NCBI GenBank assembly: GCA_021604865.1
Contig: BQJU01000040.1
Location: 1 to 64,000, forward strand
Length of the DNA: 64,000 bases
Direction: 5' to 3'
From: Saprospiraceae bacterium
Lineage (GTDB): Bacteria > Bacteroidota > Bacteroidia > Chitinophagales > Saprospiraceae
Position numbers and translations under genes: made by a program. Below, piece after piece: positions 1-64,000 of the stretch. The notes below the pieces were generated by a model, which was given only the letters and a program-made list of their open reading frames with translations, was not told the DNA's origin and did not search any database. How positions within the stretch are numbered: position 1 is the stretch's first letter; every line of letters begins with the position of its first letter.

Positions 1-275
1 GCTTTGGCATCAAGCCAACCCAGTCATCAAAAAATTGACGCTTTTCGCCTCCCATCGGCCGCCATGCGTCTACGCTGAAGCTTCGAGCGCAAGCGTAAGG
101 CTTGCCGACGGCGATGCAAAGCCGACCTCCAAACAAGCTCTCAGTATTCATTAAGAACGGAACCCCGCCCCTGCAGAATATGTATGACTCATTTGGAGAT
201 GTTTGCTCCAAATGAGCAGTTGTTGTTAATTGGATTTAATAAACCATATTTTTCCATCTCAAAACATTTTCTGAT
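1..275. other. Leading intergenic region with a repeat copy and a hairpin
   Basis: I see no convincing gene here. A frame is open from position 2 to 154 on the plus strand, but its translation has no recognisable domain and a composition unlike the neighbouring genes. Positions 118-141 carry a short dispersed motif (core GCCGACCTCCAAAC) that recurs, with changes, at 59705-59728 and inverted at 43353-43374. A perfect 11-bp inverted repeat lies at 188-216, just upstream of the first CDS. The region probably holds the 3' flank of an upstream unit plus the promoter of the protease gene. Confidence 0.5.
188..216. other. Perfect 11-bp stem-loop upstream of the protease gene
   Basis: CTCATTTGGAG at 188-198 pairs exactly with CTCCAAATGAG at 206-216 around a 7-nt loop. 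No clear T-tract follows on either strand, so it is not a standard intrinsic terminator. It may be a terminator of a gene left of the window, a 5' UTR hairpin, or an operator for the gene starting at 276. Confidence 0.5.
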
Positions 276-2279
276 ATGAAAACAATCATTAAGAGCGCCC
301 TGCAGTTGCCATGGTCCCTATGCCTAGTTGTGATGTGCATCTGCTTTCCCAATTTCGGTTTTACACAGTCCGCCGCCTTTATTGAACTATTACCCGGACA
401 GGTTACCAGCCTTTCGTCCGGAGAACAGCAATTTGTGCAAAATATTGAAGCTATGGCCATGACAAGTGCCACCCGCATTGTTGAGCTGGGCGACCTCAAA
501 CAACAGCAGCAAGGCGGCTATATGCAATTGACCATCCCCGACTTTGAAACCTCGACCTTCATCATCGAAGCGGAGCGGGTAGACTGGCAGGGTGCCAATA
601 ACTATACCTGGTCGGGAAAAGTGCTGAATGAACCCGGAGGCTATGCCATATTCATGGCGACACCGGACGGCAAAGGCGGCGTGATTCAACTGGAAGAAAA
701 TTTCTACGCTCTCCTTCCTTTGGGAGGAGATAATGCCGTATTGGTGAAACAGAATTATGAAGCGGTGTATACTGCCGAATGTGGTACTAGTGATTTTCTT
801 CAGTCGCCTCCGCCATTAGAAAATGATTGTGAGGATGAGTATAACGAGTGTGCAGCTATTATTGATGTACTAGTTCTGGTGACAAACGATGCAATGAATT
901 TTTTTCAGGGATTAGGCAGCAATCCTTTTGCGGCCATTCTCTATGCCGGAATCGGCATAGAATCGGTGAATCTGGCATTTCAAAATAGCGATGTTCCCAA
1001 TAAACGCATTCGCTGGGAGCTTGCACGTTTTGATTTTGATTTTGCAGATCCTCAAAATATTGACATTGACATTGCTAACCTTATTGGGGATTCGGAAGCG
1101 AACCAACTAAGGGATGAATATCGGGCTGATATTGTCATTATGCTTACGGATCAGGGTTATATAAACGAGGATGGTTTGTCTATTTTTGGAACTGTTATGA
1201 TTGGCGAAATTCCTGCTAGCGTCATCACGGCTTACGCTATTGTTGAAGTGCCGTTTATGCTTGCTCCCAGATGGACCTTTGCCCATGAATTTGCTCATTT
1301 ACTGGGAGCCCGGCATAACCGCTCTTCAAATGTAGGAGTACCAAATCGAGGCGATAATACAGATATTTGCGCCCATGCCTGGAGGATAGATAATGGTGAT
1401 AGTGATTTGGACAATGACAGACGCACGATACTGGCTTTGTCCGGTGCCGTTACCCGTCCTCCTGGCACAGGGTTGTTTGACCCGCTTCCGGGCGAGAGAA
1501 TCTTGAATTATTCTAATCCTGATATAGACTTTGATGGAGAACCAACAGGCGACGTAGATAGCGACAATTCCCGAATTATAAGGAATAAAGGTTGCGAAGT
1601 AAGTAATTTCCGTGCCTCTCCCTTATTAGGAGTACAAATTGACGGCAACCCGCTGTTTTGTGGTCTTGCTCAGCCTCCTACGGCTAAAATTTATAAATCC
1701 GTCATTACGCCGCCCGCGACCGGAATGCCCGGAATTCCACCTTATTCCTACGAGTGGAGATGGAATAGTTCCGGAGTATTTGATGCATCAAGCCCAGGTA
1801 CTCTGCTAGGCACCACCCAGGATATTACAATTTCGTCCGCGTTGAATTGCCCTCATTTTTTTCTTAAAGTGACCGTTACCTCAAGTGATGCAGTGGTTAC
1901 GAGCCACACGCGTAAAATTATTACGGCACTCTGTTCTCCCCCTTGTCTTGGGCAGCCGATTAGTACGTCTGAAAATAATGGAAATTCCGTTATAGAGCAG
2001 GCGGATCAAACCATTGAGGCAACAAGCCAACTATCTATTTTTCCCAATCCATCCTCCGGCAAGGCAACCGTCCAATTATATATGCCAGCTCCCGGCCCAG
2101 TTGAGATTACGTTAATTGATCTGAATGGGAGGACGATAAAAGTTCTGGAATTTGATGAAGTGGAAATGGGCCTACATCAGTTATCACTGGATTTAGTGAC
2201 ACTGCCTTCGGGCATATATAATTGCCAGGTTAAAAGAGGCGAAGAAGTCCTTTTAGGGAAACTGGCCGTCACTCACTAA
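276..2279 (+). CDS. Secreted metzincin-like metalloprotease with T9SS sorting domain
   Basis: A 667-residue secreted protein. Residues 1 to about 31 form a signal peptide. The zinc-site pattern HExxHxxGxxH is present as HEFAHLLGARH at residues 337-347, as in reprolysin-like (M12B-type) metzincins. The following sequence (RILNYSNPDI, then GEPTG) fits the C-terminal catalytic subdomain of bacterial reprolysin-like enzymes. Where family members usually read TIMAY at the Met-turn, this protein reads TILAL, so the conserved Met appears to be Leu386. An Ig-like stretch follows, and the last 80 or so residues (from LSIFPNPSSG) are a type A T9SS sorting domain. The product is probably exported through the outer membrane and surface-attached or released. 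A strong terminator follows at 2299. The protease call is firm at motif level; the substrate is unknown. Confidence 0.85.
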   Translation: MKTIIKSALQLPWSLCLVVMCICFPNFGFTQSAAFIELLPGQVTSLSSGEQQFVQNIEAMAMTSATRIVELGDLKQQQQGGYMQLTIPDFETSTFIIEAERVDWQGANNYTWSGKVLNEPGGYAIFMATPDGKGGVIQLEENFYALLPLGGDNAVLVKQNYEAVYTAECGTSDFLQSPPPLENDCEDEYNECAAIIDVLVLVTNDAMNFFQGLGSNPFAAILYAGIGIESVNLAFQNSDVPNKRIRWELARFDFDFADPQNIDIDIANLIGDSEANQLRDEYRADIVIMLTDQGYINEDGLSIFGTVMIGEIPASVITAYAIVEVPFMLAPRWTFAHEFAHLLGARHNRSSNVGVPNRGDNTDICAHAWRIDNGDSDLDNDRRTILALSGAVTRPPGTGLFDPLPGERILNYSNPDIDFDGEPTGDVDSDNSRIIRNKGCEVSNFRASPLLGVQIDGNPLFCGLAQPPTAKIYKSVITPPATGMPGIPPYSYEWRWNSSGVFDASSPGTLLGTTQDITISSALNCPHFFLKVTVTSSDAVVTSHTRKIITALCSPPCLGQPISTSENNGNSVIEQADQTIEATSQLSIFPNPSSGKATVQLYMPAPGPVEITLIDLNGRTIKVLEFDEVEMGLHQLSLDLVTLPSGIYNCQVKRGEEVLLGKLAVTH

Positions 2280-2298
2280 GATTAACATTATCTTTATG

Positions 2299-2336
2299 CC
2301 ATGGTTGGAGGGCTCCAACCATGGTCTTATTTTTTC
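2299..2336 (+). terminator. Intrinsic terminator after the metalloprotease gene
   Basis: CCATGGTTGGA (2299-2309) pairs perfectly with TCCAACCATGG (2314-2324) around a GGGC loop, followed by TCTTATTTTTT. It closes the transcript starting upstream of 276. It also argues that the next gene starts at the ATG at 2351, because an ATG at 2321 would lie inside the hairpin. Confidence 0.85.
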
Positions 2337-2350
2337 ACAAATTGAAGAAG

Positions 2351-2902
2351 ATGAAAAATATCGTTTATACCCTGTTAATCTTTGTCTTACTGATTGGCTG
2401 CAAAAAAGAAACCTTGGACATTCAGGTGTATTTCCCCGGCTCTATGACCTATGGAAAAGTGACGGCCATGAAGGGAAATAAGGATTGGATCGCTTCCGGT
2501 CTGGCTTTGCGGCATGGAGACAGGCCGGATGAATATATCGGTATTTATGCCGGTACCTTTAGCGAAGAAGGTTTTCGGAGGGAAAGAATTTACTTTAATG
2601 AAGTCCCCATTGCAGAAGGAGAGTATATCGTTAAAGGTCTTACCCAGTATGATGGTTTTATAGGGACTAGTTATTCCACACTTGCAGATGATGGTGATAT
2701 TGTTGAGGATGTTTATATATCTGACGACACTCGATCTGATAACCGATTGACCATTACCGAAATTGACACGGTGATCAATATGGTGAAAGGAACGTTTCAT
2801 GTGACCTTTATCCTCCCCAACCCTGCCGAAAAAATTAACCCACAAAATCCCGATAGGATTACGTTTTCTAATGGTGAATTCGAGGTGCAACTCATAGACT
2901 AA
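2351..2902 (+). CDS. Small hypothetical lipoprotein
   Basis: A protein of 183 residues from the ATG at 2351. It opens with a short basic head, a hydrophobic helix and a lipobox (LLIGC), so it is predicted to be a membrane-anchored lipoprotein. The rest is polar with alternating beta-type segments and no motif I recognise. The start at 2351 is chosen over the in-frame ATG at 2321 because the latter falls in the upstream terminator and would put extra residues before a canonical signal sequence. It stands alone between two differently expressed neighbours. Function unknown. Confidence 0.75.
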   Translation: MKNIVYTLLIFVLLIGCKKETLDIQVYFPGSMTYGKVTAMKGNKDWIASGLALRHGDRPDEYIGIYAGTFSEEGFRRERIYFNEVPIAEGEYIVKGLTQYDGFIGTSYSTLADDGDIVEDVYISDDTRSDNRLTITEIDTVINMVKGTFHVTFILPNPAEKINPQNPDRITFSNGEFEVQLID

Positions 2903-2973
2903 GAAATTTGTCATTGAAACTTATATCTTTGACATTTTAAGATCACTATTTACCAACTTGAAATCAACTGTCC

Positions 2974-3417
2974 ATGTATTCAGCATTAAAACACAGCCAT
3001 TCGGGCCTTCGTTGGGTCGTACTAGTTTTATTGATTGCCGCTATAGCCGCCGCCTGGAAAGCCTGGAGCAGCAAAGACAGTAGCCAGGCCAAGCCTGACA
3101 AAATGGTCTTATTAGCCCTAATTTTCACTCATGTACAATTGCTGATAGGCCTGATTCTATATTTTGTTTACAGCCCTTATGTGCAATTTACAGCCGGCGT
3201 GATGAAGGATAAACTGCTGCGCTTTTATACTGTTGAACACCTGGTGGGTATGCTAATCGCGGTTGTCTTGATTACGATTGGTTACAGCAAAGGTAAAAGA
3301 CTGCTTCCCGATCCAAAGGGACACAAAACCGTATTCACCTTCTACCTAATTGGTTTGGTGCTCATTCTGTTGTCTATTCCCTGGCCATTCAGAGGGTTGG
3401 CTGCTGGCTGGTTTTAG
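2974..3417 (+). CDS. Four-helix membrane protein (cytochrome b-like)
   Basis: A 147-residue protein with four predicted transmembrane helices at about residues 14-28, 44-66, 85-104 and 118-137. Histidines sit near or in the helices (H7, H9, FTHVQ, VEHLVG). Short proteins of this shape in Bacteroidota are often labelled cytochrome b, but I cannot show haem binding from sequence. The gene is 71 bp after the lipoprotein gene and converges on the sugar-dehydrogenase-like gene. Role unknown; a small redox or membrane accessory protein is possible. Confidence 0.65.
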   Translation: MYSALKHSHSGLRWVVLVLLIAAIAAAWKAWSSKDSSQAKPDKMVLLALIFTHVQLLIGLILYFVYSPYVQFTAGVMKDKLLRFYTVEHLVGMLIAVVLITIGYSKGKRLLPDPKGHKTVFTFYLIGLVLILLSIPWPFRGLAAGWF

Positions 3418-3445
3418 AAGCCCATTTTGCTCCTGCGAAACAAAT

Positions 3446-6196
3446 CTATTCTAAAATCAAAAAGGAGGACACCCGTTCCCGTTCTCCGTTTTTCATCCGG
3501 TAATAATAAAGCCCCGATTCCAGGGAGGCGAGGCGTAGGCTATGAATAAATGGCAATCCGATCTCTGCTTCCCAACTGGCATTATAAATGTTTTGACCGA
3601 TGACATTGAAAACTTCAAACTCCACCATAGGAGCAATCGCCTTATGCAAAAACAAGGTCAGCTTATCCCTGGTTGGATTGGGGTAAACCAAAAGATTTTC
3701 CCTTAGAGAGAAGTCGACCGCAATGATATTAGAATACAGGTATACGCCATCATTACGTACCCCTTTTATCCGGTAATAATTGGTGCCAATCATTGGTTGC
3801 ACATCCGTAAAACCGTATTGTCTTTCTACATTACTGGTCCCACTGGCCGAAACGGTTCCAATTTCACTAAAGCGGTAATCGGCTGACCGTTGCACTTCAA
3901 AATGGTCTAATTGCTGTTCAAAGCTCGTACTCCAGTCCAGCAATACTTTTTGATCTTCTATATCCCAATCTAGCGATAACAAAGTAAAAAAGGAGTCTCC
4001 ACAATAGGGATAAATTTCGTGTTCATCCTGACTACTTAGTCCGGCAGCATCGGTAACAGTCAGCCGGATACGGTACCAAAAAGTCTCATCACCACATCCC
4101 AGGGGGTCAATGATGACTTGAGATTCATGTTCATAGTCGGGTTCTTCCGGGTGGAAATGAGTATTGTGTTGTAAAAAGGTCTCCCATTTATACGTCAGCT
4201 CTGAATCATTTTGTTCAGCATCTTCTACTGTCGCTTTTAAAGGTAACAAAGTTAGGCCATTTGGTGCGTAGTGATCTCCATCCTGAAAACTACTTATGCT
4301 TACCTGAGGGGGGGTGTTATTCAAAGAAATAACCACCTCTGCATTTGAAGCCAGCCCCGCAGAATCTGTAACCGTCAAGACCACTGCAATAGAATCCGGA
4401 TTTTGGGAAGCCGCCAAAAAAGTGTGGGTGGGATTGACGGCCGTACTCGAAGTTCCGTCACCAAAATCCCAATGATAGGTAATCATTCCTCCATCGGGAT
4501 CAAAGGAAGTACTTGCATCAAAATTAACAATTAATGGGCTGGGGCCAAAGGCCTGATCAGCTATTGCTTGGGCCACTGGTGCTGGATTACCACCATAGGT
4601 AATTTTGTGGACCTCACTATCATATACATGGCACCAATAAATGGCTTCATCATGAGGATTATAAGTAAGGTGTACAATCCCCTTATCATCCCAGTGAGCG
4701 AAGGTATCAATCTGGGTAATCTGAGCGCTCTCATTAAAATGAAAAACGCGAATCCATCCACTTAAATCAGCATGAAAGAAGCCTCCCCGGTAGGTATCCG
4801 GAAATTTTTCTCCCTGATAGAAAAAGCCAGGAATACTGGTAAACCCGGGAAACTCAATACCCTCCACCGATGCCTCAGGGCTATTGATGTCCACTTCCAT
4901 TAATGCTTCTGTTTCGGGATCGAAGGCAGGAATTCTGGTTTTTGGAGGAGGATTCCACAACAAGCTGCTCCAGGTTAAAGCCGGAGGCGTATGGACAAAG
5001 GCAGGAAATTCCTCAGGAATTTCAAGGCCGTGATCACAAGGATTTAAGAAGCGAATTTCCGTATGTTCTTTGGGTTGTTCAATAAGATGTTGGAAGGTAA
5101 AATAGTCATCGTGGCAGTTGGGCTCTTCTGCAAGTGGATTGGGCGCATCCGGATTGGCTGTAGGTGTACTCACAAAGCCCCAATGGTAATTGATGCCTTC
5201 AAAAACCGGCCAGCCAAAACATTGCCCGCCCTTGGTAGCTATATTTAGTTCCTCCCAGCCACCGCCGCCTACATCGCCAATAAACAGGGTGCCAGGGTCG
5301 CCATCATCGGGGTTTTCACTACCCGTTTCAGGGATCAAGGTAAAGCGGTAAGGATTGCGAAAACCCAACACCCAAACTCTTGACCGCGCCGCAAAAGGAT
5401 CTGCACTATTATAAAATGGGTTACTGGAAATGCCAGCCCCGGTATCGGGATCAATGCGTAGGATACAGCCATTCATATTGTCAATTTGCAGGGATTTAAA
5501 AGCCCCTACATTGTCTTCTGGGCGTAGGATTCCTTCTTCAATGGCTTGTTCCCAAAAACTTTCCTCACTACTGGCACTACCGACGTCAATAGACTGATAA
5601 CTACCTCCATCGCCAATAGAGGCAAGCAACGTACCATCTTTTCCAAAAACCAGGGAACCGACTCCATGTGATCCAAGTAAAACAGCAGGTCCATCCGCTC
5701 GGTTAGTGCCCAGAATCACCTTTCGGCTTTCCGGGATGACTGTTGTAAAGCCAGTACCAGGGTCAGCAGTATAGCGGGTGATACGGCCTATCGTCGCTTC
5801 GTGATCGATCGTGAGATTAGGATCGTATTCCGGAGTACCATAAGCATCCATATAATGCCGATCAACAACATATAACAAATAGAAATAACCATTATTGATA
5901 AAATCAGGGTCGAGGGCAAATCCCAACAATCCGTGATCGCTCCAGTTAACCACTTCTTCAGAAATATCGATCAGGGGCTCACTTATTTTTTCCCCTTCAG
6001 TGGTGAGTATATATACTTTTCCCTTTTTTTCCCAGACGTAGCCGCGGCCTTCCGTATCAAAAGTAATACCAACAGGCCGTTCCCAGTCAGCCCCAACCTT
6101 TTCATCATAAAATTTATCAGGCAGGGAAGGCGTATTTTGACTCCAAAGTTGATAGTTAACCAGCGCAAGCAAACAAAAACATATAAAACGATTCAT
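3446..6196 (-). CDS. Secreted PQQ-type sugar dehydrogenase-like propeller with PKD and T9SS domains
   Basis: A protein of 916 residues. The start at 6196 gives a clean signal peptide (MNRFICFCLLALVNYQLWSQ); a longer in-frame start at 6247 would add 17 residues before it. Residues of about 25-560 resemble the soluble glucose/sorbosone dehydrogenase six-bladed propeller (for example WERPVGITFD, HGLLGFALDPDF, VWVLGFRNPYRF, IGDVGGGGWEELN). A PKD domain follows (WDFGDGTSS), then a second Ig/PKD-like domain and a fibronectin-like segment. The tail (LLVYPNPTRDKLTLFL onward) is a T9SS sorting domain. The family oxidises aldose sugars with a PQQ cofactor; whether this member does so, or only binds glycans, is not visible. 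Likely a surface-exposed or released protein. Confidence 0.85.
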   Translation of the reverse strand: MNRFICFCLLALVNYQLWSQNTPSLPDKFYDEKVGADWERPVGITFDTEGRGYVWEKKGKVYILTTEGEKISEPLIDISEEVVNWSDHGLLGFALDPDFINNGYFYLLYVVDRHYMDAYGTPEYDPNLTIDHEATIGRITRYTADPGTGFTTVIPESRKVILGTNRADGPAVLLGSHGVGSLVFGKDGTLLASIGDGGSYQSIDVGSASSEESFWEQAIEEGILRPEDNVGAFKSLQIDNMNGCILRIDPDTGAGISSNPFYNSADPFAARSRVWVLGFRNPYRFTLIPETGSENPDDGDPGTLFIGDVGGGGWEELNIATKGGQCFGWPVFEGINYHWGFVSTPTANPDAPNPLAEEPNCHDDYFTFQHLIEQPKEHTEIRFLNPCDHGLEIPEEFPAFVHTPPALTWSSLLWNPPPKTRIPAFDPETEALMEVDINSPEASVEGIEFPGFTSIPGFFYQGEKFPDTYRGGFFHADLSGWIRVFHFNESAQITQIDTFAHWDDKGIVHLTYNPHDEAIYWCHVYDSEVHKITYGGNPAPVAQAIADQAFGPSPLIVNFDASTSFDPDGGMITYHWDFGDGTSSTAVNPTHTFLAASQNPDSIAVVLTVTDSAGLASNAEVVISLNNTPPQVSISSFQDGDHYAPNGLTLLPLKATVEDAEQNDSELTYKWETFLQHNTHFHPEEPDYEHESQVIIDPLGCGDETFWYRIRLTVTDAAGLSSQDEHEIYPYCGDSFFTLLSLDWDIEDQKVLLDWSTSFEQQLDHFEVQRSADYRFSEIGTVSASGTSNVERQYGFTDVQPMIGTNYYRIKGVRNDGVYLYSNIIAVDFSLRENLLVYPNPTRDKLTLFLHKAIAPMVEFEVFNVIGQNIYNASWEAEIGLPFIHSLRLASLESGLYYYRMKNGERERVSSFLILE

Positions 6197-6236
6197 ATAA
6201 TAATTTGAATTAGATGCCAAAAGTAGACAGTAAACA

Positions 6237-6288
6237 GTCAAGATCAAAATTGACCTTAAGTATAACCAAGGGTCAAGATCAATTTTAC
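6237..6288. repeat. Pair of direct repeats upstream of the dehydrogenase-like gene
   Basis: GTCAAGATCAAAATTGACC at 6237-6255 recurs as GTCAAGATCAATTTTAC at 6272-6288, 35 bp apart. The first copy also contains the inverted pair GTCAA/TTGAC. It lies in the divergent interval between the dehydrogenase-like gene (minus) and the macroglobulin gene (plus), so an operator is possible. This is inference only. Confidence 0.4.
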
Positions 6289-6426
6289 AGCCGATTTATG
6301 TAATTCCAGTTAAATTTTGCATCATTAGAATGGTGACGCAGGGGCAGGGCAGTAAAAAAAACTAGAGATTTATATCCTGTCATGTCTCCTGCCAAACAAC
6401 TCTAATGAAAAAACAACCTCCAGCTC

Positions 6427-9400
6427 ATGATAATAACGCTACGCTCCAGAATTTTGCTCCTTCTTTTATGGAATGTTTTTCCACTTTTTAGTCAGATTCC
6501 GGCACTCACACACATTTACCAGATCAGCTCCGTAGATGCAGAAATTTTTTACCGCGATGACAAGGCCCAACCCACTGAGGCCCATTTTGGAACATTAATC
6601 GACTCCTTTTCCACACCAGAATACGCCAAAAAGCTCGCTTCCGGGCATTATCTTTTTGTCAAAGCCGAAAAAGAGAACCTGGATATTCAACTTCGAAGTT
6701 TTCATAGCTGTGTAGCATTAGCGCTAAATAACGACCGTGATCTGGCCATACAGGTGATCGATTCTACCGGCCTCCAAATTGCTAATGCCGAGGTGTTGTT
6801 TCGCAACAAAAAGATAGCCTTTGATTCACAGACCCAAACCTATCGCTTACGCAAATGGAATAAGGGTGGTTTTTTAAAAATAAAATATGCGGAAGAGGCT
6901 TTTTTTTATGAAGTCAAGCCTAATTCAAATGAAAAGATATTTCATAAAAAATGGAAGCGATTCAAACGGACAAAAGTAGGCCATGTTTTGAGTGCGCCTT
7001 TTCGGTGGGGCAAAAATACTTATCACTTTTTCAAAAGAGGATTTGGCTGGGGAGATTGGTCCATCTACAATCCGCCTTTTCGGCGCAAAATTCGTCCGTT
7101 TAAAGGTTATCTGGCGCTGAACAAACCCAAATTCCGCCATGGTGACACCCTTAAAGTTAAAGCTTATGTAACGCATGCCAAAGGCCGACCCTGGAAAGAT
7201 CCACTAGAATTAAAGATTATTGACACCAGGAATAAAACGATCCTTGAACGGACGCTGAAGCCTGAAACGCCCGGAGCATTTATGATGGACTGGGTTATTG
7301 GAGATACTTTGCAACTAGATGCTTATTACCACATTTTGATCAAACATCCGGAAAAGGAACGTTTTGGCAAACTCATCCATTCCTTCCGTATAGAAGACTA
7401 TGAATTAAATGAAATAACCTATTCCCTGAGTGCCAATCAGGACATTTACCGTCAGGATGAAAAAATCGTTCTAAGTGCGGAGGGAAAAGATGCAAATGGG
7501 TTAAATATTGCTGATGGAAGGCTGAAATTGGTGCTTATTCCTAACAAAATCCTCAATTACCACCAACCGGAGGTGCTCATTCCGGATACCTTATGGCAGG
7601 AAACCCAATCCCTCAAGGCCGGAGGGCCTACTCAAATTCTCGTGCCTGATTCTATCTTTCCAGCTGCCAGCATGGAGGTCAAGGTGCAGGCCAGTTTTAT
7701 AAATGCCAATGGAGAACTTCACAAGAAAAGTGTTCTCTTCAACTATTCTCGTCAAGAGGAAACATTAATAGCTCGAATAGATAGTGGGTTATTAATTGTT
7801 GATTATTTTATCAATGGGCAGCCGAGCCAGGGAAAGGGCCAGCTGAGCAGAACCAACGCCTCAAATCCCTATATCACACAAACCGATAGCATTAATTTAC
7901 CTTATCGGGAAAACATCCGGCCTGAGATCGAATTTTATCATATTCGCACCCATCAATCGGTCACCAGTTTCACACCAAAGATTGCGTACAAGAGCGGAGG
8001 CTTAAATGTTTCGGGAAACCGGCATGCTGATTCTCTATTTATTCAGTTAAACAATCCACAACAAATTCCGGTCACCTGGACCTTACGCACTGCCCATCGG
8101 CAACTGGCTACAGGACAGGTCTCAGATGTTGTTTTTAATATAGCGGAAAAAGATCAAATTACCGGACCGGTTTATTTTCAATACCAATACCTCTGGGGAG
8201 GACAGAGTTATAAATATGAAAAAGCCATTTATCGCTATGAAAAAATGTTGGATATTGAAATAGATCTGGCGGCGCAAATCACTCCGGGAGAAACGGTACA
8301 GGTCAAGCTGAGCGTAAAAGATCACAAAAATCGACCGGCTAAAGGGGTTAACCTGGTTGCCGGTGCCGTAAATACCCAATTTAGCAATACCCGGTCATTT
8401 AAAGCGCCTAGCATCAATTATAAGCTGGGTAAAAAACCGTTGGTATACAATAGTTTCCAACTTCAGCCTTTCCAGTCCACTCAAAGGTATCTGAAAATTG
8501 ACCGCCAATGGTTCCAACGACTTGGGCTTGATAAAGATCTATTTTATCAACTTCGTTTTTCCGACCAGGGCATTTATACACAATATGATACCTTGACACA
8601 GGATACTTTTTTTAAGGAAGTGGCCCAATTTTCACCTTATCTGATCAAAAACGGGCAAGCTCAGCCGATCTACCTGATTTATTGTAACCGTCAGCTGGTC
8701 TATTATTACAATACGGATCATCCGGCACCCTACAGTTTTGTAGGCAACCCTGGTTATAATCGCATTACGATACGCAGCCGTAATTTGGAATATACCATGG
8801 ATAGCGTTCTATTAAAAACAGGTCAAAAGCTGGAAATTGCCATTGATGAAAACCAGTATACCCAATCGCCAATCGGACATCATATTAGTAGAAGATCCGT
8901 AAGTAAAGAGTTGAATTCAGCAGAGCAAACTTCCGTAAAAAACAGCATTTTTGTATTACGAAAACAAGGTGGTGGCCAGCAATACCTATGGTCTTCTGAT
9001 CGTAATATCAATGCTTGGAACAATCACAAAGGAAAATCATTTTATAAAATTGGGCCTTTCCCCGCAGGAACTCAGCTGAGTTATCAGATTCAAGGTGGTT
9101 ACGATACCCGGTTTGAATTTGAGCCCGGCTATAGCTACGAATTACAGCCCAACCGGGAGCGGCTTTACCAATACACCTTTTTTCACAATAACCAGGCACC
9201 ACTACCCTACTCCCTTGAGCTGAAAATGCCGGGAGAATTGATCAATACCCCGTCCATTATTAAAAAAGAACTACCAAAGCGGTTAATCCTTCCTTTCCAA
9301 TCTGGATATGGGTCTGTCCGTCAAGGTTTGGGCAGGTACGCGTTTCAGTATCAACCCAAAAACCCCAAAGATTACCTATTGACTACCCTATTGGTTCCAA

Positions 9401-12093
9401 AAGACAATTTTAAAATTTATCGCTATTATCGCCCTTTTTCCCGCCAGATGGGGTATTTACCGCCAGGAGAATACGAGCTTTATTGCTTCAAAGCCGATAG
9501 TTCCTTCTTCCACAAGGAAATTGTAATCAGACCGGACACTTTATTGTACCAGGACCTGCAAAACATGACTTTTGAAAGGGATAGTCTGGTGTATAATGAC
9601 CTGATTCTAAACGCCAGCCGCATCAAGACAGAAGACAACAATAATCCACCTAATATTGGGCTCATTAACCCTTATGATGGCAATGGTCAATTAATATCCG
9701 GACAAGTAACGGACAGGGATGGAGAACCTTTGATTGGCGCCACTATTCTTTTGTTGGGTACTACGGTAGGAACCGTTACAGATTATGCTGGCAATTATGA
9801 ACTTTGGGTACCAAATGGACATTATGAACTCGCGGTTTCTTATATGGGTTATAATACCCACCAGCTAGCAGGTCAGTATTCAGGTCAACAGAATGTAACC
9901 TTGGAGGAAGGCCAGGCGCTTGAAGAAGTGGTGGTGACCGGGCTCCGGATATCCTCCACAAGAAGACTCTCCTCAACGGTAAGTGGCATTAGTGCCGATC
10001 CGATGAACATCAGAGGCTCAAGAGCAAACTCAACCAGTTTTTATATAGACGGGGTCAGAGTTCAAGGAAATCTATCAGGCGTAGACCTCCTTTCTGAAAA
10101 GCTTGAAGCCAGCGTACCAGATTTCGAAATGATGGGTTTGGGGGAATTGGCTAACAGCCTGCTCAACGGTATCCGGACTACCTTTCGCGATGATGCTTAC
10201 TGGGTCCCCAACCTGATTACAGATCAAAATGGGGAAGCTTTTTATACGGTTACTTTTCCGGAAGATATTACCAGCTGGCAAACTTTTGTACTGGGTCAGG
10301 ACAAACGACTGCGTGCCGGTACGGCTTTCGCCGAAACCCGTGCATTTAAACCCTTGATGGCCCGATTGAGTCTACCCCGATTTTTGATCGAGGGCGATGA
10401 GGTCAATATCATTGGTAAATCCCTGAATTTCAGCCCGGATTCCGTAAATATCTCCACCAGTTTTTCGCTGGGAGACCAGCTCCTTCAAACCAACCAGGCG
10501 GTTATTAAAGATGCCCTAATCGAAAAAGCGGCCGTAGCAGCACCAGCCGAATCGGATTCCTTACAAGTGACCTATGCACTAAGCATGGATCAATACCAGG
10601 ATGGCGAACAACGCAGTATTCCTATTTTCCCTCAAGGGACGATGGAAACAACAGGAAATTTTTACGCACTGGAAGGAGATACCAGTTTCACCATTTCTTC
10701 CTCCCCACAACAAGGACCAATCACCATCTTTGCCCAGGATAATATACTGGAAGTATTGCTGGAAGACCTGGATGAGCTGCGAAAATATCCCTACGGTTGT
10801 ATGGAACAAACCGCCAGCCAATTGATGGCCTTATTATTGGAAAAACAGGTTAAAAATCAACTCGGAGAACCCTTTGATTATGAAAAAGAAATCGTGCAGC
10901 ATATCGTCCGCCTGAAAAAATTCCAAAATCCCGATGGCTCCTGGGGTTGGTGGTCGGAAGGAACCGGCATCAACTGGATCACCATACATGTTATTAAAAC
11001 CCTGCAAATGGCCGAGGAATCCGGATATTCTACGGTAGCACTAGAACAGGGCTTGCGGTTTTTGACTAGCCAACTAAATGTACTACAAGAAAAAGCCTTG
11101 CTCCCCGTCCTTAATCGACTTTCAACTGCTGGACAAAACCTGGATTACGCTGTGTATTTGCAAAAGCTGGATACCTTTGAATTTGAGCTTTATGATCAGT
11201 TGCAACTCATTCAAATCCGGCAGCAACAAAACCTGCCTTATACCCTAGATTCTTTGGATAGATATCGAAAAACGACCTTATTTGGTAGTTATTATTGGGG
11301 GTTCGATCAATATCATTTACACCACAATCGGGAGTTAACCACGCTGCTGGCCTATCAAATCTATAAACACGAAAAGCAGGAAACCTTTTGTCATCAAATT
11401 CGCCAGTTTTTCCTGGAGCAGAGAGCTCAAAGTCCGATTCTTGGACGCCGATGGGGCTGGCGCAACACTTATGCAACGTCCTCGATCTTAAGCAGCATTT
11501 TACCGGACTTGCTCGATGGCCAGGAGGGCCGGAAAGCACTCAAAAACACCCTATCCATTAGTGGATTGGCCACTGAAAATATTCAAAAATTCCCTTATCA
11601 GGCGCAATGGTCTGCCGGCCAGGATATCCAGGTCCACAAGACAGGCACAGGGCCGCTGTTTTTGACCGCCTATCAGCAATTTCACAATACCAAACCTGCC
11701 CCCAAAGCGGATGAGTTTATCCTACAAACCAATCTTTTTCAGGAGGGCCGAATAGTAAAAAAACTGGAGCAGGGAAAACGCGCTACACTAAAGGTAGAAC
11801 TAGAAGTCAAAGCCTTTACCGAATACCTGATGTTGGAGGTCCCGATTCCGGCTGGTTGCAGCTATGCAGAAAAGACGACTTATCACCGTTATCCGGAAAC
11901 TCATCGGGCGTATTTCCGGCAGCATACCGCCCTCTTTTTCAAGGAAATTCAGCCTGGAAAATATACTTTCACGATTGAATTGGAGCCTCGGTTTAGCGGC
12001 CTATTCACCCTAAATCCGGCACGGGCAGAACAGATGTATTTTCCGGTTTTTTATGGCCGCAATGAATTGAAAAAGGTGGAAATTTTGGATTAA
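6427..12093 (+). CDS. Alpha-2-macroglobulin family protein with SusC-like insert at the bait position
   Basis: A giant 1888-residue exported protein (signal peptide about 1-22, no lipobox Cys). MG2/MG3-like domains lie in the first third (YLALNKPKFRHGDTLKVKAY near residue 220). The A2M core is clear from about 1245 (YWVPNLITDQNG, then FPEDITSWQTFVLG). The thioester motif is intact as YGCMEQ with Cys1458, so covalent trapping of proteases is plausible. Unusually, residues of about 1091-1215 form a carboxypeptidase-regulatory-like domain (GQVTDRDGEPLIGATILLLG), an EEVVVTG linker and a plug-like stretch (FYIDGVRVQGN), as at the N terminus of SusC-type TonB proteins but with no barrel. The insert immediately precedes the A2M core, where the protease bait region lies in classical members. 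The gene ends tail to tail with priA, the two stop codons sharing TTAA. The periplasmic or surface site is inferred. Confidence 0.88.
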   Translation: MIITLRSRILLLLLWNVFPLFSQIPALTHIYQISSVDAEIFYRDDKAQPTEAHFGTLIDSFSTPEYAKKLASGHYLFVKAEKENLDIQLRSFHSCVALALNNDRDLAIQVIDSTGLQIANAEVLFRNKKIAFDSQTQTYRLRKWNKGGFLKIKYAEEAFFYEVKPNSNEKIFHKKWKRFKRTKVGHVLSAPFRWGKNTYHFFKRGFGWGDWSIYNPPFRRKIRPFKGYLALNKPKFRHGDTLKVKAYVTHAKGRPWKDPLELKIIDTRNKTILERTLKPETPGAFMMDWVIGDTLQLDAYYHILIKHPEKERFGKLIHSFRIEDYELNEITYSLSANQDIYRQDEKIVLSAEGKDANGLNIADGRLKLVLIPNKILNYHQPEVLIPDTLWQETQSLKAGGPTQILVPDSIFPAASMEVKVQASFINANGELHKKSVLFNYSRQEETLIARIDSGLLIVDYFINGQPSQGKGQLSRTNASNPYITQTDSINLPYRENIRPEIEFYHIRTHQSVTSFTPKIAYKSGGLNVSGNRHADSLFIQLNNPQQIPVTWTLRTAHRQLATGQVSDVVFNIAEKDQITGPVYFQYQYLWGGQSYKYEKAIYRYEKMLDIEIDLAAQITPGETVQVKLSVKDHKNRPAKGVNLVAGAVNTQFSNTRSFKAPSINYKLGKKPLVYNSFQLQPFQSTQRYLKIDRQWFQRLGLDKDLFYQLRFSDQGIYTQYDTLTQDTFFKEVAQFSPYLIKNGQAQPIYLIYCNRQLVYYYNTDHPAPYSFVGNPGYNRITIRSRNLEYTMDSVLLKTGQKLEIAIDENQYTQSPIGHHISRRSVSKELNSAEQTSVKNSIFVLRKQGGGQQYLWSSDRNINAWNNHKGKSFYKIGPFPAGTQLSYQIQGGYDTRFEFEPGYSYELQPNRERLYQYTFFHNNQAPLPYSLELKMPGELINTPSIIKKELPKRLILPFQSGYGSVRQGLGRYAFQYQPKNPKDYLLTTLLVPKDNFKIYRYYRPFSRQMGYLPPGEYELYCFKADSSFFHKEIVIRPDTLLYQDLQNMTFERDSLVYNDLILNASRIKTEDNNNPPNIGLINPYDGNGQLISGQVTDRDGEPLIGATILLLGTTVGTVTDYAGNYELWVPNGHYELAVSYMGYNTHQLAGQYSGQQNVTLEEGQALEEVVVTGLRISSTRRLSSTVSGISADPMNIRGSRANSTSFYIDGVRVQGNLSGVDLLSEKLEASVPDFEMMGLGELANSLLNGIRTTFRDDAYWVPNLITDQNGEAFYTVTFPEDITSWQTFVLGQDKRLRAGTAFAETRAFKPLMARLSLPRFLIEGDEVNIIGKSLNFSPDSVNISTSFSLGDQLLQTNQAVIKDALIEKAAVAAPAESDSLQVTYALSMDQYQDGEQRSIPIFPQGTMETTGNFYALEGDTSFTISSSPQQGPITIFAQDNILEVLLEDLDELRKYPYGCMEQTASQLMALLLEKQVKNQLGEPFDYEKEIVQHIVRLKKFQNPDGSWGWWSEGTGINWITIHVIKTLQMAEESGYSTVALEQGLRFLTSQLNVLQEKALLPVLNRLSTAGQNLDYAVYLQKLDTFEFELYDQLQLIQIRQQQNLPYTLDSLDRYRKTTLFGSYYWGFDQYHLHHNRELTTLLAYQIYKHEKQETFCHQIRQFFLEQRAQSPILGRRWGWRNTYATSSILSSILPDLLDGQEGRKALKNTLSISGLATENIQKFPYQAQWSAGQDIQVHKTGTGPLFLTAYQQFHNTKPAPKADEFILQTNLFQEGRIVKKLEQGKRATLKVELEVKAFTEYLMLEVPIPAGCSYAEKTTYHRYPETHRAYFRQHTALFFKEIQPGKYTFTIELEPRFSGLFTLNPARAEQMYFPVFYGRNELKKVEILD

Positions 12094-14570
12094 AACGGAT
12101 CCACATCAACATTTACGCGCACGCCACTCAAGCCTTTCTGGTTGTGCAGCTCATCAATGGCGTCCATGATGGCTTCTTTGGTGAAAGTAATTTTTTTGGG
12201 GTGGCGTTCTATTTTGACCATAAAGTCTAACAAATAATAGGTGCGCACTCTGGAAATGTAGGGAACTGCCGGTCCTTGCGCCCAGTCACCGAGCTTGCCC
12301 TTGAGGTAACGGGCAAATAATTTACCGGCATCGTTGAGGGTTTGTGGCTTTTTATGTTTGAGTGTGATGCGAATGAGTCGATAATAAGGTGGATATTTAA
12401 ACGCATGGCGTTCCGACATTTCCCGGGTAAAAAAGCCTGTAAAGTCATTGGCAATAACTTCCCGCAAGACCGGGCTGGAGGTATTAAAAGCCTGAATAAT
12501 CACCTTGCCTCTTCGGTGTTTACGGCCTGCACGACCACTTACCTGGACCATCAATTGAAACCCCCTTTCGCTAGAGCGAAAATCAGGGAATTGCAACAAT
12601 TGATCGGCACTCAACACCCCCACAATGGCTACATTCTCAAAGTCCAGTCCTTTGGTAACCATTTGGGTTCCAACCAGAATGTCCAGGCGGCGTTCTTCAA
12701 AATCATTGATAATTTTGGCATGGGCATTTTTTGTGCGCACCGTATCCAGATCCATCCGTCCAATCTTGGCAGATGGCAGGTAAATTTTCAGTTCATCTTC
12801 GATTTTTTCGGTACCAAAACCCTGGAGTGTTAGTTGTTTACCCCCACAAGCCGGACAGGCCGGAGGTAAAGCCGTTTGGTATCCACAATAATGACATTTG
12901 AGGTTTTTATGAAATTTATGATGGGTAAGGCTTACATCACAATGGATGCATTCGGCATGCCAGCCACAATTATTACAACGGTAAGTAGGTGCATACCCCC
13001 GTCTGTTTTGGAAGAGGATAGCCTGTTCGCCCCTTTCCAGTGTAGCCTTTAATTCTTCAATTAATACACTAGTAAAATGGGATTGTAATTTGCGTTTTTT
13101 CAACTCTTCCTTGGCATCCACCACGATCACTTCGGGCAATTGTAAACCACCAAAACGCTCAGGCATCTCCGTCAGTCCGTATTTCCCATTTTTGGCATTC
13201 TGATAAGATTCTACTGAAGGCGTAGCGGTTCCCAAAATGACTTTTGCCCCATGCAGGTGGGCCAAATAAATAGCCGTATCCCGGCCGCTGTAGCGAGGAT
13301 TTGGGTCCTGCTGTTTAAAGGAAGCATCATGCTCTTCGTCAACGACAATCAACCCCAGTTTTTGGAAGGGTAAAAACAGCGAAGAACGAGCGCCCATCAG
13401 GATGGGTTTGCCTTCTAATACCTGATTCCAGAGTTCTACACGTTCATTATTACTTAAGCGGGAATGGTAAACGATTATCTCATCGCCAAAGAGGCGCTGC
13501 AGGCGTTCAATGAGCTGGGTAGTCAACGCAATTTCTGGCAATAAATACAATACTTGCTCACCACGGGCCATTGCCTCCCGCATCAATTCTACGTAAACAC
13601 GCGTTTTTCCACTTCCAGTTACGCCATGCAACAACACAACATTTTTCTCCTCTAATTGCTCCCGGATGGAAGTCAAGGCTTCAATCTGTTGATCTGCCAA
13701 CGTATCTGCAGTCACCGTGTCTTCCTCATAATTACCCAACCGGCTGACCTCCCTGTCGTAGGTTTCCAATACGCCTTTTTTTACCATTGCCTTGATTACG
13801 GAATGATCTGCATTTACCCTTTTTATGATATCTTGCTGGCGTACAAATTCCTGTTGTTTTGACATTTGAATATAGGCCATCAAAGCCTCTACCTGGCGAT
13901 CGGATCTTTCCAGTTTGGCGAAAGCCTCATCCAATAATTTCGGCTGAGTGGCATAAGGTTCCTGCAGACGTACACATATTACCTGCTTGGGTTTATACTT
14001 CGTTTTCAGGTCTTCTTTTAGGTAGATGATCTTTTTATCCAGCATGCTCCTGATCAGTGGATAGACCGTTTTATGGCCCAATATTCCACGTACATCATCA
14101 ATGCTGATTTCGTTTTGAATAGTAAGGGCTTCTGCAATCAGGTATTCTTTATCCTCCAGTTCTCCAAAGCCTTCATCAAACAGAGGACTTAGGGTTAGCA
14201 CGGTCTCGCTGGCCAGTTTGAGGTTGGCGGGCAGTGCTGCCTGCATCACTTCGCCAATGGTACAACAATAATATTCCGCCATCCATTGCCACAATTTAAA
14301 TTGCTGCTTCTCTATAATTGCTGTTTCGTCAATGACGGAAAGGATAGGTTTGGGTTTGACCATACCGGGTTTATGTTCCGGAAATCCAACCACCAGGGCC
14401 GTATAATGCTTGCTGCGGCCAAACTGAACTTCTACTCTTATGCCAAATTTAAGCTGATCCACCAACTCTTCCGGAATATAATAGGTGAAGGTTTGTCCTA
14501 ATGCCAGTGGCAGGACTACTTCTACTAATGCTTCCGTATTTGGGATAATATGATAAGCGGATTGCTCCAA
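12090..14570 (-). CDS. priA: Primosomal protein N' (replication restart helicase PriA)
   Basis: An 826-residue superfamily 2 helicase that reloads the replicative helicase at stalled forks. The N-terminal DNA-binding domain is followed by a Walker A motif (GVTGSGKT), the DEEH box (VVDEEHD), a cluster of eight cysteines that binds two zincs (CNNCGWHAECIHC, then CHYCG and CPACGG), and the late helicase motif GTQMVTKGLDF with QVSGRAGR. Length is close to the family norm of 730-830. It is transcribed opposite to the macroglobulin gene and shares its last bases with it. Cytoplasmic housekeeping gene. Confidence 0.97.
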   Translation of the reverse strand: MEQSAYHIIPNTEALVEVVLPLALGQTFTYYIPEELVDQLKFGIRVEVQFGRSKHYTALVVGFPEHKPGMVKPKPILSVIDETAIIEKQQFKLWQWMAEYYCCTIGEVMQAALPANLKLASETVLTLSPLFDEGFGELEDKEYLIAEALTIQNEISIDDVRGILGHKTVYPLIRSMLDKKIIYLKEDLKTKYKPKQVICVRLQEPYATQPKLLDEAFAKLERSDRQVEALMAYIQMSKQQEFVRQQDIIKRVNADHSVIKAMVKKGVLETYDREVSRLGNYEEDTVTADTLADQQIEALTSIREQLEEKNVVLLHGVTGSGKTRVYVELMREAMARGEQVLYLLPEIALTTQLIERLQRLFGDEIIVYHSRLSNNERVELWNQVLEGKPILMGARSSLFLPFQKLGLIVVDEEHDASFKQQDPNPRYSGRDTAIYLAHLHGAKVILGTATPSVESYQNAKNGKYGLTEMPERFGGLQLPEVIVVDAKEELKKRKLQSHFTSVLIEELKATLERGEQAILFQNRRGYAPTYRCNNCGWHAECIHCDVSLTHHKFHKNLKCHYCGYQTALPPACPACGGKQLTLQGFGTEKIEDELKIYLPSAKIGRMDLDTVRTKNAHAKIINDFEERRLDILVGTQMVTKGLDFENVAIVGVLSADQLLQFPDFRSSERGFQLMVQVSGRAGRKHRRGKVIIQAFNTSSPVLREVIANDFTGFFTREMSERHAFKYPPYYRLIRITLKHKKPQTLNDAGKLFARYLKGKLGDWAQGPAVPYISRVRTYYLLDFMVKIERHPKKITFTKEAIMDAIDELHNQKGLSGVRVNVDVDPF

Positions 14571-14844
14571 TAGTACGCTTTTGTTTCAAAATCAGATAGC
14601 TATCACAAAGATACGAATATAAGCATAAAACTGATGCAACATAATTTTTTTGTTTATGGAACACCTATTTCTTTCCCAACAAAAAAAATAGTCATCTTAA
14701 TGACATTCTTCTATGCGTTAATTCTCCTTTTTTATCTATATTTGGCTACTCCAAATATCAAAGAAATATTACATCCCTATTTCTTGAATATACACTATTA
14801 TCCTAATCCAGTCTTTTCTTTTTTAAACTAAATAATTGTCTAAG

Positions 14845-16878
14845 ATGAAAAAACTTTACATCATTTTTTTGGGGCTATTTTTAGTCAACGCACTAATGGC
14901 CCAAATCTCCTTTTCAGATGACTTTGAAAGTTACACTGTAGATGCTTATCTCGCTGCATCTTCCAGCGATTGGACTACCTGGACAAACAGTCCGGGTTCT
15001 TCGGAAGACGTCCGTATTTCTGATGAGCAGGCTGCAAGTGGTACAAAATCTTTGAAGTTTGTTGCCGGTGCTGCTGGTGGTGGCCCAGCAGATGTAATTC
15101 TTAAGTTTGGCGATGTTTATGAGGAGGGCGATTTTGAATTTGAATTAAATATGTTTGTGGTTTCAGGAACCGGAGCGTATTTCAATTTTCAGGGTGCCGA
15201 TCCTCCAGGTTCAATATGGGCGCTTGAATTTGCCTTTAATGACAATGGCAACATTCTGATCAGCAACAATGGAGGTACCTTACTGGAAACCTCGTATACC
15301 CATGACACCTGGTTCAATTTCAGAATTGTAGTTGACTTAACCAACAACCTCTGGACCATTTACATGGACGATGTTGAACAAGGTTCTTTTGGCAATTCCA
15401 TCAATGTATTGGCGTCACTTGATTTATTTCCTTTTAATGGCAATGGTAATGGGACTTCTACTTTTTATGTAGATGATGTTTCTTTTGGTTATGAGCCTTA
15501 TGTACAGCCTGGTTTGGATGTTGGGGTCATCAATGTAAGTTTGGGAGGCGTCAAAAAACTGGTAGGCGCACCTGTGATCGTTAGTGGTGAAGTCAAAAAC
15601 CAGGGGATGGACGTGGTCAATAGTTTTGACATTACCTGGGGTGACGGGAGCAATAGCCACACCGAATCCTATACAGACTTAAATCTGGCATCACTGGCTA
15701 CTTTCAACTTCCAGCACCCAGTCCCATTGACTGTTTTGGAGGATGAAAATACCGTTACAGTAACCGTCTCCAATGTAAATGGCCAAGATGATGATGATCC
15801 AGACAATGACAATCGGGTAGTCAACCTGACCGGCGTCGTTCCGGCACCTGGCAAACATGTCGTGGTGGAAGAAGGAACCGGAACCTGGTGCCAATGGTGT
15901 CCTCGTGGTGCAGTTTTCATGGATTTTATGACAGTTAATTACCCGGATTATTTTGTGGGTATTGCGGTACATAACAACGACCCAATGGAGGTAACTGAGT
16001 ATGATAACGGTGTTAGCACTTTCCCTGGATTTACCGGATACCCTGGTATCATTGTAGACCGGATCAATGTTTTAGATCCCTTAGAGATAGAAGATGGCTT
16101 TTTTGATGAAATTATTAAGGCGCCAGTAGCGACGTTAACCAATGGAGCCGAATACAATCCTGATACCCGCGAATTGCAACTTTCTGTCACAGCGGAATTT
16201 AACACCGCAGTTTCCGGAAATTACCGGCTCAATATGGTCATTATCGAGGATGGTGTAACGGGAACCTCTTCAGCCTACAATCAAATAAATGCTTATGCTG
16301 GTGGTGGCAATGGTCCAATGGGAGGTTACGAAAACCTTCCCTCCTCAGTCCCTGCATCTATGATGGTTTACGATCATGTAGCACGGGCCATCCTTGGTGG
16401 TTTTGCAGGTCTGCCAGGTAGTCTACCTACCTCAATTGAGACTGGTGAAATCTATTCCAATTTCTTTAGCTACGAAATCCCTGCGGGGTATGAATACGAT
16501 GAAATTCAGATCATTGGTATTCTGATTGCACCCGATGGTCATATTGAGAATGCAACGGAAGTCACTATTGACGGAGCTATTGCTAATGGTTTGGCTGTGG
16601 GTACGGATGATCCGGCAATAACAGAAAATGACGTCCAGGTAAGTCCTAACCCCTTCCGGGAAATGACTACAATTCGCATCAATATTGCAGAAAGAGCAGC
16701 GGTCAACATTCAAGTTTTAAACACACTTGGACAAGTAGTTTCCAGCCAAAATTATGGTGAACTATTTGGACAGATTGACTTTCCTATACATGCCAACCAA
16801 ATGGATAATGGCCTTTATACCGTGCGTATCCAGGTAGGTAATGATGTGGTGAGTAAGAAAATAATCTTGTCGCGATAG
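14845..16878 (+). CDS. Secreted Omp28-like thioredoxin-fold protein with T9SS sorting domain
   Basis: A protein of 677 residues from the ATG at 14845; the TTG at 14836 would only add three residues. It begins with a signal peptide (MKKLYIIFLGLFLVNALMAQ). A concanavalin/LamG-like beta-sandwich occupies about residues 22-220 and a CARDB-like adhesion domain about 225-335. An Omp28-type thioredoxin-fold domain follows, with a CxxC pair (GTGTWCQWCPRG, Cys349 and Cys352). The tail from about residue 600 (VQVSPNPFREMTTIRINIAE) is a T9SS sorting domain. Likely exported to the surface; the CxxC suggests redox or metal chemistry, but the Omp28 family role is not established. A strong terminator follows at 16949. 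Confidence 0.85.
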   Translation: MKKLYIIFLGLFLVNALMAQISFSDDFESYTVDAYLAASSSDWTTWTNSPGSSEDVRISDEQAASGTKSLKFVAGAAGGGPADVILKFGDVYEEGDFEFELNMFVVSGTGAYFNFQGADPPGSIWALEFAFNDNGNILISNNGGTLLETSYTHDTWFNFRIVVDLTNNLWTIYMDDVEQGSFGNSINVLASLDLFPFNGNGNGTSTFYVDDVSFGYEPYVQPGLDVGVINVSLGGVKKLVGAPVIVSGEVKNQGMDVVNSFDITWGDGSNSHTESYTDLNLASLATFNFQHPVPLTVLEDENTVTVTVSNVNGQDDDDPDNDNRVVNLTGVVPAPGKHVVVEEGTGTWCQWCPRGAVFMDFMTVNYPDYFVGIAVHNNDPMEVTEYDNGVSTFPGFTGYPGIIVDRINVLDPLEIEDGFFDEIIKAPVATLTNGAEYNPDTRELQLSVTAEFNTAVSGNYRLNMVIIEDGVTGTSSAYNQINAYAGGGNGPMGGYENLPSSVPASMMVYDHVARAILGGFAGLPGSLPTSIETGEIYSNFFSYEIPAGYEYDEIQIIGILIAPDGHIENATEVTIDGAIANGLAVGTDDPAITENDVQVSPNPFREMTTIRINIAERAAVNIQVLNTLGQVVSSQNYGELFGQIDFPIHANQMDNGLYTVRIQVGNDVVSKKIILSR

Positions 16879-16948
16879 GTCAACCACAGATTTATTAGTC
16901 GTTCAAGAATGTTAAATTGACGACAATACATATTGATTAAAGTTTTGC

Positions 16949-16989
16949 AAACCCGGTATTTGGTCCTTCCAATACCGGGTTTTGCTTTT
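16949..16989 (+). terminator. Intrinsic terminator after the Omp28-like gene
   Basis: AAACCCGGTATT (16949-16960) pairs perfectly with AATACCGGGTTT (16971-16982) around a 10-nt loop, then TTGCTTTTAAT. It lies about 70 bp after the stop codon. Confidence 0.85.
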
Positions 16990-17169
16990 AATCCAGATTT
17001 TTGTTCAACCTTTTAGGCTTAAATTTCATTGTAATGGTTGAAGTCCAGTGATCCACAATGCTTTTTGCGCTTCGCCTTTGTGTAGCCACTACGGCAGAAC
17101 ATTTTATGTCATGGCTGGGTTTTAAAAATGCAAAATCAGTATTAATTCAAATTATAAATCAGGTAAATA

Positions 17170-17460
17170 ATGAGAAAGAAAGCCATCTGGAACGGCAAAG
17201 TATTGGCCGAAAGTGATGATCTCGTGAAGATCGAAGGCAATTATTACTTCCCCAAAACATCTATGAATATGGAGCATTTTGAAGCTACTGATACCCATAC
17301 CACCTGTCCATGGAAAGGAACGGCTTCCTATCATACGGTCAAAGTAGATGGTCAGGAAAATAAGGACGCTGCCTGGCATTATAAAGAACCAAAATCAGCC
17401 GCAACAGTTATTAAAGATAGGGTTGCTTTTGGGAAAGGCGTAGAAATCGTGGATAGTTGA
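17170..17460 (+). CDS. DUF427 domain-containing protein
   Basis: A 96-residue single-domain protein matching the DUF427 pattern: KAIWNGKVLAESDD at the N terminus, EGNYYFP in the middle, and TTCPWKGTASYHTV followed by AAWHYKEPK. Family members are small cytoplasmic beta-rich proteins of unknown function. It is a single-gene unit; a 291-bp gap separates it from egtB. The ATG at 17170 begins immediately before the conserved first strand. Confidence 0.9.
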   Translation: MRKKAIWNGKVLAESDDLVKIEGNYYFPKTSMNMEHFEATDTHTTCPWKGTASYHTVKVDGQENKDAAWHYKEPKSAATVIKDRVAFGKGVEIVDS

Positions 17461-17751
17461 AAAAATTAGACTTTAGGAGTTGTTTGCATCAGATTAGCAG
17501 TTGGGGATGAATGGAGGCTATATCATTTAAATGGGTTTAAGACGTTTAGGGCGGTATAATAGGGTTTAGGGCGGCTTTGAGGATACCTTGTTCGGATTTA
17601 GGAAATAGGCTTCTGTCTCGCCCTTCTCCGAGCGTCTGCGACAAGGGCTTCGAAAACGGCACAGCCGATCTGACAGCAAAGCAATCTGACAACAAAGTGA
17701 TCTGACAGCACAGCAATCTGTCTACTCCTTCACCTCAATAATAATATAATA
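17461..17751. other. Intergenic region upstream of egtB with short repeats
   Basis: No gene is apparent in these 291 bp. Two copies of GTTTAGGGCGG occur about 21 bp apart near 17538-17571, and a 16-bp tandem repeat lies at 17668-17720. The egtB promoter is probably in the last 40 bp, which are AT-rich, but I cannot assign -33/-7 elements confidently. Confidence 0.5.
17668..17720. repeat. Three-copy 16-bp tandem repeat
   Basis: ATCTGACAGCAAAGCA, ATCTGACAACAAAGTG and ATCTGACAGCACAGCA follow one another without gaps, ending with a partial ATCTG. The array stops about 30 bp before the egtB start codon. It could be a regulator-binding array or a slippage product. Confidence 0.75.
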
Positions 17752-19029
17752 ATGACGTTAATCCCTAACTTAAAAACGATCTCTTCTTTGTTAATGGAAT
17801 ACCAAAAAATCCGGCAACAAAGCCTCGATATTTGTGCTCCATTGTCACTAGAAGACTACGTGGTACAACCCATTATCGACGTCAGTCCTCCCAAATGGCA
17901 CCTGGGACATACCACCTGGTTTTTTGAAAACTTTATTTTGGTTCCGAGGGTAAAAGGCTATCAAGCTTTTGACGAACGGCTCAATTACTTTTTTAATAGT
18001 TATTATGAAAGCCAGGGGCCGCGGATTCTTCGAAGTATGCGCGGCAATATGACCCGCCCCAGTCTTGAAAAAATTGTGGAATATCGACACTATGTCGACC
18101 AGCATTTAGAAAATTGGCTTCGCGGGGATGTTCGCCTGGTTGAGGATGATAAACTAAGGGATTTACTCATTTTGGGGTTGCAACACGAACAACAACATCA
18201 GGAATTGCTGGTGACTGATATCAAGTATATCTTGGGCAACAATCCTCTTTTTCCGGCTTACCAGGAGGCAACTGAAACGCCTGTGAAAAACCAAGTCCGG
18301 CCAGCTAATTTTTTGTCTTTTTCTGAAGGCATTTACGAAATCGGCTACCAGGGTAATGGATTTTGTTTTGACAATGAATTGGGTGTTCATAAGGTATTCT
18401 TACATGATTTTCAGTTACAAGACCGGGTGGTTACCAATGGCGAGTATCTTGAATTCATGCAAGCTGGCGGTTACGAACAGTTTGAACATTGGCTCAGCGA
18501 AGGTTGGGAATGGGTCAAACAGTTAGAAACCAAAGCTCCTTTATACTGGTATAAACGTGGTGATGAATGGTGGCAGTATAGCCTCAATGGTCTGGCCAAG
18601 GTTGATCCCAACCTACCGGTTACACATATCAGCTATTATGAAGCCGACGCTTTTGCTCAATGGAGCGAGATGCGCCTGCCAACAGAATTTGAATGGGAGG
18701 TGGCCTGTAACCAATTGTATGATGCCGTGCCAGAAGTCGGCAATTTTCTCGATAGCGGCCAGTTTCATCCCACCGCCACGACTAGCGGGCAGGATTATCA
18801 AATGCTGGGACAAGTATGGGAATGGACGGCCAGTGCGTATCTCCCCTACCCCAATTATCCAAGACTGAAAGGTGCATTAGGGGAATACAACGGTAAATTT
18901 ATGGTCAACCAAATGGTCTTGCGGGGCGGCTCCTGTGCTACTCCAGCCAGCCACATCCGACCAAGTTACCGCAACTTTTTTCAAACCGATAAAAGATGGC
19001 AATTCACCGGAATTCGCCTGGCTAAATAA
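17752..19029 (+). CDS. egtB: Ergothioneine biosynthesis sulfoxide synthase EgtB
   Basis: A 425-residue non-haem iron enzyme that joins trimethylhistidine (hercynine) to a thiol donor with oxygen, giving a sulfoxide. The N-terminal DinB-like domain carries the iron ligands: His50 in PPKWHLGHTTWFFE and His145/His149 in QHEQQHQELL. The C-terminal half is a formylglycine-generating-enzyme-like (C-type lectin) fold (LPTEFEWEVA, VWEWTAS, VLRGGSCATP). The thiol donor, gamma-glutamylcysteine or cysteine, cannot be told by eye. egtD follows after 21 bp, so the pair is probably one operon. No egtA, egtC or egtE is in the window, which is common outside actinobacteria and fits cysteine use or genes elsewhere. 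Confidence 0.93.
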   Translation: MTLIPNLKTISSLLMEYQKIRQQSLDICAPLSLEDYVVQPIIDVSPPKWHLGHTTWFFENFILVPRVKGYQAFDERLNYFFNSYYESQGPRILRSMRGNMTRPSLEKIVEYRHYVDQHLENWLRGDVRLVEDDKLRDLLILGLQHEQQHQELLVTDIKYILGNNPLFPAYQEATETPVKNQVRPANFLSFSEGIYEIGYQGNGFCFDNELGVHKVFLHDFQLQDRVVTNGEYLEFMQAGGYEQFEHWLSEGWEWVKQLETKAPLYWYKRGDEWWQYSLNGLAKVDPNLPVTHISYYEADAFAQWSEMRLPTEFEWEVACNQLYDAVPEVGNFLDSGQFHPTATTSGQDYQMLGQVWEWTASAYLPYPNYPRLKGALGEYNGKFMVNQMVLRGGSCATPASHIRPSYRNFFQTDKRWQFTGIRLAK

Positions 19030-19050
19030 AATAACCAAATCATCCTGATT

Positions 19051-20022
19051 GTGAATAAGACAAATTCCACAAATGTTGCCATTGATCGCGATTTTGCCAC
19101 CCATGTCGCAAACGGCCTTTCTGCAAACCCCAAGAAGATTTCTTCCCGTTATTTTTATGATGACCAGGGAGACAAACTTTTCCAGCGCATCATGAATATG
19201 CCGGAATATTATCTTACAAATAGTGAGATGGAAATTTTCCAAAATCAAAAAGATGCCATTTTAAAAGCGGTAAATGGCCAGCCCTTTGACCTGATTGAAC
19301 TGGGTGCCGGTGATGGGACCAAAACAATGGTGCTGCTTCGCCATTTTCTGAAGGCGGGATCAAAGTTCCGCTATTGTCCGGTGGATATTAGTGAACATGT
19401 ATTGGAGGAATTGGGTGCCAAACTGGCCAAAGAACTCCCTGAATTGGAGGTTGATCCGCTGCCCGGAGAATATTTTGAAGTGCTGCGGCAGTTGGATTCG
19501 TCAGTATCAAAAAGACCGCGGGTAATTTTCTTCCTGGGGGCCAATATCGGCAATTTCCCAAAGCTTGATGCCAAAAGATTCCTGAAACAATTGCGCGGCC
19601 TGCTTCAACCCGGTGACCAATTACTGATTGGTATTGATCTCAAAAAGGATCCTGCCATCATCCTCAATGCATACAACGATCCCGCAGGGATTACGGCAGC
19701 TTTTAACCTCAATCTGCTACACCGGATCAATCGGGATTTGGGTGGCAATTTCGCCGTCAACCAATTCAAACATTGGGAAACTTACAACCCCTTAAATGGT
19801 GAAACCAGAAGTGCTATCGTCAGCAAGATAGAACAGAAGGTCCATATCGAAGCCATTGACCAAAGTTTTCATTTTAACGCCTGGGAAGCCATTGATGTAG
19901 AGCTTTCGCTGAAATATGACCGCCAGGAAATAGCACTAATGGCTGCTGAAGTTGGCTTTCGGGTGAAGGCTGAATTTGTGGATAAACAGGAATATTTTGT
20001 GGATAGCTTGTGGGTGGTTTAG
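19051..20022 (+). CDS. egtD: L-histidine N(alpha)-methyltransferase EgtD
   Basis: A 323-residue SAM-dependent enzyme that trimethylates histidine to hercynine, the substrate of EgtB. The family N-terminal signature is present (SSRYFYDDQGDKLFQRI, then PEYYLTNSEMEI), followed by the SAM loop LIELGAGDGTKT (residues 81-92) and FFLGANIGNF. The start is a GTG at 19051; there is no upstream in-frame ATG, and the N terminus aligns with family members at this point. It sits 21 bp after egtB and ends 7 bp before the convergent TetR gene. Confidence 0.95.
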   Translation: MNKTNSTNVAIDRDFATHVANGLSANPKKISSRYFYDDQGDKLFQRIMNMPEYYLTNSEMEIFQNQKDAILKAVNGQPFDLIELGAGDGTKTMVLLRHFLKAGSKFRYCPVDISEHVLEELGAKLAKELPELEVDPLPGEYFEVLRQLDSSVSKRPRVIFFLGANIGNFPKLDAKRFLKQLRGLLQPGDQLLIGIDLKKDPAIILNAYNDPAGITAAFNLNLLHRINRDLGGNFAVNQFKHWETYNPLNGETRSAIVSKIEQKVHIEAIDQSFHFNAWEAIDVELSLKYDRQEIALMAAEVGFRVKAEFVDKQEYFVDSLWVV

Positions 20023-20029
20023 TAGCTTG

Positions 20030-20677
20030 TTAAGGATAAGCTCTAATGGATTGATAATTTTTTCGGTTTTGGAAATCCTGATACTGTTGTATACCCTTTT
20101 CTGTAAGAAATGGCATAATAGAACCTAACATCAGATTGGCATAAAATGGGATAATTTCTTCAACATCTCCATCAAAATGCACTTCCGCATCGGGTATCCA
20201 GGCCCCAGAAAGGATAATCAGTCGCAAAATGTATTGATCATACATCCCATCCACCCATTCTTCCTTCCAATATCCCTGTTCAATCAAACCATGAATGGCC
20301 GCACGAAACTGGAATTGACGCAATCCTACCAATTGTTGAAAGTGTTCTCGTATCATGGGTACCCGGCGGGTTACGGCTGCAAAATCGAGTAGAATGAATT
20401 TATACTGCCAAAATCGCCGGAAATTTGCTTCCATTTGCTCACACAACCAATTGATATCCGGCTGTACAATGCCCAATTGTTCAATGGCCTTATTTAAGTC
20501 CTCAACCAATTGCAAATAGAGGGCATACATGATGGTATCCGTGTTTTTATAGTGATAGGCCAGGTTGCCGGCACTAATGCCTACTTCCTTGGCGATGGTA
20601 CGAATACTCACCTGGTCAATGCCTTTTTCATTGAATTGTTGTAAGGCAACTACCAATATTTTATCTGGTGTTTTCAT
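20030..20677 (-). CDS. TetR/AcrR family transcriptional regulator
   Basis: A repressor-type protein of 215 residues from the ATG at 20677. The N-terminal TetR helix-turn-helix is clear (ILVVALQQFNEKGIDQVSIR, then AKEVGISAGNLAYHY). The C-terminal ligand-binding part is helical and rich in aromatic residues. A longer in-frame start at 20716 would add 13 hydrophobic residues that do not fit the fold. Two tandem palindromes at 20717-20759 lie between it and the divergent membrane-protein genes, so autoregulation and control of those genes is likely. The ligand is unknown. Confidence 0.9.
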   Translation of the reverse strand: MKTPDKILVVALQQFNEKGIDQVSIRTIAKEVGISAGNLAYHYKNTDTIMYALYLQLVEDLNKAIEQLGIVQPDINWLCEQMEANFRRFWQYKFILLDFAAVTRRVPMIREHFQQLVGLRQFQFRAAIHGLIEQGYWKEEWVDGMYDQYILRLIILSGAWIPDAEVHFDGDVEEIIPFYANLMLGSIMPFLTEKGIQQYQDFQNRKNYQSIRAYP

Positions 20678-20716
20678 CTTCAATATCAAAGGAAAGAAAA
20701 TTCTGGGAAAATTCAA

Positions 20717-20759
20717 TTAGAACACTTGTACTAATTAAAAAAATCTGGTACATTTGTAC
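20717..20759. promoter_or_regulatory. Two tandem palindromes, likely TetR operators
   Basis: The first site, TTAGAACACTTGTACTAA (20717-20734), and the second, GTACATTTGTAC (20748-20759, flanked by matching T and A), both fit a consensus near TTAGTAC-N4-GTACTAA. Their centres are 28 bp apart. They sit in the divergent promoter between the TetR gene and the gene at 20777. Assignment to this TetR protein is inference from position and symmetry. Confidence 0.6.
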
Positions 20760-20776
20760 TAAAATCACCCACAACC

Positions 20777-21013
20777 ATGAAAATCAGAGTCAATAAATCA
20801 GAAAATGATTCCAATGATCCGGCAAATAAGATGCTGGATTGGACCGGTCAAAACTATCGTTCTTTCAAAAGTTTTGTCGCCATTCAAGATGGTGATTCGC
20901 TAGGTGTTGTTTTTATGAAAGCGGGCTTACATGTATTGGGATTGTTGCTGATGGTTTTGCTTTCTCCTTTTTTAGTGATAGGTTTAACTATTGCATTTCT
21001 TGCTGTAATGTGA
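20777..21013 (+). CDS. Small single-helix membrane protein
   Basis: A 78-residue protein with a polar N-terminal half and one long hydrophobic segment at about residues 50-78 (one helix or a tight hairpin). I do not recognise a family. It starts 17 bp after the second palindrome, is divergent from the TetR gene, and is followed after 4 bp by another membrane-protein gene, so the two probably form one TetR-controlled operon. Confidence 0.6.
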   Translation: MKIRVNKSENDSNDPANKMLDWTGQNYRSFKSFVAIQDGDSLGVVFMKAGLHVLGLLLMVLLSPFLVIGLTIAFLAVM

Positions 21014-21017
21014 TTAA

Positions 21018-21383
21018 ATGCAACCATTCAAGCACCCTTTTTTTCTAATTTGTGCAGCCTTATTTGTAGCGCATCAGATCAGTCAGAAAATACTCCTCCT
21101 GAAGTTTCCTATCATTGATAGCTATCTGGATACTTTACTTTGCATGCCTATTTTACTGAGTATTTTATTAGTAGAGCGCCGGCTTTGGTGGTTCAAATCT
21201 CCGCAATATGTTATTCCGCCTTTTGAGGTGGGCATTATCGTTCTTTTCCTGAGCTTTATTTTTGAAGTAGGCTTTCCTACCTGGTCCTCCCATTTTACTG
21301 GAGATGTGTTTGATGTGGCAGCTTATATTGTTGGAGGATTATGCTTTCATTTTACGGTGAATAAGCCTCTTTCTGTTGTGTAG
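21018..21383 (+). CDS. Four-helix integral membrane protein
   Basis: A 121-residue protein with about four hydrophobic helices and short polar loops (first helix from FFLICAALFVAHQI, third near VGIIVLFLSFIFEVGF). Similar small proteins in Bacteroidota sometimes carry the label magnesium citrate secondary transporter, which I would not trust. It lies 4 bp downstream of the 78-residue membrane protein. No catalytic or binding motif is visible. Confidence 0.65.
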   Translation: MQPFKHPFFLICAALFVAHQISQKILLLKFPIIDSYLDTLLCMPILLSILLVERRLWWFKSPQYVIPPFEVGIIVLFLSFIFEVGFPTWSSHFTGDVFDVAAYIVGGLCFHFTVNKPLSVV

Positions 21384-21420
21384 TAGTCACCTCGGGAAAC
21401 CACAAGGGTGCTCCTCCGTG

Positions 21421-22641
21421 TCATCCATTCACCTCGTCTCCCACTCTCCCACTCTCACCCAACTCCTGCACCGCCAGCCAGGCCATCAATCCCGTACTCA
21501 CTTTGAGACAATCTTCATCCACATTAAAGGTATTGGTATGAATTGGCGAGGTGATTCCTTTGCTTTTATTACCAGTGCCAAGTCGATAAAAACAAGCCGG
21601 CATTACTTGTGAATAATAAGCAAAATCTTCAGCCGTCATACGAATGGGCAATTCCACCACATTTTCTGTACCGAGATATTCTTCTGCCCAGAGGCGGGTT
21701 TTAGCGGTCAGTTCTTCGTTGTTGAAAAGAGAAGGGTACCCCACCACAATATTAAAATCACATTGGCCGCCCATACCTTCGGCGATGCTTTCTGCCATCT
21801 TTTTCATACGTCGATGGGCTTCAAAACGCCAGGTATCGTTGAATGTTCGAAAGGTCCCTTGCAGTTTTACTTCATTGGGGATGATATTGGTAGCACCACC
21901 CGTTGAGGCGATCTTGCCAAAGGTCAAGACAGTGGGCATGGATGGATTGGCATTACGACTGACCACTTGTTGTAAGGCCGTCAAAATATGTGCGGTAATC
22001 AGGATAGGATCAATACATTCCTGAGGTAAAGCACCGTGCCCTCCTTTACCGGTCACGGTCATATACAATTCATCGGTAGAGGCCATATATTGCCCCCCAC
22101 GTAGTCCGATCTTACCCACTTCCAGTGGCGGATGGACATGCTGTCCCAATATGCTGACCGGTCTGGGGTTTTCCAAAACGCCTTCCTTGATCATAATAGA
22201 CGCTCCACCCGGCATCATTTCCTCAGCGGGTTGAAAAATCAACTTTATCGTACCCTCAAAATCTTCTTTGATGGTGTTTAAAATCTTGGCGGCACCAAGC
22301 AGCGATGACGTATGCACATCATGGCCACAGGCGTGCATTACGCCCTCATTTTTCGACTTATACGGCACTTCATTCGCCTCCGTTATGGGCAGAGCATCAA
22401 TATCGGCCCGCAGAGCGATAATGCGCTGATCCGGATTTCTGCCTTTGATGAGCCCCACGACTCCATTTTCAGCTACTCCGTGCTCATGAGTTATGCCAAA
22501 TTCCTTCAGTTTTTCAGCGATAAACTGCCCCGTTTTATCTTCTTTAAAAGATAATTCAGGATGCTGGTGCAAATGCCGCCGAATCGCGATTACTTCCTCG
22601 TGAATTTCTCCCGCAAGGGATTTTATTTTTTCTTTTAACAT
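21421..22641 (-). CDS. M20 family amidohydrolase (aminoacylase/hippurate hydrolase type)
   Basis: A cytoplasmic metallohydrolase of 406 residues that removes acyl or related groups from amino acids or peptides. Signatures are RRHLHQHPELSF near the N terminus, HACGHDVHTSSLLGAA with metal-binding residues, the acidic PAEE motif, and MTAEDFAYY near the C terminus. The start at 22641 follows the stop of the upstream permease gene by 5 bp; a longer in-frame start at 22680 would overlap that gene. Pairing with an amino-acid permease suggests import and deacylation of an acylated amino acid. Confidence 0.9.
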   Translation of the reverse strand: MLKEKIKSLAGEIHEEVIAIRRHLHQHPELSFKEDKTGQFIAEKLKEFGITHEHGVAENGVVGLIKGRNPDQRIIALRADIDALPITEANEVPYKSKNEGVMHACGHDVHTSSLLGAAKILNTIKEDFEGTIKLIFQPAEEMMPGGASIMIKEGVLENPRPVSILGQHVHPPLEVGKIGLRGGQYMASTDELYMTVTGKGGHGALPQECIDPILITAHILTALQQVVSRNANPSMPTVLTFGKIASTGGATNIIPNEVKLQGTFRTFNDTWRFEAHRRMKKMAESIAEGMGGQCDFNIVVGYPSLFNNEELTAKTRLWAEEYLGTENVVELPIRMTAEDFAYYSQVMPACFYRLGTGNKSKGITSPIHTNTFNVDEDCLKVSTGLMAWLAVQELGESGRVGDEVNG

Positions 22642-22646
22642 ACCTT

Positions 22647-23954
22647 TTATCCTTTTTTTCGGAATCCAAAATAAACACACAACCCCAAGCCCAGCAAAAA
22701 CAAACCCGCCAACGCCTGAACCGGCCGATGGATCACCGTATTGATCACAAATGCTCCGGAAACCAACACAAAAATAAGCGGGATCACCGGATATCCGAAA
22801 GTCCGGTAGGGTCTATTTTTTTCCGGCAACTTTATTCTAAACACAAAAACGCTGAACCCTGCCAGGGTCATAAACACAATATCCATAAACGTGACATAGG
22901 TAATCAGGTTGGAAAAGGTGCCCCAAAACAACAATAAAATGATCGCCCATATTGCTTGTACCAGCATGGCATTCACCGGTGTACGATAACGCGGGTGAAT
23001 AAAGGCCAACGATTTAAAAAAGATGCCGTCTTTGGCCATAGCAAAATAAATGCGTGGTGCCGACATGGTATAAATACCAATGGTACCAAATATCGAAATG
23101 GCAATCGCAATGGCCACTAATTTACCGCCATAAGGCAACAGCGTCGCAATCGCATCTCCTGCCACCCGCGTGGTCCCGGCAATCTCCTCAAGTGGCAACA
23201 ACATCATATAAGCCAGATTGACCAACACATAGGTCAGGGTAACAATCAAAGCTCCCAGGACCATCGCCCGTGGCACCGTGCGCTGCGCATCTTTGGTTTC
23301 CCCAGCCAGATAAGAGGCATGGTGCCAGCCACCAAAGGACCATAACACCCCGATCAATCCGACCAAAATGGCGCTAAATAAATTCTCCGGTACCCCTTTG
23401 GCCAAGGAAAGATTCAGCTGGACATTTGCCGGTTCATAAAAGATAAATCCCGCCACGATAATGGCCAGGATTGCCAGTAGTTTAAGTCCCGTAAAGGTAT
23501 TGGCAAACAGCTGACTGATCTGAACGCCAAAAATATTGATGCCCGTCAACCCGCCAATCACACCAATAGCCACAAAGATCTTCATGGTCTGATCCATAGG
23601 GATAAAAAAAGTCAGGTACTCTGACAAGGCAATGCCCAAAGCCGCCAATGCTCCGGTATTTATTACCAATAAAGTAACCCAGCCGTATAAAAAACCAACC
23701 CACTCTCCATAAGCTTCCCGCAAATAAACATACACCCCACCGGAATGGGGAAACATCCCCCCCAGCTCCGCAAAAGTCAAAGCTCCTGTCATCGCAATCA
23801 AGCCCCCCAAACCCCATACCAGCAATACCAATCCATGATGGGGTACCGCCTGAACAATATCAGCAGGGGTCACAAAAATCCCCGAGCCAATGCAGCCGCC
23901 TACGGCGATCATGGTCAGGCCATAGAGGGTTAGTTTTTTTTGAAGTTGTGGCAT
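22647..23954 (-). CDS. APC family amino acid permease
   Basis: An inner-membrane transporter of 435 residues with about 12 predicted helices. The first helix carries the APC glycine motif (GGCIGSGIFVTP), and the sixth region reads FGGWHHASYLAGETKD, typical of the LAT/APC branch of amino acid antiporters and symporters. The ATG at 23954 is preferred over 23993 because it begins directly before the basic N-terminal tail (MPQLQKKLTLYG). It is translated just upstream of the M20 amidohydrolase, 5 bp apart, so the two are very likely cotranscribed. Confidence 0.9.
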   Translation of the reverse strand: MPQLQKKLTLYGLTMIAVGGCIGSGIFVTPADIVQAVPHHGLVLLVWGLGGLIAMTGALTFAELGGMFPHSGGVYVYLREAYGEWVGFLYGWVTLLVINTGALAALGIALSEYLTFFIPMDQTMKIFVAIGVIGGLTGINIFGVQISQLFANTFTGLKLLAILAIIVAGFIFYEPANVQLNLSLAKGVPENLFSAILVGLIGVLWSFGGWHHASYLAGETKDAQRTVPRAMVLGALIVTLTYVLVNLAYMMLLPLEEIAGTTRVAGDAIATLLPYGGKLVAIAIAISIFGTIGIYTMSAPRIYFAMAKDGIFFKSLAFIHPRYRTPVNAMLVQAIWAIILLLFWGTFSNLITYVTFMDIVFMTLAGFSVFVFRIKLPEKNRPYRTFGYPVIPLIFVLVSGAFVINTVIHRPVQALAGLFLLGLGLCVYFGFRKKG

Positions 23955-24085
23955 AGGTAGGTTTTTGCCAGGAAGATAGGTAGTAACAAGCAATTTTAAT
24001 GAATAGGGCTGAATATTTTAAACGCCCGGCTAAAGTTTGGTCATCACCACCGCTTCGTGTAGCGCAAATTTATTGGCGAATACAA

Positions 24086-25519
24086 TTAACCAAACACCAT
24101 CGGGATCAACCAGGCACTCAGCAATGCTATCAGCAAAATGGACGCGATATTCAACAAAAAGCCGGCCCGGACCATTTGTGGAACCGTGACATGGCCACTA
24201 GCAAAAACAATGGCATTAGGCGGTGTTGACATCGGCAGCATAAAGGCACAACTGGCAGCCAATGTCACCGGAATACACATCTGTACCGGATCGATACCCA
24301 TACCAACTGCTACGCCTGCAACGACGGGCACAAAAACGGCAACCAATGCCACATTGGACATGAGTTCGGTAAGGAATAACGAAACGGTTGTCAGGCCCAG
24401 GATGACTAATAGGCCGATAGCATGCACTTCCGAAAACTGCCCACCAATCAGATCGATCAGGCCCGTATCATTTAGTGCCCCTGCCAGGCTGAGGCCGCCA
24501 CCAAAGAGTAACAGGATACCCCAAGGCAGGCGTTGAGTATCTTCCCAGCTGAGTAAGAAGGTGCCTTTTTTTAAATCAACCGGCACGACAAAAAGCACAA
24601 TGGTGGCTAGGACCGCTATCAGGTAATCACTCAATTCAATGGGTAGAATCAGATTCAATTGCACCCGAAAAATCCAGGAAAAAGCGGTAGCTGCAAAGAC
24701 GGCCATTACCCGGCGTTCTGCGCTGGAAGGTTCCCCCAAATTTCTTAGCTCCCGATCAATCAGTTCTGTCGCACCCGGAAATTTCCCAAGGCCATTGCGG
24801 TACAGTACTTTAACTAGAAAAAAATAGGTGATGGTTAATAAAATGGCCGCAAAGGGAAGGCCAACCAGTAACCAGTCGGCAAAACTGATCTCAATGTCGT
24901 AATTTTTGCGCATCACCCCTGCAAATACCACGTTAGGAGGTGTGCCGATGATGGTTGCCGTGCCTCCGATATTGGCGGCATAAGCGATACCAAGCATCAT
25001 ACTTAATGCAAAGTATTGAATACTGCGCCGAGGCAAATCATTGTTGTCCCTTGTCAGCAAATCAATGACTGAAACAGCAATCGGCAACATCATCACAGTG
25101 GCAGCGGTATTGCTGATCCACATACTCAAAAAAGCAGTGGCCAGCATAAAACCCAAAACAATACCATTGGCATTAGTCCCCGTAATGCGAACGATGCGCA
25201 GGGCAATACGCCGATGTAAATGCCAGCGTTCCATAGCCAGGGCCAGCATAAATCCGCCCATAAACAGAAATACAATCGGGCTGGCATAAGGTGCAGCGGC
25301 GGCTTCCATGCTTTTTACTTCCATCAAGGGTAATAAAACCATTGGCAAGAGTGCCGTAACCGGTATGGGCACCGCTTCCGTGACCCACCAGCACAACATA
25401 AATGCTGCTAAAGCAATCACCTGCCAGGCAGCTCTCTGCATCTGCTCCGGGTGAGGTAATTGTAATAAGATCAAAAATAGGATGGGGCCCAGAATCAAGC
25501 CGATGTATTTTGCCTTCAT
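24086..25519 (-). CDS. SLC13/DASS family sodium-coupled anion transporter
   Basis: An inner-membrane transporter of 477 residues. Eleven or so hydrophobic segments and the DASS signature (WISNTAATVMMLPIA in the first half) are present. The second-half repeat reads MSNVALVAVFVPV, with SNV where many carboxylate transporters have SNT. The family carries dicarboxylates, citrate or sulfate with sodium. The start at 25519 follows a typical short N-terminal tail. It lies 59 bp downstream of the haloperoxidase gene on the same strand; cotranscription is possible but not shown. Confidence 0.88.
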   Translation of the reverse strand: MKAKYIGLILGPILFLILLQLPHPEQMQRAAWQVIALAAFMLCWWVTEAVPIPVTALLPMVLLPLMEVKSMEAAAAPYASPIVFLFMGGFMLALAMERWHLHRRIALRIVRITGTNANGIVLGFMLATAFLSMWISNTAATVMMLPIAVSVIDLLTRDNNDLPRRSIQYFALSMMLGIAYAANIGGTATIIGTPPNVVFAGVMRKNYDIEISFADWLLVGLPFAAILLTITYFFLVKVLYRNGLGKFPGATELIDRELRNLGEPSSAERRVMAVFAATAFSWIFRVQLNLILPIELSDYLIAVLATIVLFVVPVDLKKGTFLLSWEDTQRLPWGILLLFGGGLSLAGALNDTGLIDLIGGQFSEVHAIGLLVILGLTTVSLFLTELMSNVALVAVFVPVVAGVAVGMGIDPVQMCIPVTLAASCAFMLPMSTPPNAIVFASGHVTVPQMVRAGFLLNIASILLIALLSAWLIPMVFG

Positions 25520-25578
25520 TGCGGGAAAATACAAAACATACAGACAAAGACAGAAAGCGATTAAAAGGAAAATAGCAT

Positions 25579-26910
25579 CTATTGTTTCGTCTTCAGGTTT
25601 TCTACGACAAATTCTCCGACTTTTTCGCCTTGTTTTATGCCATTATCAATGGCTGGCCGGTAGTGAATACCTCCGTAAAGGCGGCTGACGGCTGCCTCTT
25701 CTGAGGCCTCTAAAAAGGAGTTAAAATTACGGACCGTCAAGCCGTATTCTTCTTCTGTATTGTCTCTAAAACTGAAATTATCTCCAAAAACAGCCGTCAA
25801 CACAACGGCTGCCGCACGGGAAATCACGCTATGTCCGCTTGTATATTCCGGAAAAGGAGGCGTTTGCAATACCGGCTTCCACTCTTCGTCGATAAATTGA
25901 TTGATCACAGTTTCCGGGCGAGTCAGGTTACTGCGGTATTTTTCATCCCAACAGCTGATGAAGGCATCTGCTAAGGCAATCGACGTTAGGGTATAAGCCT
26001 CTACCGCTTTCATAAAGTCTGCTTCGGCTTTTCGGCAAGCAATCGATGTAATACCAATCCAATGGCCGCCGGGAGTGATTTTTTTTGTGGCGTACATTAC
26101 ATGGCCAATATGATGGGATACATAAGGATTGCAGTCCCAGAAACTGGCAATGGCGAGCCTGTCTTCTTTGTCTTTGACCTGCAATGCTTGATATACCTCC
26201 ATGGTTTCTTCGTAAAATTTACTACCCGGTTTTACACTGTAGTCGGTAGGTGGTGGCGGGATAAACTGATTCGCTGAATCCAATATAAAGGGGCGGATCT
26301 TTTTCCAATGGGGTTCGATACCGTCCATATAGTCTGGTGGTGTAGGTTGCCAACGAGCATGATCATCCGAATCGATGGTGTATTTGGGATACGTTCGGGT
26401 TTCTTTATAATTGTCTTTGGCTGACCAGGCTAGAATGTGGTCGGCTACCGCTTTGCCGTAATCCATAGACCGTTTATACACTTCTTTTGGCATTTTCAAG
26501 TCTTTGAATTCCTGGTAAATGCGCTCCTGAAAGGCCGCGATGGTATCTTCTGAAAAAATTAGTACTTTCCCCATAGTCAAATAGGCATGAACACTTGCCA
26601 AAGGAAAACAATATTCCAGATTTGGATCTGGTTTTGGTACTTCCTGTAAATCCCTCAATTGCCCTGCCAGGCTACGGTACTCACTATGTTCATTTATGAT
26701 TACTTCATAAGCAGCAATATTTGGATAGGCATAAATCCGGCTGGCTACCGGTGGTGAAAAGATATCGTGTACAATGACATCGGTAAGTTGCTTCACGGAC
26801 CGGTGGATAAATTCCGGATTACGTGCCTCCTCCTGAAAATTAGGGTTTACCTCCTCGCAACTCATCATCATCATTCCCAGGAATAAGAGCAAAATCCCTT
26901 TCTGTATCAT
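25579..26910 (-). CDS. Vanadium-dependent haloperoxidase family lipoprotein
   Basis: A 443-residue protein of the PAP2/haloperoxidase fold. An N-terminal lipobox (MMMMSCEE, Cys18) predicts a lipid anchor. The vanadate-pocket signature is complete: K324-x6-RP332, SGH at 358-360, and SR410-x5-H416 (SRLYGGIHYRPAIDNG). By family knowledge His416 would be the axial vanadate ligand and His360 the acid-base residue. The family oxidises halides with peroxide, but the fold is shared with acid phosphatases, so halide chemistry is likely rather than proven. A 570-bp repeat array separates it from the VCBS and SusC/SusD genes, all on the same strand. Confidence 0.9.
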   Translation of the reverse strand: MIQKGILLLFLGMMMMSCEEVNPNFQEEARNPEFIHRSVKQLTDVIVHDIFSPPVASRIYAYPNIAAYEVIINEHSEYRSLAGQLRDLQEVPKPDPNLEYCFPLASVHAYLTMGKVLIFSEDTIAAFQERIYQEFKDLKMPKEVYKRSMDYGKAVADHILAWSAKDNYKETRTYPKYTIDSDDHARWQPTPPDYMDGIEPHWKKIRPFILDSANQFIPPPPTDYSVKPGSKFYEETMEVYQALQVKDKEDRLAIASFWDCNPYVSHHIGHVMYATKKITPGGHWIGITSIACRKAEADFMKAVEAYTLTSIALADAFISCWDEKYRSNLTRPETVINQFIDEEWKPVLQTPPFPEYTSGHSVISRAAAVVLTAVFGDNFSFRDNTEEEYGLTVRNFNSFLEASEEAAVSRLYGGIHYRPAIDNGIKQGEKVGEFVVENLKTKQ

Positions 26911-26956
26911 AGTAGTTTATTTTATAGTAGTTTATATATAGTTATATTCCTTTTTT

Positions 26957-27530
26957 CTAAACCTCCTAAACCAATTCAACCTTACAGGCCTCTTTTCCAA
27001 ACTCCCCCTAAACCTCTCTAAACCTCCTAAACCATTCAACCTTTCAGGCCTCTTTTCCTAACTCCCCCTAAACCTCTCTAAACCTCCTAAACCATTCAAC
27101 CTTACAGATCTCTTTTCCTAACTCCCCCTAAACCTCTCTAAACCTCCTAAACCATTCAACCTTACAGATCTCTTTTCCTAACTCCCCCTAAACCTCTCTA
27201 AACCTCCTAAACCAGTTCCCCCGCAAGGATTGGAAAAACTGAAAAAACTGGAAAGAACTACTCCAGTCTAAACCACCATTCCCCCTAAACCTCCTAAACC
27301 ATTCAACCTTTCAGGCCTCTTTTCCAAACTCCCCCTAAACCTCTCTAAACCTCCTAAACCAGTTCCCCCGCAAGGATTGGAAAAATTGAAAGAATTGGAA
27401 AGAACTACTCCAGTCTAAACCACCATTCCCCCTAAACCCTCCTAAACCAATTCAACCTTACAGACCTCTTTTCCAAACTCCCCCTAAACCTCTCTAAACC
27501 CTCTCTAAACCAATTCAACCATTCCCATCC
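26957..27530. repeat. Two-level tandem repeat array (60-bp and 147-bp periods)
   Basis: The array begins with near-identical 60-bp units in perfect phase (positions 27001, 27061 and 27121 start equivalent copies, with partial copies on each side). Each unit holds three TAAACC hexamers and the segment ACTCCCC. Then an 87-bp unrelated block (from AGTTCCCCCGCAAGGATTGG at 27214) alternates with the 60-bp unit and recurs at 27361, giving a 147-bp period. All six frames of the 60-bp unit contain stops, so it is not coding. It fills the gap between the second VCBS gene and the haloperoxidase gene. There are no unique spacers, so it is not CRISPR. Confidence 0.93.
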
Positions 27531-27535
27531 TAAAC

Positions 27536-30500
27536 CTATTTCATCGTCAACTCCGGATTCTTCACCGCACGAATAATCTCCACTGGAGCATCATTTTTAA
27601 CGACAATAATATAATTATCCACTCCTACCGCAACGGGTTGAATGGCCTGTACCTGGCCTCTAATGGATAGTTGGCCAACCGGCTGGACATCAAAAGTTCC
27701 ATTTTTCCCAATTGACAATATATTTCCATATCCGGCATCATAACGCCCCATTTCAATATTACAATGATAAAAATTTTCGCCAAGCATAACCTCTTGCGAA
27801 CCATCGCCATTAAAGTCGGCCAGGTAGGCTGTATTCAAGGTGGTCAATTGCAATTTATCCGGCAATTTATGAGCCGTAAATGCGAGGCCATCACCCGTAT
27901 TTTCATAATACATGCTGCTCAGTGTCGTGGCTTGGAATACGTCTGCCGCCGTCAATTTATCCTTGCCAAAAATCTCTTCCAGGCTGGCCGCAGCCAGATC
28001 TTTTGCAAAAAGGAATTTCTTTTTCAATCCCGGCATCTGTCGGGTCAATTCCTCGTAATTGGCGAAAGGAATTTCCCTGCCTCCCATGTGGAAGGTGAGT
28101 ATTTGTTCTATCTGGCCGTTGTTATCATAGTCATTCACATAAAGTTTTACCGGTTTTTCTTTTGTGGGATTAAACCGGGCATTTTTACCAAAGTTGCCGG
28201 CTAACAAATCCACATCGCCATCCTGGTCGAAGTCGTAGGGAAATACAAAATTCCACCACCCTGTCTCTTCACCAATCTCTTTCTTTTCAAACCTTCCACC
28301 CTGATTGAGGTAAACCTGAATCGGTGCCCATTCCACCGCCAAAAGCAAGTCTTGATCACCATCCTGATCCATATCATACCAGGTACCGCCTTTGACCATG
28401 CCCGGCTTTTGTAAGTCTGGTGCGTACTTTTCCGTCACCTCTTCAAACTGTCCATTGCCCTTATTTTCAAAAAGGTATGAATCTGGAATTTCTCCATATT
28501 TCCAAGGTACTGCTCTTCCTCCGAAAAAGAAATCTACCAGGCCATCCTGGTTAAAATCCGAAGCCAACACACAGGAAGCGGTCATGGTTATCTCTCCAAA
28601 CAGCGTCATATTTAGGGTCAATCCTCCTTTGCCGTCATTGATATACGCCCTTTGTCTTAAGGCTTCAGCTTTTCCTTTAAATTCATTACCTCCGCTGGCG
28701 ATCACCAAATCCAGATCGCCATCATTTTCCAGATCGGCGAAGACCGCAGAAACATCTTCAAAAATACTATCGGCAACAATCACTGCTGGTGTATTTTCAT
28801 AAAAAGTGCCATTCTTTCGCTGGAAATAAAGCTGGCTGCGCTTGAATTTGGAAGAGCCAAAAAAGACATCCTCTAGTCCATCTCCATTTACATCTCCGAC
28901 CGCAATTGCCGGCCCTTCTGCCGAGACCATATTGGGAATCAGCGCTTCGCGATTAAAGTCAACAAAGGGGTTTTCTTTATGTGTGAAATTTAGTCCGCTT
29001 TTTCCGGTGACTTCCATAAAGTCGTAGGTGGATTGGGTGTGCGGTTTTAGTACCTGAAAGTCAAACTTTGGCAGGCCCGCTTCCCAGGTAATCATTTGCC
29101 GCTGATTGTATTTATCAAGAGGAAGATTCTGATAGCCTAAATCCGGCCAAATCAGAACAATGGAATCAATGCCTTCTACCGAACCTATGCCCAGATTAAA
29201 GCCCATTTGCACACTGGACTGGTAACCCCTTACGGGAAATAATTCCTCCACCAGACGCTCCTTGCCACGAAAGACCACAAGCCGGGCGCCAATTGCATTG
29301 ATATTTTTTGGGGAACCTGTCAATTGTAGGTCCAGGTAATTCCGGTTGGGAAGCTGTTTTTCAATGGTTTGATTTTTATAAACAAACGGAGGGTCTTCTA
29401 AATTATTGACCACTACATCCAGATCACCATCATTGTCAAGATCGGCATATACCGCACCATTGGAAAAACTGGTGGTACTACCATTTACCTGATCACAGAT
29501 ATCCTCAAATGTCAGATCTCCTTTGTTGCGCAAAAAGCAGTTGGCCAATTTGACCTGAGGCATCGTCTCAATAATTTGTAAATCTTTATCCAGGATATGA
29601 TTGTTTTCAGATTTCCAATCCAGATCCTCATCACTCAAGCGAAATTTGATGTAGTCAATGTCATTCATGCGACGGGGAATACCATTGGAAATGAAAATGT
29701 CGCGGTTACCATCGTGGTCAAAATCCATGAACAGAGGCGCCCAGGACCAATCGGTAGCATACACGCCAGAAAACATCCCAATTTCACTGAAAGTGCCGTT
29801 GCCATTGTTCAATTGCAGGTTGTTTCTGGCGAATTGATGGTTGTAACCATAACCCAGTTTAAACTGATATATGTTGTAGCCGTCTTCACCCAATGAGCTT
29901 TTCAAAATAAAAGGATCAGTGGGCAGCATATCAAGAGAAAAAATCTCATTCAATCCATCATTATTGATATCGGCAATATCTACGCCCATAGAGAAGCGGC
30001 TGGTATGTTGCAACTGTTCAGCCAGCACTTCTTTAAAGGTCCCATCCTGCTGATTGAGGTAGAGGTAATCATTTTCATGAAAATCGTTGCCGATATAAAT
30101 ATCCGGCCAGCCATCCAGGTTGATATCGCTGGTGGCAATGCCAAGACCATAACCGATCACCGTGCTGATAATACCCGATTCTTTGGTGACATCCTTAAAA
30201 CGGCCGTCATCATTGCGAAACAATTTATCCCCTGAGGTCGGATGGATTTCTTCAAAGGTTTTACGTCTGCCAAAGGTGCCGTTTTGGTGTAGGGAGTGAT
30301 TGAGCTGGTACATATCCAGATCGCCATCCAAATCATAATCAAAAAAGGCTGATTGAGTGGCAAAACCTACAAAATCAAGGCCATAAAAGGCCGCCTGGTC
30401 TTCATAAACCGGAATGCCATTTTCGATGCCCTGGCATACATAAAGCTGGTTGTGTCCTTTCATATTCAGGTAATCACCCATTTGGGAGACATAAATATCC

Positions 30501-30895
30501 AGTAGGCCATCATTGTTGATGTCTACTACGGAAACACCCGCTGTCCAGCCATTAAGGCCGGCAACGCCCGCTTCCTCGGTTACCTCTTTAAACTTCAGAT
30601 CCCCTTGATTGAGAAACAGACTATTGGGTCCCATATTACTGGTAAAATACAGGTCTGGCAGATCATCATTATTGAAGTCGCCAACGGCTACGCCCCCGCC
30701 ATTGAAAAAGTACATGTAATTGAAGACGTTGAAGTCGGTGGAGGAGTTAAGGACGTTTTCAAAATTTAAACCGGTCTCTTCTTGTGTCAGCAATTGAAAT
30801 TGGGGATCGGAGACTACAGCTTTCCCATGTTCATCGCCACATCCATAGATGGAGATAAAAAGGACTGCAATGATTATATTATTTAGATGTTTCAT
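27536..30895 (-). CDS. Giant VCBS/FG-GAP repeat lipoprotein with ASPIC/UnbV domain (copy 2)
   Basis: A 1119-residue surface-type lipoprotein (lipobox SIYGC, Cys19). Many FG-GAP/VCBS blades carry calcium-binding loops of the form DxNxDGxxD (VGDFNNDDLPDLYFTSN, DINNDGLLDIYVSQ, DFDHDGNRDIF and others), predicted to form two beta-propellers. Between them lies an ASPIC/UnbV segment (GSPKNINAIGARLVVF, then DSIVLIWPD). It lacks a T9SS tail. The gene follows its paralogue at 30916 by 20 bp and belongs to the SusC/SusD operon. These proteins are usual partners of SusC/SusD systems and often miscalled RNA-binding proteins; ligand unknown. Confidence 0.9.
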   Translation of the reverse strand: MKHLNNIIIAVLFISIYGCGDEHGKAVVSDPQFQLLTQEETGLNFENVLNSSTDFNVFNYMYFFNGGGVAVGDFNNDDLPDLYFTSNMGPNSLFLNQGDLKFKEVTEEAGVAGLNGWTAGVSVVDINNDGLLDIYVSQMGDYLNMKGHNQLYVCQGIENGIPVYEDQAAFYGLDFVGFATQSAFFDYDLDGDLDMYQLNHSLHQNGTFGRRKTFEEIHPTSGDKLFRNDDGRFKDVTKESGIISTVIGYGLGIATSDINLDGWPDIYIGNDFHENDYLYLNQQDGTFKEVLAEQLQHTSRFSMGVDIADINNDGLNEIFSLDMLPTDPFILKSSLGEDGYNIYQFKLGYGYNHQFARNNLQLNNGNGTFSEIGMFSGVYATDWSWAPLFMDFDHDGNRDIFISNGIPRRMNDIDYIKFRLSDEDLDWKSENNHILDKDLQIIETMPQVKLANCFLRNKGDLTFEDICDQVNGSTTSFSNGAVYADLDNDGDLDVVVNNLEDPPFVYKNQTIEKQLPNRNYLDLQLTGSPKNINAIGARLVVFRGKERLVEELFPVRGYQSSVQMGFNLGIGSVEGIDSIVLIWPDLGYQNLPLDKYNQRQMITWEAGLPKFDFQVLKPHTQSTYDFMEVTGKSGLNFTHKENPFVDFNREALIPNMVSAEGPAIAVGDVNGDGLEDVFFGSSKFKRSQLYFQRKNGTFYENTPAVIVADSIFEDVSAVFADLENDGDLDLVIASGGNEFKGKAEALRQRAYINDGKGGLTLNMTLFGEITMTASCVLASDFNQDGLVDFFFGGRAVPWKYGEIPDSYLFENKGNGQFEEVTEKYAPDLQKPGMVKGGTWYDMDQDGDQDLLLAVEWAPIQVYLNQGGRFEKKEIGEETGWWNFVFPYDFDQDGDVDLLAGNFGKNARFNPTKEKPVKLYVNDYDNNGQIEQILTFHMGGREIPFANYEELTRQMPGLKKKFLFAKDLAAASLEEIFGKDKLTAADVFQATTLSSMYYENTGDGLAFTAHKLPDKLQLTTLNTAYLADFNGDGSQEVMLGENFYHCNIEMGRYDAGYGNILSIGKNGTFDVQPVGQLSIRGQVQAIQPVAVGVDNYIIVVKNDAPVEIIRAVKNPELTMK

Positions 30896-30915
30896 ACACT
30901 TCTTTTTGTTCAGTT

Positions 30916-33900
30916 TTATTCCACTTTAAACAACTTGGGCTTTTGTTCATTAATCGTAGCTAATAAATAAGGCTCGCCACCGATCGTAACTTTGACAAAT
31001 TGTTTCACATCTCCCCGTATAAAAAAGCCAGATTCCCGGTTCTCCATTCGGGAGAAATCACCATTGCCCTGATTGATCAGCACGTGGCCGAAACTGGCAT
31101 CTAATTTAGAAAATTGGGGCAAAAAACCACTATCATTGCCCGCCATCACCAAATCCAGTTGAGCATCACCATTCAGGTCAGCGCAGTAGATGCCACAAAC
31201 GCAGGAAAACTGCACTTCTTTGGGCAGTGGTTTCAGGGTAAATTTACCATTGCCCTCGTTGATGGCGATGGTTGTTTTAAAATAATTCCCTTCCAGCATC
31301 AGGGCATCCTCCAGTATTTCTTTAGGGAATAAATCCTGAATGGACTTGGCGGCAAATTCGGTGTGTTTGAGGCTTTGTTTTTTCAGGCTGACTATTTGTG
31401 AGGTCAGTTCCTTTTTTAGTGCTACGGTCATATCTTTTCCATCAATAGTCCGGGTGATAATTTTTTCTACGGTGCCATTGTTGTCAAAATCCTTGAGCCA
31501 AAGTTTTAGTGGTTTTTCCGGGGAACCGGTAAAATAAAAATTCTCGCCCCGGTTGCCCAATACCAGATCCTGATCTCCATCCCCGTCGAGGTCGGCTGCT
31601 TCAATGGTATACCACCAACCGGAATAGGCATCCAGATCGGTGGAAACCAATTTTAGCTGACCATTATTGATTTCAAAAACTTTCGGGCTCATCCATTCTC
31701 CTACTACGATTAATTCGGGCGTTTCATCACCTACCACATTCACCAATTGGGCACTAGTCACCATACCCAACTGGTCGATATCCGGTGCTTTGGTTTTAGC
31801 AACACTGGCAAATTTCCCCTGGCCATCATTTTCATAAAGATAACTCCGTGGAGGCACTCCATAATTACCGGGAATACTCCGGCTGCCAACAAAAATATCC
31901 AGATCACCATCCCCATCAAAATCAAGAGGTACTATGGCTCCTGTATTCAAACCATTGACAGGCAGGGCATCAGGTTTCAAAGAAAAATTCCCCTGGCCAT
32001 CATTAAGGTAAATGCGGTCCTGCATTTCTCGGGATCCGGCTGAAAAGCGGTTGCCACCTGATCCAACATACAGATCGGCATCACCATCACCATCGGCATC
32101 AAAAAAACAAACGGCAGTGTCTTCAGCATCTGTAGCCTTGGCAAATGCTGTGGAAGGAAATTCCGAAAAGCCACCGGCCTGTTGCAGATAAAGCTGACCT
32201 GCTGTTCCACTTGCTCCGCCTATAAATACATCTTCCAAACCATCTCCATTTACATCACCAACCACCGCCTTTGGGCCTTCTTTGGAGAGCATTCGCATGG
32301 TCAATCCTTCCTGATAAAAATCAATAAAAGCGTCTTCCTGTTGGGCAATAAAGGGATTGTCAACTTCCTCCAAAAGCGGTTTTGATTCTTTCTGGAAGAG
32401 TTGAAAATTTCCATTGGCCAATTTATTGATCTGGTTATAATCTATGGAGAGGGTTGTATCAATTGCAGGGTTTTGTATAATGGATTTAGATTTATCGGGC
32501 CACAGAATCACTAAAGAATCGATTACCGCATTTTGTCCCAGCCCAAAAACCATTTTGTAATCGACAGAAGATTGAAATCCACGGGTGGGAATGAGTTGGA
32601 AGTTGATAATTTCTTGCCCCCTGAACAAATAGACTTTAGAACCGATCGCGTACGTATTTTTTGGGGAACCTTTCAGGCTAATGGACAGGTAGTGGTGATC
32701 CAGAAGGTCTTGTGCATTGTTTCTGAAGACAAATGCTTGTTGGTTTAGATTGTTGACCACCAGGTCGAGGTCGCCGTCATTGTCAAGGTCGCCATAGGCC
32801 GCTCCATTGGAAAAAGAGGCTTCATCAAATCCCCAGGCGGGGCCAATATCCTCAAAGGTTAAATCCTGATTATTTTTAAACACTTTGTTCAAAAGCGGAT
32901 TGGAGGGCATCCGGTCAATCACCTTTTCCATTTCTTCCTTTTTCCCTGTAAGGGCCATCTTTTGGATCACATCATTGGCAAAAAAGTCGATAAAATCCTG
33001 ATCGGTAACATCCTGATATACCCCATTGCAAACGTAAATATCCCGATAGCCGTCATTGTCGGCATCAAACATCAAGGCTCCCCAGCTCCAATCAGATGCA
33101 GAGACCCCGCTATACCAGGAAATTTCACTAAAGGATTTATCCTTATTGTTGAATTGCAGCGTATTATGCATGTATTGGTGATAAAAATCTCTTTGTTGCT
33201 TGAGTAGATAGGTGTTGTAATTCTCAAAACTGGATTTGGTTTTCAGACGGTACTCATCGTCGGGCAACATTTCGGTTACGAAGATCTCTGGAAAGCCATC
33301 ATTATTGATATCTGCCATGTCGGCTCCCATAGAGGAAAGGCTGAGGTGTTCCATCCAGTTTTTGATGTCCTCTTTGAAGGTACCATCTCCCTGGTTGACA
33401 TAGAGGTAGTCACGTTCAAAAAAATCGTTGGAGACATATAAATCCGGCAGTTGGTCATCGTTGATATCGCCCACCGTTATGCCGAGTCCAAAACCGATCA
33501 GGCTACCGTATATTCCGGCTTCTTCACTGACATCTGAAAACTTCCCATCGTCATTGCGCAATAACTTATCGCCTCCGCCCTTTAGAAAATCCCGTACGGG
33601 CCAATCATTGGCATTCAATTCCCGTTTATTGCTATAATTCAATGTATTGACCGGAATAAAACTATTATTGAGGATATAGGCGTCCAGGTCGCCATCCAGG
33701 TCGTAGTCGAAAAAGGCGGCATGAGTAGTATAGCCATTTTCGTTAAGCTGATAATCGCTTGCTTTTTCCGTAAAGGTCAAGTCGCCATTATTGATAAACA
33801 GTTCATTCTCCTGATCTTTACCTTTTACATAACCCGCATTGCAGACATAGATATCCAGCAATCTGTCGTTATTGATATCCACCATAACCACACCAGTACT

Positions 33901-34230
33901 CCAGGCTTTAGTGCCTCCTACTTTTGCCTGGTCAGTGATATCTGAAAATTTGAAATTGCCCTGATTTAGGAATAACTTATTTTGTCCCATATTATTGGTA
34001 AAATAAATATCCGTCAGGCCATCATTATTAATATCGCCCATAGCTACGCCACCGCCATTGTAAAAATTGCGGTAACTAAAGATGTTGAAGTCTTCCGTAT
34101 TTTTCACCTCATTGATAAAATGGATTCCGGATTGTTCCGAAGGCACCATTTCAAACAATTTTGTGATCTTTTCTTCCTGACTGCAGCTGCCAAGTGTAGT
34201 CAACATTAAAAGGATAAAGCCTATTCTCAT
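30916..34230 (-). CDS. Giant VCBS/FG-GAP repeat lipoprotein with ASPIC/UnbV domain (copy 1)
   Basis: An 1104-residue paralogue of the next gene, with the same order: lipobox (LGSCSQ, Cys16), FG-GAP/VCBS propeller with DxNxDG loops (MGDINNDGLTDIYFTNN, VDINNDRLLDIYVC), ASPIC/UnbV segment (GSPKNTYAIGSKVYLF, then DSLVILWPDKS), and a second propeller (VGDVNGDGLEDVFIGG). The two genes probably arose by tandem duplication and have diverged considerably. It starts 171 bp after susD; a terminator-like hairpin in that gap may lower its expression relative to SusC/SusD. Likely outer-membrane, outward-facing; ligand unknown. Confidence 0.9.
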   Translation of the reverse strand: MRIGFILLMLTTLGSCSQEEKITKLFEMVPSEQSGIHFINEVKNTEDFNIFSYRNFYNGGGVAMGDINNDGLTDIYFTNNMGQNKLFLNQGNFKFSDITDQAKVGGTKAWSTGVVMVDINNDRLLDIYVCNAGYVKGKDQENELFINNGDLTFTEKASDYQLNENGYTTHAAFFDYDLDGDLDAYILNNSFIPVNTLNYSNKRELNANDWPVRDFLKGGGDKLLRNDDGKFSDVSEEAGIYGSLIGFGLGITVGDINDDQLPDLYVSNDFFERDYLYVNQGDGTFKEDIKNWMEHLSLSSMGADMADINNDGFPEIFVTEMLPDDEYRLKTKSSFENYNTYLLKQQRDFYHQYMHNTLQFNNKDKSFSEISWYSGVSASDWSWGALMFDADNDGYRDIYVCNGVYQDVTDQDFIDFFANDVIQKMALTGKKEEMEKVIDRMPSNPLLNKVFKNNQDLTFEDIGPAWGFDEASFSNGAAYGDLDNDGDLDLVVNNLNQQAFVFRNNAQDLLDHHYLSISLKGSPKNTYAIGSKVYLFRGQEIINFQLIPTRGFQSSVDYKMVFGLGQNAVIDSLVILWPDKSKSIIQNPAIDTTLSIDYNQINKLANGNFQLFQKESKPLLEEVDNPFIAQQEDAFIDFYQEGLTMRMLSKEGPKAVVGDVNGDGLEDVFIGGASGTAGQLYLQQAGGFSEFPSTAFAKATDAEDTAVCFFDADGDGDADLYVGSGGNRFSAGSREMQDRIYLNDGQGNFSLKPDALPVNGLNTGAIVPLDFDGDGDLDIFVGSRSIPGNYGVPPRSYLYENDGQGKFASVAKTKAPDIDQLGMVTSAQLVNVVGDETPELIVVGEWMSPKVFEINNGQLKLVSTDLDAYSGWWYTIEAADLDGDGDQDLVLGNRGENFYFTGSPEKPLKLWLKDFDNNGTVEKIITRTIDGKDMTVALKKELTSQIVSLKKQSLKHTEFAAKSIQDLFPKEILEDALMLEGNYFKTTIAINEGNGKFTLKPLPKEVQFSCVCGIYCADLNGDAQLDLVMAGNDSGFLPQFSKLDASFGHVLINQGNGDFSRMENRESGFFIRGDVKQFVKVTIGGEPYLLATINEQKPKLFKVE

Positions 34231-34301
34231 TTAGGTTTGTTTTTTCAAAAATACCTGGAATGCCCAGGGAGGTATTAAACCTTTCACAAAGATAAAATGA
34301 A

Positions 34302-34337
34302 AGAGGCTGCCCGGGTTTGATGTTTCAGGCAGCCTCT
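34302..34337 (-). terminator. Terminator-like hairpin between susD and the VCBS genes
   Basis: On the minus strand AGAGGCTGCC (34337-34328) pairs perfectly with GGCAGCCTCT (34311-34302) around a 16-nt loop, followed by TTTCATTTTATC. The T-tract is interrupted, so partial termination (attenuation) is more likely than a full stop. It would make SusC/SusD transcripts more abundant than the downstream genes. Confidence 0.7.
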
Positions 34338-34401
34338 TGTTCTATTACGTTTATTACCTAAAAGCTCAGGAAATCATACCTGGTTTCAGATTTGGCACAA
34401 A

Positions 34402-35901
34402 TTAATACCCGTCATTTTGTTTCAGATTAGGGTTGGAATCCAGCGCCTGTTGCGGAATGGGAAACAGCACCCGGAATTCTTCTGTGACTGTTTTTTCACT
34501 CCAGGTTTTGGTAAAGGTGCCAAAACGGATTTGATCCGTTCTGCGGATACCCTCCCAATACAATTCGCGGCCTCTTTCGTCAAGCATTGTTCCATCGTCA
34601 AGTGTAGCCAATGCTGAAGCACTACGCTTAGCTCTCAGGTCATTAACAAGACCCAAAGCAGAATCAGAGCTTGTACCGCCTCTCATGATGGCTTCGGCTT
34701 TCATTAATACCACATCTGCATAACGCAGGAAGATATATTGGCCTGCATTCGAAGGGTGGTACTTGATGACCCGGATACCCTTTTCAGGAGCTGCACCCGA
34801 AAGAGGTACATCTCTGGAGAATTTTAGTGGTAGCTGGCTCCTGGAGTCGATAGTTTCCGAACCGTCATCATTGTATTGCTGATCAACCAGGAAACCACGA
34901 GCGATACCAGAAAACTCACTTCCATCAGGAGTTGGATAATTGCCAATTCTCTGATCATTTGCATCAAATTTATCATAGAATTCTGCGAGGGTAGTAAAAC
35001 CATTCCATCCACTCGGATTCTGGCTGTAATGCAAGGTCATACCCCATCTGTTTTGGGGCGTTCCTGAAGCAGTGGTGAAAATGATTTCGGAAGTAGCATC
35101 AGTACTAAAATTGTCGAAGTAATTATCTTCCAGTGAATAGCCAGCAGCAGTCACCGCATCACAATAACCGATAACTTTATTCATATCGGCCGCATCAAAG
35201 GTATAGGGACCTGCAGGGTTTCCAGCGGCATAAACCGCTCTATTCAAATAAAGTCTTGCCAGCAAGGCATTAGCGGCGGCCTGAGTAGCTTTAGAATTGG
35301 TAGGTGAAGGTCCTGTAGCAGCCAGGTTTGGCAGTGCATCTTCCAGGTCTTTCACGACGCGATCAAAAGCCTCAGTACGTGTAAATACTTTGGGATCAAC
35401 GTCAATGCCTTCGGTTACTTCCCGGAACGGCACCACGCCAAATAGATCCATAATCTGCCACGTGTGGAAGGCACGCAAAAACTTGGCCTCGGCGGCCTCT
35501 TCAGGAGATGGATTTGAAGCCAAAATTTCGTTGCACTTAAAGGCACGCTGGTTCAATTGGTTCCAAGCTCCCAGCACATAAGAATGGGTAGGGTCCCAGG
35601 TATGGGCGTGCAAGGTTCTCCAAACACCGTTATCTCCCCAGTCAACCCCTCTGGTAGGCGGGATCATTTCATCAGAAGTATGATCATACAAAGAATACAC
35701 ATTAGTCTGATCTGTATAGGCACTTAGATCAGTGTATGCAGCAGCAAGCAACTGCGTTGGATCTCCGGGAATAAACCCCGATCCGGTACTTTCCGAAACG
35801 ATGGAGTCCACTTCTTCTACTTCCAGATCAGTACATGCCGGTGTAAACAGCATGCCCAAAACGGCCAGGTAGAAAAATTTTGATAATTTAAAATATTTCA
35901 T
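34402..35901 (-). CDS. SusD/RagB family nutrient-binding outer membrane lipoprotein
   Basis: A 499-residue lipoprotein (lipobox TPACTD, Cys23) of the SusD family, which forms the lid of a SusC transporter on the cell surface. Family features include the tetratricopeptide-like helices (EAAEAKFLRAFHTWQIMDLF, VPFREV, ALLARLYLNRAVYA) and the C-terminal region (RDVPLSG, then QYIFLRYADVVLMKAEAI and LYWEGIRRTDQIRFG). It follows susC by 78 bp with a stem-loop between them. The substrate is not readable from sequence. No glycoside hydrolase is nearby, so a polysaccharide utilisation role is not supported; the haloperoxidase context points to another ligand class. Confidence 0.95.
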   Translation of the reverse strand: MKYFKLSKFFYLAVLGMLFTPACTDLEVEEVDSIVSESTGSGFIPGDPTQLLAAAYTDLSAYTDQTNVYSLYDHTSDEMIPPTRGVDWGDNGVWRTLHAHTWDPTHSYVLGAWNQLNQRAFKCNEILASNPSPEEAAEAKFLRAFHTWQIMDLFGVVPFREVTEGIDVDPKVFTRTEAFDRVVKDLEDALPNLAATGPSPTNSKATQAAANALLARLYLNRAVYAAGNPAGPYTFDAADMNKVIGYCDAVTAAGYSLEDNYFDNFSTDATSEIIFTTASGTPQNRWGMTLHYSQNPSGWNGFTTLAEFYDKFDANDQRIGNYPTPDGSEFSGIARGFLVDQQYNDDGSETIDSRSQLPLKFSRDVPLSGAAPEKGIRVIKYHPSNAGQYIFLRYADVVLMKAEAIMRGGTSSDSALGLVNDLRAKRSASALATLDDGTMLDERGRELYWEGIRRTDQIRFGTFTKTWSEKTVTEEFRVLFPIPQQALDSNPNLKQNDGY

Positions 35902-35923
35902 ACATCAATTTTTTATTACTTAA

Positions 35924-35965
35924 CAAATAACGTGTTTTAAAAGCAATTAAAAAGCACGCTATTTG
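35924..35965 (-). other. Stem-loop between susC and susD
   Basis: On the minus strand CAAATAGCGTG (35965-35955) pairs with CACGTTATTTG (35934-35924): 11 pairs including one G-U, with a 20-nt loop. An A-rich, not T-rich, stretch follows, so it is not an intrinsic terminator. It may stabilise or process the mRNA and so set the SusC:SusD ratio. Confidence 0.6.
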
Positions 35966-35979
35966 TCAAAAAGTTTTTT

Positions 35980-38979
35980 TTAAAAAGAAATATTAGCACC
36001 AATGGTAATGGTCCGTGCCCTTGGGTATGCAGTATAATCAATACCCAGAGACGGCACATCATTTAGTGCTTTATTCACATTTACTTCAGGGTCCTGGCCG
36101 CTATAGTCCGTTATGACAAATAAATTCTGTGCAGAAACGAAAAAGCGAAGAGACGAAATGACAGAAGTACTCTTGGTATTTACGACATAACCTAATGACA
36201 CGTTTTGCAGTCTAACAAAAGATCCATTTTCCAAAAATCTGGTGGATACATCCGGTGCATTCAGGTTCGATTCTCCATTTCCAACAACGTCTTTGGTTAC
36301 ATTTCTGGCATTGGCCAAAGAACCCGCTGTGAAATAGGCATTTGCCGTGTTACTGTATATATAGTTTCCAAACTGACCATTAAAAAAGAAACTAAAATCC
36401 CAGTTCTTGTAACCAAATGTATTGGTCAATCCTGCATTTACTTTAGGAATTGGGCTTTTTCCAACAAATTTCTGAACATCCCCGCCCTCATAAACTGAAA
36501 TTCCTTCTGCATCATAACCAGCAAATTCTCTGAGGAAATAGGCAAACAGCGGTTGGCCTTCAGCAATACGTTGAGCAAAGGCGCCCGTCAATCCCTGACC
36601 ATCGATATCACCGGTATTGATCAAACCGCCAAAATTTTGGACCTCGTTTTTATTAAAAGCCACATTACTGGCTATTTCCCATTTGAGGTCATTTTTGTCA
36701 ACAGCCACCAAATTAAGGGAAAGTTCAACACCCGTATTTACTACATCGGCATCCAGGTTGTCCCATACAAATTCAGCTACTGCTGGTTGGGCACTCGTTA
36801 CCTTAATCAAAAGATCGTTGGTATTTTTGTTGTAATAATCTAGCGAACCGGACAGGCGATGATTAAAAAATGAAAAATCAAGGCCAATGTTGATTTGGGA
36901 AGTTGTTTCCCATTTAAGGTTCGGGTTGGCAAAGGCTACTGAGGCCAATCCACCACCATCCAAAGCGGATCCATCATTGATATCATAATCGTTGTAACGT
37001 TGACGTGGTTGATAAAGGTTGTGCGGTATTTCTTGATTTCCGGTGATACCATAACCTATCCTCAAACCCAAATCGGAAAAGAAATCCGGAACAAAACTTT
37101 CCTCGATCAATCTCCATTTAAAGGCAAATGATGGGAAATATCCGTATTTGTTTCCTCCACCAAAACGGGTGGATCCGTCGGCACGTAGTGTTGCAGTAAT
37201 AATATATTTGTCAGCAAAACCTAGATTTACCCGTCCGAAATAGGACTGCAGTTCATCTTTTGTATTCGAAGAGTTTCTGGCTGCAAGAGATCTATCTGCA
37301 TTATTTAAGTCAACAGAAGCGAAATTGTTGATCATTAAATCCAGATCGCTGGTTCTGAAATTGACAAATTCAAAGCCCTTATCGGCATAGTCAAAGCTTT
37401 GATAAGAATACCCCAAAAGACCAGTAAAGCTTATATTTCCGAAATCCTTATTATAGGTGAAATAGTTTTCCCAAAGCTTGTTATCGATTTCAATATCATT
37501 AAGAAACAGTCTTCCTCTTGTGTTGACTTGTGGGGATACCAAATCCCTAGAAAAGGCAGCCTTTCTACTAGAAACGGATTGGTCAAATCCGATCACGGTT
37601 TTAAAGGATAATCCTTCAAAAAGTTGAAGTTCTGCAGACAAATTACCCAATGCCCGAAGGGTATTGGTAAAATCTTTGGAAAGTTCCAAAAAAGCCACAG
37701 GATTGGGTTCTGTTGTACCAGGTTGCACCAGTTTTCCAGCAGCATCTCTAACTCTTTGCGTTGGATTTGCTTTCAGCGCTGACCCCAATAAGTCTCCTTC
37801 AAAACCCGAGTTATCTGTAATCGGAATATTCTGATCATTGGTGCTGGCGATAGTAATTTGTGTTCCGATGGTCAATCTGTCATTGATGAACTTTTTACTT
37901 CCGTTAAACCGGGCATTATAACGGGTAAGGCCACTGCCTTTAAGAATGCCTTCCTGATCAAAATAACCAAAAGAGAAACGATAATTACCACTTTCATTTC
38001 CACTTCCATAGGATACATTGTGATTGTTCGTCAGTCCTGTACGTAAAATTTCATCTTGCCAGTCTGTATCTGCACCTCCATCTAGAGCTGCTGCTGCTGT
38101 TGCGCCATTAAAGGAGGCATAAGCATCAAGAAATTCGTCTCTACCTAGTAAATCATACTTTTTAGTGATGTTGCTTATTCCTAATGAATAGGAATAATCT
38201 AATACACCCTTGTCAGATTTTCCACTTTTGGTGGTAATGATGACGACACCATTCGCACCACGAGACCCGTAAATTGCAGTAGCTGAAGCATCCTTTAAAA
38301 TATCAATGCTGGCAATATCATTCGGATTCAGGAAGTTGAGCGGGTTCCTTGCCGAACTGCTACCAACGCCTGCATCCTGACCACTCGATTGTGTATTGTC
38401 ACCACTTAATGGTACACCATCTACAACGAAAAGGGGATTGTTTCCACCTCTTACCGAAGAGGTACCCCTGATCCGGATATTGACGCCCGCACCGGGCTCA
38501 CCACTAGCCGTGGTAATCTGCACACCGGCAGCACGTCCCTGGATCAGTTGTTCGGGAGATGTGATCACTCCTTTGTTAAAATCTTCTTCTGTCACCGAAG
38601 TGACTGCACCTGTAGCATCTGTCTTTCGTACACTACCGTAACCTACGACCACAACTTCCTCCAGCAATTCACCCGCTGAAAGGGTAATATTGATCACATC
38701 ACCTGGGCCAATAGCTATGGTTTTAGGAGAGTAACCGGTGTAGGAGATCTCTAATTGTTTGGCATTTTCCGGAATATTTAATGAATAAGCGCCATCGAAG
38801 TCTGTGATGGTACCGGTGCTGGTGCCCACAACCAGAATGTTTGCTCCGATCAGGGGTTCTTTTGTTGATTCGTCAATAACGGTCCCTTTGACGGTGCGTT
38901 GCCCAATAGCAAAGTTGCACAATCCAAGGGCCATTACCAACAATAACCATTTGGAAAAATAGTTGACTTTAAGTTTCAT
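35980..38979 (-). CDS. SusC/RagA family TonB-linked outer membrane protein
   Basis: A 999-residue TonB-dependent transporter. After a signal peptide (about 1-26) there is a carboxypeptidase-regulatory-like domain (VKGTVIDESTKEPLIGANIL), the linker LLEEVVVVGYG, a plug domain (SPEQLIQGRAAGVQIT, then NPLFVVDGVPLSG and SATAIYGSRGANGVV), and a long beta-barrel ending in ITIGANISF. No N-terminal STN signalling domain is present, so it probably does not signal to an anti-sigma factor. It is the first gene of the operon with susD and the VCBS genes. A perfect inverted repeat lies upstream at 39047-39069. Confidence 0.96.
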   Translation of the reverse strand: MKLKVNYFSKWLLLVMALGLCNFAIGQRTVKGTVIDESTKEPLIGANILVVGTSTGTITDFDGAYSLNIPENAKQLEISYTGYSPKTIAIGPGDVINITLSAGELLEEVVVVGYGSVRKTDATGAVTSVTEEDFNKGVITSPEQLIQGRAAGVQITTASGEPGAGVNIRIRGTSSVRGGNNPLFVVDGVPLSGDNTQSSGQDAGVGSSSARNPLNFLNPNDIASIDILKDASATAIYGSRGANGVVIITTKSGKSDKGVLDYSYSLGISNITKKYDLLGRDEFLDAYASFNGATAAAALDGGADTDWQDEILRTGLTNNHNVSYGSGNESGNYRFSFGYFDQEGILKGSGLTRYNARFNGSKKFINDRLTIGTQITIASTNDQNIPITDNSGFEGDLLGSALKANPTQRVRDAAGKLVQPGTTEPNPVAFLELSKDFTNTLRALGNLSAELQLFEGLSFKTVIGFDQSVSSRKAAFSRDLVSPQVNTRGRLFLNDIEIDNKLWENYFTYNKDFGNISFTGLLGYSYQSFDYADKGFEFVNFRTSDLDLMINNFASVDLNNADRSLAARNSSNTKDELQSYFGRVNLGFADKYIITATLRADGSTRFGGGNKYGYFPSFAFKWRLIEESFVPDFFSDLGLRIGYGITGNQEIPHNLYQPRQRYNDYDINDGSALDGGGLASVAFANPNLKWETTSQINIGLDFSFFNHRLSGSLDYYNKNTNDLLIKVTSAQPAVAEFVWDNLDADVVNTGVELSLNLVAVDKNDLKWEIASNVAFNKNEVQNFGGLINTGDIDGQGLTGAFAQRIAEGQPLFAYFLREFAGYDAEGISVYEGGDVQKFVGKSPIPKVNAGLTNTFGYKNWDFSFFFNGQFGNYIYSNTANAYFTAGSLANARNVTKDVVGNGESNLNAPDVSTRFLENGSFVRLQNVSLGYVVNTKSTSVISSLRFFVSAQNLFVITDYSGQDPEVNVNKALNDVPSLGIDYTAYPRARTITIGANISF

Positions 38980-39373
38980 ACACTGTATTAGTTTAGTTAA
39001 AAAATTATTGCAAAAGTTTAGACATATTGAATTTCTTAACTAGGAATTAGGTTCAATGTCTGAACCTAACAGGAAAACATTTGAAGTTCTTGGGGGCAAT
39101 GATATCAGGTATCAAAAAGTCGATGAGGTGATTTATAATTTGTGTTTACTTGACACTATGTGTTCATTTAACACTAACCATTTAACAAAAATCACAAATT
39201 TGTTTGACAAAACCAAGGATAACCCAAAAGAATTTTATTAAAAAGAGAATAACCAAATTTAATTAGCAATATTATTATCTATACCACACAAATAACGATA
39301 TTGCACTTTGGTTATTTCGCCTGCCCATCAACATTACTTGAACCTTAACCGTTAAAGATTCAAACATCCGGCA
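38980..39373. other. Divergent regulatory region between susC and the aspartyl protease gene
   Basis: These 394 bp are AT-rich and hold no convincing gene; a 61-codon frame at 39056 has no recognisable features and overlaps an inverted repeat. The susC promoter is expected in the first 100 bp and the promoter of the gene at 39374 in the last 100 bp. The perfect inverted repeat at 39047-39069 is the only clear element. Confidence 0.5.
39047..39069. promoter_or_regulatory. Perfect 9-bp inverted repeat upstream of susC
   Basis: TTAGGTTCA (39047-39055) and TGAACCTAA (39061-39069) are exact inverted copies with a 5-bp spacer, centred about 79 bp upstream of the susC start codon. The geometry fits a dimeric transcription factor site. 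No dedicated regulator gene adjoins the operon. Confidence 0.55.
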
Positions 39374-40603
39374 ATGAAAAAACACCTTATTATTGCTTTG
39401 ATTGCACTGAGTTTTTCCACCCTGCTTTGCGGTCAAATTAACGATATGTCCTTGTTGAAAGGAGCCAGAAAAGTAGATATACCCTTTGAGTATGTCAACA
39501 ACTTTATCATAGTCAAACTCGTATTTAACAGAGTTTTCCCGTTAAAATTTATCTTCGATACAGGTGCTGAGCATACCATTCTAACAAAAAGAGAAATTAC
39601 CGACTTACTCCAGATCAATTATTTGCGAGAATTTAAGGTCATGGGTTCGGATATGAAAACCGAATTAACGGCTTATTTGGCCAACAATATCCATTTAAAA
39701 ATCAACAATATTGTCTTTTTCAACCATTCTATTCTCGTTTTGGAAGATGACTATTTCCGCTTTGACGAATTTGCAGGTGTAAATGTTCAGGGCATATTAG
39801 GGGCAGATCTATTCCGACGGTTTATTGTAAAGATCAACTATCATCGAAAAGTCATCACGCTGTATGACCCCAGGTATTTTTCTCCTCCTAAGGACTTTAA
39901 GGAAATTCCTGTCGAATTATATCGTAATAAGCCTTATCTGTTTGCCAATGGTTTATTCCAGCAACAACAAACTGATGTAGCTATCAAACTATTGGTTGAC
40001 ACCGGGGCTAGCTTGTCCTTACTTTTGCATACTGATTCAGATTCAAGTTTTCACCTTCCGCCAAACGTCATCCTTAGCAATATTGGACTAGGGCTTGGCG
40101 GATTCCTGGAAGGTTATACCGGCCGGATTCAGCAACTGGATTTGAGTTCTTTTAAGCTCAATAACGTGCTTACCAATTTCCAAAATACCAATCCCGAAAT
40201 AGACCCCTCCTATCTGAATAATCGGAATGGGATTATTGGCAACCAATTGTTAAACCGATTCACCATAATCATAGACTATATACGCCCCAAAATGTACCTG
40301 AAACCCAATCGGAGGTTTGCCCAAAAATTCAAATACGACAAAAGCGGTCTATCTCTGGCAGCAACGGGAGTAAACCTCAATCACTATACGGTACTTTACC
40401 TGGTTCCTGGCAGTCCGGCCGAGGAAGCAGGTTTAAAAAAGGGCGATGAACTGCAAAAAATAAATGGCCTGCCTGTCTCTTTCTTTTCACTGGAGGATAT
40501 GACCAGAAAACTCAGAAAGAAAACTGGAAAAAAGATCAAACTGGTTGTCAAAAGAGGCGACGAACGGCTTAAGTTCTATTTTGAACTCCGGTCCCTCATA
40601 TAA
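39374..40603 (+). CDS. Retropepsin-like aspartyl protease with C-terminal PDZ domain
   Basis: A 409-residue exported protein (signal peptide about 1-20). Two aspartyl-protease lobes each carry the active-site motif: FDTGAEHT (Asp62) and LVDTGASLS (Asp209), so it could act as a single-chain pseudo-dimer. Flap and hydrophobic-glycine motifs follow (GILGADLFRRF and GIIGNQLLNRF). A PDZ domain ends the protein (LVPGSPAEEAGLKKGDELQ), probably for substrate recognition. Likely periplasmic or surface proteolysis; substrate unknown. It is divergent from susC, and converges on the amidohydrolase gene at 40640. Confidence 0.88.
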   Translation: MKKHLIIALIALSFSTLLCGQINDMSLLKGARKVDIPFEYVNNFIIVKLVFNRVFPLKFIFDTGAEHTILTKREITDLLQINYLREFKVMGSDMKTELTAYLANNIHLKINNIVFFNHSILVLEDDYFRFDEFAGVNVQGILGADLFRRFIVKINYHRKVITLYDPRYFSPPKDFKEIPVELYRNKPYLFANGLFQQQQTDVAIKLLVDTGASLSLLLHTDSDSSFHLPPNVILSNIGLGLGGFLEGYTGRIQQLDLSSFKLNNVLTNFQNTNPEIDPSYLNNRNGIIGNQLLNRFTIIIDYIRPKMYLKPNRRFAQKFKYDKSGLSLAATGVNLNHYTVLYLVPGSPAEEAGLKKGDELQKINGLPVSFFSLEDMTRKLRKKTGKKIKLVVKRGDERLKFYFELRSLI

Positions 40604-40639
40604 AGCAAGTTAGGAGCCTAGAGTTCAAATCATACCGTT

Positions 40640-42355
40640 CTATTTCTTTGTTTCGTATTTCAGTTCACCACCTACCATGGTCATCAGCACTTTGGTATTC
40701 ATAATCTGATCGACTTCACAGCTAAGAAGATCCTGGGATAAAACAACCAGGTCGGCGAGTTTTCCTATTTCCAGGGATCCCTTTTCATTTTCTTCAAATG
40801 CAGCAAAAGCATTAGCCAGGGTATAGGCATAGATTCCTTCTGCTCTGGTCATCGCCTGTTCCGGAAAAAAATCCATGCCCGAATCGGCACGTTTACGAGT
40901 TACTGAAGCATAAAAACTTTCGATGGGATCGACATCCTCCACCGGCGTATCAGTCCCATTGGTCACCACTGCTCCTGCATCCAACAGACTGCGCCATGGA
41001 TAAGCTCCTTCCTTTGCTCGTTTTTCTCCCAGTCGTTTGACTACAAAGGGCGCATCAGAAGTGCAATGAATGGCTTGCATAGAGGCGATAGCACCTAATT
41101 CCTTAAATCGGGGAATATCCTCCGGATCAAGATGTTGGGCATGTTCGATACGCCAGCGGAGGTCCTTCTTTTCCGGGTGTTCTTTCATTTTTTTGGCAAA
41201 AACATTCAATACTTCCCGGTTGGCCCGATCGCCTATGGCATGTACACAAAGTTGCATATCGTGTGCAATAGCCAGGACTGCAATGCTATCCACCGTTTCA
41301 ATAGCCGTGGTATTTTGCCCTACGAAATTGGGCTTGTCTTCGTATGGTGCCAACAACCAGGCACCAAAGGCTCCCAGAGCCCCATCTACTTCAGTTTTGA
41401 TGGCCCGGCTGGTGAAAAAATGATTGCCGACATCAACGATGGGAAAATCAGCCAATTGATTGCTCATTTCCCGATAAGAATGCCGCACCATAACCCACAA
41501 TCGCAGGTCGAGGTCTCCATTTTCTGCCATTTTCCGGTAATTCTCTATTTCAAAAAATTTGGAACCTGCATCCTGGAAAGAAGTAATGCCTTTTGACAAA
41601 CATTCTATCTGAGCCAGACGGATGCCCTCCATCCATTTTTGTTGCTTTTCTTCATCAGACAAGGTTTTCAGGTATTCGCTGTAAGCACTATAGATCATCC
41701 CCATCGCTCTTTCTTCAAAGACGCCAATAGCCTCTTTACGTGAATCGCGAACGATCTCTCCACCACTGGGATTTGGTGTTTCGACAGAAATGCCAGCCAT
41801 CTCCATAGCTTTTGCATTGGCAAACAAAGAATGACCGCTGGCATGGCCTAACAACACTGGATTATTGGGAGAAATCTCGCTTAGTTTATCGTGATACGGA
41901 TAACCCAACACTTCTTTATCCAAAGGTTCGATCCACTTTTCCTGGTGCCATCCTCTTCCAACAATCCATTCCCCAGGGGCAGCCGTTTTGGCCTTCTCAG
42001 CAACCATCTGAACAATTTCATCCCAGCTTTTTGACCGCAGGAAATTAAGGTCGATCAGGCTGCTGCCCAATCCAGAAAAATGACCGTGCCCTTCGATAAA
42101 TCCAGGCATTACAAATTTGCCTTCCAAGTCAATTACTCGGGTATTTTCGTCCTTAAATTGTTCTACTTCATCATTGCTGCCCACTTTCTGAATTCGATCC
42201 CCATTGATGGCGATAGCTTCGGCATGTGGTTTTTGTTCATCAACCGTATAAATATTACCGTTTATTAAAATCACACTGGCCTTTTCCTCTGGTTGACAGC
42301 TCACTACCAACCCAAAAAGTATCCCTAAGGAAATTCCTTTAAAAATTCGTTGCAT
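40640..42355 (-). CDS. YtcJ-like amidohydrolase lipoprotein
   Basis: A protein of 571 residues from the ATG at 42355, which gives a proper lipoprotein signal (MQRIFKGISLGILFGLVVSC); the upstream in-frame ATG at 42379 adds an unlikely head. The metal-dependent amidohydrolase fold is shown by GFIEGHGHF, LCVHAIGDRANREV, WRIEHAQHL and the C-terminal NGTDTPVEDVDP, followed by GSLEIGKLADLVVL. It matches the amidohydrolase 3 / YtcJ group, whose substrates are mostly unknown. The lipid anchor places it at a membrane facing the periplasm or exterior. Confidence 0.88.
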   Translation of the reverse strand: MQRIFKGISLGILFGLVVSCQPEEKASVILINGNIYTVDEQKPHAEAIAINGDRIQKVGSNDEVEQFKDENTRVIDLEGKFVMPGFIEGHGHFSGLGSSLIDLNFLRSKSWDEIVQMVAEKAKTAAPGEWIVGRGWHQEKWIEPLDKEVLGYPYHDKLSEISPNNPVLLGHASGHSLFANAKAMEMAGISVETPNPSGGEIVRDSRKEAIGVFEERAMGMIYSAYSEYLKTLSDEEKQQKWMEGIRLAQIECLSKGITSFQDAGSKFFEIENYRKMAENGDLDLRLWVMVRHSYREMSNQLADFPIVDVGNHFFTSRAIKTEVDGALGAFGAWLLAPYEDKPNFVGQNTTAIETVDSIAVLAIAHDMQLCVHAIGDRANREVLNVFAKKMKEHPEKKDLRWRIEHAQHLDPEDIPRFKELGAIASMQAIHCTSDAPFVVKRLGEKRAKEGAYPWRSLLDAGAVVTNGTDTPVEDVDPIESFYASVTRKRADSGMDFFPEQAMTRAEGIYAYTLANAFAAFEENEKGSLEIGKLADLVVLSQDLLSCEVDQIMNTKVLMTMVGGELKYETKK

Positions 42356-42616
42356 TAAAATTTCTTTTAAGTATTCCACTGAAAATCAGAGTATGTGCAG
42401 TCCCAAAGGCGCCTCCCAACATACTCTAACCATAAGGGAATTGGTGAAGAAGTTGTTCTGAAAAAGCAAAATACAAAGAAGGGGGAGAATCGTAAAAAAA
42501 ATCAGTAATTACCTTGGGCAAATCGATAAGTTATTCACAATTGACCGCTTAGTGGTTGTTTGAAAACCCATTTTGACCATACACATAAATTTTCTTATTT
42601 TCACCAAAAAGCAGGC

Positions 42617-42892
42617 ATGCAAAAACGATATCAGCTCCGAATTTACGGTCGGGTGCAAGGGGTATACTTTCGAGGAAGCACCCGCCAAAAAGCAGAGGAA
42701 TTGGGCCTTTTCGGGTTTGTAAAAAATGAACCGGATGGCAGTGTTTATGCTGAAATTGAAGGCTCAGAAACTGCCCTGGACCTAATGATTCAATGGTGCC
42801 ATCAAGGCCCCACAATGGCCCAGGTAAAAGAGGTGCAAATAAAACCAATAGAGCCAATTGGAGAAAATATATTCTCAATTATTAGAATCTGA
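42617..42892 (+). CDS. acyP: Acylphosphatase
   Basis: A protein of 91 residues from the ATG at 42617, the usual size for this cytosolic enzyme, which hydrolyses the carboxyl-phosphate bond of acyl phosphates. The signature GRVQGVYFRGSTRQKA includes the phosphate loop and catalytic Arg19, and GFVKNEPDGSVYAEIEG includes catalytic Asn37. A longer in-frame start at 42560 would add 19 residues not seen in the family. The GNAT gene follows after 4 bp. Confidence 0.95.
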   Translation: MQKRYQLRIYGRVQGVYFRGSTRQKAEELGLFGFVKNEPDGSVYAEIEGSETALDLMIQWCHQGPTMAQVKEVQIKPIEPIGENIFSIIRI

Positions 42893-42896
42893 AAAA

Positions 42897-43343
42897 ATGT
42901 CGACAATCCATACCCGTCTAGCTGAAAAAAAAGACATCCCTGCCATCCATGACCTGGTGAGAGAACTAGCTGTCTACGAAAAGGCAGAAGAAGAGTTTAC
43001 TGCCAGCCTGGAAGACTATTATCGCGATTTTGAGGAGGGTGTTTTTGACGTTCTGGTGGCAGAAATGGACCAAACCGTTTGTGGGATGGCTCTTTATTAT
43101 ATGACTTACTCCACCTGGAAGGGTAAGATGTTGTATTTGGAAGATTTTGTGGTCAAACAAACCCATAGACGTCACGGAATCGGGCAGGTGCTTTTTGATG
43201 GTTTTTTGCAGTTGGCGAAACAAAAAGAATGCCGAATTGTGAAGTGGCAAGTGCTGGACTGGAACACCCCTGCTCTTCGTTTTTATGAAAAAAACAAGGC
43301 CATTATTGAACGGGATTGGTGGAACGGTAAAATCTTTTTATAG
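42897..43343 (+). CDS. GNAT family N-acetyltransferase (diamine acetyltransferase-like)
   Basis: A protein of 148 residues from the ATG at 42897, 4 bp after the acylphosphatase stop. The GNAT fold is seen in the pattern YYMTYSTWKGKMLYLEDFVV and the acetyl-CoA loop RRHGIGQVLF, with WNTPALRFYEKN at the end. This layout resembles spermidine/spermine N1-acetyltransferase-like enzymes; polyamines or thialysine are plausible acceptors, but this is not proven. An upstream in-frame ATG at 42858 would overlap the acylphosphatase gene and adds residues outside the fold. Confidence 0.9.
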   Translation: MSTIHTRLAEKKDIPAIHDLVRELAVYEKAEEEFTASLEDYYRDFEEGVFDVLVAEMDQTVCGMALYYMTYSTWKGKMLYLEDFVVKQTHRRHGIGQVLFDGFLQLAKQKECRIVKWQVLDWNTPALRFYEKNKAIIERDWWNGKIFL

Positions 43344-43352
43344 GGGGTTAGC

Positions 43353-43374
43353 GCATGCTTGGAGGTCGGCTTTT
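43353..43374 (-). repeat. Inverted copy of the dispersed GCCGACCTCCAA motif
   Basis: Read on the minus strand this matches, with few changes, the motif at 118-141 and at 59705-59728. The similarity to the 59.7-kb copy extends to the preceding GCAG-CC and the following CATGC. It lies 10 bp after the GNAT stop codon. Confidence 0.55.
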
Positions 43375-43433
43375 GGGCTGCAAACATGAACTAATTACTC
43401 AGTCACAAAATGTAGAGATTTACAAAAGATTAA

Positions 43434-43465
43434 TTTGTATATACCAAAATTACTTAATACCTTTA
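43434..43465 (+). promoter_or_regulatory. Bacteroidota-type promoter of a candidate small RNA
   Basis: TTTG at 43434-43437 and TACCTTTA at 43458-43465 fit the Bacteroidota -33 (TTTG) and -7 (TAnnTTTG) boxes, with one mismatch in the latter and a 20-bp spacer. Transcription would start near 43471. Confidence 0.4.
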
Positions 43466-43470
43466 CCTCC

Positions 43471-43677
43471 AAGCAGTAAATAAGTCCTACAATTTAGCTC
43501 CGCAATACTTGCGTTGAACAAATGCATAAGCCAGTTGAAACTTGATTAATCATTTGGGTTTATTGTATTTTTTCGCAGTATCTTCTAACAAGCCATTATT
43601 TATGATTATCAGTATTCTATAAAAATATAGTGTTTCATAGTGTGAGGGGTAACCGCTTCGGTGGTTGCTCCTTTTTT
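43471..43677 (+). ncRNA. Candidate small RNA of about 200 nt
   Basis: A promoter-like sequence is followed about 200 bp later by a strong intrinsic terminator, and no open frame of note lies between them. The predicted RNA begins near 43471, contains a small perfect hairpin at 43501-43513 (CGCAA-TAC-TTGCG), and ends at the T-run around 43677. I do not recognise a known family such as 6S, tmRNA or RNase P. The alternative is that the terminator ends a long GNAT 3' UTR, though it would be 300 nt downstream of that stop codon. Confidence 0.35.
43646..43677 (+). terminator. Strong intrinsic terminator with TTCG loop
   Basis: GGGGTAACCGC (43646-43656) pairs with GTGGTTGCTCC (43661-43671), 11 pairs including G-U pairs, closed by a TTCG tetraloop and followed by TTTTTT. 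The T-run is on the plus strand only, so it does not serve the convergent polyprenyl synthase gene. Confidence 0.85.
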
Positions 43678-43795
43678 ATTGGAAGGATAGGACAAAAGTG
43701 GAAGAAGTGGTCGACTACTCAGCCTTCACGGAGTTTCGACAAAGCTCCGTCGCCTGAAAGAAGAAATGTTTGCCCCCTTATTGTGTTTCACTTTT

Positions 43796-44773
43796 TCACA
43801 CCTCCCGCTGAATAAGCATTTCCGACATCTCATAAAGAATTTGCTTTGCTTCCTCAGGAATACTGACTTCCGACAAGTGCTGGTAAGCCTCCTGGCGATA
43901 GGCATCACGCTTTTCTTTAATAAGCTGAGGAAGGTTTAGCGCGGTCAAAATCGCCGTCACTTTTTGAATCTTTAGCTGTTCCTCTGATTCCGGTAGTGCC
44001 AGATACGTTTGCAGCTTATGCCGTACTTCGGGAGTAGCGACTTCCAATGCTTTTAAAATGAGGAATGTTTTTTTATGCTGTGCAATATCTCCGCCAATCT
44101 TTTTTCCAAACTTTTCGGGGTCTCCAAAAGTATCCAGGTAGTCGTCCTGCAACTGAAAAGCGATGCCTATATTTCGACCAAATTCCCATAAATGTTCGGC
44201 ATCCTCTTGACCAGCACCACCGATCATTGCCCCAATTTTCAGGCTACCAGCTATCAGCACAGCCGTTTTTAGTTCAATCATTTTCAGGTAGTCCGGAATA
44301 GATACATCGGCTTGTTTTTCAAAATTCATGTCGTATTGCTGGCCTTCGCAAACTTTTATCGCAACTTTGTTGAAAACACTTATGATTTGGCCTATTTTTT
44401 GTCGATCTTTAAGTTGGCAAAGATAGTCGTAAGTGTAAATGAGCATTACATCGCCAGAAAGTATGGCGGTATTGGTATCAAAGCGAGTATGAACAGTCGG
44501 TTGCCCGCGCCTTAGAGGAGCAGCATCCATAATGTCATCATGAACCAGACTGAAATTATGGAACACCTCGATGGCCATCGCCGCCGGCAAAGCTGGGGTT
44601 ACCTCATCATGAAAAAGATGACAACCCGTTAACACTAAAACCGGCCGTAGCCGTTTCCCCCCCAAACTTAATATATAATCAACCGGTTGGTATAATTCGC
44701 CTGGCGGTCTTTCAAATGAATTTTCAGAAAGATATTTTTCAAAGATTCCTTGAAATTCTTGTAATTTTTGCAT
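43796..44773 (-). CDS. Polyprenyl synthetase (farnesyl/geranylgeranyl diphosphate synthase type)
   Basis: A 325-residue trans-prenyltransferase that condenses isopentenyl diphosphate units. The first aspartate-rich motif is DDIMD at residues 79-83 (SLVHDDIMDAAPLRRGQPT) and the second is DDYLD at 210-214 (AFQLQDDYLDTFGD); GGKRLRP at 38-44 binds isopentenyl diphosphate. Phe and Ser lie just before the first motif, which influences chain length, but I cannot fix C15 or C20 product length by eye. Cytoplasmic, feeding quinone, carotenoid or other isoprenoid synthesis. Divergent from the response-regulator gene at 44965. Confidence 0.93.
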   Translation of the reverse strand: MQKLQEFQGIFEKYLSENSFERPPGELYQPVDYILSLGGKRLRPVLVLTGCHLFHDEVTPALPAAMAIEVFHNFSLVHDDIMDAAPLRRGQPTVHTRFDTNTAILSGDVMLIYTYDYLCQLKDRQKIGQIISVFNKVAIKVCEGQQYDMNFEKQADVSIPDYLKMIELKTAVLIAGSLKIGAMIGGAGQEDAEHLWEFGRNIGIAFQLQDDYLDTFGDPEKFGKKIGGDIAQHKKTFLILKALEVATPEVRHKLQTYLALPESEEQLKIQKVTAILTALNLPQLIKEKRDAYRQEAYQHLSEVSIPEEAKQILYEMSEMLIQREV

Positions 44774-44964
44774 ATCTAGCTAGATAAGTTTGTTTGTTGA
44801 TGCCGCAAAATAAACTTTTAAGAACTGTTTAAGTTTACATTTTAGGTGATCGTTTTCTAATTTTGCGGTCTTAGTGCATATTTGGTGGTCAAGAATCTAT
44901 TTAAAACTTGACCAAAAAACATGCGTTATTCTACTATAAACTATAAAACACAACAACATTGACA

Positions 44965-45414
44965 ATGGATCCAAGACAATCTCGAGGACACAATATTCTG
45001 TTAGTCGAGGATAATCCTGGCGATGTTCGCCTGACCCAGGAGGCCTTCAAAGAAGGTAAGAAAAAGGTGAATCTTGAAGTCGTCATGGATGGCATTGAGG
45101 CTTTGCGGTATTTAAATAAGGAAGGAGAGTATGCCGAATGTCCTACTCCAGATTTGATTTTATTGGATCTCAACCTGCCTAAATGGGATGGGCGCCAGGT
45201 CTTAAAAGCGATTAAATCTGACAAAAAATTGAGAAGTATCCCCGTATTGGTGCTTACTACTTCCAATGCCGAACATGATGTTATTAATAGCTACGATCTA
45301 CATGCCAATTGTTTCATTAACAAACCTGTAGATTTTGATAGCTTTTTTATGATCATACAACAAATTGAAGCATTCTGGTTAAAAACAACTATACTACCAA
45401 CTTCTGTTGGATAA
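44965..45414 (+). CDS. Single-domain response regulator (Rcp1-like)
   Basis: A protein of 149 residues consisting of one receiver domain. The start is the ATG at 44965; a TTG two codons upstream is less likely. The acidic pocket (ILLVEDNPGD), phospho-acceptor Asp68 (LILLDLNLPKWDG), the Thr pair (VLVLTTSN) and the conserved Lys (FINKPVD) are all present. Such receivers often work with phytochrome-type or hybrid kinases. It lies 177 bp upstream of the REC-PAS-pseudokinase gene on the same strand. Confidence 0.92.
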   Translation: MDPRQSRGHNILLVEDNPGDVRLTQEAFKEGKKKVNLEVVMDGIEALRYLNKEGEYAECPTPDLILLDLNLPKWDGRQVLKAIKSDKKLRSIPVLVLTTSNAEHDVINSYDLHANCFINKPVDFDSFFMIIQQIEAFWLKTTILPTSVG

Positions 45415-45591
45415 TCTACATTCCCACACCTCTGCCCATAGAAAATATGTTTGGAACTGCTTCAACTGAAAATCAGTTCTTTAATTTCCATCTAATATCG
45501 GGCCGGGAATAGAAACCTGATTTTCAAATAGAATATGCACCAAACAAAATAGAAGCCCTACATTGAAACAAATTACACAAAGCACTAGAAC

Positions 45592-47502
45592 ATGAACAAC
45601 ATTCTAGTTATTGAAGATAATAGTGGTGATGTAGAAAAGATTAAAACCTTTTTACAGGATACTGCCTTCAAACACCGTTTTTATCATTCCACCTCCTTGA
45701 CCGGCGGCATGAATATATTGCATGACCAGCCCATTGACCTTGTTTTATTAGACTTATCCCTTAATGATAGTGTAGGATTCAGTACACTAAAATCATATAT
45801 GACCCAGGCTGCCACTGTGCCGGTGATTGTTTTGACCGGAAATAAAAGTGAAATCGTAGGTATCCAATCCGTACGTGCTGGTGCTCAGGATTTTTTAATT
45901 AAAGGAGAATTTGACGGTCGCCGATTGGTTAACACCATTAAATATTCTCTGCAACGTTTTAAAACACAAGCCAAACTACAGGAGACTGCTGAAAAACTGA
46001 CCATCAGTGCCAATCGGTACCAAGAAACCCAAAAAATGGCCAATTTTGCCAATTGGGAAATGGACATTGTCAATAATGTGATGAAGTGGTCAGAAGATAT
46101 GTATATGATTTTTGGATTTAGTCCTCAAAGTTTCTCCCCTTCCCTATCCGATTATCTAGGTTACGTGCATGTTGAAGACCGTGAAAAAGTAGAAAATTTT
46201 TTCGAAACGGCAGTCAAAACCGGCAAGTTGACAAAGGTGGAACACCGAATTTTGATTGACAACCGAATCATCCGGCATTTGTCGGTGCGTGGCCAAGTCA
46301 AGTATGATGAATTTACCAATAAAATAATTCTTCTTGGCAACTTGCAGGACAATACGGATGTCAAAGAATCCCAGAAAATAGAAAAGAAGGAAGAGGTTTC
46401 CAACCCGATGAATCGCATCAACCAGGAAGCCATTTCCAAATTGAGCTTTAACGTCAGAACACCACTTAGTTCAATTGTCAACCTCATCTACCTGTTGGAA
46501 AACACCCAACCCAACACCCACCAGATGGAATTGCTAAATGGGCTAAAAACATCAATCGATGACCTGTCCATTGTATTGAACAACCTCTTTAACCTCTCCT
46601 TACTCGAATCCCGGACCAGTATCACAAAAGATGAAGATGTGAAACTACCGGAATTATTGGAAAGCCTAAAACGAATCTTCTCCCTGCGCGCAGAACAAAC
46701 CGCCATTCGCATCCAGTTCAAACAGGTGGGGCAACTGCCGGGATGGGTAAGTTGTGATGCTCAGAAGTTGATACAGATTTTGTACAACCTGATTGAACAG
46801 GCTATTCAACACCGAGATGGAAAAAATCGCATAGAGGTGAAGTCTTCCCGATCAATCGGGAATGGTCATATCCTGTTAAAATTCAATATTTCCTATATCG
46901 GTCGGCCGTTTACCTTTCAATATTTTGATGATGAAAAAAGGTTAATCCAGTTGTTGGAAAAAATAACCAATGGCAAAGATGAAAGTCATTTAAGCCTGGC
47001 CATTGCCGCCAAGCTGATCCACTTGCTGCACGGTACACTGACGATTCAACAAAAAGGAGGCAATCAACAAATTATCAACCTTGAATTGCCCGTTCGGCCC
47101 AGCAATAGAGAAGATGGTAAGCCTATTCCGGGTCCTTTGCGAATCCTCCTGGTAGAAGACCATGTACTCAATCAAATTGCCACCAAGCAGGTCCTTACTT
47201 CCTGGTCGGATTTAATTCAGGTCGACATTGCGGCTAATGGAATCGAAGGCATCAAAAAATTTAATGAAAAGAAATACGACCTCATCCTGATGGATATCCA
47301 AATGCCGGAAATGGATGGCATTAAAGCGGCCCAGGAAATTAGAAACAGCAACAATATGGTGCCTATCATTGCATTGAGCGCCCATACCTCCAAACAGGAA
47401 GAAACGCGTTGTAAGGATGTCGGCATTCAGGATTACCTCTCCAAGCCTATAAAGCCTGAAGAATTACAGTCGTGTATTATGCGGGTATTGAAAAATATGT
47501 GA
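45592..47502 (+). CDS. REC-PAS-degenerate histidine kinase-REC protein
   Basis: A 636-residue cytoplasmic signalling protein. Domains in order: an N-terminal receiver (VIEDNSGD, Asp54, VLTGNKS), a PAS domain at about residues 150-255 (WEMDIVNNVMKWSEDM, HVEDREKVENFF), a HisKA-like dimerisation segment, an ATPase-like segment, and a C-terminal receiver (LLVEDHVLN, Asp568 in LILMDIQMPEMDG, LSKPIKP). The kinase part is degenerate: the usual SHExRTPL reads SFNVRTPL, so the phosphorylatable His is Phe286; the N-box reads YNLIEQAIQH instead of NLxxNA; no DxGxG box is seen. Both receivers keep their acceptors. It probably integrates phosphoryl signals as a scaffold rather than acting as a kinase. Confidence 0.88.
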   Translation: MNNILVIEDNSGDVEKIKTFLQDTAFKHRFYHSTSLTGGMNILHDQPIDLVLLDLSLNDSVGFSTLKSYMTQAATVPVIVLTGNKSEIVGIQSVRAGAQDFLIKGEFDGRRLVNTIKYSLQRFKTQAKLQETAEKLTISANRYQETQKMANFANWEMDIVNNVMKWSEDMYMIFGFSPQSFSPSLSDYLGYVHVEDREKVENFFETAVKTGKLTKVEHRILIDNRIIRHLSVRGQVKYDEFTNKIILLGNLQDNTDVKESQKIEKKEEVSNPMNRINQEAISKLSFNVRTPLSSIVNLIYLLENTQPNTHQMELLNGLKTSIDDLSIVLNNLFNLSLLESRTSITKDEDVKLPELLESLKRIFSLRAEQTAIRIQFKQVGQLPGWVSCDAQKLIQILYNLIEQAIQHRDGKNRIEVKSSRSIGNGHILLKFNISYIGRPFTFQYFDDEKRLIQLLEKITNGKDESHLSLAIAAKLIHLLHGTLTIQQKGGNQQIINLELPVRPSNREDGKPIPGPLRILLVEDHVLNQIATKQVLTSWSDLIQVDIAANGIEGIKKFNEKKYDLILMDIQMPEMDGIKAAQEIRNSNNMVPIIALSAHTSKQEETRCKDVGIQDYLSKPIKPEELQSCIMRVLKNM

Positions 47503-47579
47503 TTTTTGCTCGCTCGCCATTGGTGGTATAAACCTAAATCATCTTAGTTTTGTTGGATAAACATATCTAATACAACGGA

Positions 47580-48566
47580 ATGAAAATTTTGGATTTAATC
47601 ATCATAGGTGGCGGCCCTACCGGTATAAATTGTGCGATTTCTGCTGAAAAAGCAGGGCTGGATTATGTAGTTTTGGAAAAGGGAGTGTTAGTCAATTCGA
47701 TTTATAATTTCCCCACAAATATGACTTTTTTCTCTACCTCCAAATTATTGGAAATTGGAGATACCCCTTTTATTTCTCACGGTGATAAACCCACCCGCAG
47801 TGAAGCATTGGAATATTACCGCCGATTGCATCAGGCTTGGAAGGTGAAAACCCATCTATATGAACCGGTCTTAAAAATGGAACGGCAGGATAACAGCCAC
47901 TATTTGGTCACGACCACAAAAAGCCAGTATCGAAGTCGCTCCGTTATCGTATCCACCGGCTTTTACGACACCCCTCGCCTACTTAATATTCCGGGAGAAG
48001 ACCTGAAAAAAGTAAAACACTACTATGATGATGCCCACCCCTACGTTGACCAGAAAGTATTGGTGATTGGTGCCGCCAATTCCGCCTGTGATGTAGCTCT
48101 TGAAACGTTTTATAAAGGGGCGCAGGTGACCATGGCAATCCGGGAAAATGAAATTTATTCCAAAGTAAAATACTGGATTCGGCCCAATATCGAAAACCGG
48201 ATAAAGGAAGGCAGCATCAAAGCTTATTTCAACACTACTGTCAAAGAAATTCGAACTAAAGAAGTGGTTTTGGAAGGCCCCGAAGGTACGATTGTTATCG
48301 AAAATGATTTTGTGCTGGCGATGACAGGCTATCTGCCCAATTACCCACTACTGCAAAATCTCGGCCTGGAAATTCCTGACGATAAAGACAAAATCCCCAT
48401 CCACAACCCAGACACGCTTGAAACCACGCTACCCAACGTTTATCTTGCCGGTGTAGTTTGTGCCGGCATGAAAACAAGCACCCTCTTCATCGAAAATACC
48501 CGTGATCACGGAGAAATTATTATTCAACAGATCTTGAAGAATAAGGTGCAGCTGAAAACATTCTGA
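47580..48566 (+). CDS. ypdA: YpdA family bacillithiol disulfide reductase-like protein
   Basis: A 328-residue FAD/NAD(P)H oxidoreductase. The FAD-binding loop is GGGPTG at residues 10-15 and the NADPH loop reads VIGAANSACDVALE near 161-174. The family stretch SIYNFPTNMTFFSTSKLLEIG is diagnostic of YpdA (Bdr), which in firmicutes reduces oxidised bacillithiol and in which a Cys near the second nucleotide loop is part of ANSAC. It stands alone, 77 bp after the pseudokinase gene. Its presence suggests this organism makes bacillithiol. Confidence 0.93.
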   Translation: MKILDLIIIGGGPTGINCAISAEKAGLDYVVLEKGVLVNSIYNFPTNMTFFSTSKLLEIGDTPFISHGDKPTRSEALEYYRRLHQAWKVKTHLYEPVLKMERQDNSHYLVTTTKSQYRSRSVIVSTGFYDTPRLLNIPGEDLKKVKHYYDDAHPYVDQKVLVIGAANSACDVALETFYKGAQVTMAIRENEIYSKVKYWIRPNIENRIKEGSIKAYFNTTVKEIRTKEVVLEGPEGTIVIENDFVLAMTGYLPNYPLLQNLGLEIPDDKDKIPIHNPDTLETTLPNVYLAGVVCAGMKTSTLFIENTRDHGEIIIQQILKNKVQLKTF

Positions 48567-48570
48567 CAGC

Positions 48571-48690
48571 GACGCGTCATGGGTGGAACACATTTCCCAT
48601 AAGTCAGGTTTTACCACCATCCTTTGGAAGTACTGTGCGGTCCAAAAAAGCACTTAGTGCTTGATATTTGTATTCCACCCATAGCGCGAG
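48571..48690. repeat. Imperfect long inverted repeat between ypdA and the M1 peptidase gene
   Basis: ATGGGTGGAA (48579-48588) is an exact inverted copy of TTCCACCCAT (48673-48682). Partial pairing continues outward (CGCGTC against the complement of AGCGCG). A small palindrome AAGCACTTAGTGCTT lies inside the loop. It fills nearly the whole gap between two convergent genes and could be a terminator-like structure or a degenerate miniature element. Confidence 0.5.
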
Positions 48691-48702
48691 GCGATCTTCC
48701 TC

Positions 48703-51036
48703 CTACTGCCCCTCCTTCATATCCTCCACACGTTTAGCCTTTTGCATCGGATTTTCTCTATCGCCCGCGCCTCTACGTTTAAACAATTCAAAGCGGGAAG
48801 GCTCCTGGCGTGGAGGCCAATAATTATTATCGCGGTCAACATCGGCGGTTTCCAAATGTGGATCCATGACGATTTCACTGACTTCCTTTTCAAAAAAGAA
48901 AATCTTGCTCACCTCCTTATTGTTTCTTTTCCAAATTTCCGCAGGAATGCGCACCTCTTCGGAGGTCCCATCTATAAATTTGAATTCCAGGATAATGGGC
49001 ATCACCAAGCCACCTACATTTGAAAAATTGATAGAATAATACTGGTAATTGGCATTTAAAATGGCTTTTTCATCCTCATCGAGTGAGCTGAGGTATTTGT
49101 CGTATGCTTTTTGATCCAATACGGTGACCTCCAGGGGATCGTAATCGTTGTAAAAGTCACGCATGCGGGTATCCTGATCGATAATGGTTGTTGCCGTGGC
49201 ATTACGCACGTCGCCAATGTATTTAGGAGATGCCTTCGCTTGGGCCTTCGCTAAGGCGTTTTCAACTTCCGGGTTTTTAGTATTTATCTGCAACCATTTG
49301 ACATCATCCATGGCAATATCAACGTGATCGGTGGTAAAGAACCAGCCTCTCCAGAACCAATCCAGATCCACCCCGGAAGCGTCTTCCATGGTGCGGAAAA
49401 AGTCGGCAGGCGTGGGATCTTTGAATTTCCAGCGCGTAGCATATTCTTTAAAAGCCAGGTCGAAGAGTTCCCGCCCCATGATGGTTTCGCGCAAGATATA
49501 CAAAGCCGTAGCCGGTTTGCTATAGGCATTAGGCCCAAGGTTGAGTACCGACTCAGAATTCATCATGATTGGTGAAATCTTATCCTTATCTGTTTTCATG
49601 TAATTCACAATCTTTTCCGGCTTTCCTGCCCGAATGGGGAAATCGGCCTCCCAGGCCTGTTCGGTAATGTATTCCAGGAAACTATTGAGGCCTTCATCCA
49701 TCCAGGTCCACTGTCGCTCATCGGAATTGACGATCATCGGGAAGTAGTTGTGTCCCACTTCGTGGATGATCACGCCGAGCATACCGTATTTAGTACGCTC
49801 AGAGTAGGTACCATCTGCTTCCGGGCGGCCGCCATTAAAACAAATCATCGGGTACTCCATACCAATGCGATTGGTATGCACCGAATAAGCCACTGGATAG
49901 GGGTAATCAAAAGTATAACTGGAATAGGTATTCAGGGTATGCGCCACTACTCTCGTAGAGTATTTTTCCCAAAGAGGATTGCCTTCTTTTGGATATAGAG
50001 ACATCGCCAGGATGGTTCTGCCATTCTGTACCACACCCATGGCATCCCAGATAAATTTACGAGAGCTGGCAAAAGCAAAATCACGCACATTGGCGGCTTT
50101 ATAGATCCAGGTTTTGGTTTTATCCGTACGGCTGGACTCATTGGCTTTAGCCTCTTCCGGTGTGACGATAAAAACGGGATCTTTTGTATTTTTCTTAGCC
50201 TCTTCCAGACGTGATCGCTGTGCAGCAGTCAGTACCGTTTTTGCATTTTGAATTTCGCCAGTTGCCCCAACTATATGATCAGCGGGCACTGTCAGACGTA
50301 CCTCATAATCACCAAAAGACAGGGTAAACTCTCCGGAACCCAGAAATTGTTTGTGTTGCCAACCTTCTACGTCATTATATACGGCCATGCGCGGATAAAA
50401 CTGGGCGATGGTATAGAGATAATTGTCTTCGTCAGCAAAATATTCCAATCCAGAGCGGCCACCCCACTTCATGCGGTCATTGATGTTGTACCACCATTTG
50501 ACATTGAAAGAAACCTTTTGCCCTGGAAGCAGGGTTTGCGGCAGGTTGACCCGCATCATCGTTTTATTGATCACATGCTTCAGCGGTTTGCCTTCCGTGG
50601 ATGTTACGGATTCGATATTAAACCCACCGTCAAAGCGATTGTGCAGCCGCTGGAGGCTGGCAAAACTCATTTCTTCGTCTATCTCGTTGGTCTGGATCTT
50701 GTAGGTATCGGAGTCCTTGGCACGCCGGTTTTGGTCGAGTTGCAACCAGACATACGGCAGTGGATCTTTGGAATTGTTGTGATAAGTAATGGTTTCAGTA
50801 CCGCGAATAACCTGCTTTTCGTCGTCCAATACAATATCCATCACATAATCTGCACGTTGCTGGTAATATTCATGCCCAGGTGCCCCGGAAGCGGTCCGGT
50901 AGTTATTTGGCGTGGGCAATTCGTCGTACAGTTGTTTGAATTTATTGTAATTCAGGTTTGGATTTTGTGCCTCCAGGGAGAGGGTACCCCCCAATATGAA
51001 GACCATAGAAAGGGTGAGTAGTTGCTTCATTTTCAT
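48703..51036 (-). CDS. M1 family zinc aminopeptidase-like metallopeptidase
   Basis: A 777-residue exported protein (signal peptide MKMKQLLTLSMVFILGGTLS and on; a second ATG 6 bp later is equally possible). The gluzincin zinc site is complete: HEVGHNYF at residues 425-432, with the third ligand Glu448 in WMDEGLNSF, 18 residues after the second His. The N-terminal M1 beta-sandwich features are present (YHNNSKDPLPYVWLQLDQN). The usual M1 GxMEN motif is represented by NRIGMEYPMICFNGG. This group of Bacteroidota M1 peptidases is typically periplasmic or outer-membrane associated. It has no lipobox and no T9SS tail. Confidence 0.92.
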   Translation of the reverse strand: MKMKQLLTLSMVFILGGTLSLEAQNPNLNYNKFKQLYDELPTPNNYRTASGAPGHEYYQQRADYVMDIVLDDEKQVIRGTETITYHNNSKDPLPYVWLQLDQNRRAKDSDTYKIQTNEIDEEMSFASLQRLHNRFDGGFNIESVTSTEGKPLKHVINKTMMRVNLPQTLLPGQKVSFNVKWWYNINDRMKWGGRSGLEYFADEDNYLYTIAQFYPRMAVYNDVEGWQHKQFLGSGEFTLSFGDYEVRLTVPADHIVGATGEIQNAKTVLTAAQRSRLEEAKKNTKDPVFIVTPEEAKANESSRTDKTKTWIYKAANVRDFAFASSRKFIWDAMGVVQNGRTILAMSLYPKEGNPLWEKYSTRVVAHTLNTYSSYTFDYPYPVAYSVHTNRIGMEYPMICFNGGRPEADGTYSERTKYGMLGVIIHEVGHNYFPMIVNSDERQWTWMDEGLNSFLEYITEQAWEADFPIRAGKPEKIVNYMKTDKDKISPIMMNSESVLNLGPNAYSKPATALYILRETIMGRELFDLAFKEYATRWKFKDPTPADFFRTMEDASGVDLDWFWRGWFFTTDHVDIAMDDVKWLQINTKNPEVENALAKAQAKASPKYIGDVRNATATTIIDQDTRMRDFYNDYDPLEVTVLDQKAYDKYLSSLDEDEKAILNANYQYYSINFSNVGGLVMPIILEFKFIDGTSEEVRIPAEIWKRNNKEVSKIFFFEKEVSEIVMDPHLETADVDRDNNYWPPRQEPSRFELFKRRGAGDRENPMQKAKRVEDMKEGQ

Positions 51037-51391
51037 ACTAAATTTAGTGAAAAAGTGGCTGCAAAGATAAAATTAATTTGTCCCTTTCTGGGGGAGAATG
51101 TTGCTTGGATTGGTAAGGCAGGTGGCAAATATTATTTATAAGGTTTTCAACATTTCAAGTGATTTGATTTGTCGAGTGGGTATCATTATGCCAACGAGTG
51201 AGGACTTAGGGGCAGGAAAAATTTCACCACAGAGGTGCAGTAAACGCGCAGAGAAAATACTAGTATTTTCTCTGCGTTGTCTCAGCGTACTTTGCGCCTC
51301 TGCGGTGAATAAAAATACGAATCATGGTTTATCCTTTTCGAATAACGTCCATCTCTCAGTAATTTTATTTAAAGTTCATGTTTGAAGATCA
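51037..51391. other. Intergenic region with a palindromic element
   Basis: No gene is visible. The first part holds the promoter side of the M1 peptidase gene, and 51221-51312 is a palindromic repeat element. The remaining bases precede the 3' end of the LamG-protease gene. Confidence 0.5.
51221..51312. repeat. REP/MITE-like palindromic element with a perfect 30-bp core
   Basis: The core at 51247-51276 is a perfect 30-bp palindrome, each half CGCAGAGAAAATACT (centre of symmetry between 51261 and 51262). The arms continue as an imperfect palindrome: TTTCACCACAGAGGTGCA on the left against the complement of TTTGCGCCTCTGCGGTGAAT on the right. Sequences of this CGCAGAGG/TCTCTGCG type are frequent intergenic repeats in several bacterial phyla. 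No transposase lies near. Confidence 0.8.
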
Positions 51392-54300
51392 TTAGTCCGC
51401 CACTGGAGCTCCCGCTGAGAAATTGGAAGTGGAGCCAATTAATTGAAAGTTCTTCAAGGTACCGTTTAGGGCGCCTTTGCTGTCATTTAAGGTTGTAATA
51501 TCACCATTATTGCTATCGACTACCCCTTGATTGAAGTTGTAGTAGACAACCAGCCCTGCTTCAGCGCCAGTCAGTGTTTTATCCTTATCTCGCTGGATTT
51601 CAGCCTCTGTTCTCGCGCGATTCCAGAAGCGAATTTCGTCCATTTGTCCCTTGTAATAACGCGTTGCACCTGTCCAGTTTATGCCTAAAACAAGGTTGTG
51701 TCCTACTGTTGTGTCAAAATCTCCTATGGGGATACTGGAAGTACCATCCAATTGGCCATCAATGTATAAGTAAAGCTTATTACCATCCCCCTTTACCGCT
51801 GCGAAATGATGCCACTTCCCATCTCCAACCACGTCTTCAGTACTCATGACGAGGGCTCCTCCTGAATTGCCCGGTGGATTACGAACCATAAATCTGATCT
51901 TACCGTTACTCATCACCTCGGCATAGATAGCCGTATTCCGTCCATCAAATTGAGCATTAAAGATTGCACCGGCCCTATCTTTTGTATTGAGTTGTGGTTT
52001 AATCCAACCTTCTATGGTAAACTTCCCACTGTAAAAAGAATTATTACCTAATTCGACAAAATCGTTCACTCCATCAAAATCTAAGGCATTATTGGTCACT
52101 GGCGGTGCTGGCACTCCATCTCTGTCCCGTAAAAGCCGCGGCGGCAACCATGTATTGCCCGTTTTGAAGATGGTATTGAGGTAAGTCTTTCCTGCGCCTG
52201 TCATGGTACCCCGATTGTTGCGTTTTGTAGATGTCCAACCGGGTTCAGAAAAGGCATTGTTAAACCAAAATTGTACTTCCCAGGGAAACCATTCCTTATC
52301 GCTGTTAGTTGGTGAGGCTGCTGGAGCATTCAAGCCAGCATAATGATCAATATGGTGTGCAAATTCGTGTATAATTTGATCGAATTCCCGGTAATCGCTA
52401 CCCACTGTACTATTCATCAGTTCTTCGCTCATTAAATCGATACCAAAATTTGTACCTGACCCACCTCTGGTATCGTCGATAGAATTTTGACCAAACTCAG
52501 GAAAAAGATAGGGGGTCTTTTCATTAATGGTAAGCGCATCTGCTGGTGAAAAAATCACGACCGTCTTTTCATTTCTAGCGTCTCCTTTCATGGTTTGAAG
52601 AGGTTGACCAGCCAAAGCATTAAGCATATTTTTGATAACTAAATGCGCATTCAATATCGCCCAGTCGCTAACAGACTCAGTAGCGACTAATTGATAGCCA
52701 TGAGATAGTTCTAAACTGCGATTGAAGACACTGGCGGCAGTTTTGGGAATACTGTATCCAGCTGCCAGCTCCATCGGCTGAAACAACCACACCTGTTTTA
52801 GCTCATTGACCTGTTTTGTTGCCGGTACTATGGTATTATCTGTATTGTTGTATTGCAGAACTTTTGATTCTGATGCATTGGAAATGGTGTATGCATTTGT
52901 ACCATGCAAAGCCGTATTAGAAGGTTCGAGGAAAAACTGCTGTGCCGAATTTGCAATAGAATTTTTGAGAGACAGCACATCATTGGATAAATCCAATACC
53001 TGCTCCTTCCCGGTGAGCTTGTTAATGAGCCGGTAACCTTCGGAATATTTCTTAGTACGCCAAAGAAATTCATCAAAATTGCCGGTCAAAGGGATTTGCT
53101 GCATCGTTAACGTGCCTTGCAGATTCGTTTTTAATGCCATGCGCTGCGCAGGCGTATTCAGATCGTCTTTTACATTACTCTTATTTTGGATAACAAACCA
53201 GATTCCTTCGGAAATAGGATCAGGGTTAGCGGCAATATTTTGCGTATTTTGAGCTTGTTTTTCAAATACTTCTACTTCTGATAGGAGGATGCCAACTGGT
53301 GTAGTGCTCGTCTTAAATACACGTACATATCGCCCTTTTTGATTGATAGTGATCGTTTTATTGGTTTCATCGCTGCTAAACGAAAATGGGCCATCAACAA
53401 ATTGCCCTTGTGAAGCTGAGGTACTATTTGTCGTAATGGGGGTTTCAGAAACCAGAACATAAAAATCTTTTAATTGTGTCCAACAACACACATCTCTTCG
53501 GTTCCAGATATTCACTTCGGAGATATCATAAATCTCCCCTAAGTCCACCTCCCACCAAGGTTCCAGTTCGTCCGTAGTACGGGTAACGACCCCACTATTG
53601 TAACGCCCCATTTTCCTGCCGTCTACCCCTAGTTCGGCTTTTCGATCACTTTTTGTAGAGGATTGTCTAGCAGGTTTTCCTAAGGCTACATTTACCATAG
53701 AATAATTACCGATGAAATTGGAAGCAGATCCGTTCATCTCGAAATTTTTCAAGGTTCCGTTTAGGGTACCTTTACTATCGTTTAATGTATGAATACTGCT
53801 GTTATCGCCATTGGCTACCCCTTGATTGAAGTTGTAGTATGCAACCAGCCCTGCTTCATTGCCAGTCAGTGTTATATCCCTATCTCGCTGGATTTCAGCC
53901 TCTGTTCTCGCGCGATTCCAGAAGCGGATTTCATCCATTTGTCCCTTGTAATAACGCGTTGCACCTGTCCAGTTCATGCCTAAGACAAGGTTGTGTCCTA
54001 GTGTTGTGTCAAAATCTCCTATGTGGATATTAGAAGTACCATCCAACTGGCCATCAATATATAAGTAAAGCTTATTACCATCTCCCTTTACCGCTGCGAA
54101 ATGATGCCACTCCCCATCTCCAACCACGTCTTCAGTACCCAGGACGACGGCTCCTCCTGAATTGCCCGGTGGATTACGAACCATAAATCTGATCTTACCA
54201 TTACTCATTACCTCGGCATAGATAGCCGTATACCGTCCATCAAATTGAGCAGTAAAGATTGCACCGGCCTTATCTTTTGTATTGAGTTGTGGTTTAATCC

Positions 54301-54490
54301 AACCTTCAATGGTAAACTTCCCGCTGTAAAAAGAACTATTACCCAATTCGACAAAATCGTTCATTCCATCGAAATGCAGAGCATTGCCTGTTTGTCCTTG
54401 CAAGTGGTTTGCATAGAAACAGGTGAGCAACACGAATACTAGTGCTTGTAAAAACAGATGTCTCGAACAATGAGTGAACATAATTTTCAT
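51392..54490 (-). CDS. LamG-discoidin-metalloprotease-LamG secreted protein
   Basis: A protein of 1032 residues from the ATG at 54490 (MKIMFTHCSRHLFLQALVFV begins the signal peptide); the in-frame start at 54589 adds an unlikely 33-residue head. Domains: LamG at about 40-265; F5/8-type (discoidin-like) domain (ALGKPARQSSTKSDRKAELG, WWEVDLGEIYDISEVNIW) to about 420; a trefoil-like stretch; a central metalloprotease-like domain with HEFAHHIDHYAG at residues 708-719; and a second LamG that is almost identical to the first. The zinc motif HExxH is intact. No T9SS sorting domain follows, the protein ending about 10 residues after the second LamG, so it may be truncated. Secreted glycan- or surface-targeted protease is a reasonable guess. 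Confidence 0.85.
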   Translation of the reverse strand: MKIMFTHCSRHLFLQALVFVLLTCFYANHLQGQTGNALHFDGMNDFVELGNSSFYSGKFTIEGWIKPQLNTKDKAGAIFTAQFDGRYTAIYAEVMSNGKIRFMVRNPPGNSGGAVVLGTEDVVGDGEWHHFAAVKGDGNKLYLYIDGQLDGTSNIHIGDFDTTLGHNLVLGMNWTGATRYYKGQMDEIRFWNRARTEAEIQRDRDITLTGNEAGLVAYYNFNQGVANGDNSSIHTLNDSKGTLNGTLKNFEMNGSASNFIGNYSMVNVALGKPARQSSTKSDRKAELGVDGRKMGRYNSGVVTRTTDELEPWWEVDLGEIYDISEVNIWNRRDVCCWTQLKDFYVLVSETPITTNSTSASQGQFVDGPFSFSSDETNKTITINQKGRYVRVFKTSTTPVGILLSEVEVFEKQAQNTQNIAANPDPISEGIWFVIQNKSNVKDDLNTPAQRMALKTNLQGTLTMQQIPLTGNFDEFLWRTKKYSEGYRLINKLTGKEQVLDLSNDVLSLKNSIANSAQQFFLEPSNTALHGTNAYTISNASESKVLQYNNTDNTIVPATKQVNELKQVWLFQPMELAAGYSIPKTAASVFNRSLELSHGYQLVATESVSDWAILNAHLVIKNMLNALAGQPLQTMKGDARNEKTVVIFSPADALTINEKTPYLFPEFGQNSIDDTRGGSGTNFGIDLMSEELMNSTVGSDYREFDQIIHEFAHHIDHYAGLNAPAASPTNSDKEWFPWEVQFWFNNAFSEPGWTSTKRNNRGTMTGAGKTYLNTIFKTGNTWLPPRLLRDRDGVPAPPVTNNALDFDGVNDFVELGNNSFYSGKFTIEGWIKPQLNTKDRAGAIFNAQFDGRNTAIYAEVMSNGKIRFMVRNPPGNSGGALVMSTEDVVGDGKWHHFAAVKGDGNKLYLYIDGQLDGTSSIPIGDFDTTVGHNLVLGINWTGATRYYKGQMDEIRFWNRARTEAEIQRDKDKTLTGAEAGLVVYYNFNQGVVDSNNGDITTLNDSKGALNGTLKNFQLIGSTSNFSAGAPVAD
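51413..52092 (-). repeat. Second LamG-coding copy of an intragenic duplication
   Basis: This roughly 680-bp segment is a near copy of 53706-54384 within the same gene, with long stretches differing by only one base in 15-30. It encodes the C-terminal LamG domain. Confidence 0.88.
53706..54384 (-). repeat. First LamG-coding copy of an intragenic duplication
   Basis: This is the partner of 51413-52092. It encodes the N-terminal LamG domain. The close DNA identity, including third codon positions, points to recent duplication or gene conversion. Confidence 0.88.
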
Positions 54491-54601
54491 TAGAAAAATA
54501 TTTAAATTTAGCCTACTCTTTATAGGATTTTCGGCTTCTTCCTTTATTAGGTATTCCGCACCATCGCCCCGCTTCCACAGGGCCTCCAATGGACTTTTAC
54601 C

Positions 54602-54757
54602 CTACCATTGCTCAAAGGAGCTAATGAAGTTATTGGCATAGATATGCCCTGTCGTATCGGCCATTGCTGTTACGTTCCGGTAAGTATCCATTTCCAGGAT
54701 TGCCGCGCCAAACACAGGCGAAACTGGCGGATGTATTGTAAAAAGGGCCCCAGCCAT
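54602..54757 (-). CDS. Short ORF, possible 3' part of a frameshifted gene
   Basis: A 51-codon frame (MAGALFTIHPPVSP at the start, NNFISSFEQW at the end). It is open further upstream as well, overlapping the next short ORF in another frame. Its composition looks like real protein, but I recognise no family. It and the ORF at 54786 may be two pieces of one small gene separated by a frameshift, or two tiny genes. Confidence 0.3.
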   Translation of the reverse strand: MAGALFTIHPPVSPVFGAAILEMDTYRNVTAMADTTGHIYANNFISSFEQW

Positions 54758-54785
54758 TAAGTTGTCGGCCTTTTTAGAATAGTTG

Positions 54786-54944
54786 CTATTTGCTGATTCT
54801 GACCTGGGTGGTCAGTTTTCCGTTGCCAATATGACCACCTTCCAATAGTTCTTGGATGAGCTGGTCAAACTGGAAAAGCCATTTTTTTTCTGCAGGTATG
54901 TTTAAGGGCTTTAGGTGTTTAATTTCAGACTCTAAAGATGCCAT
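54786..54944 (-). CDS. Short ORF of 52 codons, unknown
   Basis: Begins MASLESEIKHLKPLNIP and continues with an amphipathic helix (WLFQFDQLIQELLEGG), which looks like a genuine soluble protein start. A dispersed repeat lies just upstream at 54959-54996. The frame closes at TAG where the neighbouring frame, leading into the ORF at 54602, is open. Function unknown. Confidence 0.4.
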   Translation of the reverse strand: MASLESEIKHLKPLNIPAEKKWLFQFDQLIQELLEGGHIGNGKLTTQVRISK

Positions 54945-54958
54945 AAATATCTCTTATA

Positions 54959-54996
54959 TGCCAAAGACATTTTGAGAGCATTACCACAAAAAAAAG
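54959..54996 (+). repeat. Copy 1 of a 38-bp dispersed repeat
   Basis: TGCCAAAGACATTTT followed by GAGAGCATTACCAC and an A-run. It recurs at 57879-57915 in the same orientation with few changes. It is upstream of the short ORF at 54944 (opposite strand). Confidence 0.7.
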
Positions 54997-55123
54997 AAAC
55001 AATATAAACAATAAACAACTGTTAATAAGCTACTTATAAAGCAATAATACCACAAAAATATCAAATTACTTTTATGATATTTTCAATATTTTAAGTGATT
55101 TTATTTAAATATAGGTAAATAGT

Positions 55124-55156
55124 GATGGCCCGTCCATGCAAATATGACGGGCCATC
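55124..55156 (-). terminator. Hairpin terminator after the T9SS adhesin-like gene
   Basis: GATGGCCCGTC and GACGGGCCATC (55124-55134 and 55146-55156) form a perfect 11-bp stem with an 11-nt loop. It lies 64 bp beyond the 55220 stop. The following minus-strand sequence (ACTATTTACC) is only moderately T-rich, so efficiency is uncertain. Confidence 0.65.
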
Positions 55157-55219
55157 ATTTGATTTAAACTTGGAAGCTTAAACCATCGTATTTCTAAACT
55201 TAAACCATCTTTCTCTATA

Positions 55220-57436
55220 CTATTCCTTCACCACCTTGGCAGAAAACAACTCCTCGCCCACACTGATTTTCATCAAATATAAGCCCGTCGGCAGGTGAGT
55301 AATATCAATGCTGTTCCCCGGCTTCGTTTGGTTAAAAACACTCTGTCCCAAATTGTCAAACACCTCCACTCGGTCAGCTTCTATATTGAATAGTTGGAAG
55401 ATGCCCGTAGTCGGATTGGGGTAAATTTCAATCTCGGAATCGTCAATGTTAGTGACCGCACTGGGCGATAGATTGGTGACCTCTATACAAAACTCACCCT
55501 CAGCACTATAATTTGCACCGGTCCAACCATCAATCATCACCACATAAGTAACACCAGCTTCGGTCATCAACTCCACATTGGCATTGTAGATCTCACTGGC
55601 AAAATCTTCGTCCTCGCTACAGGCCACTGCAGTGAGATCAGTGCAGTCGCCGGAATAAATGGCGATTTGGGTATCTCCATTAGTGAGGTAATTGGTGGCG
55701 TCACATTCTACGGTTTTGATTTGGTAGGTATTGCCATCTCCGGTGAAGGTATACCAGGTGGTGCGCTCCAGGGTGCCGTCGTCAAAACATTCAAAGCCGG
55801 TAGAAGGGTCATTACTACTGTTGTAGCCGGTATTGTCGAACAAGCCCGAAGTTTGAGGCTCATTGAGCCCTTGGCCAAAGAGGGAGCTAATATCATTGGC
55901 TCCGGCACAGGCATTGTCAGCAGGCAACATCATTTCCACCGTGATGATACCAGTAGCCGAAGCGCTACACCCATTGGCATCTGTGTAGCTGTAAGTAATG
56001 GTGTGCATGCCTGCGCCCGCCGTAGTTGGGTCAAAGGTACTGTCTGTCACACCAGGGCCACTGTAGGTGCCGCCTGCTGGCATACCCTGGGTTAACATCA
56101 CCGCTTCGTCATCGGCATTGAACGGGCCGGGTGCAGTGAAAGTCACGGTAGGCAGTGCCGCAACCGTTATATTCGTGGTAGCGGTACTTTCGCCGCAAGC
56201 TGTACCGGTATTATATGTATAGGTAATGATAGCTGAACCCACACCCGCTGCCGCCGGATCAAAAGAGAAAGTCATGCCGTTGCCGTCATCCGTTACACCA
56301 GGGCCACTGTATACGCCACTGGCCGGACTACCACCAGCTAGGCCAGCTTGAATACCTGCATCTTCACAGTAGGTAGTCACCGGCAAAGAGATGGAAGCTG
56401 GTTGCCCCAATAATTGGCTGGGTACAAACGCAAAGCAGACCGGCTCATCTATACATCCTCCAACTGCACGCACGTAGAAGGTATGGTCGAGGTAGTCCAA
56501 ATAAGACCCTAAAACCTGGGGGGTCGAAAAAGCAATTGGAATTTGGTCTCCCTCACATGGAAAATTATTAACATTTAAGTCGGTCCATTGCCAGCCATTG
56601 GCTCCATTGAGTTCTCCATCTACTGCCAGAGTAATCAGGCCACTCACTCCTCCACTACAATCGACAATGGTGACTCCGTTAATCACCGGCAACACACAAG
56701 CCTCCAAAGCACTCGGCAAGTCTTCTGGATAGTCAATGCCATCGTCATCACAACAAGCACCAAATCCTATGTCGTCCTCTGTAACCCAGTTATTGAGGTC
56801 AAGAATAAAAGCGAGACATTCCGCACGAGTATCACAATTGACCTCACTGGATAAAACAGCCACATCGGCATCCTGATCAACGTTGGTTAAATCGATCACA
56901 AAACCAGTCAGTTCCGGAGGAAACTGGGCAAACCCAGTGGAATTATCCGTGATAAACCCGGATAGCCAAACTGTAGGCATGCGTACCGTACCCAAATAGG
57001 CATATAGCACCTGATTGGAGCTGGAAAGGGCCCAACCGCCTGTGCCGTCTGTTGCAAATTGTGCAGTTCCGACACTGGCTGTGATCGGCTCACAACCATC
57101 AAATTCCTCATGTGTAGTGATATTGACGATAGTGCCGGCCGGGGTAATCTCGGTGTTGCTCCAGCTCACATCTCCTTCCACCGCATCAAAACTGGTACCA
57201 TTATAAGGCGCTTCGGTAAAAAAGATGGTGGTGTTGGCCGGAATATCAACCAGCGCAGCAAAAGCAAAAGCATCAGCGCAGTTGGCATCTGGATTGTCGT
57301 TTTCGTCGGGTAGACCATTGCCATCACCGGCATAGCCGACGAACATGATATCTCCGGTAACCAGTTGGGCCTTTAGCGGCTGCCAACTGAGTAGTAAGCA
57401 AATTCCAAATAATAGAAAAGAGTAAACTCGTAACAT
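55220..57436 (-). CDS. Secreted Ig-like repeat protein with T9SS sorting domain
   Basis: A 738-residue protein with a signal peptide (about 1-23, ending LKAQ). The N-terminal 230 residues start with GDIMFVGYAGDGNG and resemble a lamin-tail-like surface domain found at the start of many Bacteroidota cargo proteins. Ig-like repeats follow, two with the phrase YSGPGVTD (about residues 375 and 460). A beta-sandwich of about 140 residues comes next (TTWYTFTGDGNTYQIKT, VVMIDGWTGANYSAEG). The tail from IEIYPNPTTGIFQLF is a T9SS sorting domain. Probably a surface adhesin-like protein; no catalytic site is visible. Confidence 0.85.
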   Translation of the reverse strand: MLRVYSFLLFGICLLLSWQPLKAQLVTGDIMFVGYAGDGNGLPDENDNPDANCADAFAFAALVDIPANTTIFFTEAPYNGTSFDAVEGDVSWSNTEITPAGTIVNITTHEEFDGCEPITASVGTAQFATDGTGGWALSSSNQVLYAYLGTVRMPTVWLSGFITDNSTGFAQFPPELTGFVIDLTNVDQDADVAVLSSEVNCDTRAECLAFILDLNNWVTEDDIGFGACCDDDGIDYPEDLPSALEACVLPVINGVTIVDCSGGVSGLITLAVDGELNGANGWQWTDLNVNNFPCEGDQIPIAFSTPQVLGSYLDYLDHTFYVRAVGGCIDEPVCFAFVPSQLLGQPASISLPVTTYCEDAGIQAGLAGGSPASGVYSGPGVTDDGNGMTFSFDPAAAGVGSAIITYTYNTGTACGESTATTNITVAALPTVTFTAPGPFNADDEAVMLTQGMPAGGTYSGPGVTDSTFDPTTAGAGMHTITYSYTDANGCSASATGIITVEMMLPADNACAGANDISSLFGQGLNEPQTSGLFDNTGYNSSNDPSTGFECFDDGTLERTTWYTFTGDGNTYQIKTVECDATNYLTNGDTQIAIYSGDCTDLTAVACSEDEDFASEIYNANVELMTEAGVTYVVMIDGWTGANYSAEGEFCIEVTNLSPSAVTNIDDSEIEIYPNPTTGIFQLFNIEADRVEVFDNLGQSVFNQTKPGNSIDITHLPTGLYLMKISVGEELFSAKVVKE

Positions 57437-57990
57437 AATTTGAGGGTTTTAGAGTTAGAAAAAATTAGCCGTTTATGAGCGCACGTTTGTATTCCAATTT
57501 ACGGCTTTTAAATAAAAAAATGCGCCTACCACCATCACATCAGTTAATTCAGGCGGCGCCGATAAGAACTTTTTGCAAATTAGTAAGAAATCCTTGGGGT
57601 TTAAAAATCTGGGTTTTATCATCAAACATTTAGTGCGGTTAAAATAAATATTGGGGTATCTATTGTTCTATAGATCTTTCTAGTTGGAATGTTCCCTTTT
57701 TCCAGCTGTTTATGTGCCAGGACCTGGGCAATTAGTGAGTATTATTTCGCAGGGGGAGATAAAGTATTGAGTTGCAGGACACTTCAGAATAAGAACGGTT
57801 AGCTGGTCTCAATTTACACCGCCACTTTTTTGTTAGGCAATTTGCTCTTTTGTAAATATGGTAAAAATACTTCTTGTCTGCCAAAGACATTTTTAGGGCA
57901 TTACCATAAAAAAAACACAAAAAAAAACACAAAAACCGCGCCTAATTGATTCTATATCATATCTTTACCCTTCCAAACATTACCACAAAA
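57437..57990. other. Long divergent intergenic region
   Basis: These 554 bp contain no convincing gene. They must hold the promoters of the minus-strand gene ending at 57436 and the plus-strand gene starting at 57991. A second copy of the 38-bp dispersed repeat lies at 57879-57915, followed by A-rich DNA. The GC-rich patch near 57520-57560 (GGCGGCGCC) may form a weak stem. Confidence 0.5.
57879..57915 (+). repeat. Copy 2 of a 38-bp dispersed repeat
   Basis: TGCCAAAGACATTTT followed by TAGGGCATTACCAT and an A-run, matching 54959-54996. It lies 75 bp upstream of the ATG at 57991. A third weak echo (CATTACCACAAAAATG) overlaps that start codon. Confidence 0.7.
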
Positions 57991-59454
57991 ATGACTAATT
58001 TTTTTACCTCAAAATTTGTGCAGTTGCTCAAAACATTTGATGTGGCAACACTCAAATCGTTTGAAAACTGGTTGCGATCTCCCTGGTGCAACACTAATAA
58101 GAACCTGATCCGACTCCTGGATCAACTCAAAAAGTATCACCCTGAATTTGAAAACAAAAAACTGACCAAGGAGAAACTTTTCCATAAGGTATTGCCCCAA
58201 GGCAAATACAGTGCCCGCCGTATGAACAATTTGTTGTCGGAAGCCTACCTCGCGGGGGAAAAATTTCTGATATTTCAACGTTTGTCGATGGATCAAACCA
58301 CGCAGGCAGATTTCTTGATTCAAGAATGGCAGGGCCGATATTTGGATGATTGGTTTTTTCAGGACATTCATCGGGAAATCGACCAGCTGGAAGGCAAGCC
58401 TGTAAAAAGGTGGGAAGATCATCTGACTTTGCTTTTTTGGTACCGGAGGATGTATCATTATCCCAATCAAAATGCCCGTATCCAAGATGGACTTAACCCC
58501 ATCCTGAGGATGGAAGAACATCTCGACCTGGTATATCTGCTGGAAAAGGCCGCTCTTATTAATGAAAAGATCTTCCGCAACCGGATCATTCCAAATGAGC
58601 AGCACGATGTACAAGCGGCACTGCAGGTATGGCGCATGGCCAGTCAGCATTATACACATCCGGCCATTGAGCTTTACCGGATGAGGTTTGAATACACGGA
58701 GGAAAATCTATTGTCGAAGTACACGGACCTACGCGAAACCTTGATCAAAAACCTGGATGCCTTAAACGAAAAAGAAAAGAAGACTCACTTGCTATCTTTA
58801 CTCAATGATAGTAAGATGCTTATAAAAAAAGGACTGATCGATATTACCGAGTTGCTGCCACTGTACCAATTGGGCTTAACCACTGGTGTGCTATTCAATC
58901 AGGGAAAAATCACACTCAATACCTATACCACCATTGCAGTGATCAGTAACACCAAAGGTGATTTTGAATTTACCGAGCAATTCATTCACCAGTACACTAA
59001 TTGTCTTAATAAAAAGATACAAGCTGATGCCATGCAATGGGCACTGGCACACACTGCCTACTGGAAGAAGGATTTGGAGACCTGTCTGAATATGCTTCAA
59101 CAATACGATTATAAAATCACCTACTTCCAATACATCTGCCGGGTGTTGAATACTCAGGTCTATTTTGAGTTATACCTCCAGGATGAATCCTTTCGGTTTT
59201 ACCTGTTTAACTATTTTGATACCTATGAAAAATGGCTGACCCGGGAAAAAGTATGGGGTGAAACCCAAAAAAAAGCCTTCCTGAGGTTTGTGCAAAAGTG
59301 TCGACAGCTTGCCAGGTATTATGCTGATTTGGATTTTGATGCCAAAAAAGTGGAAAAATTATTGGAGAATGAAACAAATATTCAGGCTTTGAATTGGCTG
59401 ATGCAGAAACAAAAGGAGGTTTTGGACTTGAAAAGGGAGTCGTTGGCTGGCTGA
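57991..59454 (+). CDS. Conserved Bacteroidota protein of unknown function
   Basis: A helical protein of 487 residues from the ATG at 57991; the in-frame ATG at 57946 would add 15 residues ahead of a clean start. The N terminus (LLKTFDVATLKSFENWLRSP, then HPEFENKKLTKEKLFHKV) is typical of a family seen in many Saprospiria and Chitinophagales genomes, which I know only as uncharacterised. No signal peptide or membrane helix is present, so it is predicted cytoplasmic. The middle is repetitive and TPR-like in helix pattern. It stands alone. Confidence 0.8.
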   Translation: MTNFFTSKFVQLLKTFDVATLKSFENWLRSPWCNTNKNLIRLLDQLKKYHPEFENKKLTKEKLFHKVLPQGKYSARRMNNLLSEAYLAGEKFLIFQRLSMDQTTQADFLIQEWQGRYLDDWFFQDIHREIDQLEGKPVKRWEDHLTLLFWYRRMYHYPNQNARIQDGLNPILRMEEHLDLVYLLEKAALINEKIFRNRIIPNEQHDVQAALQVWRMASQHYTHPAIELYRMRFEYTEENLLSKYTDLRETLIKNLDALNEKEKKTHLLSLLNDSKMLIKKGLIDITELLPLYQLGLTTGVLFNQGKITLNTYTTIAVISNTKGDFEFTEQFIHQYTNCLNKKIQADAMQWALAHTAYWKKDLETCLNMLQQYDYKITYFQYICRVLNTQVYFELYLQDESFRFYLFNYFDTYEKWLTREKVWGETQKKAFLRFVQKCRQLARYYADLDFDAKKVEKLLENETNIQALNWLMQKQKEVLDLKRESLAG

Positions 59455-59749
59455 AAAACGAGCATTTCTATCTATTGCTTTTGCAACCTGTCTGGCGGCA
59501 GACCAGCTAAAAACCGCTTACGCCCCTTCAGGGCTGGGGAAAATGATAATATGTCCACAAAAGGAAAATTGCCGCCTAAAGCTTGTAGACGCTAACTTCA
59601 AGTTAGTTCATAAATTTGAGACAACTTCGATAACTCACATTTTAGTTTGACCACGAGATTTGTCTAAGAACGGATCTCTTTACGAGCATATTTACAGGCA
59701 GTCCAAAGCCGACCCGCAAACATGCTCTAATAACAATGCTAGTTGTCAA
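59455..59749. other. Intergenic region with a dispersed repeat copy
   Basis: No gene is apparent. A small palindrome CTAACTTCAAGTTAG lies near 59590-59610. Positions 59705-59728 carry a copy of the dispersed GCCGACC motif also seen at 118-141 and 43353-43374; the copy here reads GCCGACCCGCAAACATGC. Confidence 0.5.
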
Positions 59750-60223
59750 TTAATTCACAATCACCTCTTCCACCACAATTGATTGAGATTCAGATAATTG
59801 CAAACCATCTATTTGCTGAATACTAAGTATGAAATGGATATCAACAGATTTGTGGTTCACCTGAAAACTGCTCACTTGGAAGGAAAGCTGGGATGGCTTG
59901 CCTTGCCCATCTGTAAAATTCAGTTGTTGTGTATATGACGGTTGGATATTTGTAAAATCAAATTCGTCGCTAAAGTGAACTATGTAGGCTTCTGCATTTG
60001 GATCAACAGTGTTATTGACGGCCTGTAGCTGTATTGTTATTTTACCCTGGGGTCGGAGTAAATCATATGCTGTTTCGTAGAAATCTTCAGCACAATTTAG
60101 GGCGTTTAGATCCGTTGAATGTGCTCTGGCAGGAATGGTTTCTGTAAAAAAAGCCGACTCTTTGGTACAGGAAGTAAATACTATTAAAGTTGTGAATAGA
60201 ATAATAACTAGGTTAGCTCTCAT
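59750..60223 (-). CDS. Small hypothetical lipoprotein
   Basis: A protein of 157 residues from the ATG at 60223, which starts a normal lipoprotein signal (MRANLVIILFTTLIVFTSC); the upstream in-frame ATG at 60262 adds a poor head. The mature part is polar, beta-rich and without motifs I know. The gene lies downstream of the hybrid regulator gene on the same strand, after a 323-bp gap holding in-phase direct repeats. Confidence 0.7.
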   Translation of the reverse strand: MRANLVIILFTTLIVFTSCTKESAFFTETIPARAHSTDLNALNCAEDFYETAYDLLRPQGKITIQLQAVNNTVDPNAEAYIVHFSDEFDFTNIQPSYTQQLNFTDGQGKPSQLSFQVSSFQVNHKSVDIHFILSIQQIDGLQLSESQSIVVEEVIVN

Positions 60224-60458
60224 GGCGAAAGAAGTTTTGTTCAGCCCTGCTAGCATCAGCATGGACTGTTTGGTTTAGTAAAGAGTATCACCGTTCCCAA
60301 TTCATCAGGTGCACCTTTTGGATTGAGTTAGCCAAAGCCCAATTGAAGCATTTAGCTGGCGGAAAAAACATTGAGGTTATTCTGCGTAGGTATCGTTATA
60401 TGTCTAAAAAACATTAATATTTATCATACCACTCAAAGGTGAAAGATTCCACCGGATT

Positions 60459-60490
60459 TTTTCCGTCAACTTTGTAGCATTTTCCGTCAA
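60459..60490. promoter_or_regulatory. Two 11-bp direct repeats spaced exactly 21 bp
   Basis: TTTTCCGTCAA at 60459-60469 and again at 60480-60490, identical, start to start 21 bp (two helical turns). On the minus strand they read TTGACGGAAAA. They lie 236-267 bp upstream of the lipoprotein start and just after the hybrid regulator gene, whose product ends in an AraC-type DNA-binding domain. Such domains often bind in-phase direct repeats. Confidence 0.5.
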
Positions 60491-60546
60491 ATTGGAGTGG
60501 GAGTGGTGTCAAAATCCGCCAACAACACGATCTAAGATATTAATAA

Positions 60547-63504
60547 TCAATTACTTATAATTTCTGAAGGCAATTTTCCAAATCGTTTCTTAAAACTTCG
60601 TGAAAAAGAACGAACATCGCTATACCCCACTTCGGAAGCCACCTTGGAAATGGAATTGTGGATACGATTTTCCAGTAATTGGCGAGCTTCACTGAGGCGT
60701 ACCTCCAGCAGATACTGAAGTGGTGAAAGCCCGGTCAGCCGTTTCAATTGCCGCAACAGGGTGGATTCACTCATGGCAAATTCACTGGCCAGCGTCGGTA
60801 TATTGAGAATATCAGCAGAAAGGTTTTTTTGGACATAGTCCTCGAAGATTTCCAACCATTCTTGATCGGGCTTGGATAAGGCAGGGACAGCGTCTTCCTT
60901 TTGGGTTTCGGTGAGGAATTCCTTATTTCTGGCAGCCTTGTTTTTCAGTAGGTTTTCAATTCGCACCAACAGTTCCTCCTCGTCAAAGGGTTTGAGGAGG
61001 TAGTCGTCTACGCCGATGCGAAGGGCTTTCAATTTGTCTTTCGTTTCCGCTCGTGCAGTCAACATGATGACAGGAAGGTGGCGGGTAGCGGTGGCGGATT
61101 TCAACTTTTCGAGGAGCTGGTAACCATCCATAACGGGCATCATGAGATCGGAGAGAATCAACTCCACTCCGGCTCCATCTAGTCCTAATGGAAAGGAACT
61201 CAGTTTTTCGAGAGCAATCTGGCCATTTTCAGCTGTGATAACCTGGTATTTCTCTTCCAAAATCATCCGTATGTAATCCTGCAGATTGTGGTTGTCTTCC
61301 ACAACCAGGATGGTTGGTTTTTGTGTATGGGATGTTTTTGCAGACACGCTCTTTTTTGTCTTGCCCAAACCCAGTGCAAAAAGTTGATCCTCTGTGCTCC
61401 CCATTGCCCGTGGCAAATTTCCTTCTTGAAGTGTATCCAGGATCTCCGCTTTACCAGAAGTTGCCTGCGACGGATGATCAACCAAATCAATCGGAAAGGC
61501 CAACAGGAATGTAGTTCCCTGGCCAAGCGTACTGGTCACCTTTATTTCTCCACCAAAAAGTTGGGCGTACTCCCGGCAGAGTGCCAGGCCGATGCCCGTT
61601 CCCCCTTCTACAGGTTTCTCAGGTCGGGTAGTCTGAAAGAAGCGGTCGAATAAATGTTGCAGGTCATCGGGATGAATACCGGAACCGGAGTCTTGCACGG
61701 AAAGTCGGAGCATGCTATTATCTACAGATACTACTGCCTCTATCCGCCCGCCTTCCGGAGTGAATTTAAAGGCGTTGGAAAGCAAATTATACACTATTTG
61801 GCGACATTTCTCCGTATCTATGTTGGCTATAACCCCGCTACCCACTTCTATTTCAAATGAAAAATCAATTTGCTTACGGTGTGCTAGCGACTCAAACTGG
61901 GCAGCGTAGGTGCTAAAAAAAACGGACAGTTCCGTTGGTGTTACCTTCAGTTCCATTTTGCCCATTTCCAGCTTTTGCAGGTCAAGTATTTCGTTGACCA
62001 ACCAGTTCAATTGTTTTCCGCTCTGATTGACCATTTGCAGCAATTTGGTATGCTTTTCACTAAAATGGCTCTCTTTCAATAAAGTCCTGATAGGGCCAAG
62101 TATCAGGGAAAGTGGGGTACGCAATTCATGACTTATATTGGCAAAGAAACGAGACTTGGCTGCATCGAGATTAGCCAACTGGTCGGCTTGTTGCTGGATG
62201 AGGATGTTCTGTGAGACCAGTTCATTCTTTCGTTTTCGCAAAGAGATAAAAGCCAGTAGAAAACCCATTGCCAGCGTCACTGCCAAAACAAGAATGATAA
62301 AGGAATAGTGCAGTTGCGATTTTTTTAACCGCAATTCCAGTTCCTGGTTTTCTTTTTCGACTGCTAGTTGTTCTTTTTCTTTTTGCAAATAATAATTCTG
62401 AATATTGAACCCGGCGCTTCTGCTTTTGAATTTTTCATCCTGGAAATGCTTTTTTTTCGTGAATTCAAGGGCTTCTGCAAAACGACCTTCGGCTTCAGCA
62501 ATCATCGACCTTAGGTCAAAATTTCGTGCCAACAGATCATTGAGTTCCAGGTGTTCAGCCTTTTGATACGCCCTATCCAGGTATGATTTTGCCAAAACTG
62601 CATCGCCCCGGCCCCATTCTAATTCTCCAAGTGAATGCAACACATGAATTTCAACCCAAGGGTCGGGCTCCTGCTCGGCAAATTGCAGGGTTTTTTGGTA
62701 ATAAAACTCCGCTTTCGCTAAATCATTTTGTGCCATAGCCAAATCAGCCTGACCAAGTGAAGCAGTTAAGATGATTGAAAATTCACTATCCTGAGTGGGA
62801 TTGGCTATCAGATTTTCCTCTAAGGCGGCGAGATGACTGGCAGCCGCTTCATAATATCCAGCCTCGATTGTAATTTCAACCAATAGAGTATGCAAATATC
62901 TCGTACTTAAGGTATCTCCATTTTTAATGGACTCGGCCAGAAGGGTATCCATTTCCGGCAGGACTTCTTCGACTTTACGATAGCTGATACTCTGCGTCAA
63001 TTTAGCCATCTTCATTTTGATGACACCAAATTGGTTGCCTGCCCGTTCAAAAAGCTCTAGCGCCCTGTCGATGTTTACAATAGCCAACCGGTCGTTACCT
63101 AAAGCCATGTGAAACCGACAAAGGTCCCAATGAGCTTCGGCCTCGGCTTCCAAATCTTTTTCCCGCTTGGTCACTTCCACTATCTCTTCGCACAAATAAA
63201 TAGCCAGGGGAAGGTTAAAACGGCCTTCCAAATTTGCCATTATCGCATCATAGGTCTGGTATAAGCAATCATAATCTTCACCACAATGTTTACGTACCTG
63301 AAGGAAGATGAAGTTGAGGATACTATCGGAAGGCAGCTGATCAATTTTGATTTCAATGGTGGGCCAAAGCACGTCGACGGGGGCAGGAATATCTCCAGTT
63401 TGGGCATACAACTTGTTTTGCACTCCTCCTAATAATAAGAAGAAGAAGCCCATAACAAATTGCCATGTCTTTATTTTATCTGGGTTATTATGCAATTGCC
63501 ACAT
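60547..63504 (-). CDS. TPR hybrid two-component sensor/regulator (one-component HTCS)
   Basis: A 985-residue protein joining sensor and regulator. Signal or anchor segment at about residues 13-35, a periplasmic TPR-rich sensor at about 45-390 (repeats such as AEAHWDLCRFHMALGNDRLA), a transmembrane helix at about 397-417 (SFIILVLAVTLAMGFLLAF), a HisKA domain with phospho-acceptor His459 (ISHELRTPLSLILGP), an ATPase domain (NLLSNAFKFTPEGG, DSGSGIHPDD, GGTGIGLAL), a receiver with Asp786 (ILSDLMMPVMDGY) and a C-terminal AraC helix-turn-helix (SEVGYSDVRSFSRSFKKRFG). Unlike polysaccharide HTCS proteins it has TPRs rather than a beta-propeller sensor. No SusC/SusD pair adjoins it, so its targets are unclear. 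Confidence 0.93.
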   Translation of the reverse strand: MWQLHNNPDKIKTWQFVMGFFFLLLGGVQNKLYAQTGDIPAPVDVLWPTIEIKIDQLPSDSILNFIFLQVRKHCGEDYDCLYQTYDAIMANLEGRFNLPLAIYLCEEIVEVTKREKDLEAEAEAHWDLCRFHMALGNDRLAIVNIDRALELFERAGNQFGVIKMKMAKLTQSISYRKVEEVLPEMDTLLAESIKNGDTLSTRYLHTLLVEITIEAGYYEAAASHLAALEENLIANPTQDSEFSIILTASLGQADLAMAQNDLAKAEFYYQKTLQFAEQEPDPWVEIHVLHSLGELEWGRGDAVLAKSYLDRAYQKAEHLELNDLLARNFDLRSMIAEAEGRFAEALEFTKKKHFQDEKFKSRSAGFNIQNYYLQKEKEQLAVEKENQELELRLKKSQLHYSFIILVLAVTLAMGFLLAFISLRKRKNELVSQNILIQQQADQLANLDAAKSRFFANISHELRTPLSLILGPIRTLLKESHFSEKHTKLLQMVNQSGKQLNWLVNEILDLQKLEMGKMELKVTPTELSVFFSTYAAQFESLAHRKQIDFSFEIEVGSGVIANIDTEKCRQIVYNLLSNAFKFTPEGGRIEAVVSVDNSMLRLSVQDSGSGIHPDDLQHLFDRFFQTTRPEKPVEGGTGIGLALCREYAQLFGGEIKVTSTLGQGTTFLLAFPIDLVDHPSQATSGKAEILDTLQEGNLPRAMGSTEDQLFALGLGKTKKSVSAKTSHTQKPTILVVEDNHNLQDYIRMILEEKYQVITAENGQIALEKLSSFPLGLDGAGVELILSDLMMPVMDGYQLLEKLKSATATRHLPVIMLTARAETKDKLKALRIGVDDYLLKPFDEEELLVRIENLLKNKAARNKEFLTETQKEDAVPALSKPDQEWLEIFEDYVQKNLSADILNIPTLASEFAMSESTLLRQLKRLTGLSPLQYLLEVRLSEARQLLENRIHNSISKVASEVGYSDVRSFSRSFKKRFGKLPSEIISN

Positions 63505-63620
63505 CTTTCAGCTACTACATCGGGTGCTATTTCAGGAATACACGGAATAAGTTGGGTTAAAGGTGTAAGTATCGGGTATTAAAAACAAAAAAAACAAATT
63601 TTCACTTCACCTCAAAGATA

Positions 63621-63661
63621 AAAAAAAGCCCAATAAAACACTCAATGTTTTACCGGGCTTA
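63621..63661 (-). terminator. Intrinsic terminator of the tRNA-Ala transcript
   Basis: On the minus strand AAGCCCGGTAAAACA pairs with TGTTTTATTGGGCTT around a TTGAG loop, followed by TTTTT. It lies 15 bp beyond the tRNA 3' end. Confidence 0.88.
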
Positions 63662-63675
63662 CTAATTTTTCGATG

Positions 63676-63749
63676 TGGAGGTAAGGGGAGTCGAACCCCT
63701 GACCTCTTGACTGCCAGTCAAACGCTCTAGCCAGCTGAGCTATACCCCC
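63676..63749 (-). tRNA. tRNA-Ala (anticodon GGC)
   Basis: A 74-nt cloverleaf on the minus strand. The acceptor stem is GGGGGTA with TACCTCC, including the G3-U70 wobble that marks tRNA-Ala. The D stem is GCTC/GAGC, the anticodon stem is TTTGA/TCAAG with loop CTGGCAG (anticodon GGC, reading GCC and GCU), and the T arm is AGGGG-TTCGACT-CCCCT. The discriminator base is A; CCA is not encoded. Adjacent downstream terminator at 63621-63661. Confidence 0.96.
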
Positions 63750-63846
63750 ATCATTTGGCGCAAACAAGTCGAATACCTGCTTTTTATTAGCGCGGGGCGA
63801 AATTACAACAATTTTTAACAATCAAAAAGTTCTTTGTTGCCTTTTT

Positions 63847-64000
63847 TTATTCCAAAAAGATATCGAGAAAATGTCGGACTAATATTTCCCATTCATCGTC
63901 CAGATTTTGGGTTGGGAAATCCCGCCCGGCCCTGCGGTACCAATAGCCGGCATTCCAGTCGTCGCCCTCTATGCGGTGCAGGTAGGCGTGTACCCAGGAA
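63847..64000 (-). CDS. 3' end of a small conserved hypothetical gene (cut by window edge)
   Basis: Fifty codons before the TAA at 63847 are open to the edge (frame starting at 63999). The translation holds [20 protein letters not shown] and RRAGRDF, which resembles a widespread small protein family with a tryptophan-His-Ala/His-Arg core and WYRR/WFRRAG motif; its function is not known to me. The gene continues beyond 64000. Confidence 0.75.

What the first reader, a model, noticed from the sequence alone, without database searches (positions are those of the whole stretch)
9700..10110. Macroglobulin with a TonB-plug-like module at the bait-region position
Seen: an intact A2M core and thioester (YGCMEQ, Cys1458), with a carboxypeptidase-regulatory domain, an EEVVVTG linker and a plug-like FYIDGVRV stretch placed directly before the A2M core (IRTTFRDDAYWVPNL). 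Known: in classical alpha-2-macroglobulins the segment just before this core is the protease bait region; the same regulatory-plus-plug pair normally starts SusC transporters, followed by a barrel. Inference: the module may act as bait, or may link the macroglobulin to a TonB/SusC-type surface complex.
Basis: partly seen in the sequence, partly recalled or inferred. Interest (0 to 1): 0.68.

Follow-up and report, generated by a model that had tools for sequence, protein, structure and literature searches.

The report
Macroglobulin carrying a TonB-receptor plug segment
A bacterial relative of the human protease trap alpha-2-macroglobulin has, where the trap's trigger loop normally sits, the front end of an outer-membrane nutrient transporter including the short tag that the cell's TonB motor grips, which suggests a protease trap wired to an energised cell-envelope machine.

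Summary
ORF 6427-12093 (+, 1888 aa) is a thioester macroglobulin (YGCMEQ, Cys1458). A SusC-type N-terminal extension (NTE, PF13715, 1090-1170) and a short plug remnant (IRGSR...FYIDGVRV) lie just before the post-bait core. The "EEVVVTG linker" is the SusC Ton box: the same motif follows the same domain in Bt1763, where mutating it cripples growth on levan (PMC7782687, passages).

This is a family. All 48 modules scanned with Pfam have the NTE; by my profiles 115 of 116 members do, and 81 have a plug reaching its ITTK-like end, with the barrel replaced by the macroglobulin core. Structure alignment places the insert at the bait/anaphylatoxin site. The RxxF trigger pair is present in 116 of 116 members, CxEQ in 115 (CNEH in one). 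The Ton box is the best-kept stretch of the module, even where no plug is detectable.

A second macroglobulin family has Ton-box/plug fragments at its bait position in 13 of 70 members (controls 0 of 210). One family-1 member has a PorG-like barrel there instead.

Best reading: the Ton box docks TonB, and the loose stretch behind it is the bait. Docking, cleavage and firing are inferred. Verdict: new variant of a known kind.

The parts
6427..12093 (+). whole gene, 1888 aa macroglobulin with NTE-Ton box-plug insert
   Evidence: open frame seen again
6427..6495 (+). N-terminal hydrophobic leader, residues 1-23; reads as a type I signal peptide, no lipobox
   Evidence: read directly from the translation; no predictor was run
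7105..7311 (+). MG2 domain, residues 227-295
   Evidence: 30.3 bits, slightly below the Pfam cut-off 32.8
9694..9936 (+). SusC-type N-terminal extension (NTE, CarbopepD_reg_2), residues 1090-1170
   Evidence: 1087-1159 modelled mostly at pLDDT 80-90
9919..9942 (+). Ton box LEEVVVTG, residues 1165-1172
   Evidence: matches DEVVVTG of Bt1763
10006..10068 (+). plug remnant NIRGSRANSTSFYIDGVRVQG, residues 1194-1214
9943..10170 (+). low-confidence, variable stretch from the Ton box to the core, residues 1173-1248: candidate bait
   Evidence: most of 1164-1246 at low pLDDT; least conserved stretch
10174..10185 (+). RTTF, residues 1250-1253: matches the RxxF pair that in A2ML1 is proposed to pull the cleaved bait end out of its channel
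   Evidence: 116 of 116 members; PMC9156758
10195..10452 (+). A2M core domain (second half of MG6, MG7), residues 1257-1342
10744..11070 (+). thioester domain match, residues 1440-1548
10792..10809 (+). thioester motif YGCMEQ, residues 1456-1461
11758..12045 (+). bacterial MG10 domain, residues 1778-1873

Best explanation
It is a secreted, probably periplasmic thioester macroglobulin whose bait segment has been replaced by the N-terminal part of a TonB-dependent transporter: NTE, Ton box and a plug (nearly complete in most relatives, reduced to a short piece here). SHOWN by sequence and structure alignment: the module, its place at the bait/anaphylatoxin site, the kept thioester and RxxF trigger residues, the age and wide spread of the arrangement, and strong conservation of the Ton box. 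INFERRED: the Ton box still binds the C-terminal domain of a TonB protein, docking the macroglobulin on the energised TonB-ExbBD complex (in place of the membrane anchor of the E. coli protein), and the loose stretch between Ton box and core is cut by proteases that enter the periplasm. Cutting frees the RxxF end, the thioester domain swings out, and the protease is bound covalently, as in A2ML1 and ECAM.
For: Placement: the model from about residue 1253 to 1888 aligns with A2M from 733 (7von), A2ML1 from 731, C3 from 744 (2a73) or 763 (8cem), C4 from 777 and ECAM from 964, Z 20.9-27.9; in cleaved ECAM the bait residues 923-942 are not seen, and bait-domain residues 947-963 become ordered; in this superfamily linker and bait form one insert in MG6, replaced by the anaphylatoxin in complement. 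Machinery: RxxFx[DE] in 116 of 116 members, CxEQ in 115 and CNEH in one. Ton box: same place and motif as in Bt1763, where deletion or alanine replacement gave growth defects like those of loss of SusD. L1165 kept in 109 of 114, E1167 in 102, V1168, V1169 and V1170 in 100 each. Mean pairwise identity in 69 full-plug members: Ton box 0.75, core 0.42, plug 0.40, NTE 0.34; in 23 transporters: Ton box 0.72, NTE 0.46, plug 0.40. In 29 members without a detectable plug the Ton box is still 0.60, against 0.33 for the NTE and 0.24 for the stretch behind it. The module is old, partly congruent with the core and under purifying selection in most pairs tested. Twelve TonB_C matches above cut-off in this genome. 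One of 101 near-full-length members has a lipobox-like start (start codons chosen mechanically).
Against: No binding, cleavage or localisation data exist. The pattern L.[ED][VI][VI][VI] is kept by 93 of 115 members, so 22 depart from it, and one (L147) has a PorG-like barrel instead of the whole module. In the window the tyrosine that follows the Ton box in 96 of 114 is leucine. The Ton box is short and valine-rich, so identity over six columns is easily inflated. Several family-2 fragments are plug pieces without a Ton box. Mantel correlations are moderate, and some close pairs have very different modules. The family is patchy: 46 of 396 genomes of the order by my count of the listing, and 5 of 296 of the phylum sample at E 1e-50.
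Confidence: 0.45

Rival explanations
1. Integrated decoy: the bait imitates outer-membrane proteins. Proteases that attack receptor plugs or other outer-membrane proteins cut the copy inside the macroglobulin and are caught. TonB need not bind.
For: Two plug types (SusC-like and the IRGSR..YYIDG type) occur, both in one protein in L108; a second macroglobulin family has plug or Ton-box pieces at its bait position (13 of 70 against 0 of 210 control segments, 23 of 7000 shuffles, 0 of 70 reversed), one a large part of a plug (L250: Pfam Plug 25.4 bits, cut-off 23.9); L147 has a PorG/DUF6089-like outer-membrane barrel at the same place. The module has a higher dN than the core in 10 of 11 pairs.
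Against: A pure decoy does not predict that the flexible Ton box is conserved more than the rest of the module, also where no plug is detectable. Module and core trees are partly congruent and one origin is not rejected, so wholesale swapping is not the rule. No attacking protease is known.
Confidence: 0.25
2. TonB-gated trap: pulling by TonB unfolds the plug or moves the bait end, so that proton motive force arms or fires the thioester.
For: The plug stands between the Ton box and the trigger residues in the chain, and 71 of 116 members keep at least 85 of 112 plug-profile positions. TonB is held to unfold or remove plugs in transporters (passages in PMC7782687 and PMC11817032).
Against: 29 of 115 members, the window's own among them, have no plug detectable by the profile used. 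In A2ML1 the trigger is retraction after cutting, and a pull from the bait side might hinder it (inference).
Confidence: 0.12
3. Passenger: an old chance insertion tolerated as a spacer or plain bait, with no tie to TonB or to receptor-targeting proteases.
For: Length and sequence between NTE and core vary a great deal (38-178 aa in 48 sequences); receptor-like matches are very numerous in these genomes and could donate sequence by chance; exchange of the module is suggested between L172 and L175.
Against: NTE kept in 115 of 116; dN/dS 0.09-0.39 for the Ton-box-to-core stretch in 9 of 11 pairs, some of which share a member; Ton-box conservation like that of real transporters; similar material in a second family.
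Confidence: 0.13
4. Docking in a barrel: the plug seats in an empty transporter barrel in trans and hangs the macroglobulin under the outer membrane.
For: Plugs reaching the end of the profile in 81 of 116 members; the barrel in place of the module in L147.
Against: No conserved neighbour, thus no partner barrel gene next door; many plugs, including this one, are too short to fill a barrel (inference).
Confidence: 0.05

Closest known systems
ECAM/YfhM of E. coli and SaA2M of Salmonella (bacterial alpha-2-macroglobulins)
   Same: MG core, thioester domain, CxEQ thioester, bait position before the second half of MG6; Z 20.9 over 605 residues for both 5a42 and 4u48
   Different: ECAM is a lipoprotein anchored to the inner membrane (chain name; PMC4498604, passages); here there is no lipobox, and NTE-Ton box-plug stands in the place of its disordered bait
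Human A2ML1/A2M and complement C3/C4
   Same: An insert in MG6 at the same site (bait or anaphylatoxin domain) followed by the RxxF trigger; Z about 25-28 for native forms
   Different: The inserted material is a bacterial transporter front end; the thioester is CMEQ instead of CGEQ
SusC/RagA TonB-dependent transporters (Bt1763, RagA)
   Same: NTE PF13715, Ton box, plug in the same order; relative L164 even passes the NCBI SusC/RagA signature (51.3 bits, cut-off 46.2)
   Different: No beta-barrel and no SusD partner found next door; the plug runs straight into a macroglobulin core
TonB-dependent receptor of the same genome (L275, 1299 aa; I recall such receptors as Oar-like, a name from no call)
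   Same: Best own-genome match to the window's plug remnant outside the gene itself, 51% over 37 aa
   Different: A full receptor with the rest of the plug (VITGG...YGDVTGGIISITTK) and a long C-terminal part in place of the macroglobulin core

Membership tests
Thioester alpha-2-macroglobulins (A2M superfamily) | A2M core domain PF00207 and thioester domain | tested here: met
   PF00207 50.9 bits (cut-off 21), PF07678 30.9 bits (cut-off 22); Z 20.9-27.9 to native A2M, A2ML1, C3, C4, ECAM
Thioester alpha-2-macroglobulins (A2M superfamily) | Cys...Gln thioester motif | tested here: met
   YGCMEQ; CxEQ in 115 of 116 members, CNEH in L083
Thioester alpha-2-macroglobulins (A2M superfamily) | Arg/Phe trigger pair behind the bait (Arg730/Phe733 of A2ML1) | tested here: met
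   RxxFx[DE] in 116 of 116; for A2ML1
Thioester alpha-2-macroglobulins (A2M superfamily) | Cleavage at the bait exposes the thioester and traps the protease | not testable with these tools
   needs protein
ECAM/YfhM subgroup | Lipoprotein anchor | tested here: not met
   leader MIITLRSRILLLLLWNVFPLFSQ has no lipobox (by eye); one lipobox-like start among 101 near-full-length members (simple pattern)
ECAM/YfhM subgroup | Gene beside pbpC (association recalled; Pbp1C is named as partner in a passage) | tested here: not met
   named neighbours are an M12B-type peptidase, a GSDH/PKD protein, PriA, an Omp28-type protein and an FGE-sulfatase protein; two small ORFs have no Pfam match; no conserved neighbour around 66 family genes
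SusC/RagA transporters | NTE followed by a Ton box | tested here: met
SusC/RagA transporters | Plug domain | tested here: inconclusive
   window: fragment, 19.4 bits, below the cut-off; Pfam Plug in 27 of 48 family modules
SusC/RagA transporters | C-terminal beta-barrel and adjacent SusD | tested here: not met
   the rest of the protein is macroglobulin; no SusD among the nearest ORFs scanned
TonB client proteins | Ton box binds TonB C-terminal domain | not testable with these tools
   only sequence conservation was measured

The most novel reading that the evidence does not exclude
A complement-like protein run by the proton motive force: TonB grips the Ton box in the bait segment and unfolds or drags the plug, so that bait exposure or thioester firing depends on the energised inner membrane. 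In parallel, bait segments of Bacteroidota macroglobulins are repeatedly built from pieces of outer-membrane proteins, so that whatever attacks those proteins meets the trap.
Probability: 0.15. Interest if true: 0.92.

Novelty: new variant of a known kind. Interest (0 to 1): 0.77.

Why it matters
No macroglobulin with a transporter module at its trigger site turned up in the paper searches made (open-access library only, listings only). If the Ton box works, a protease trap in the periplasm is wired to an energised envelope machine so far known to me for transport. If it is decoy bait, bacteria use the 'integrated decoy' trick known from plant immune receptors (recalled) in a complement relative. 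Either outcome can be tested with ordinary experiments, and it gives a concrete handle on what bacterial macroglobulins defend against. It also warns of misannotation: a family member passes the SusC/RagA signature although it is a macroglobulin.

Tried and rejected
Chance or assembly artefact: rejected, since single open frames with the same order of domains occur in many genomes, including named isolates.

Recent capture from a receptor of the same genome: not supported for the window. The best own-genome match to the plug part is 51% over 37 aa; for the NTE region own-genome matches are 42% for the best E-value and up to 52% over 84 residues. One origin of 69 full-plug modules against 23 transporters is not rejected (p-AU 0.586), though only 14 of 89 inner branches of that tree are starred, and the free tree needs three changes of label.

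Operon partner or companion barrel: none found. Neighbours are shared only within small groups (largest cluster 9 loci among 66 family genes).

First statistics for family 2 with a profile that included the NTE were spoilt: at the loosest cut 14 of 70 baits but also 16 of 210 control segments matched, and at E 1 it was 3 of 70 against 3 of 210. I narrowed the profile to Ton box plus plug after seeing this; then 13 of 70 against 0 of 210 at E 10. At a looser cut (E 50) 18 of 70 baits, 12 of 210 controls, 139 of 7000 shuffles and 1 of 70 reversed match; at E 1, 0.1 and 0.01 only 5, 3 and 2 of 70 baits remain, so most short fragments are individually weak. Pfam on 58 of these baits found Plug in one and a marginal unrelated match in one.

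The 23 transporter N-termini come from loci and one window ORF and were picked with profiles built from family members, most on loci cut short, so 'SusC' is my label for them.

Structure: confidence of domain packing is moderate (pTM 0.56 and 0.50), so I argued only from the aligned stretch, not from the relative placing of domains. In the L164 model the first part of the plug is below pLDDT 50 and the later part about 60-72. The place of the first half of MG6 was not settled. The fold comparison covers mainly residues 1250-1888; whether other parts match known folds was not tested.

Drops and gaps: of the matches at E below 1e-60 I did not fetch G108:C346 and G303:C514. Of 127 BLAST rows I dropped three with fewer than 250 residues before the core (L163, L177, L193) and the duplicates. 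Two of 60 family-2 regions (L233, L246) were dropped because my core pattern failed. Named loci are the best 79 of a capped list and were found partly by a pattern containing C-x-EQ, which favours kept thioesters; the 47 relatives were not chosen that way (46 CxEQ, one CNEH). My NTE and plug profiles were built from family members, so 115 of 116 is partly circular; Pfam gives 48 of 48 independently. My plug counts (84, 79, 69) were keyed by locus and lost two members; the recount is 86 with any plug match, 81 reaching the end, 71 with at least 85 of 112 positions, 69 with more than 86. My first loose Ton-box pattern found 99 of 116 and the strict E[VI]V[VI] 89 of 116; the aligned count is 93 of 115.
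Full report
What is there. The window holds one intact gene, 6427-12093 (+), for an 1888-aa protein. Pfam finds MG2 (just below cut-off), a carboxypeptidase-regulatory-like domain (1090-1170), the A2M core (1257-1342), a thioester domain and bMG10. The leader looks like a type I signal peptide without lipobox (read). The genome has two other macroglobulins: a 2040-aa one (L034) and an 1865-aa one (L035), the latter with bMG3, bMG5, bMG6 and a bait-region domain match.

What the linker is. In the SusC protein Bt1763 the NTE (Pfam 13715) precedes the Ton box, given as VDEVVV or DEVVVTG; deleting it or replacing it by alanines gave growth defects like loss of SusD, and by NMR the Ton box is flexible and outside the NTE fold (PMC7782687, passages read). 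The window's LEEVVVTG follows the same domain. In RagA the Ton box is described as identical in four types (PMC11817032, passages). So this macroglobulin carries NTE, Ton box and a plug piece in transporter order.

A family with complete plugs. Searching 396 genomes of the order with the A2M half alone gave close relatives in 46 genomes by my count of the listing (E below 1e-60). I extracted 47 relatives from these and. Each has the NTE before the core (48 of 48 with the window), and 27 of 48 match Pfam Plug at E 0.01. In L077, L100, L105, L081 and others the stretch from Ton box to core is a SusC-like plug with its end (such as YGSRGANGVIVITT in L105), followed at once by the macroglobulin core. 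A second search with an alignment of cores gave 79 named loci from a capped list, in Saprospiraceae, Lewinella, Chitinophaga, Pontibacter, Mucilaginibacter, Pedobacter, Solitalea, Flexithrix, Prolixibacteraceae and others. Of 116 non-redundant members, 115 have the NTE, 86 some plug match, 81 a plug reaching its end, 71 at least 85 of 112 profile positions. The window belongs to 16 of 116 with the short motif RG[SA]R...Y[IVL]DG.[RK]; the best own-genome match outside the gene is a 1299-aa TonB-dependent receptor.

Where the insert sits. The model of residues 700-1888 (mean pLDDT 82, pTM 0.56) has a well-predicted NTE and low confidence over most of 1164-1246. From about residue 1253 on it aligns to C4 from 777, A2M from 733, A2ML1 from 731, C3 from 744/763 and ECAM from 964 with Z 20.9-27.9. 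In cleaved ECAM bait residues 923-942 are not seen and bait-domain residues 947-963 become ordered (PMC4498604, passages). In the A2M superfamily the linker and bait region form one insert in MG6, replaced in complement by the anaphylatoxin, and Arg730/Phe733 of A2ML1 are proposed to pull the cut end out of its channel (PMC9156758, passages). That pair corresponds to RxxF at 1250-1253 here and is present in 116 of 116 members. The insert is therefore in the bait/anaphylatoxin slot, and the residues needed for firing are kept.

Is the module functional? Module and core distances correlate (core-NTE r 0.42, core-plug r 0.37, 0 of 999 permutations as high, 69 members), though some close pairs disagree (L155/L159, the two L195 copies). 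A single origin of 69 modules against 23 transporters is not rejected (p-AU 0.586). In 11 close pairs, some sharing a member, the Ton-box-to-core stretch has dN/dS of 0.09-0.39 in 9 (0.83 in a nearly identical pair, undefined in one), and its dN exceeds that of the core in 10 of 11 (all but L172/L175). The Ton box stands out: five of its positions are among the eleven best-kept columns of NTE plus Ton box. Mean pairwise identity in 69 full-plug members is 0.75 for the Ton box, 0.42 for the core, 0.40 for the plug and 0.34 for the NTE; in 23 transporters the Ton box is 0.72, the NTE 0.46 and the plug 0.40. In 29 members without detectable plug the Ton box is still 0.60, the NTE 0.33 and the following stretch 0.24. 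A flexible peptide kept this way while its neighbours drift argues for a binding partner, and TonB is the known one. The genome has 12 TonB_C matches above cut-off. Against it stand 22 of 115 members off the motif, the leucine at 1173 in the window, and L147.

The same slot elsewhere. A second macroglobulin family is common (143 of 248 genomes). I read the 150-180 residues before the core in 70 members (58 of 60 fetched, plus 12 earlier). A Ton-box-plus-plug profile made from the 23 transporters matches 13 of 70 at E 10 (database size fixed at 1000), against 0 of 210 other segments of the same proteins, 23 of 7000 shuffles and 0 of 70 reversed segments. This profile was narrowed after a first one that included the NTE also matched controls, and most of the 13 are weak one by one. 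L250 carries a large part of a plug (Pfam 25.4 bits, cut-off 23.9). The own-genome member L034 is not among the hits. In the window's family, L147 (a Cytophagaceae MAG) has a DUF6089/PorG-like outer-membrane barrel at the slot in place of the whole module (NCBIfam PorG E 4.5e-19 but 69 bits against a cut-off of 130; Pfam DUF6089 32.4 bits over cut-off 23.2). So the bait slot of these macroglobulins has more than once been filled with pieces of outer-membrane proteins.

How it most likely works. Most likely the Ton box docks the macroglobulin on TonB and the loose stretch behind it is the bait; proteases that reach the periplasm cut it, the RxxF end retracts, and the thioester binds them. The module, its place and its conservation are shown; docking, cutting and trapping are inferred. 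The main rival is a decoy that imitates outer-membrane proteins; it explains family 2 and L147 better, the Ton-box conservation worse. The two can both be true. The boldest reading is a trap gated by the proton motive force.

Known or new. Paper searches with combinations of macroglobulin, TonB, Ton box, plug, carboxypeptidase regulatory, Bacteroides/Bacteroidetes/Bacteroidota and domain architecture listed no paper that by title and abstract describes such a protein (open-access library; Budd et al. 2004 was not held). It is a true macroglobulin by the defining features that could be tested, and not a SusC transporter (no barrel, no SusD next door). I call it a new variant of a known kind.

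Noticed in passing
L147:7005-7997 (residues 1056-1386 of ORF 3840-9887): A family member (Cytophagaceae MAG) has a PorG/DUF6089-like outer-membrane beta-barrel at the bait position instead of the NTE-Ton box-plug module; a single MAG contig, read coverage unchecked.
   Followed up: partly
L250:1873-2472 and L211-L270 bait segments: The second, common macroglobulin family has fast-changing bait segments, many rich in Ala/Pro/Met, several with Ton-box or plug fragments; L250 has a large part of a plug.
   Followed up: partly
L116 and L117, segment before the A2M core: A third macroglobulin group seems (by eye; profile matches only E 1.2 and 1.9) to have a regulatory-like domain at the same place, in L116 followed by LEAVTVAGTRSSKKRR, a Ton-box-like stretch.
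   Followed up: no
L172 and L175 (Chitinophagaceae MAGs): Synonymous divergence is about 0.93 in the core but only 0.02-0.09 in the module, which suggests recent exchange of the module.
   Followed up: no
L195:4167-15777 and L206:2-9890: Two family members stand side by side in Pedobacter ginsengisoli and in Chitinophaga dinghuensis; the two Pedobacter modules are far more different than their cores.
   Followed up: no
L081:4435-17924 (genome G319): A family-1 macroglobulin gene and a family-2-like one lie about 4 kb apart.
   Followed up: no
window 12090-12093: The macroglobulin gene and the convergent priA gene overlap by 4 bases at their 3' ends.
   Followed up: no
window 276-2279, 3446-6247 and 14836-16878: Proteins nearby carry type IX secretion C-terminal sorting domains (Por_Secre_tail): an M12B-type metallopeptidase, a glucose/sorbosone dehydrogenase with PKD domains and an Omp28-type protein.
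   Followed up: no
L157: A family member sits on a contig titled Thalassovita (a proteobacterium); its module groups with Prolixibacteraceae and Saprospiraceae rows, so the MAG label is doubtful.
   Followed up: no
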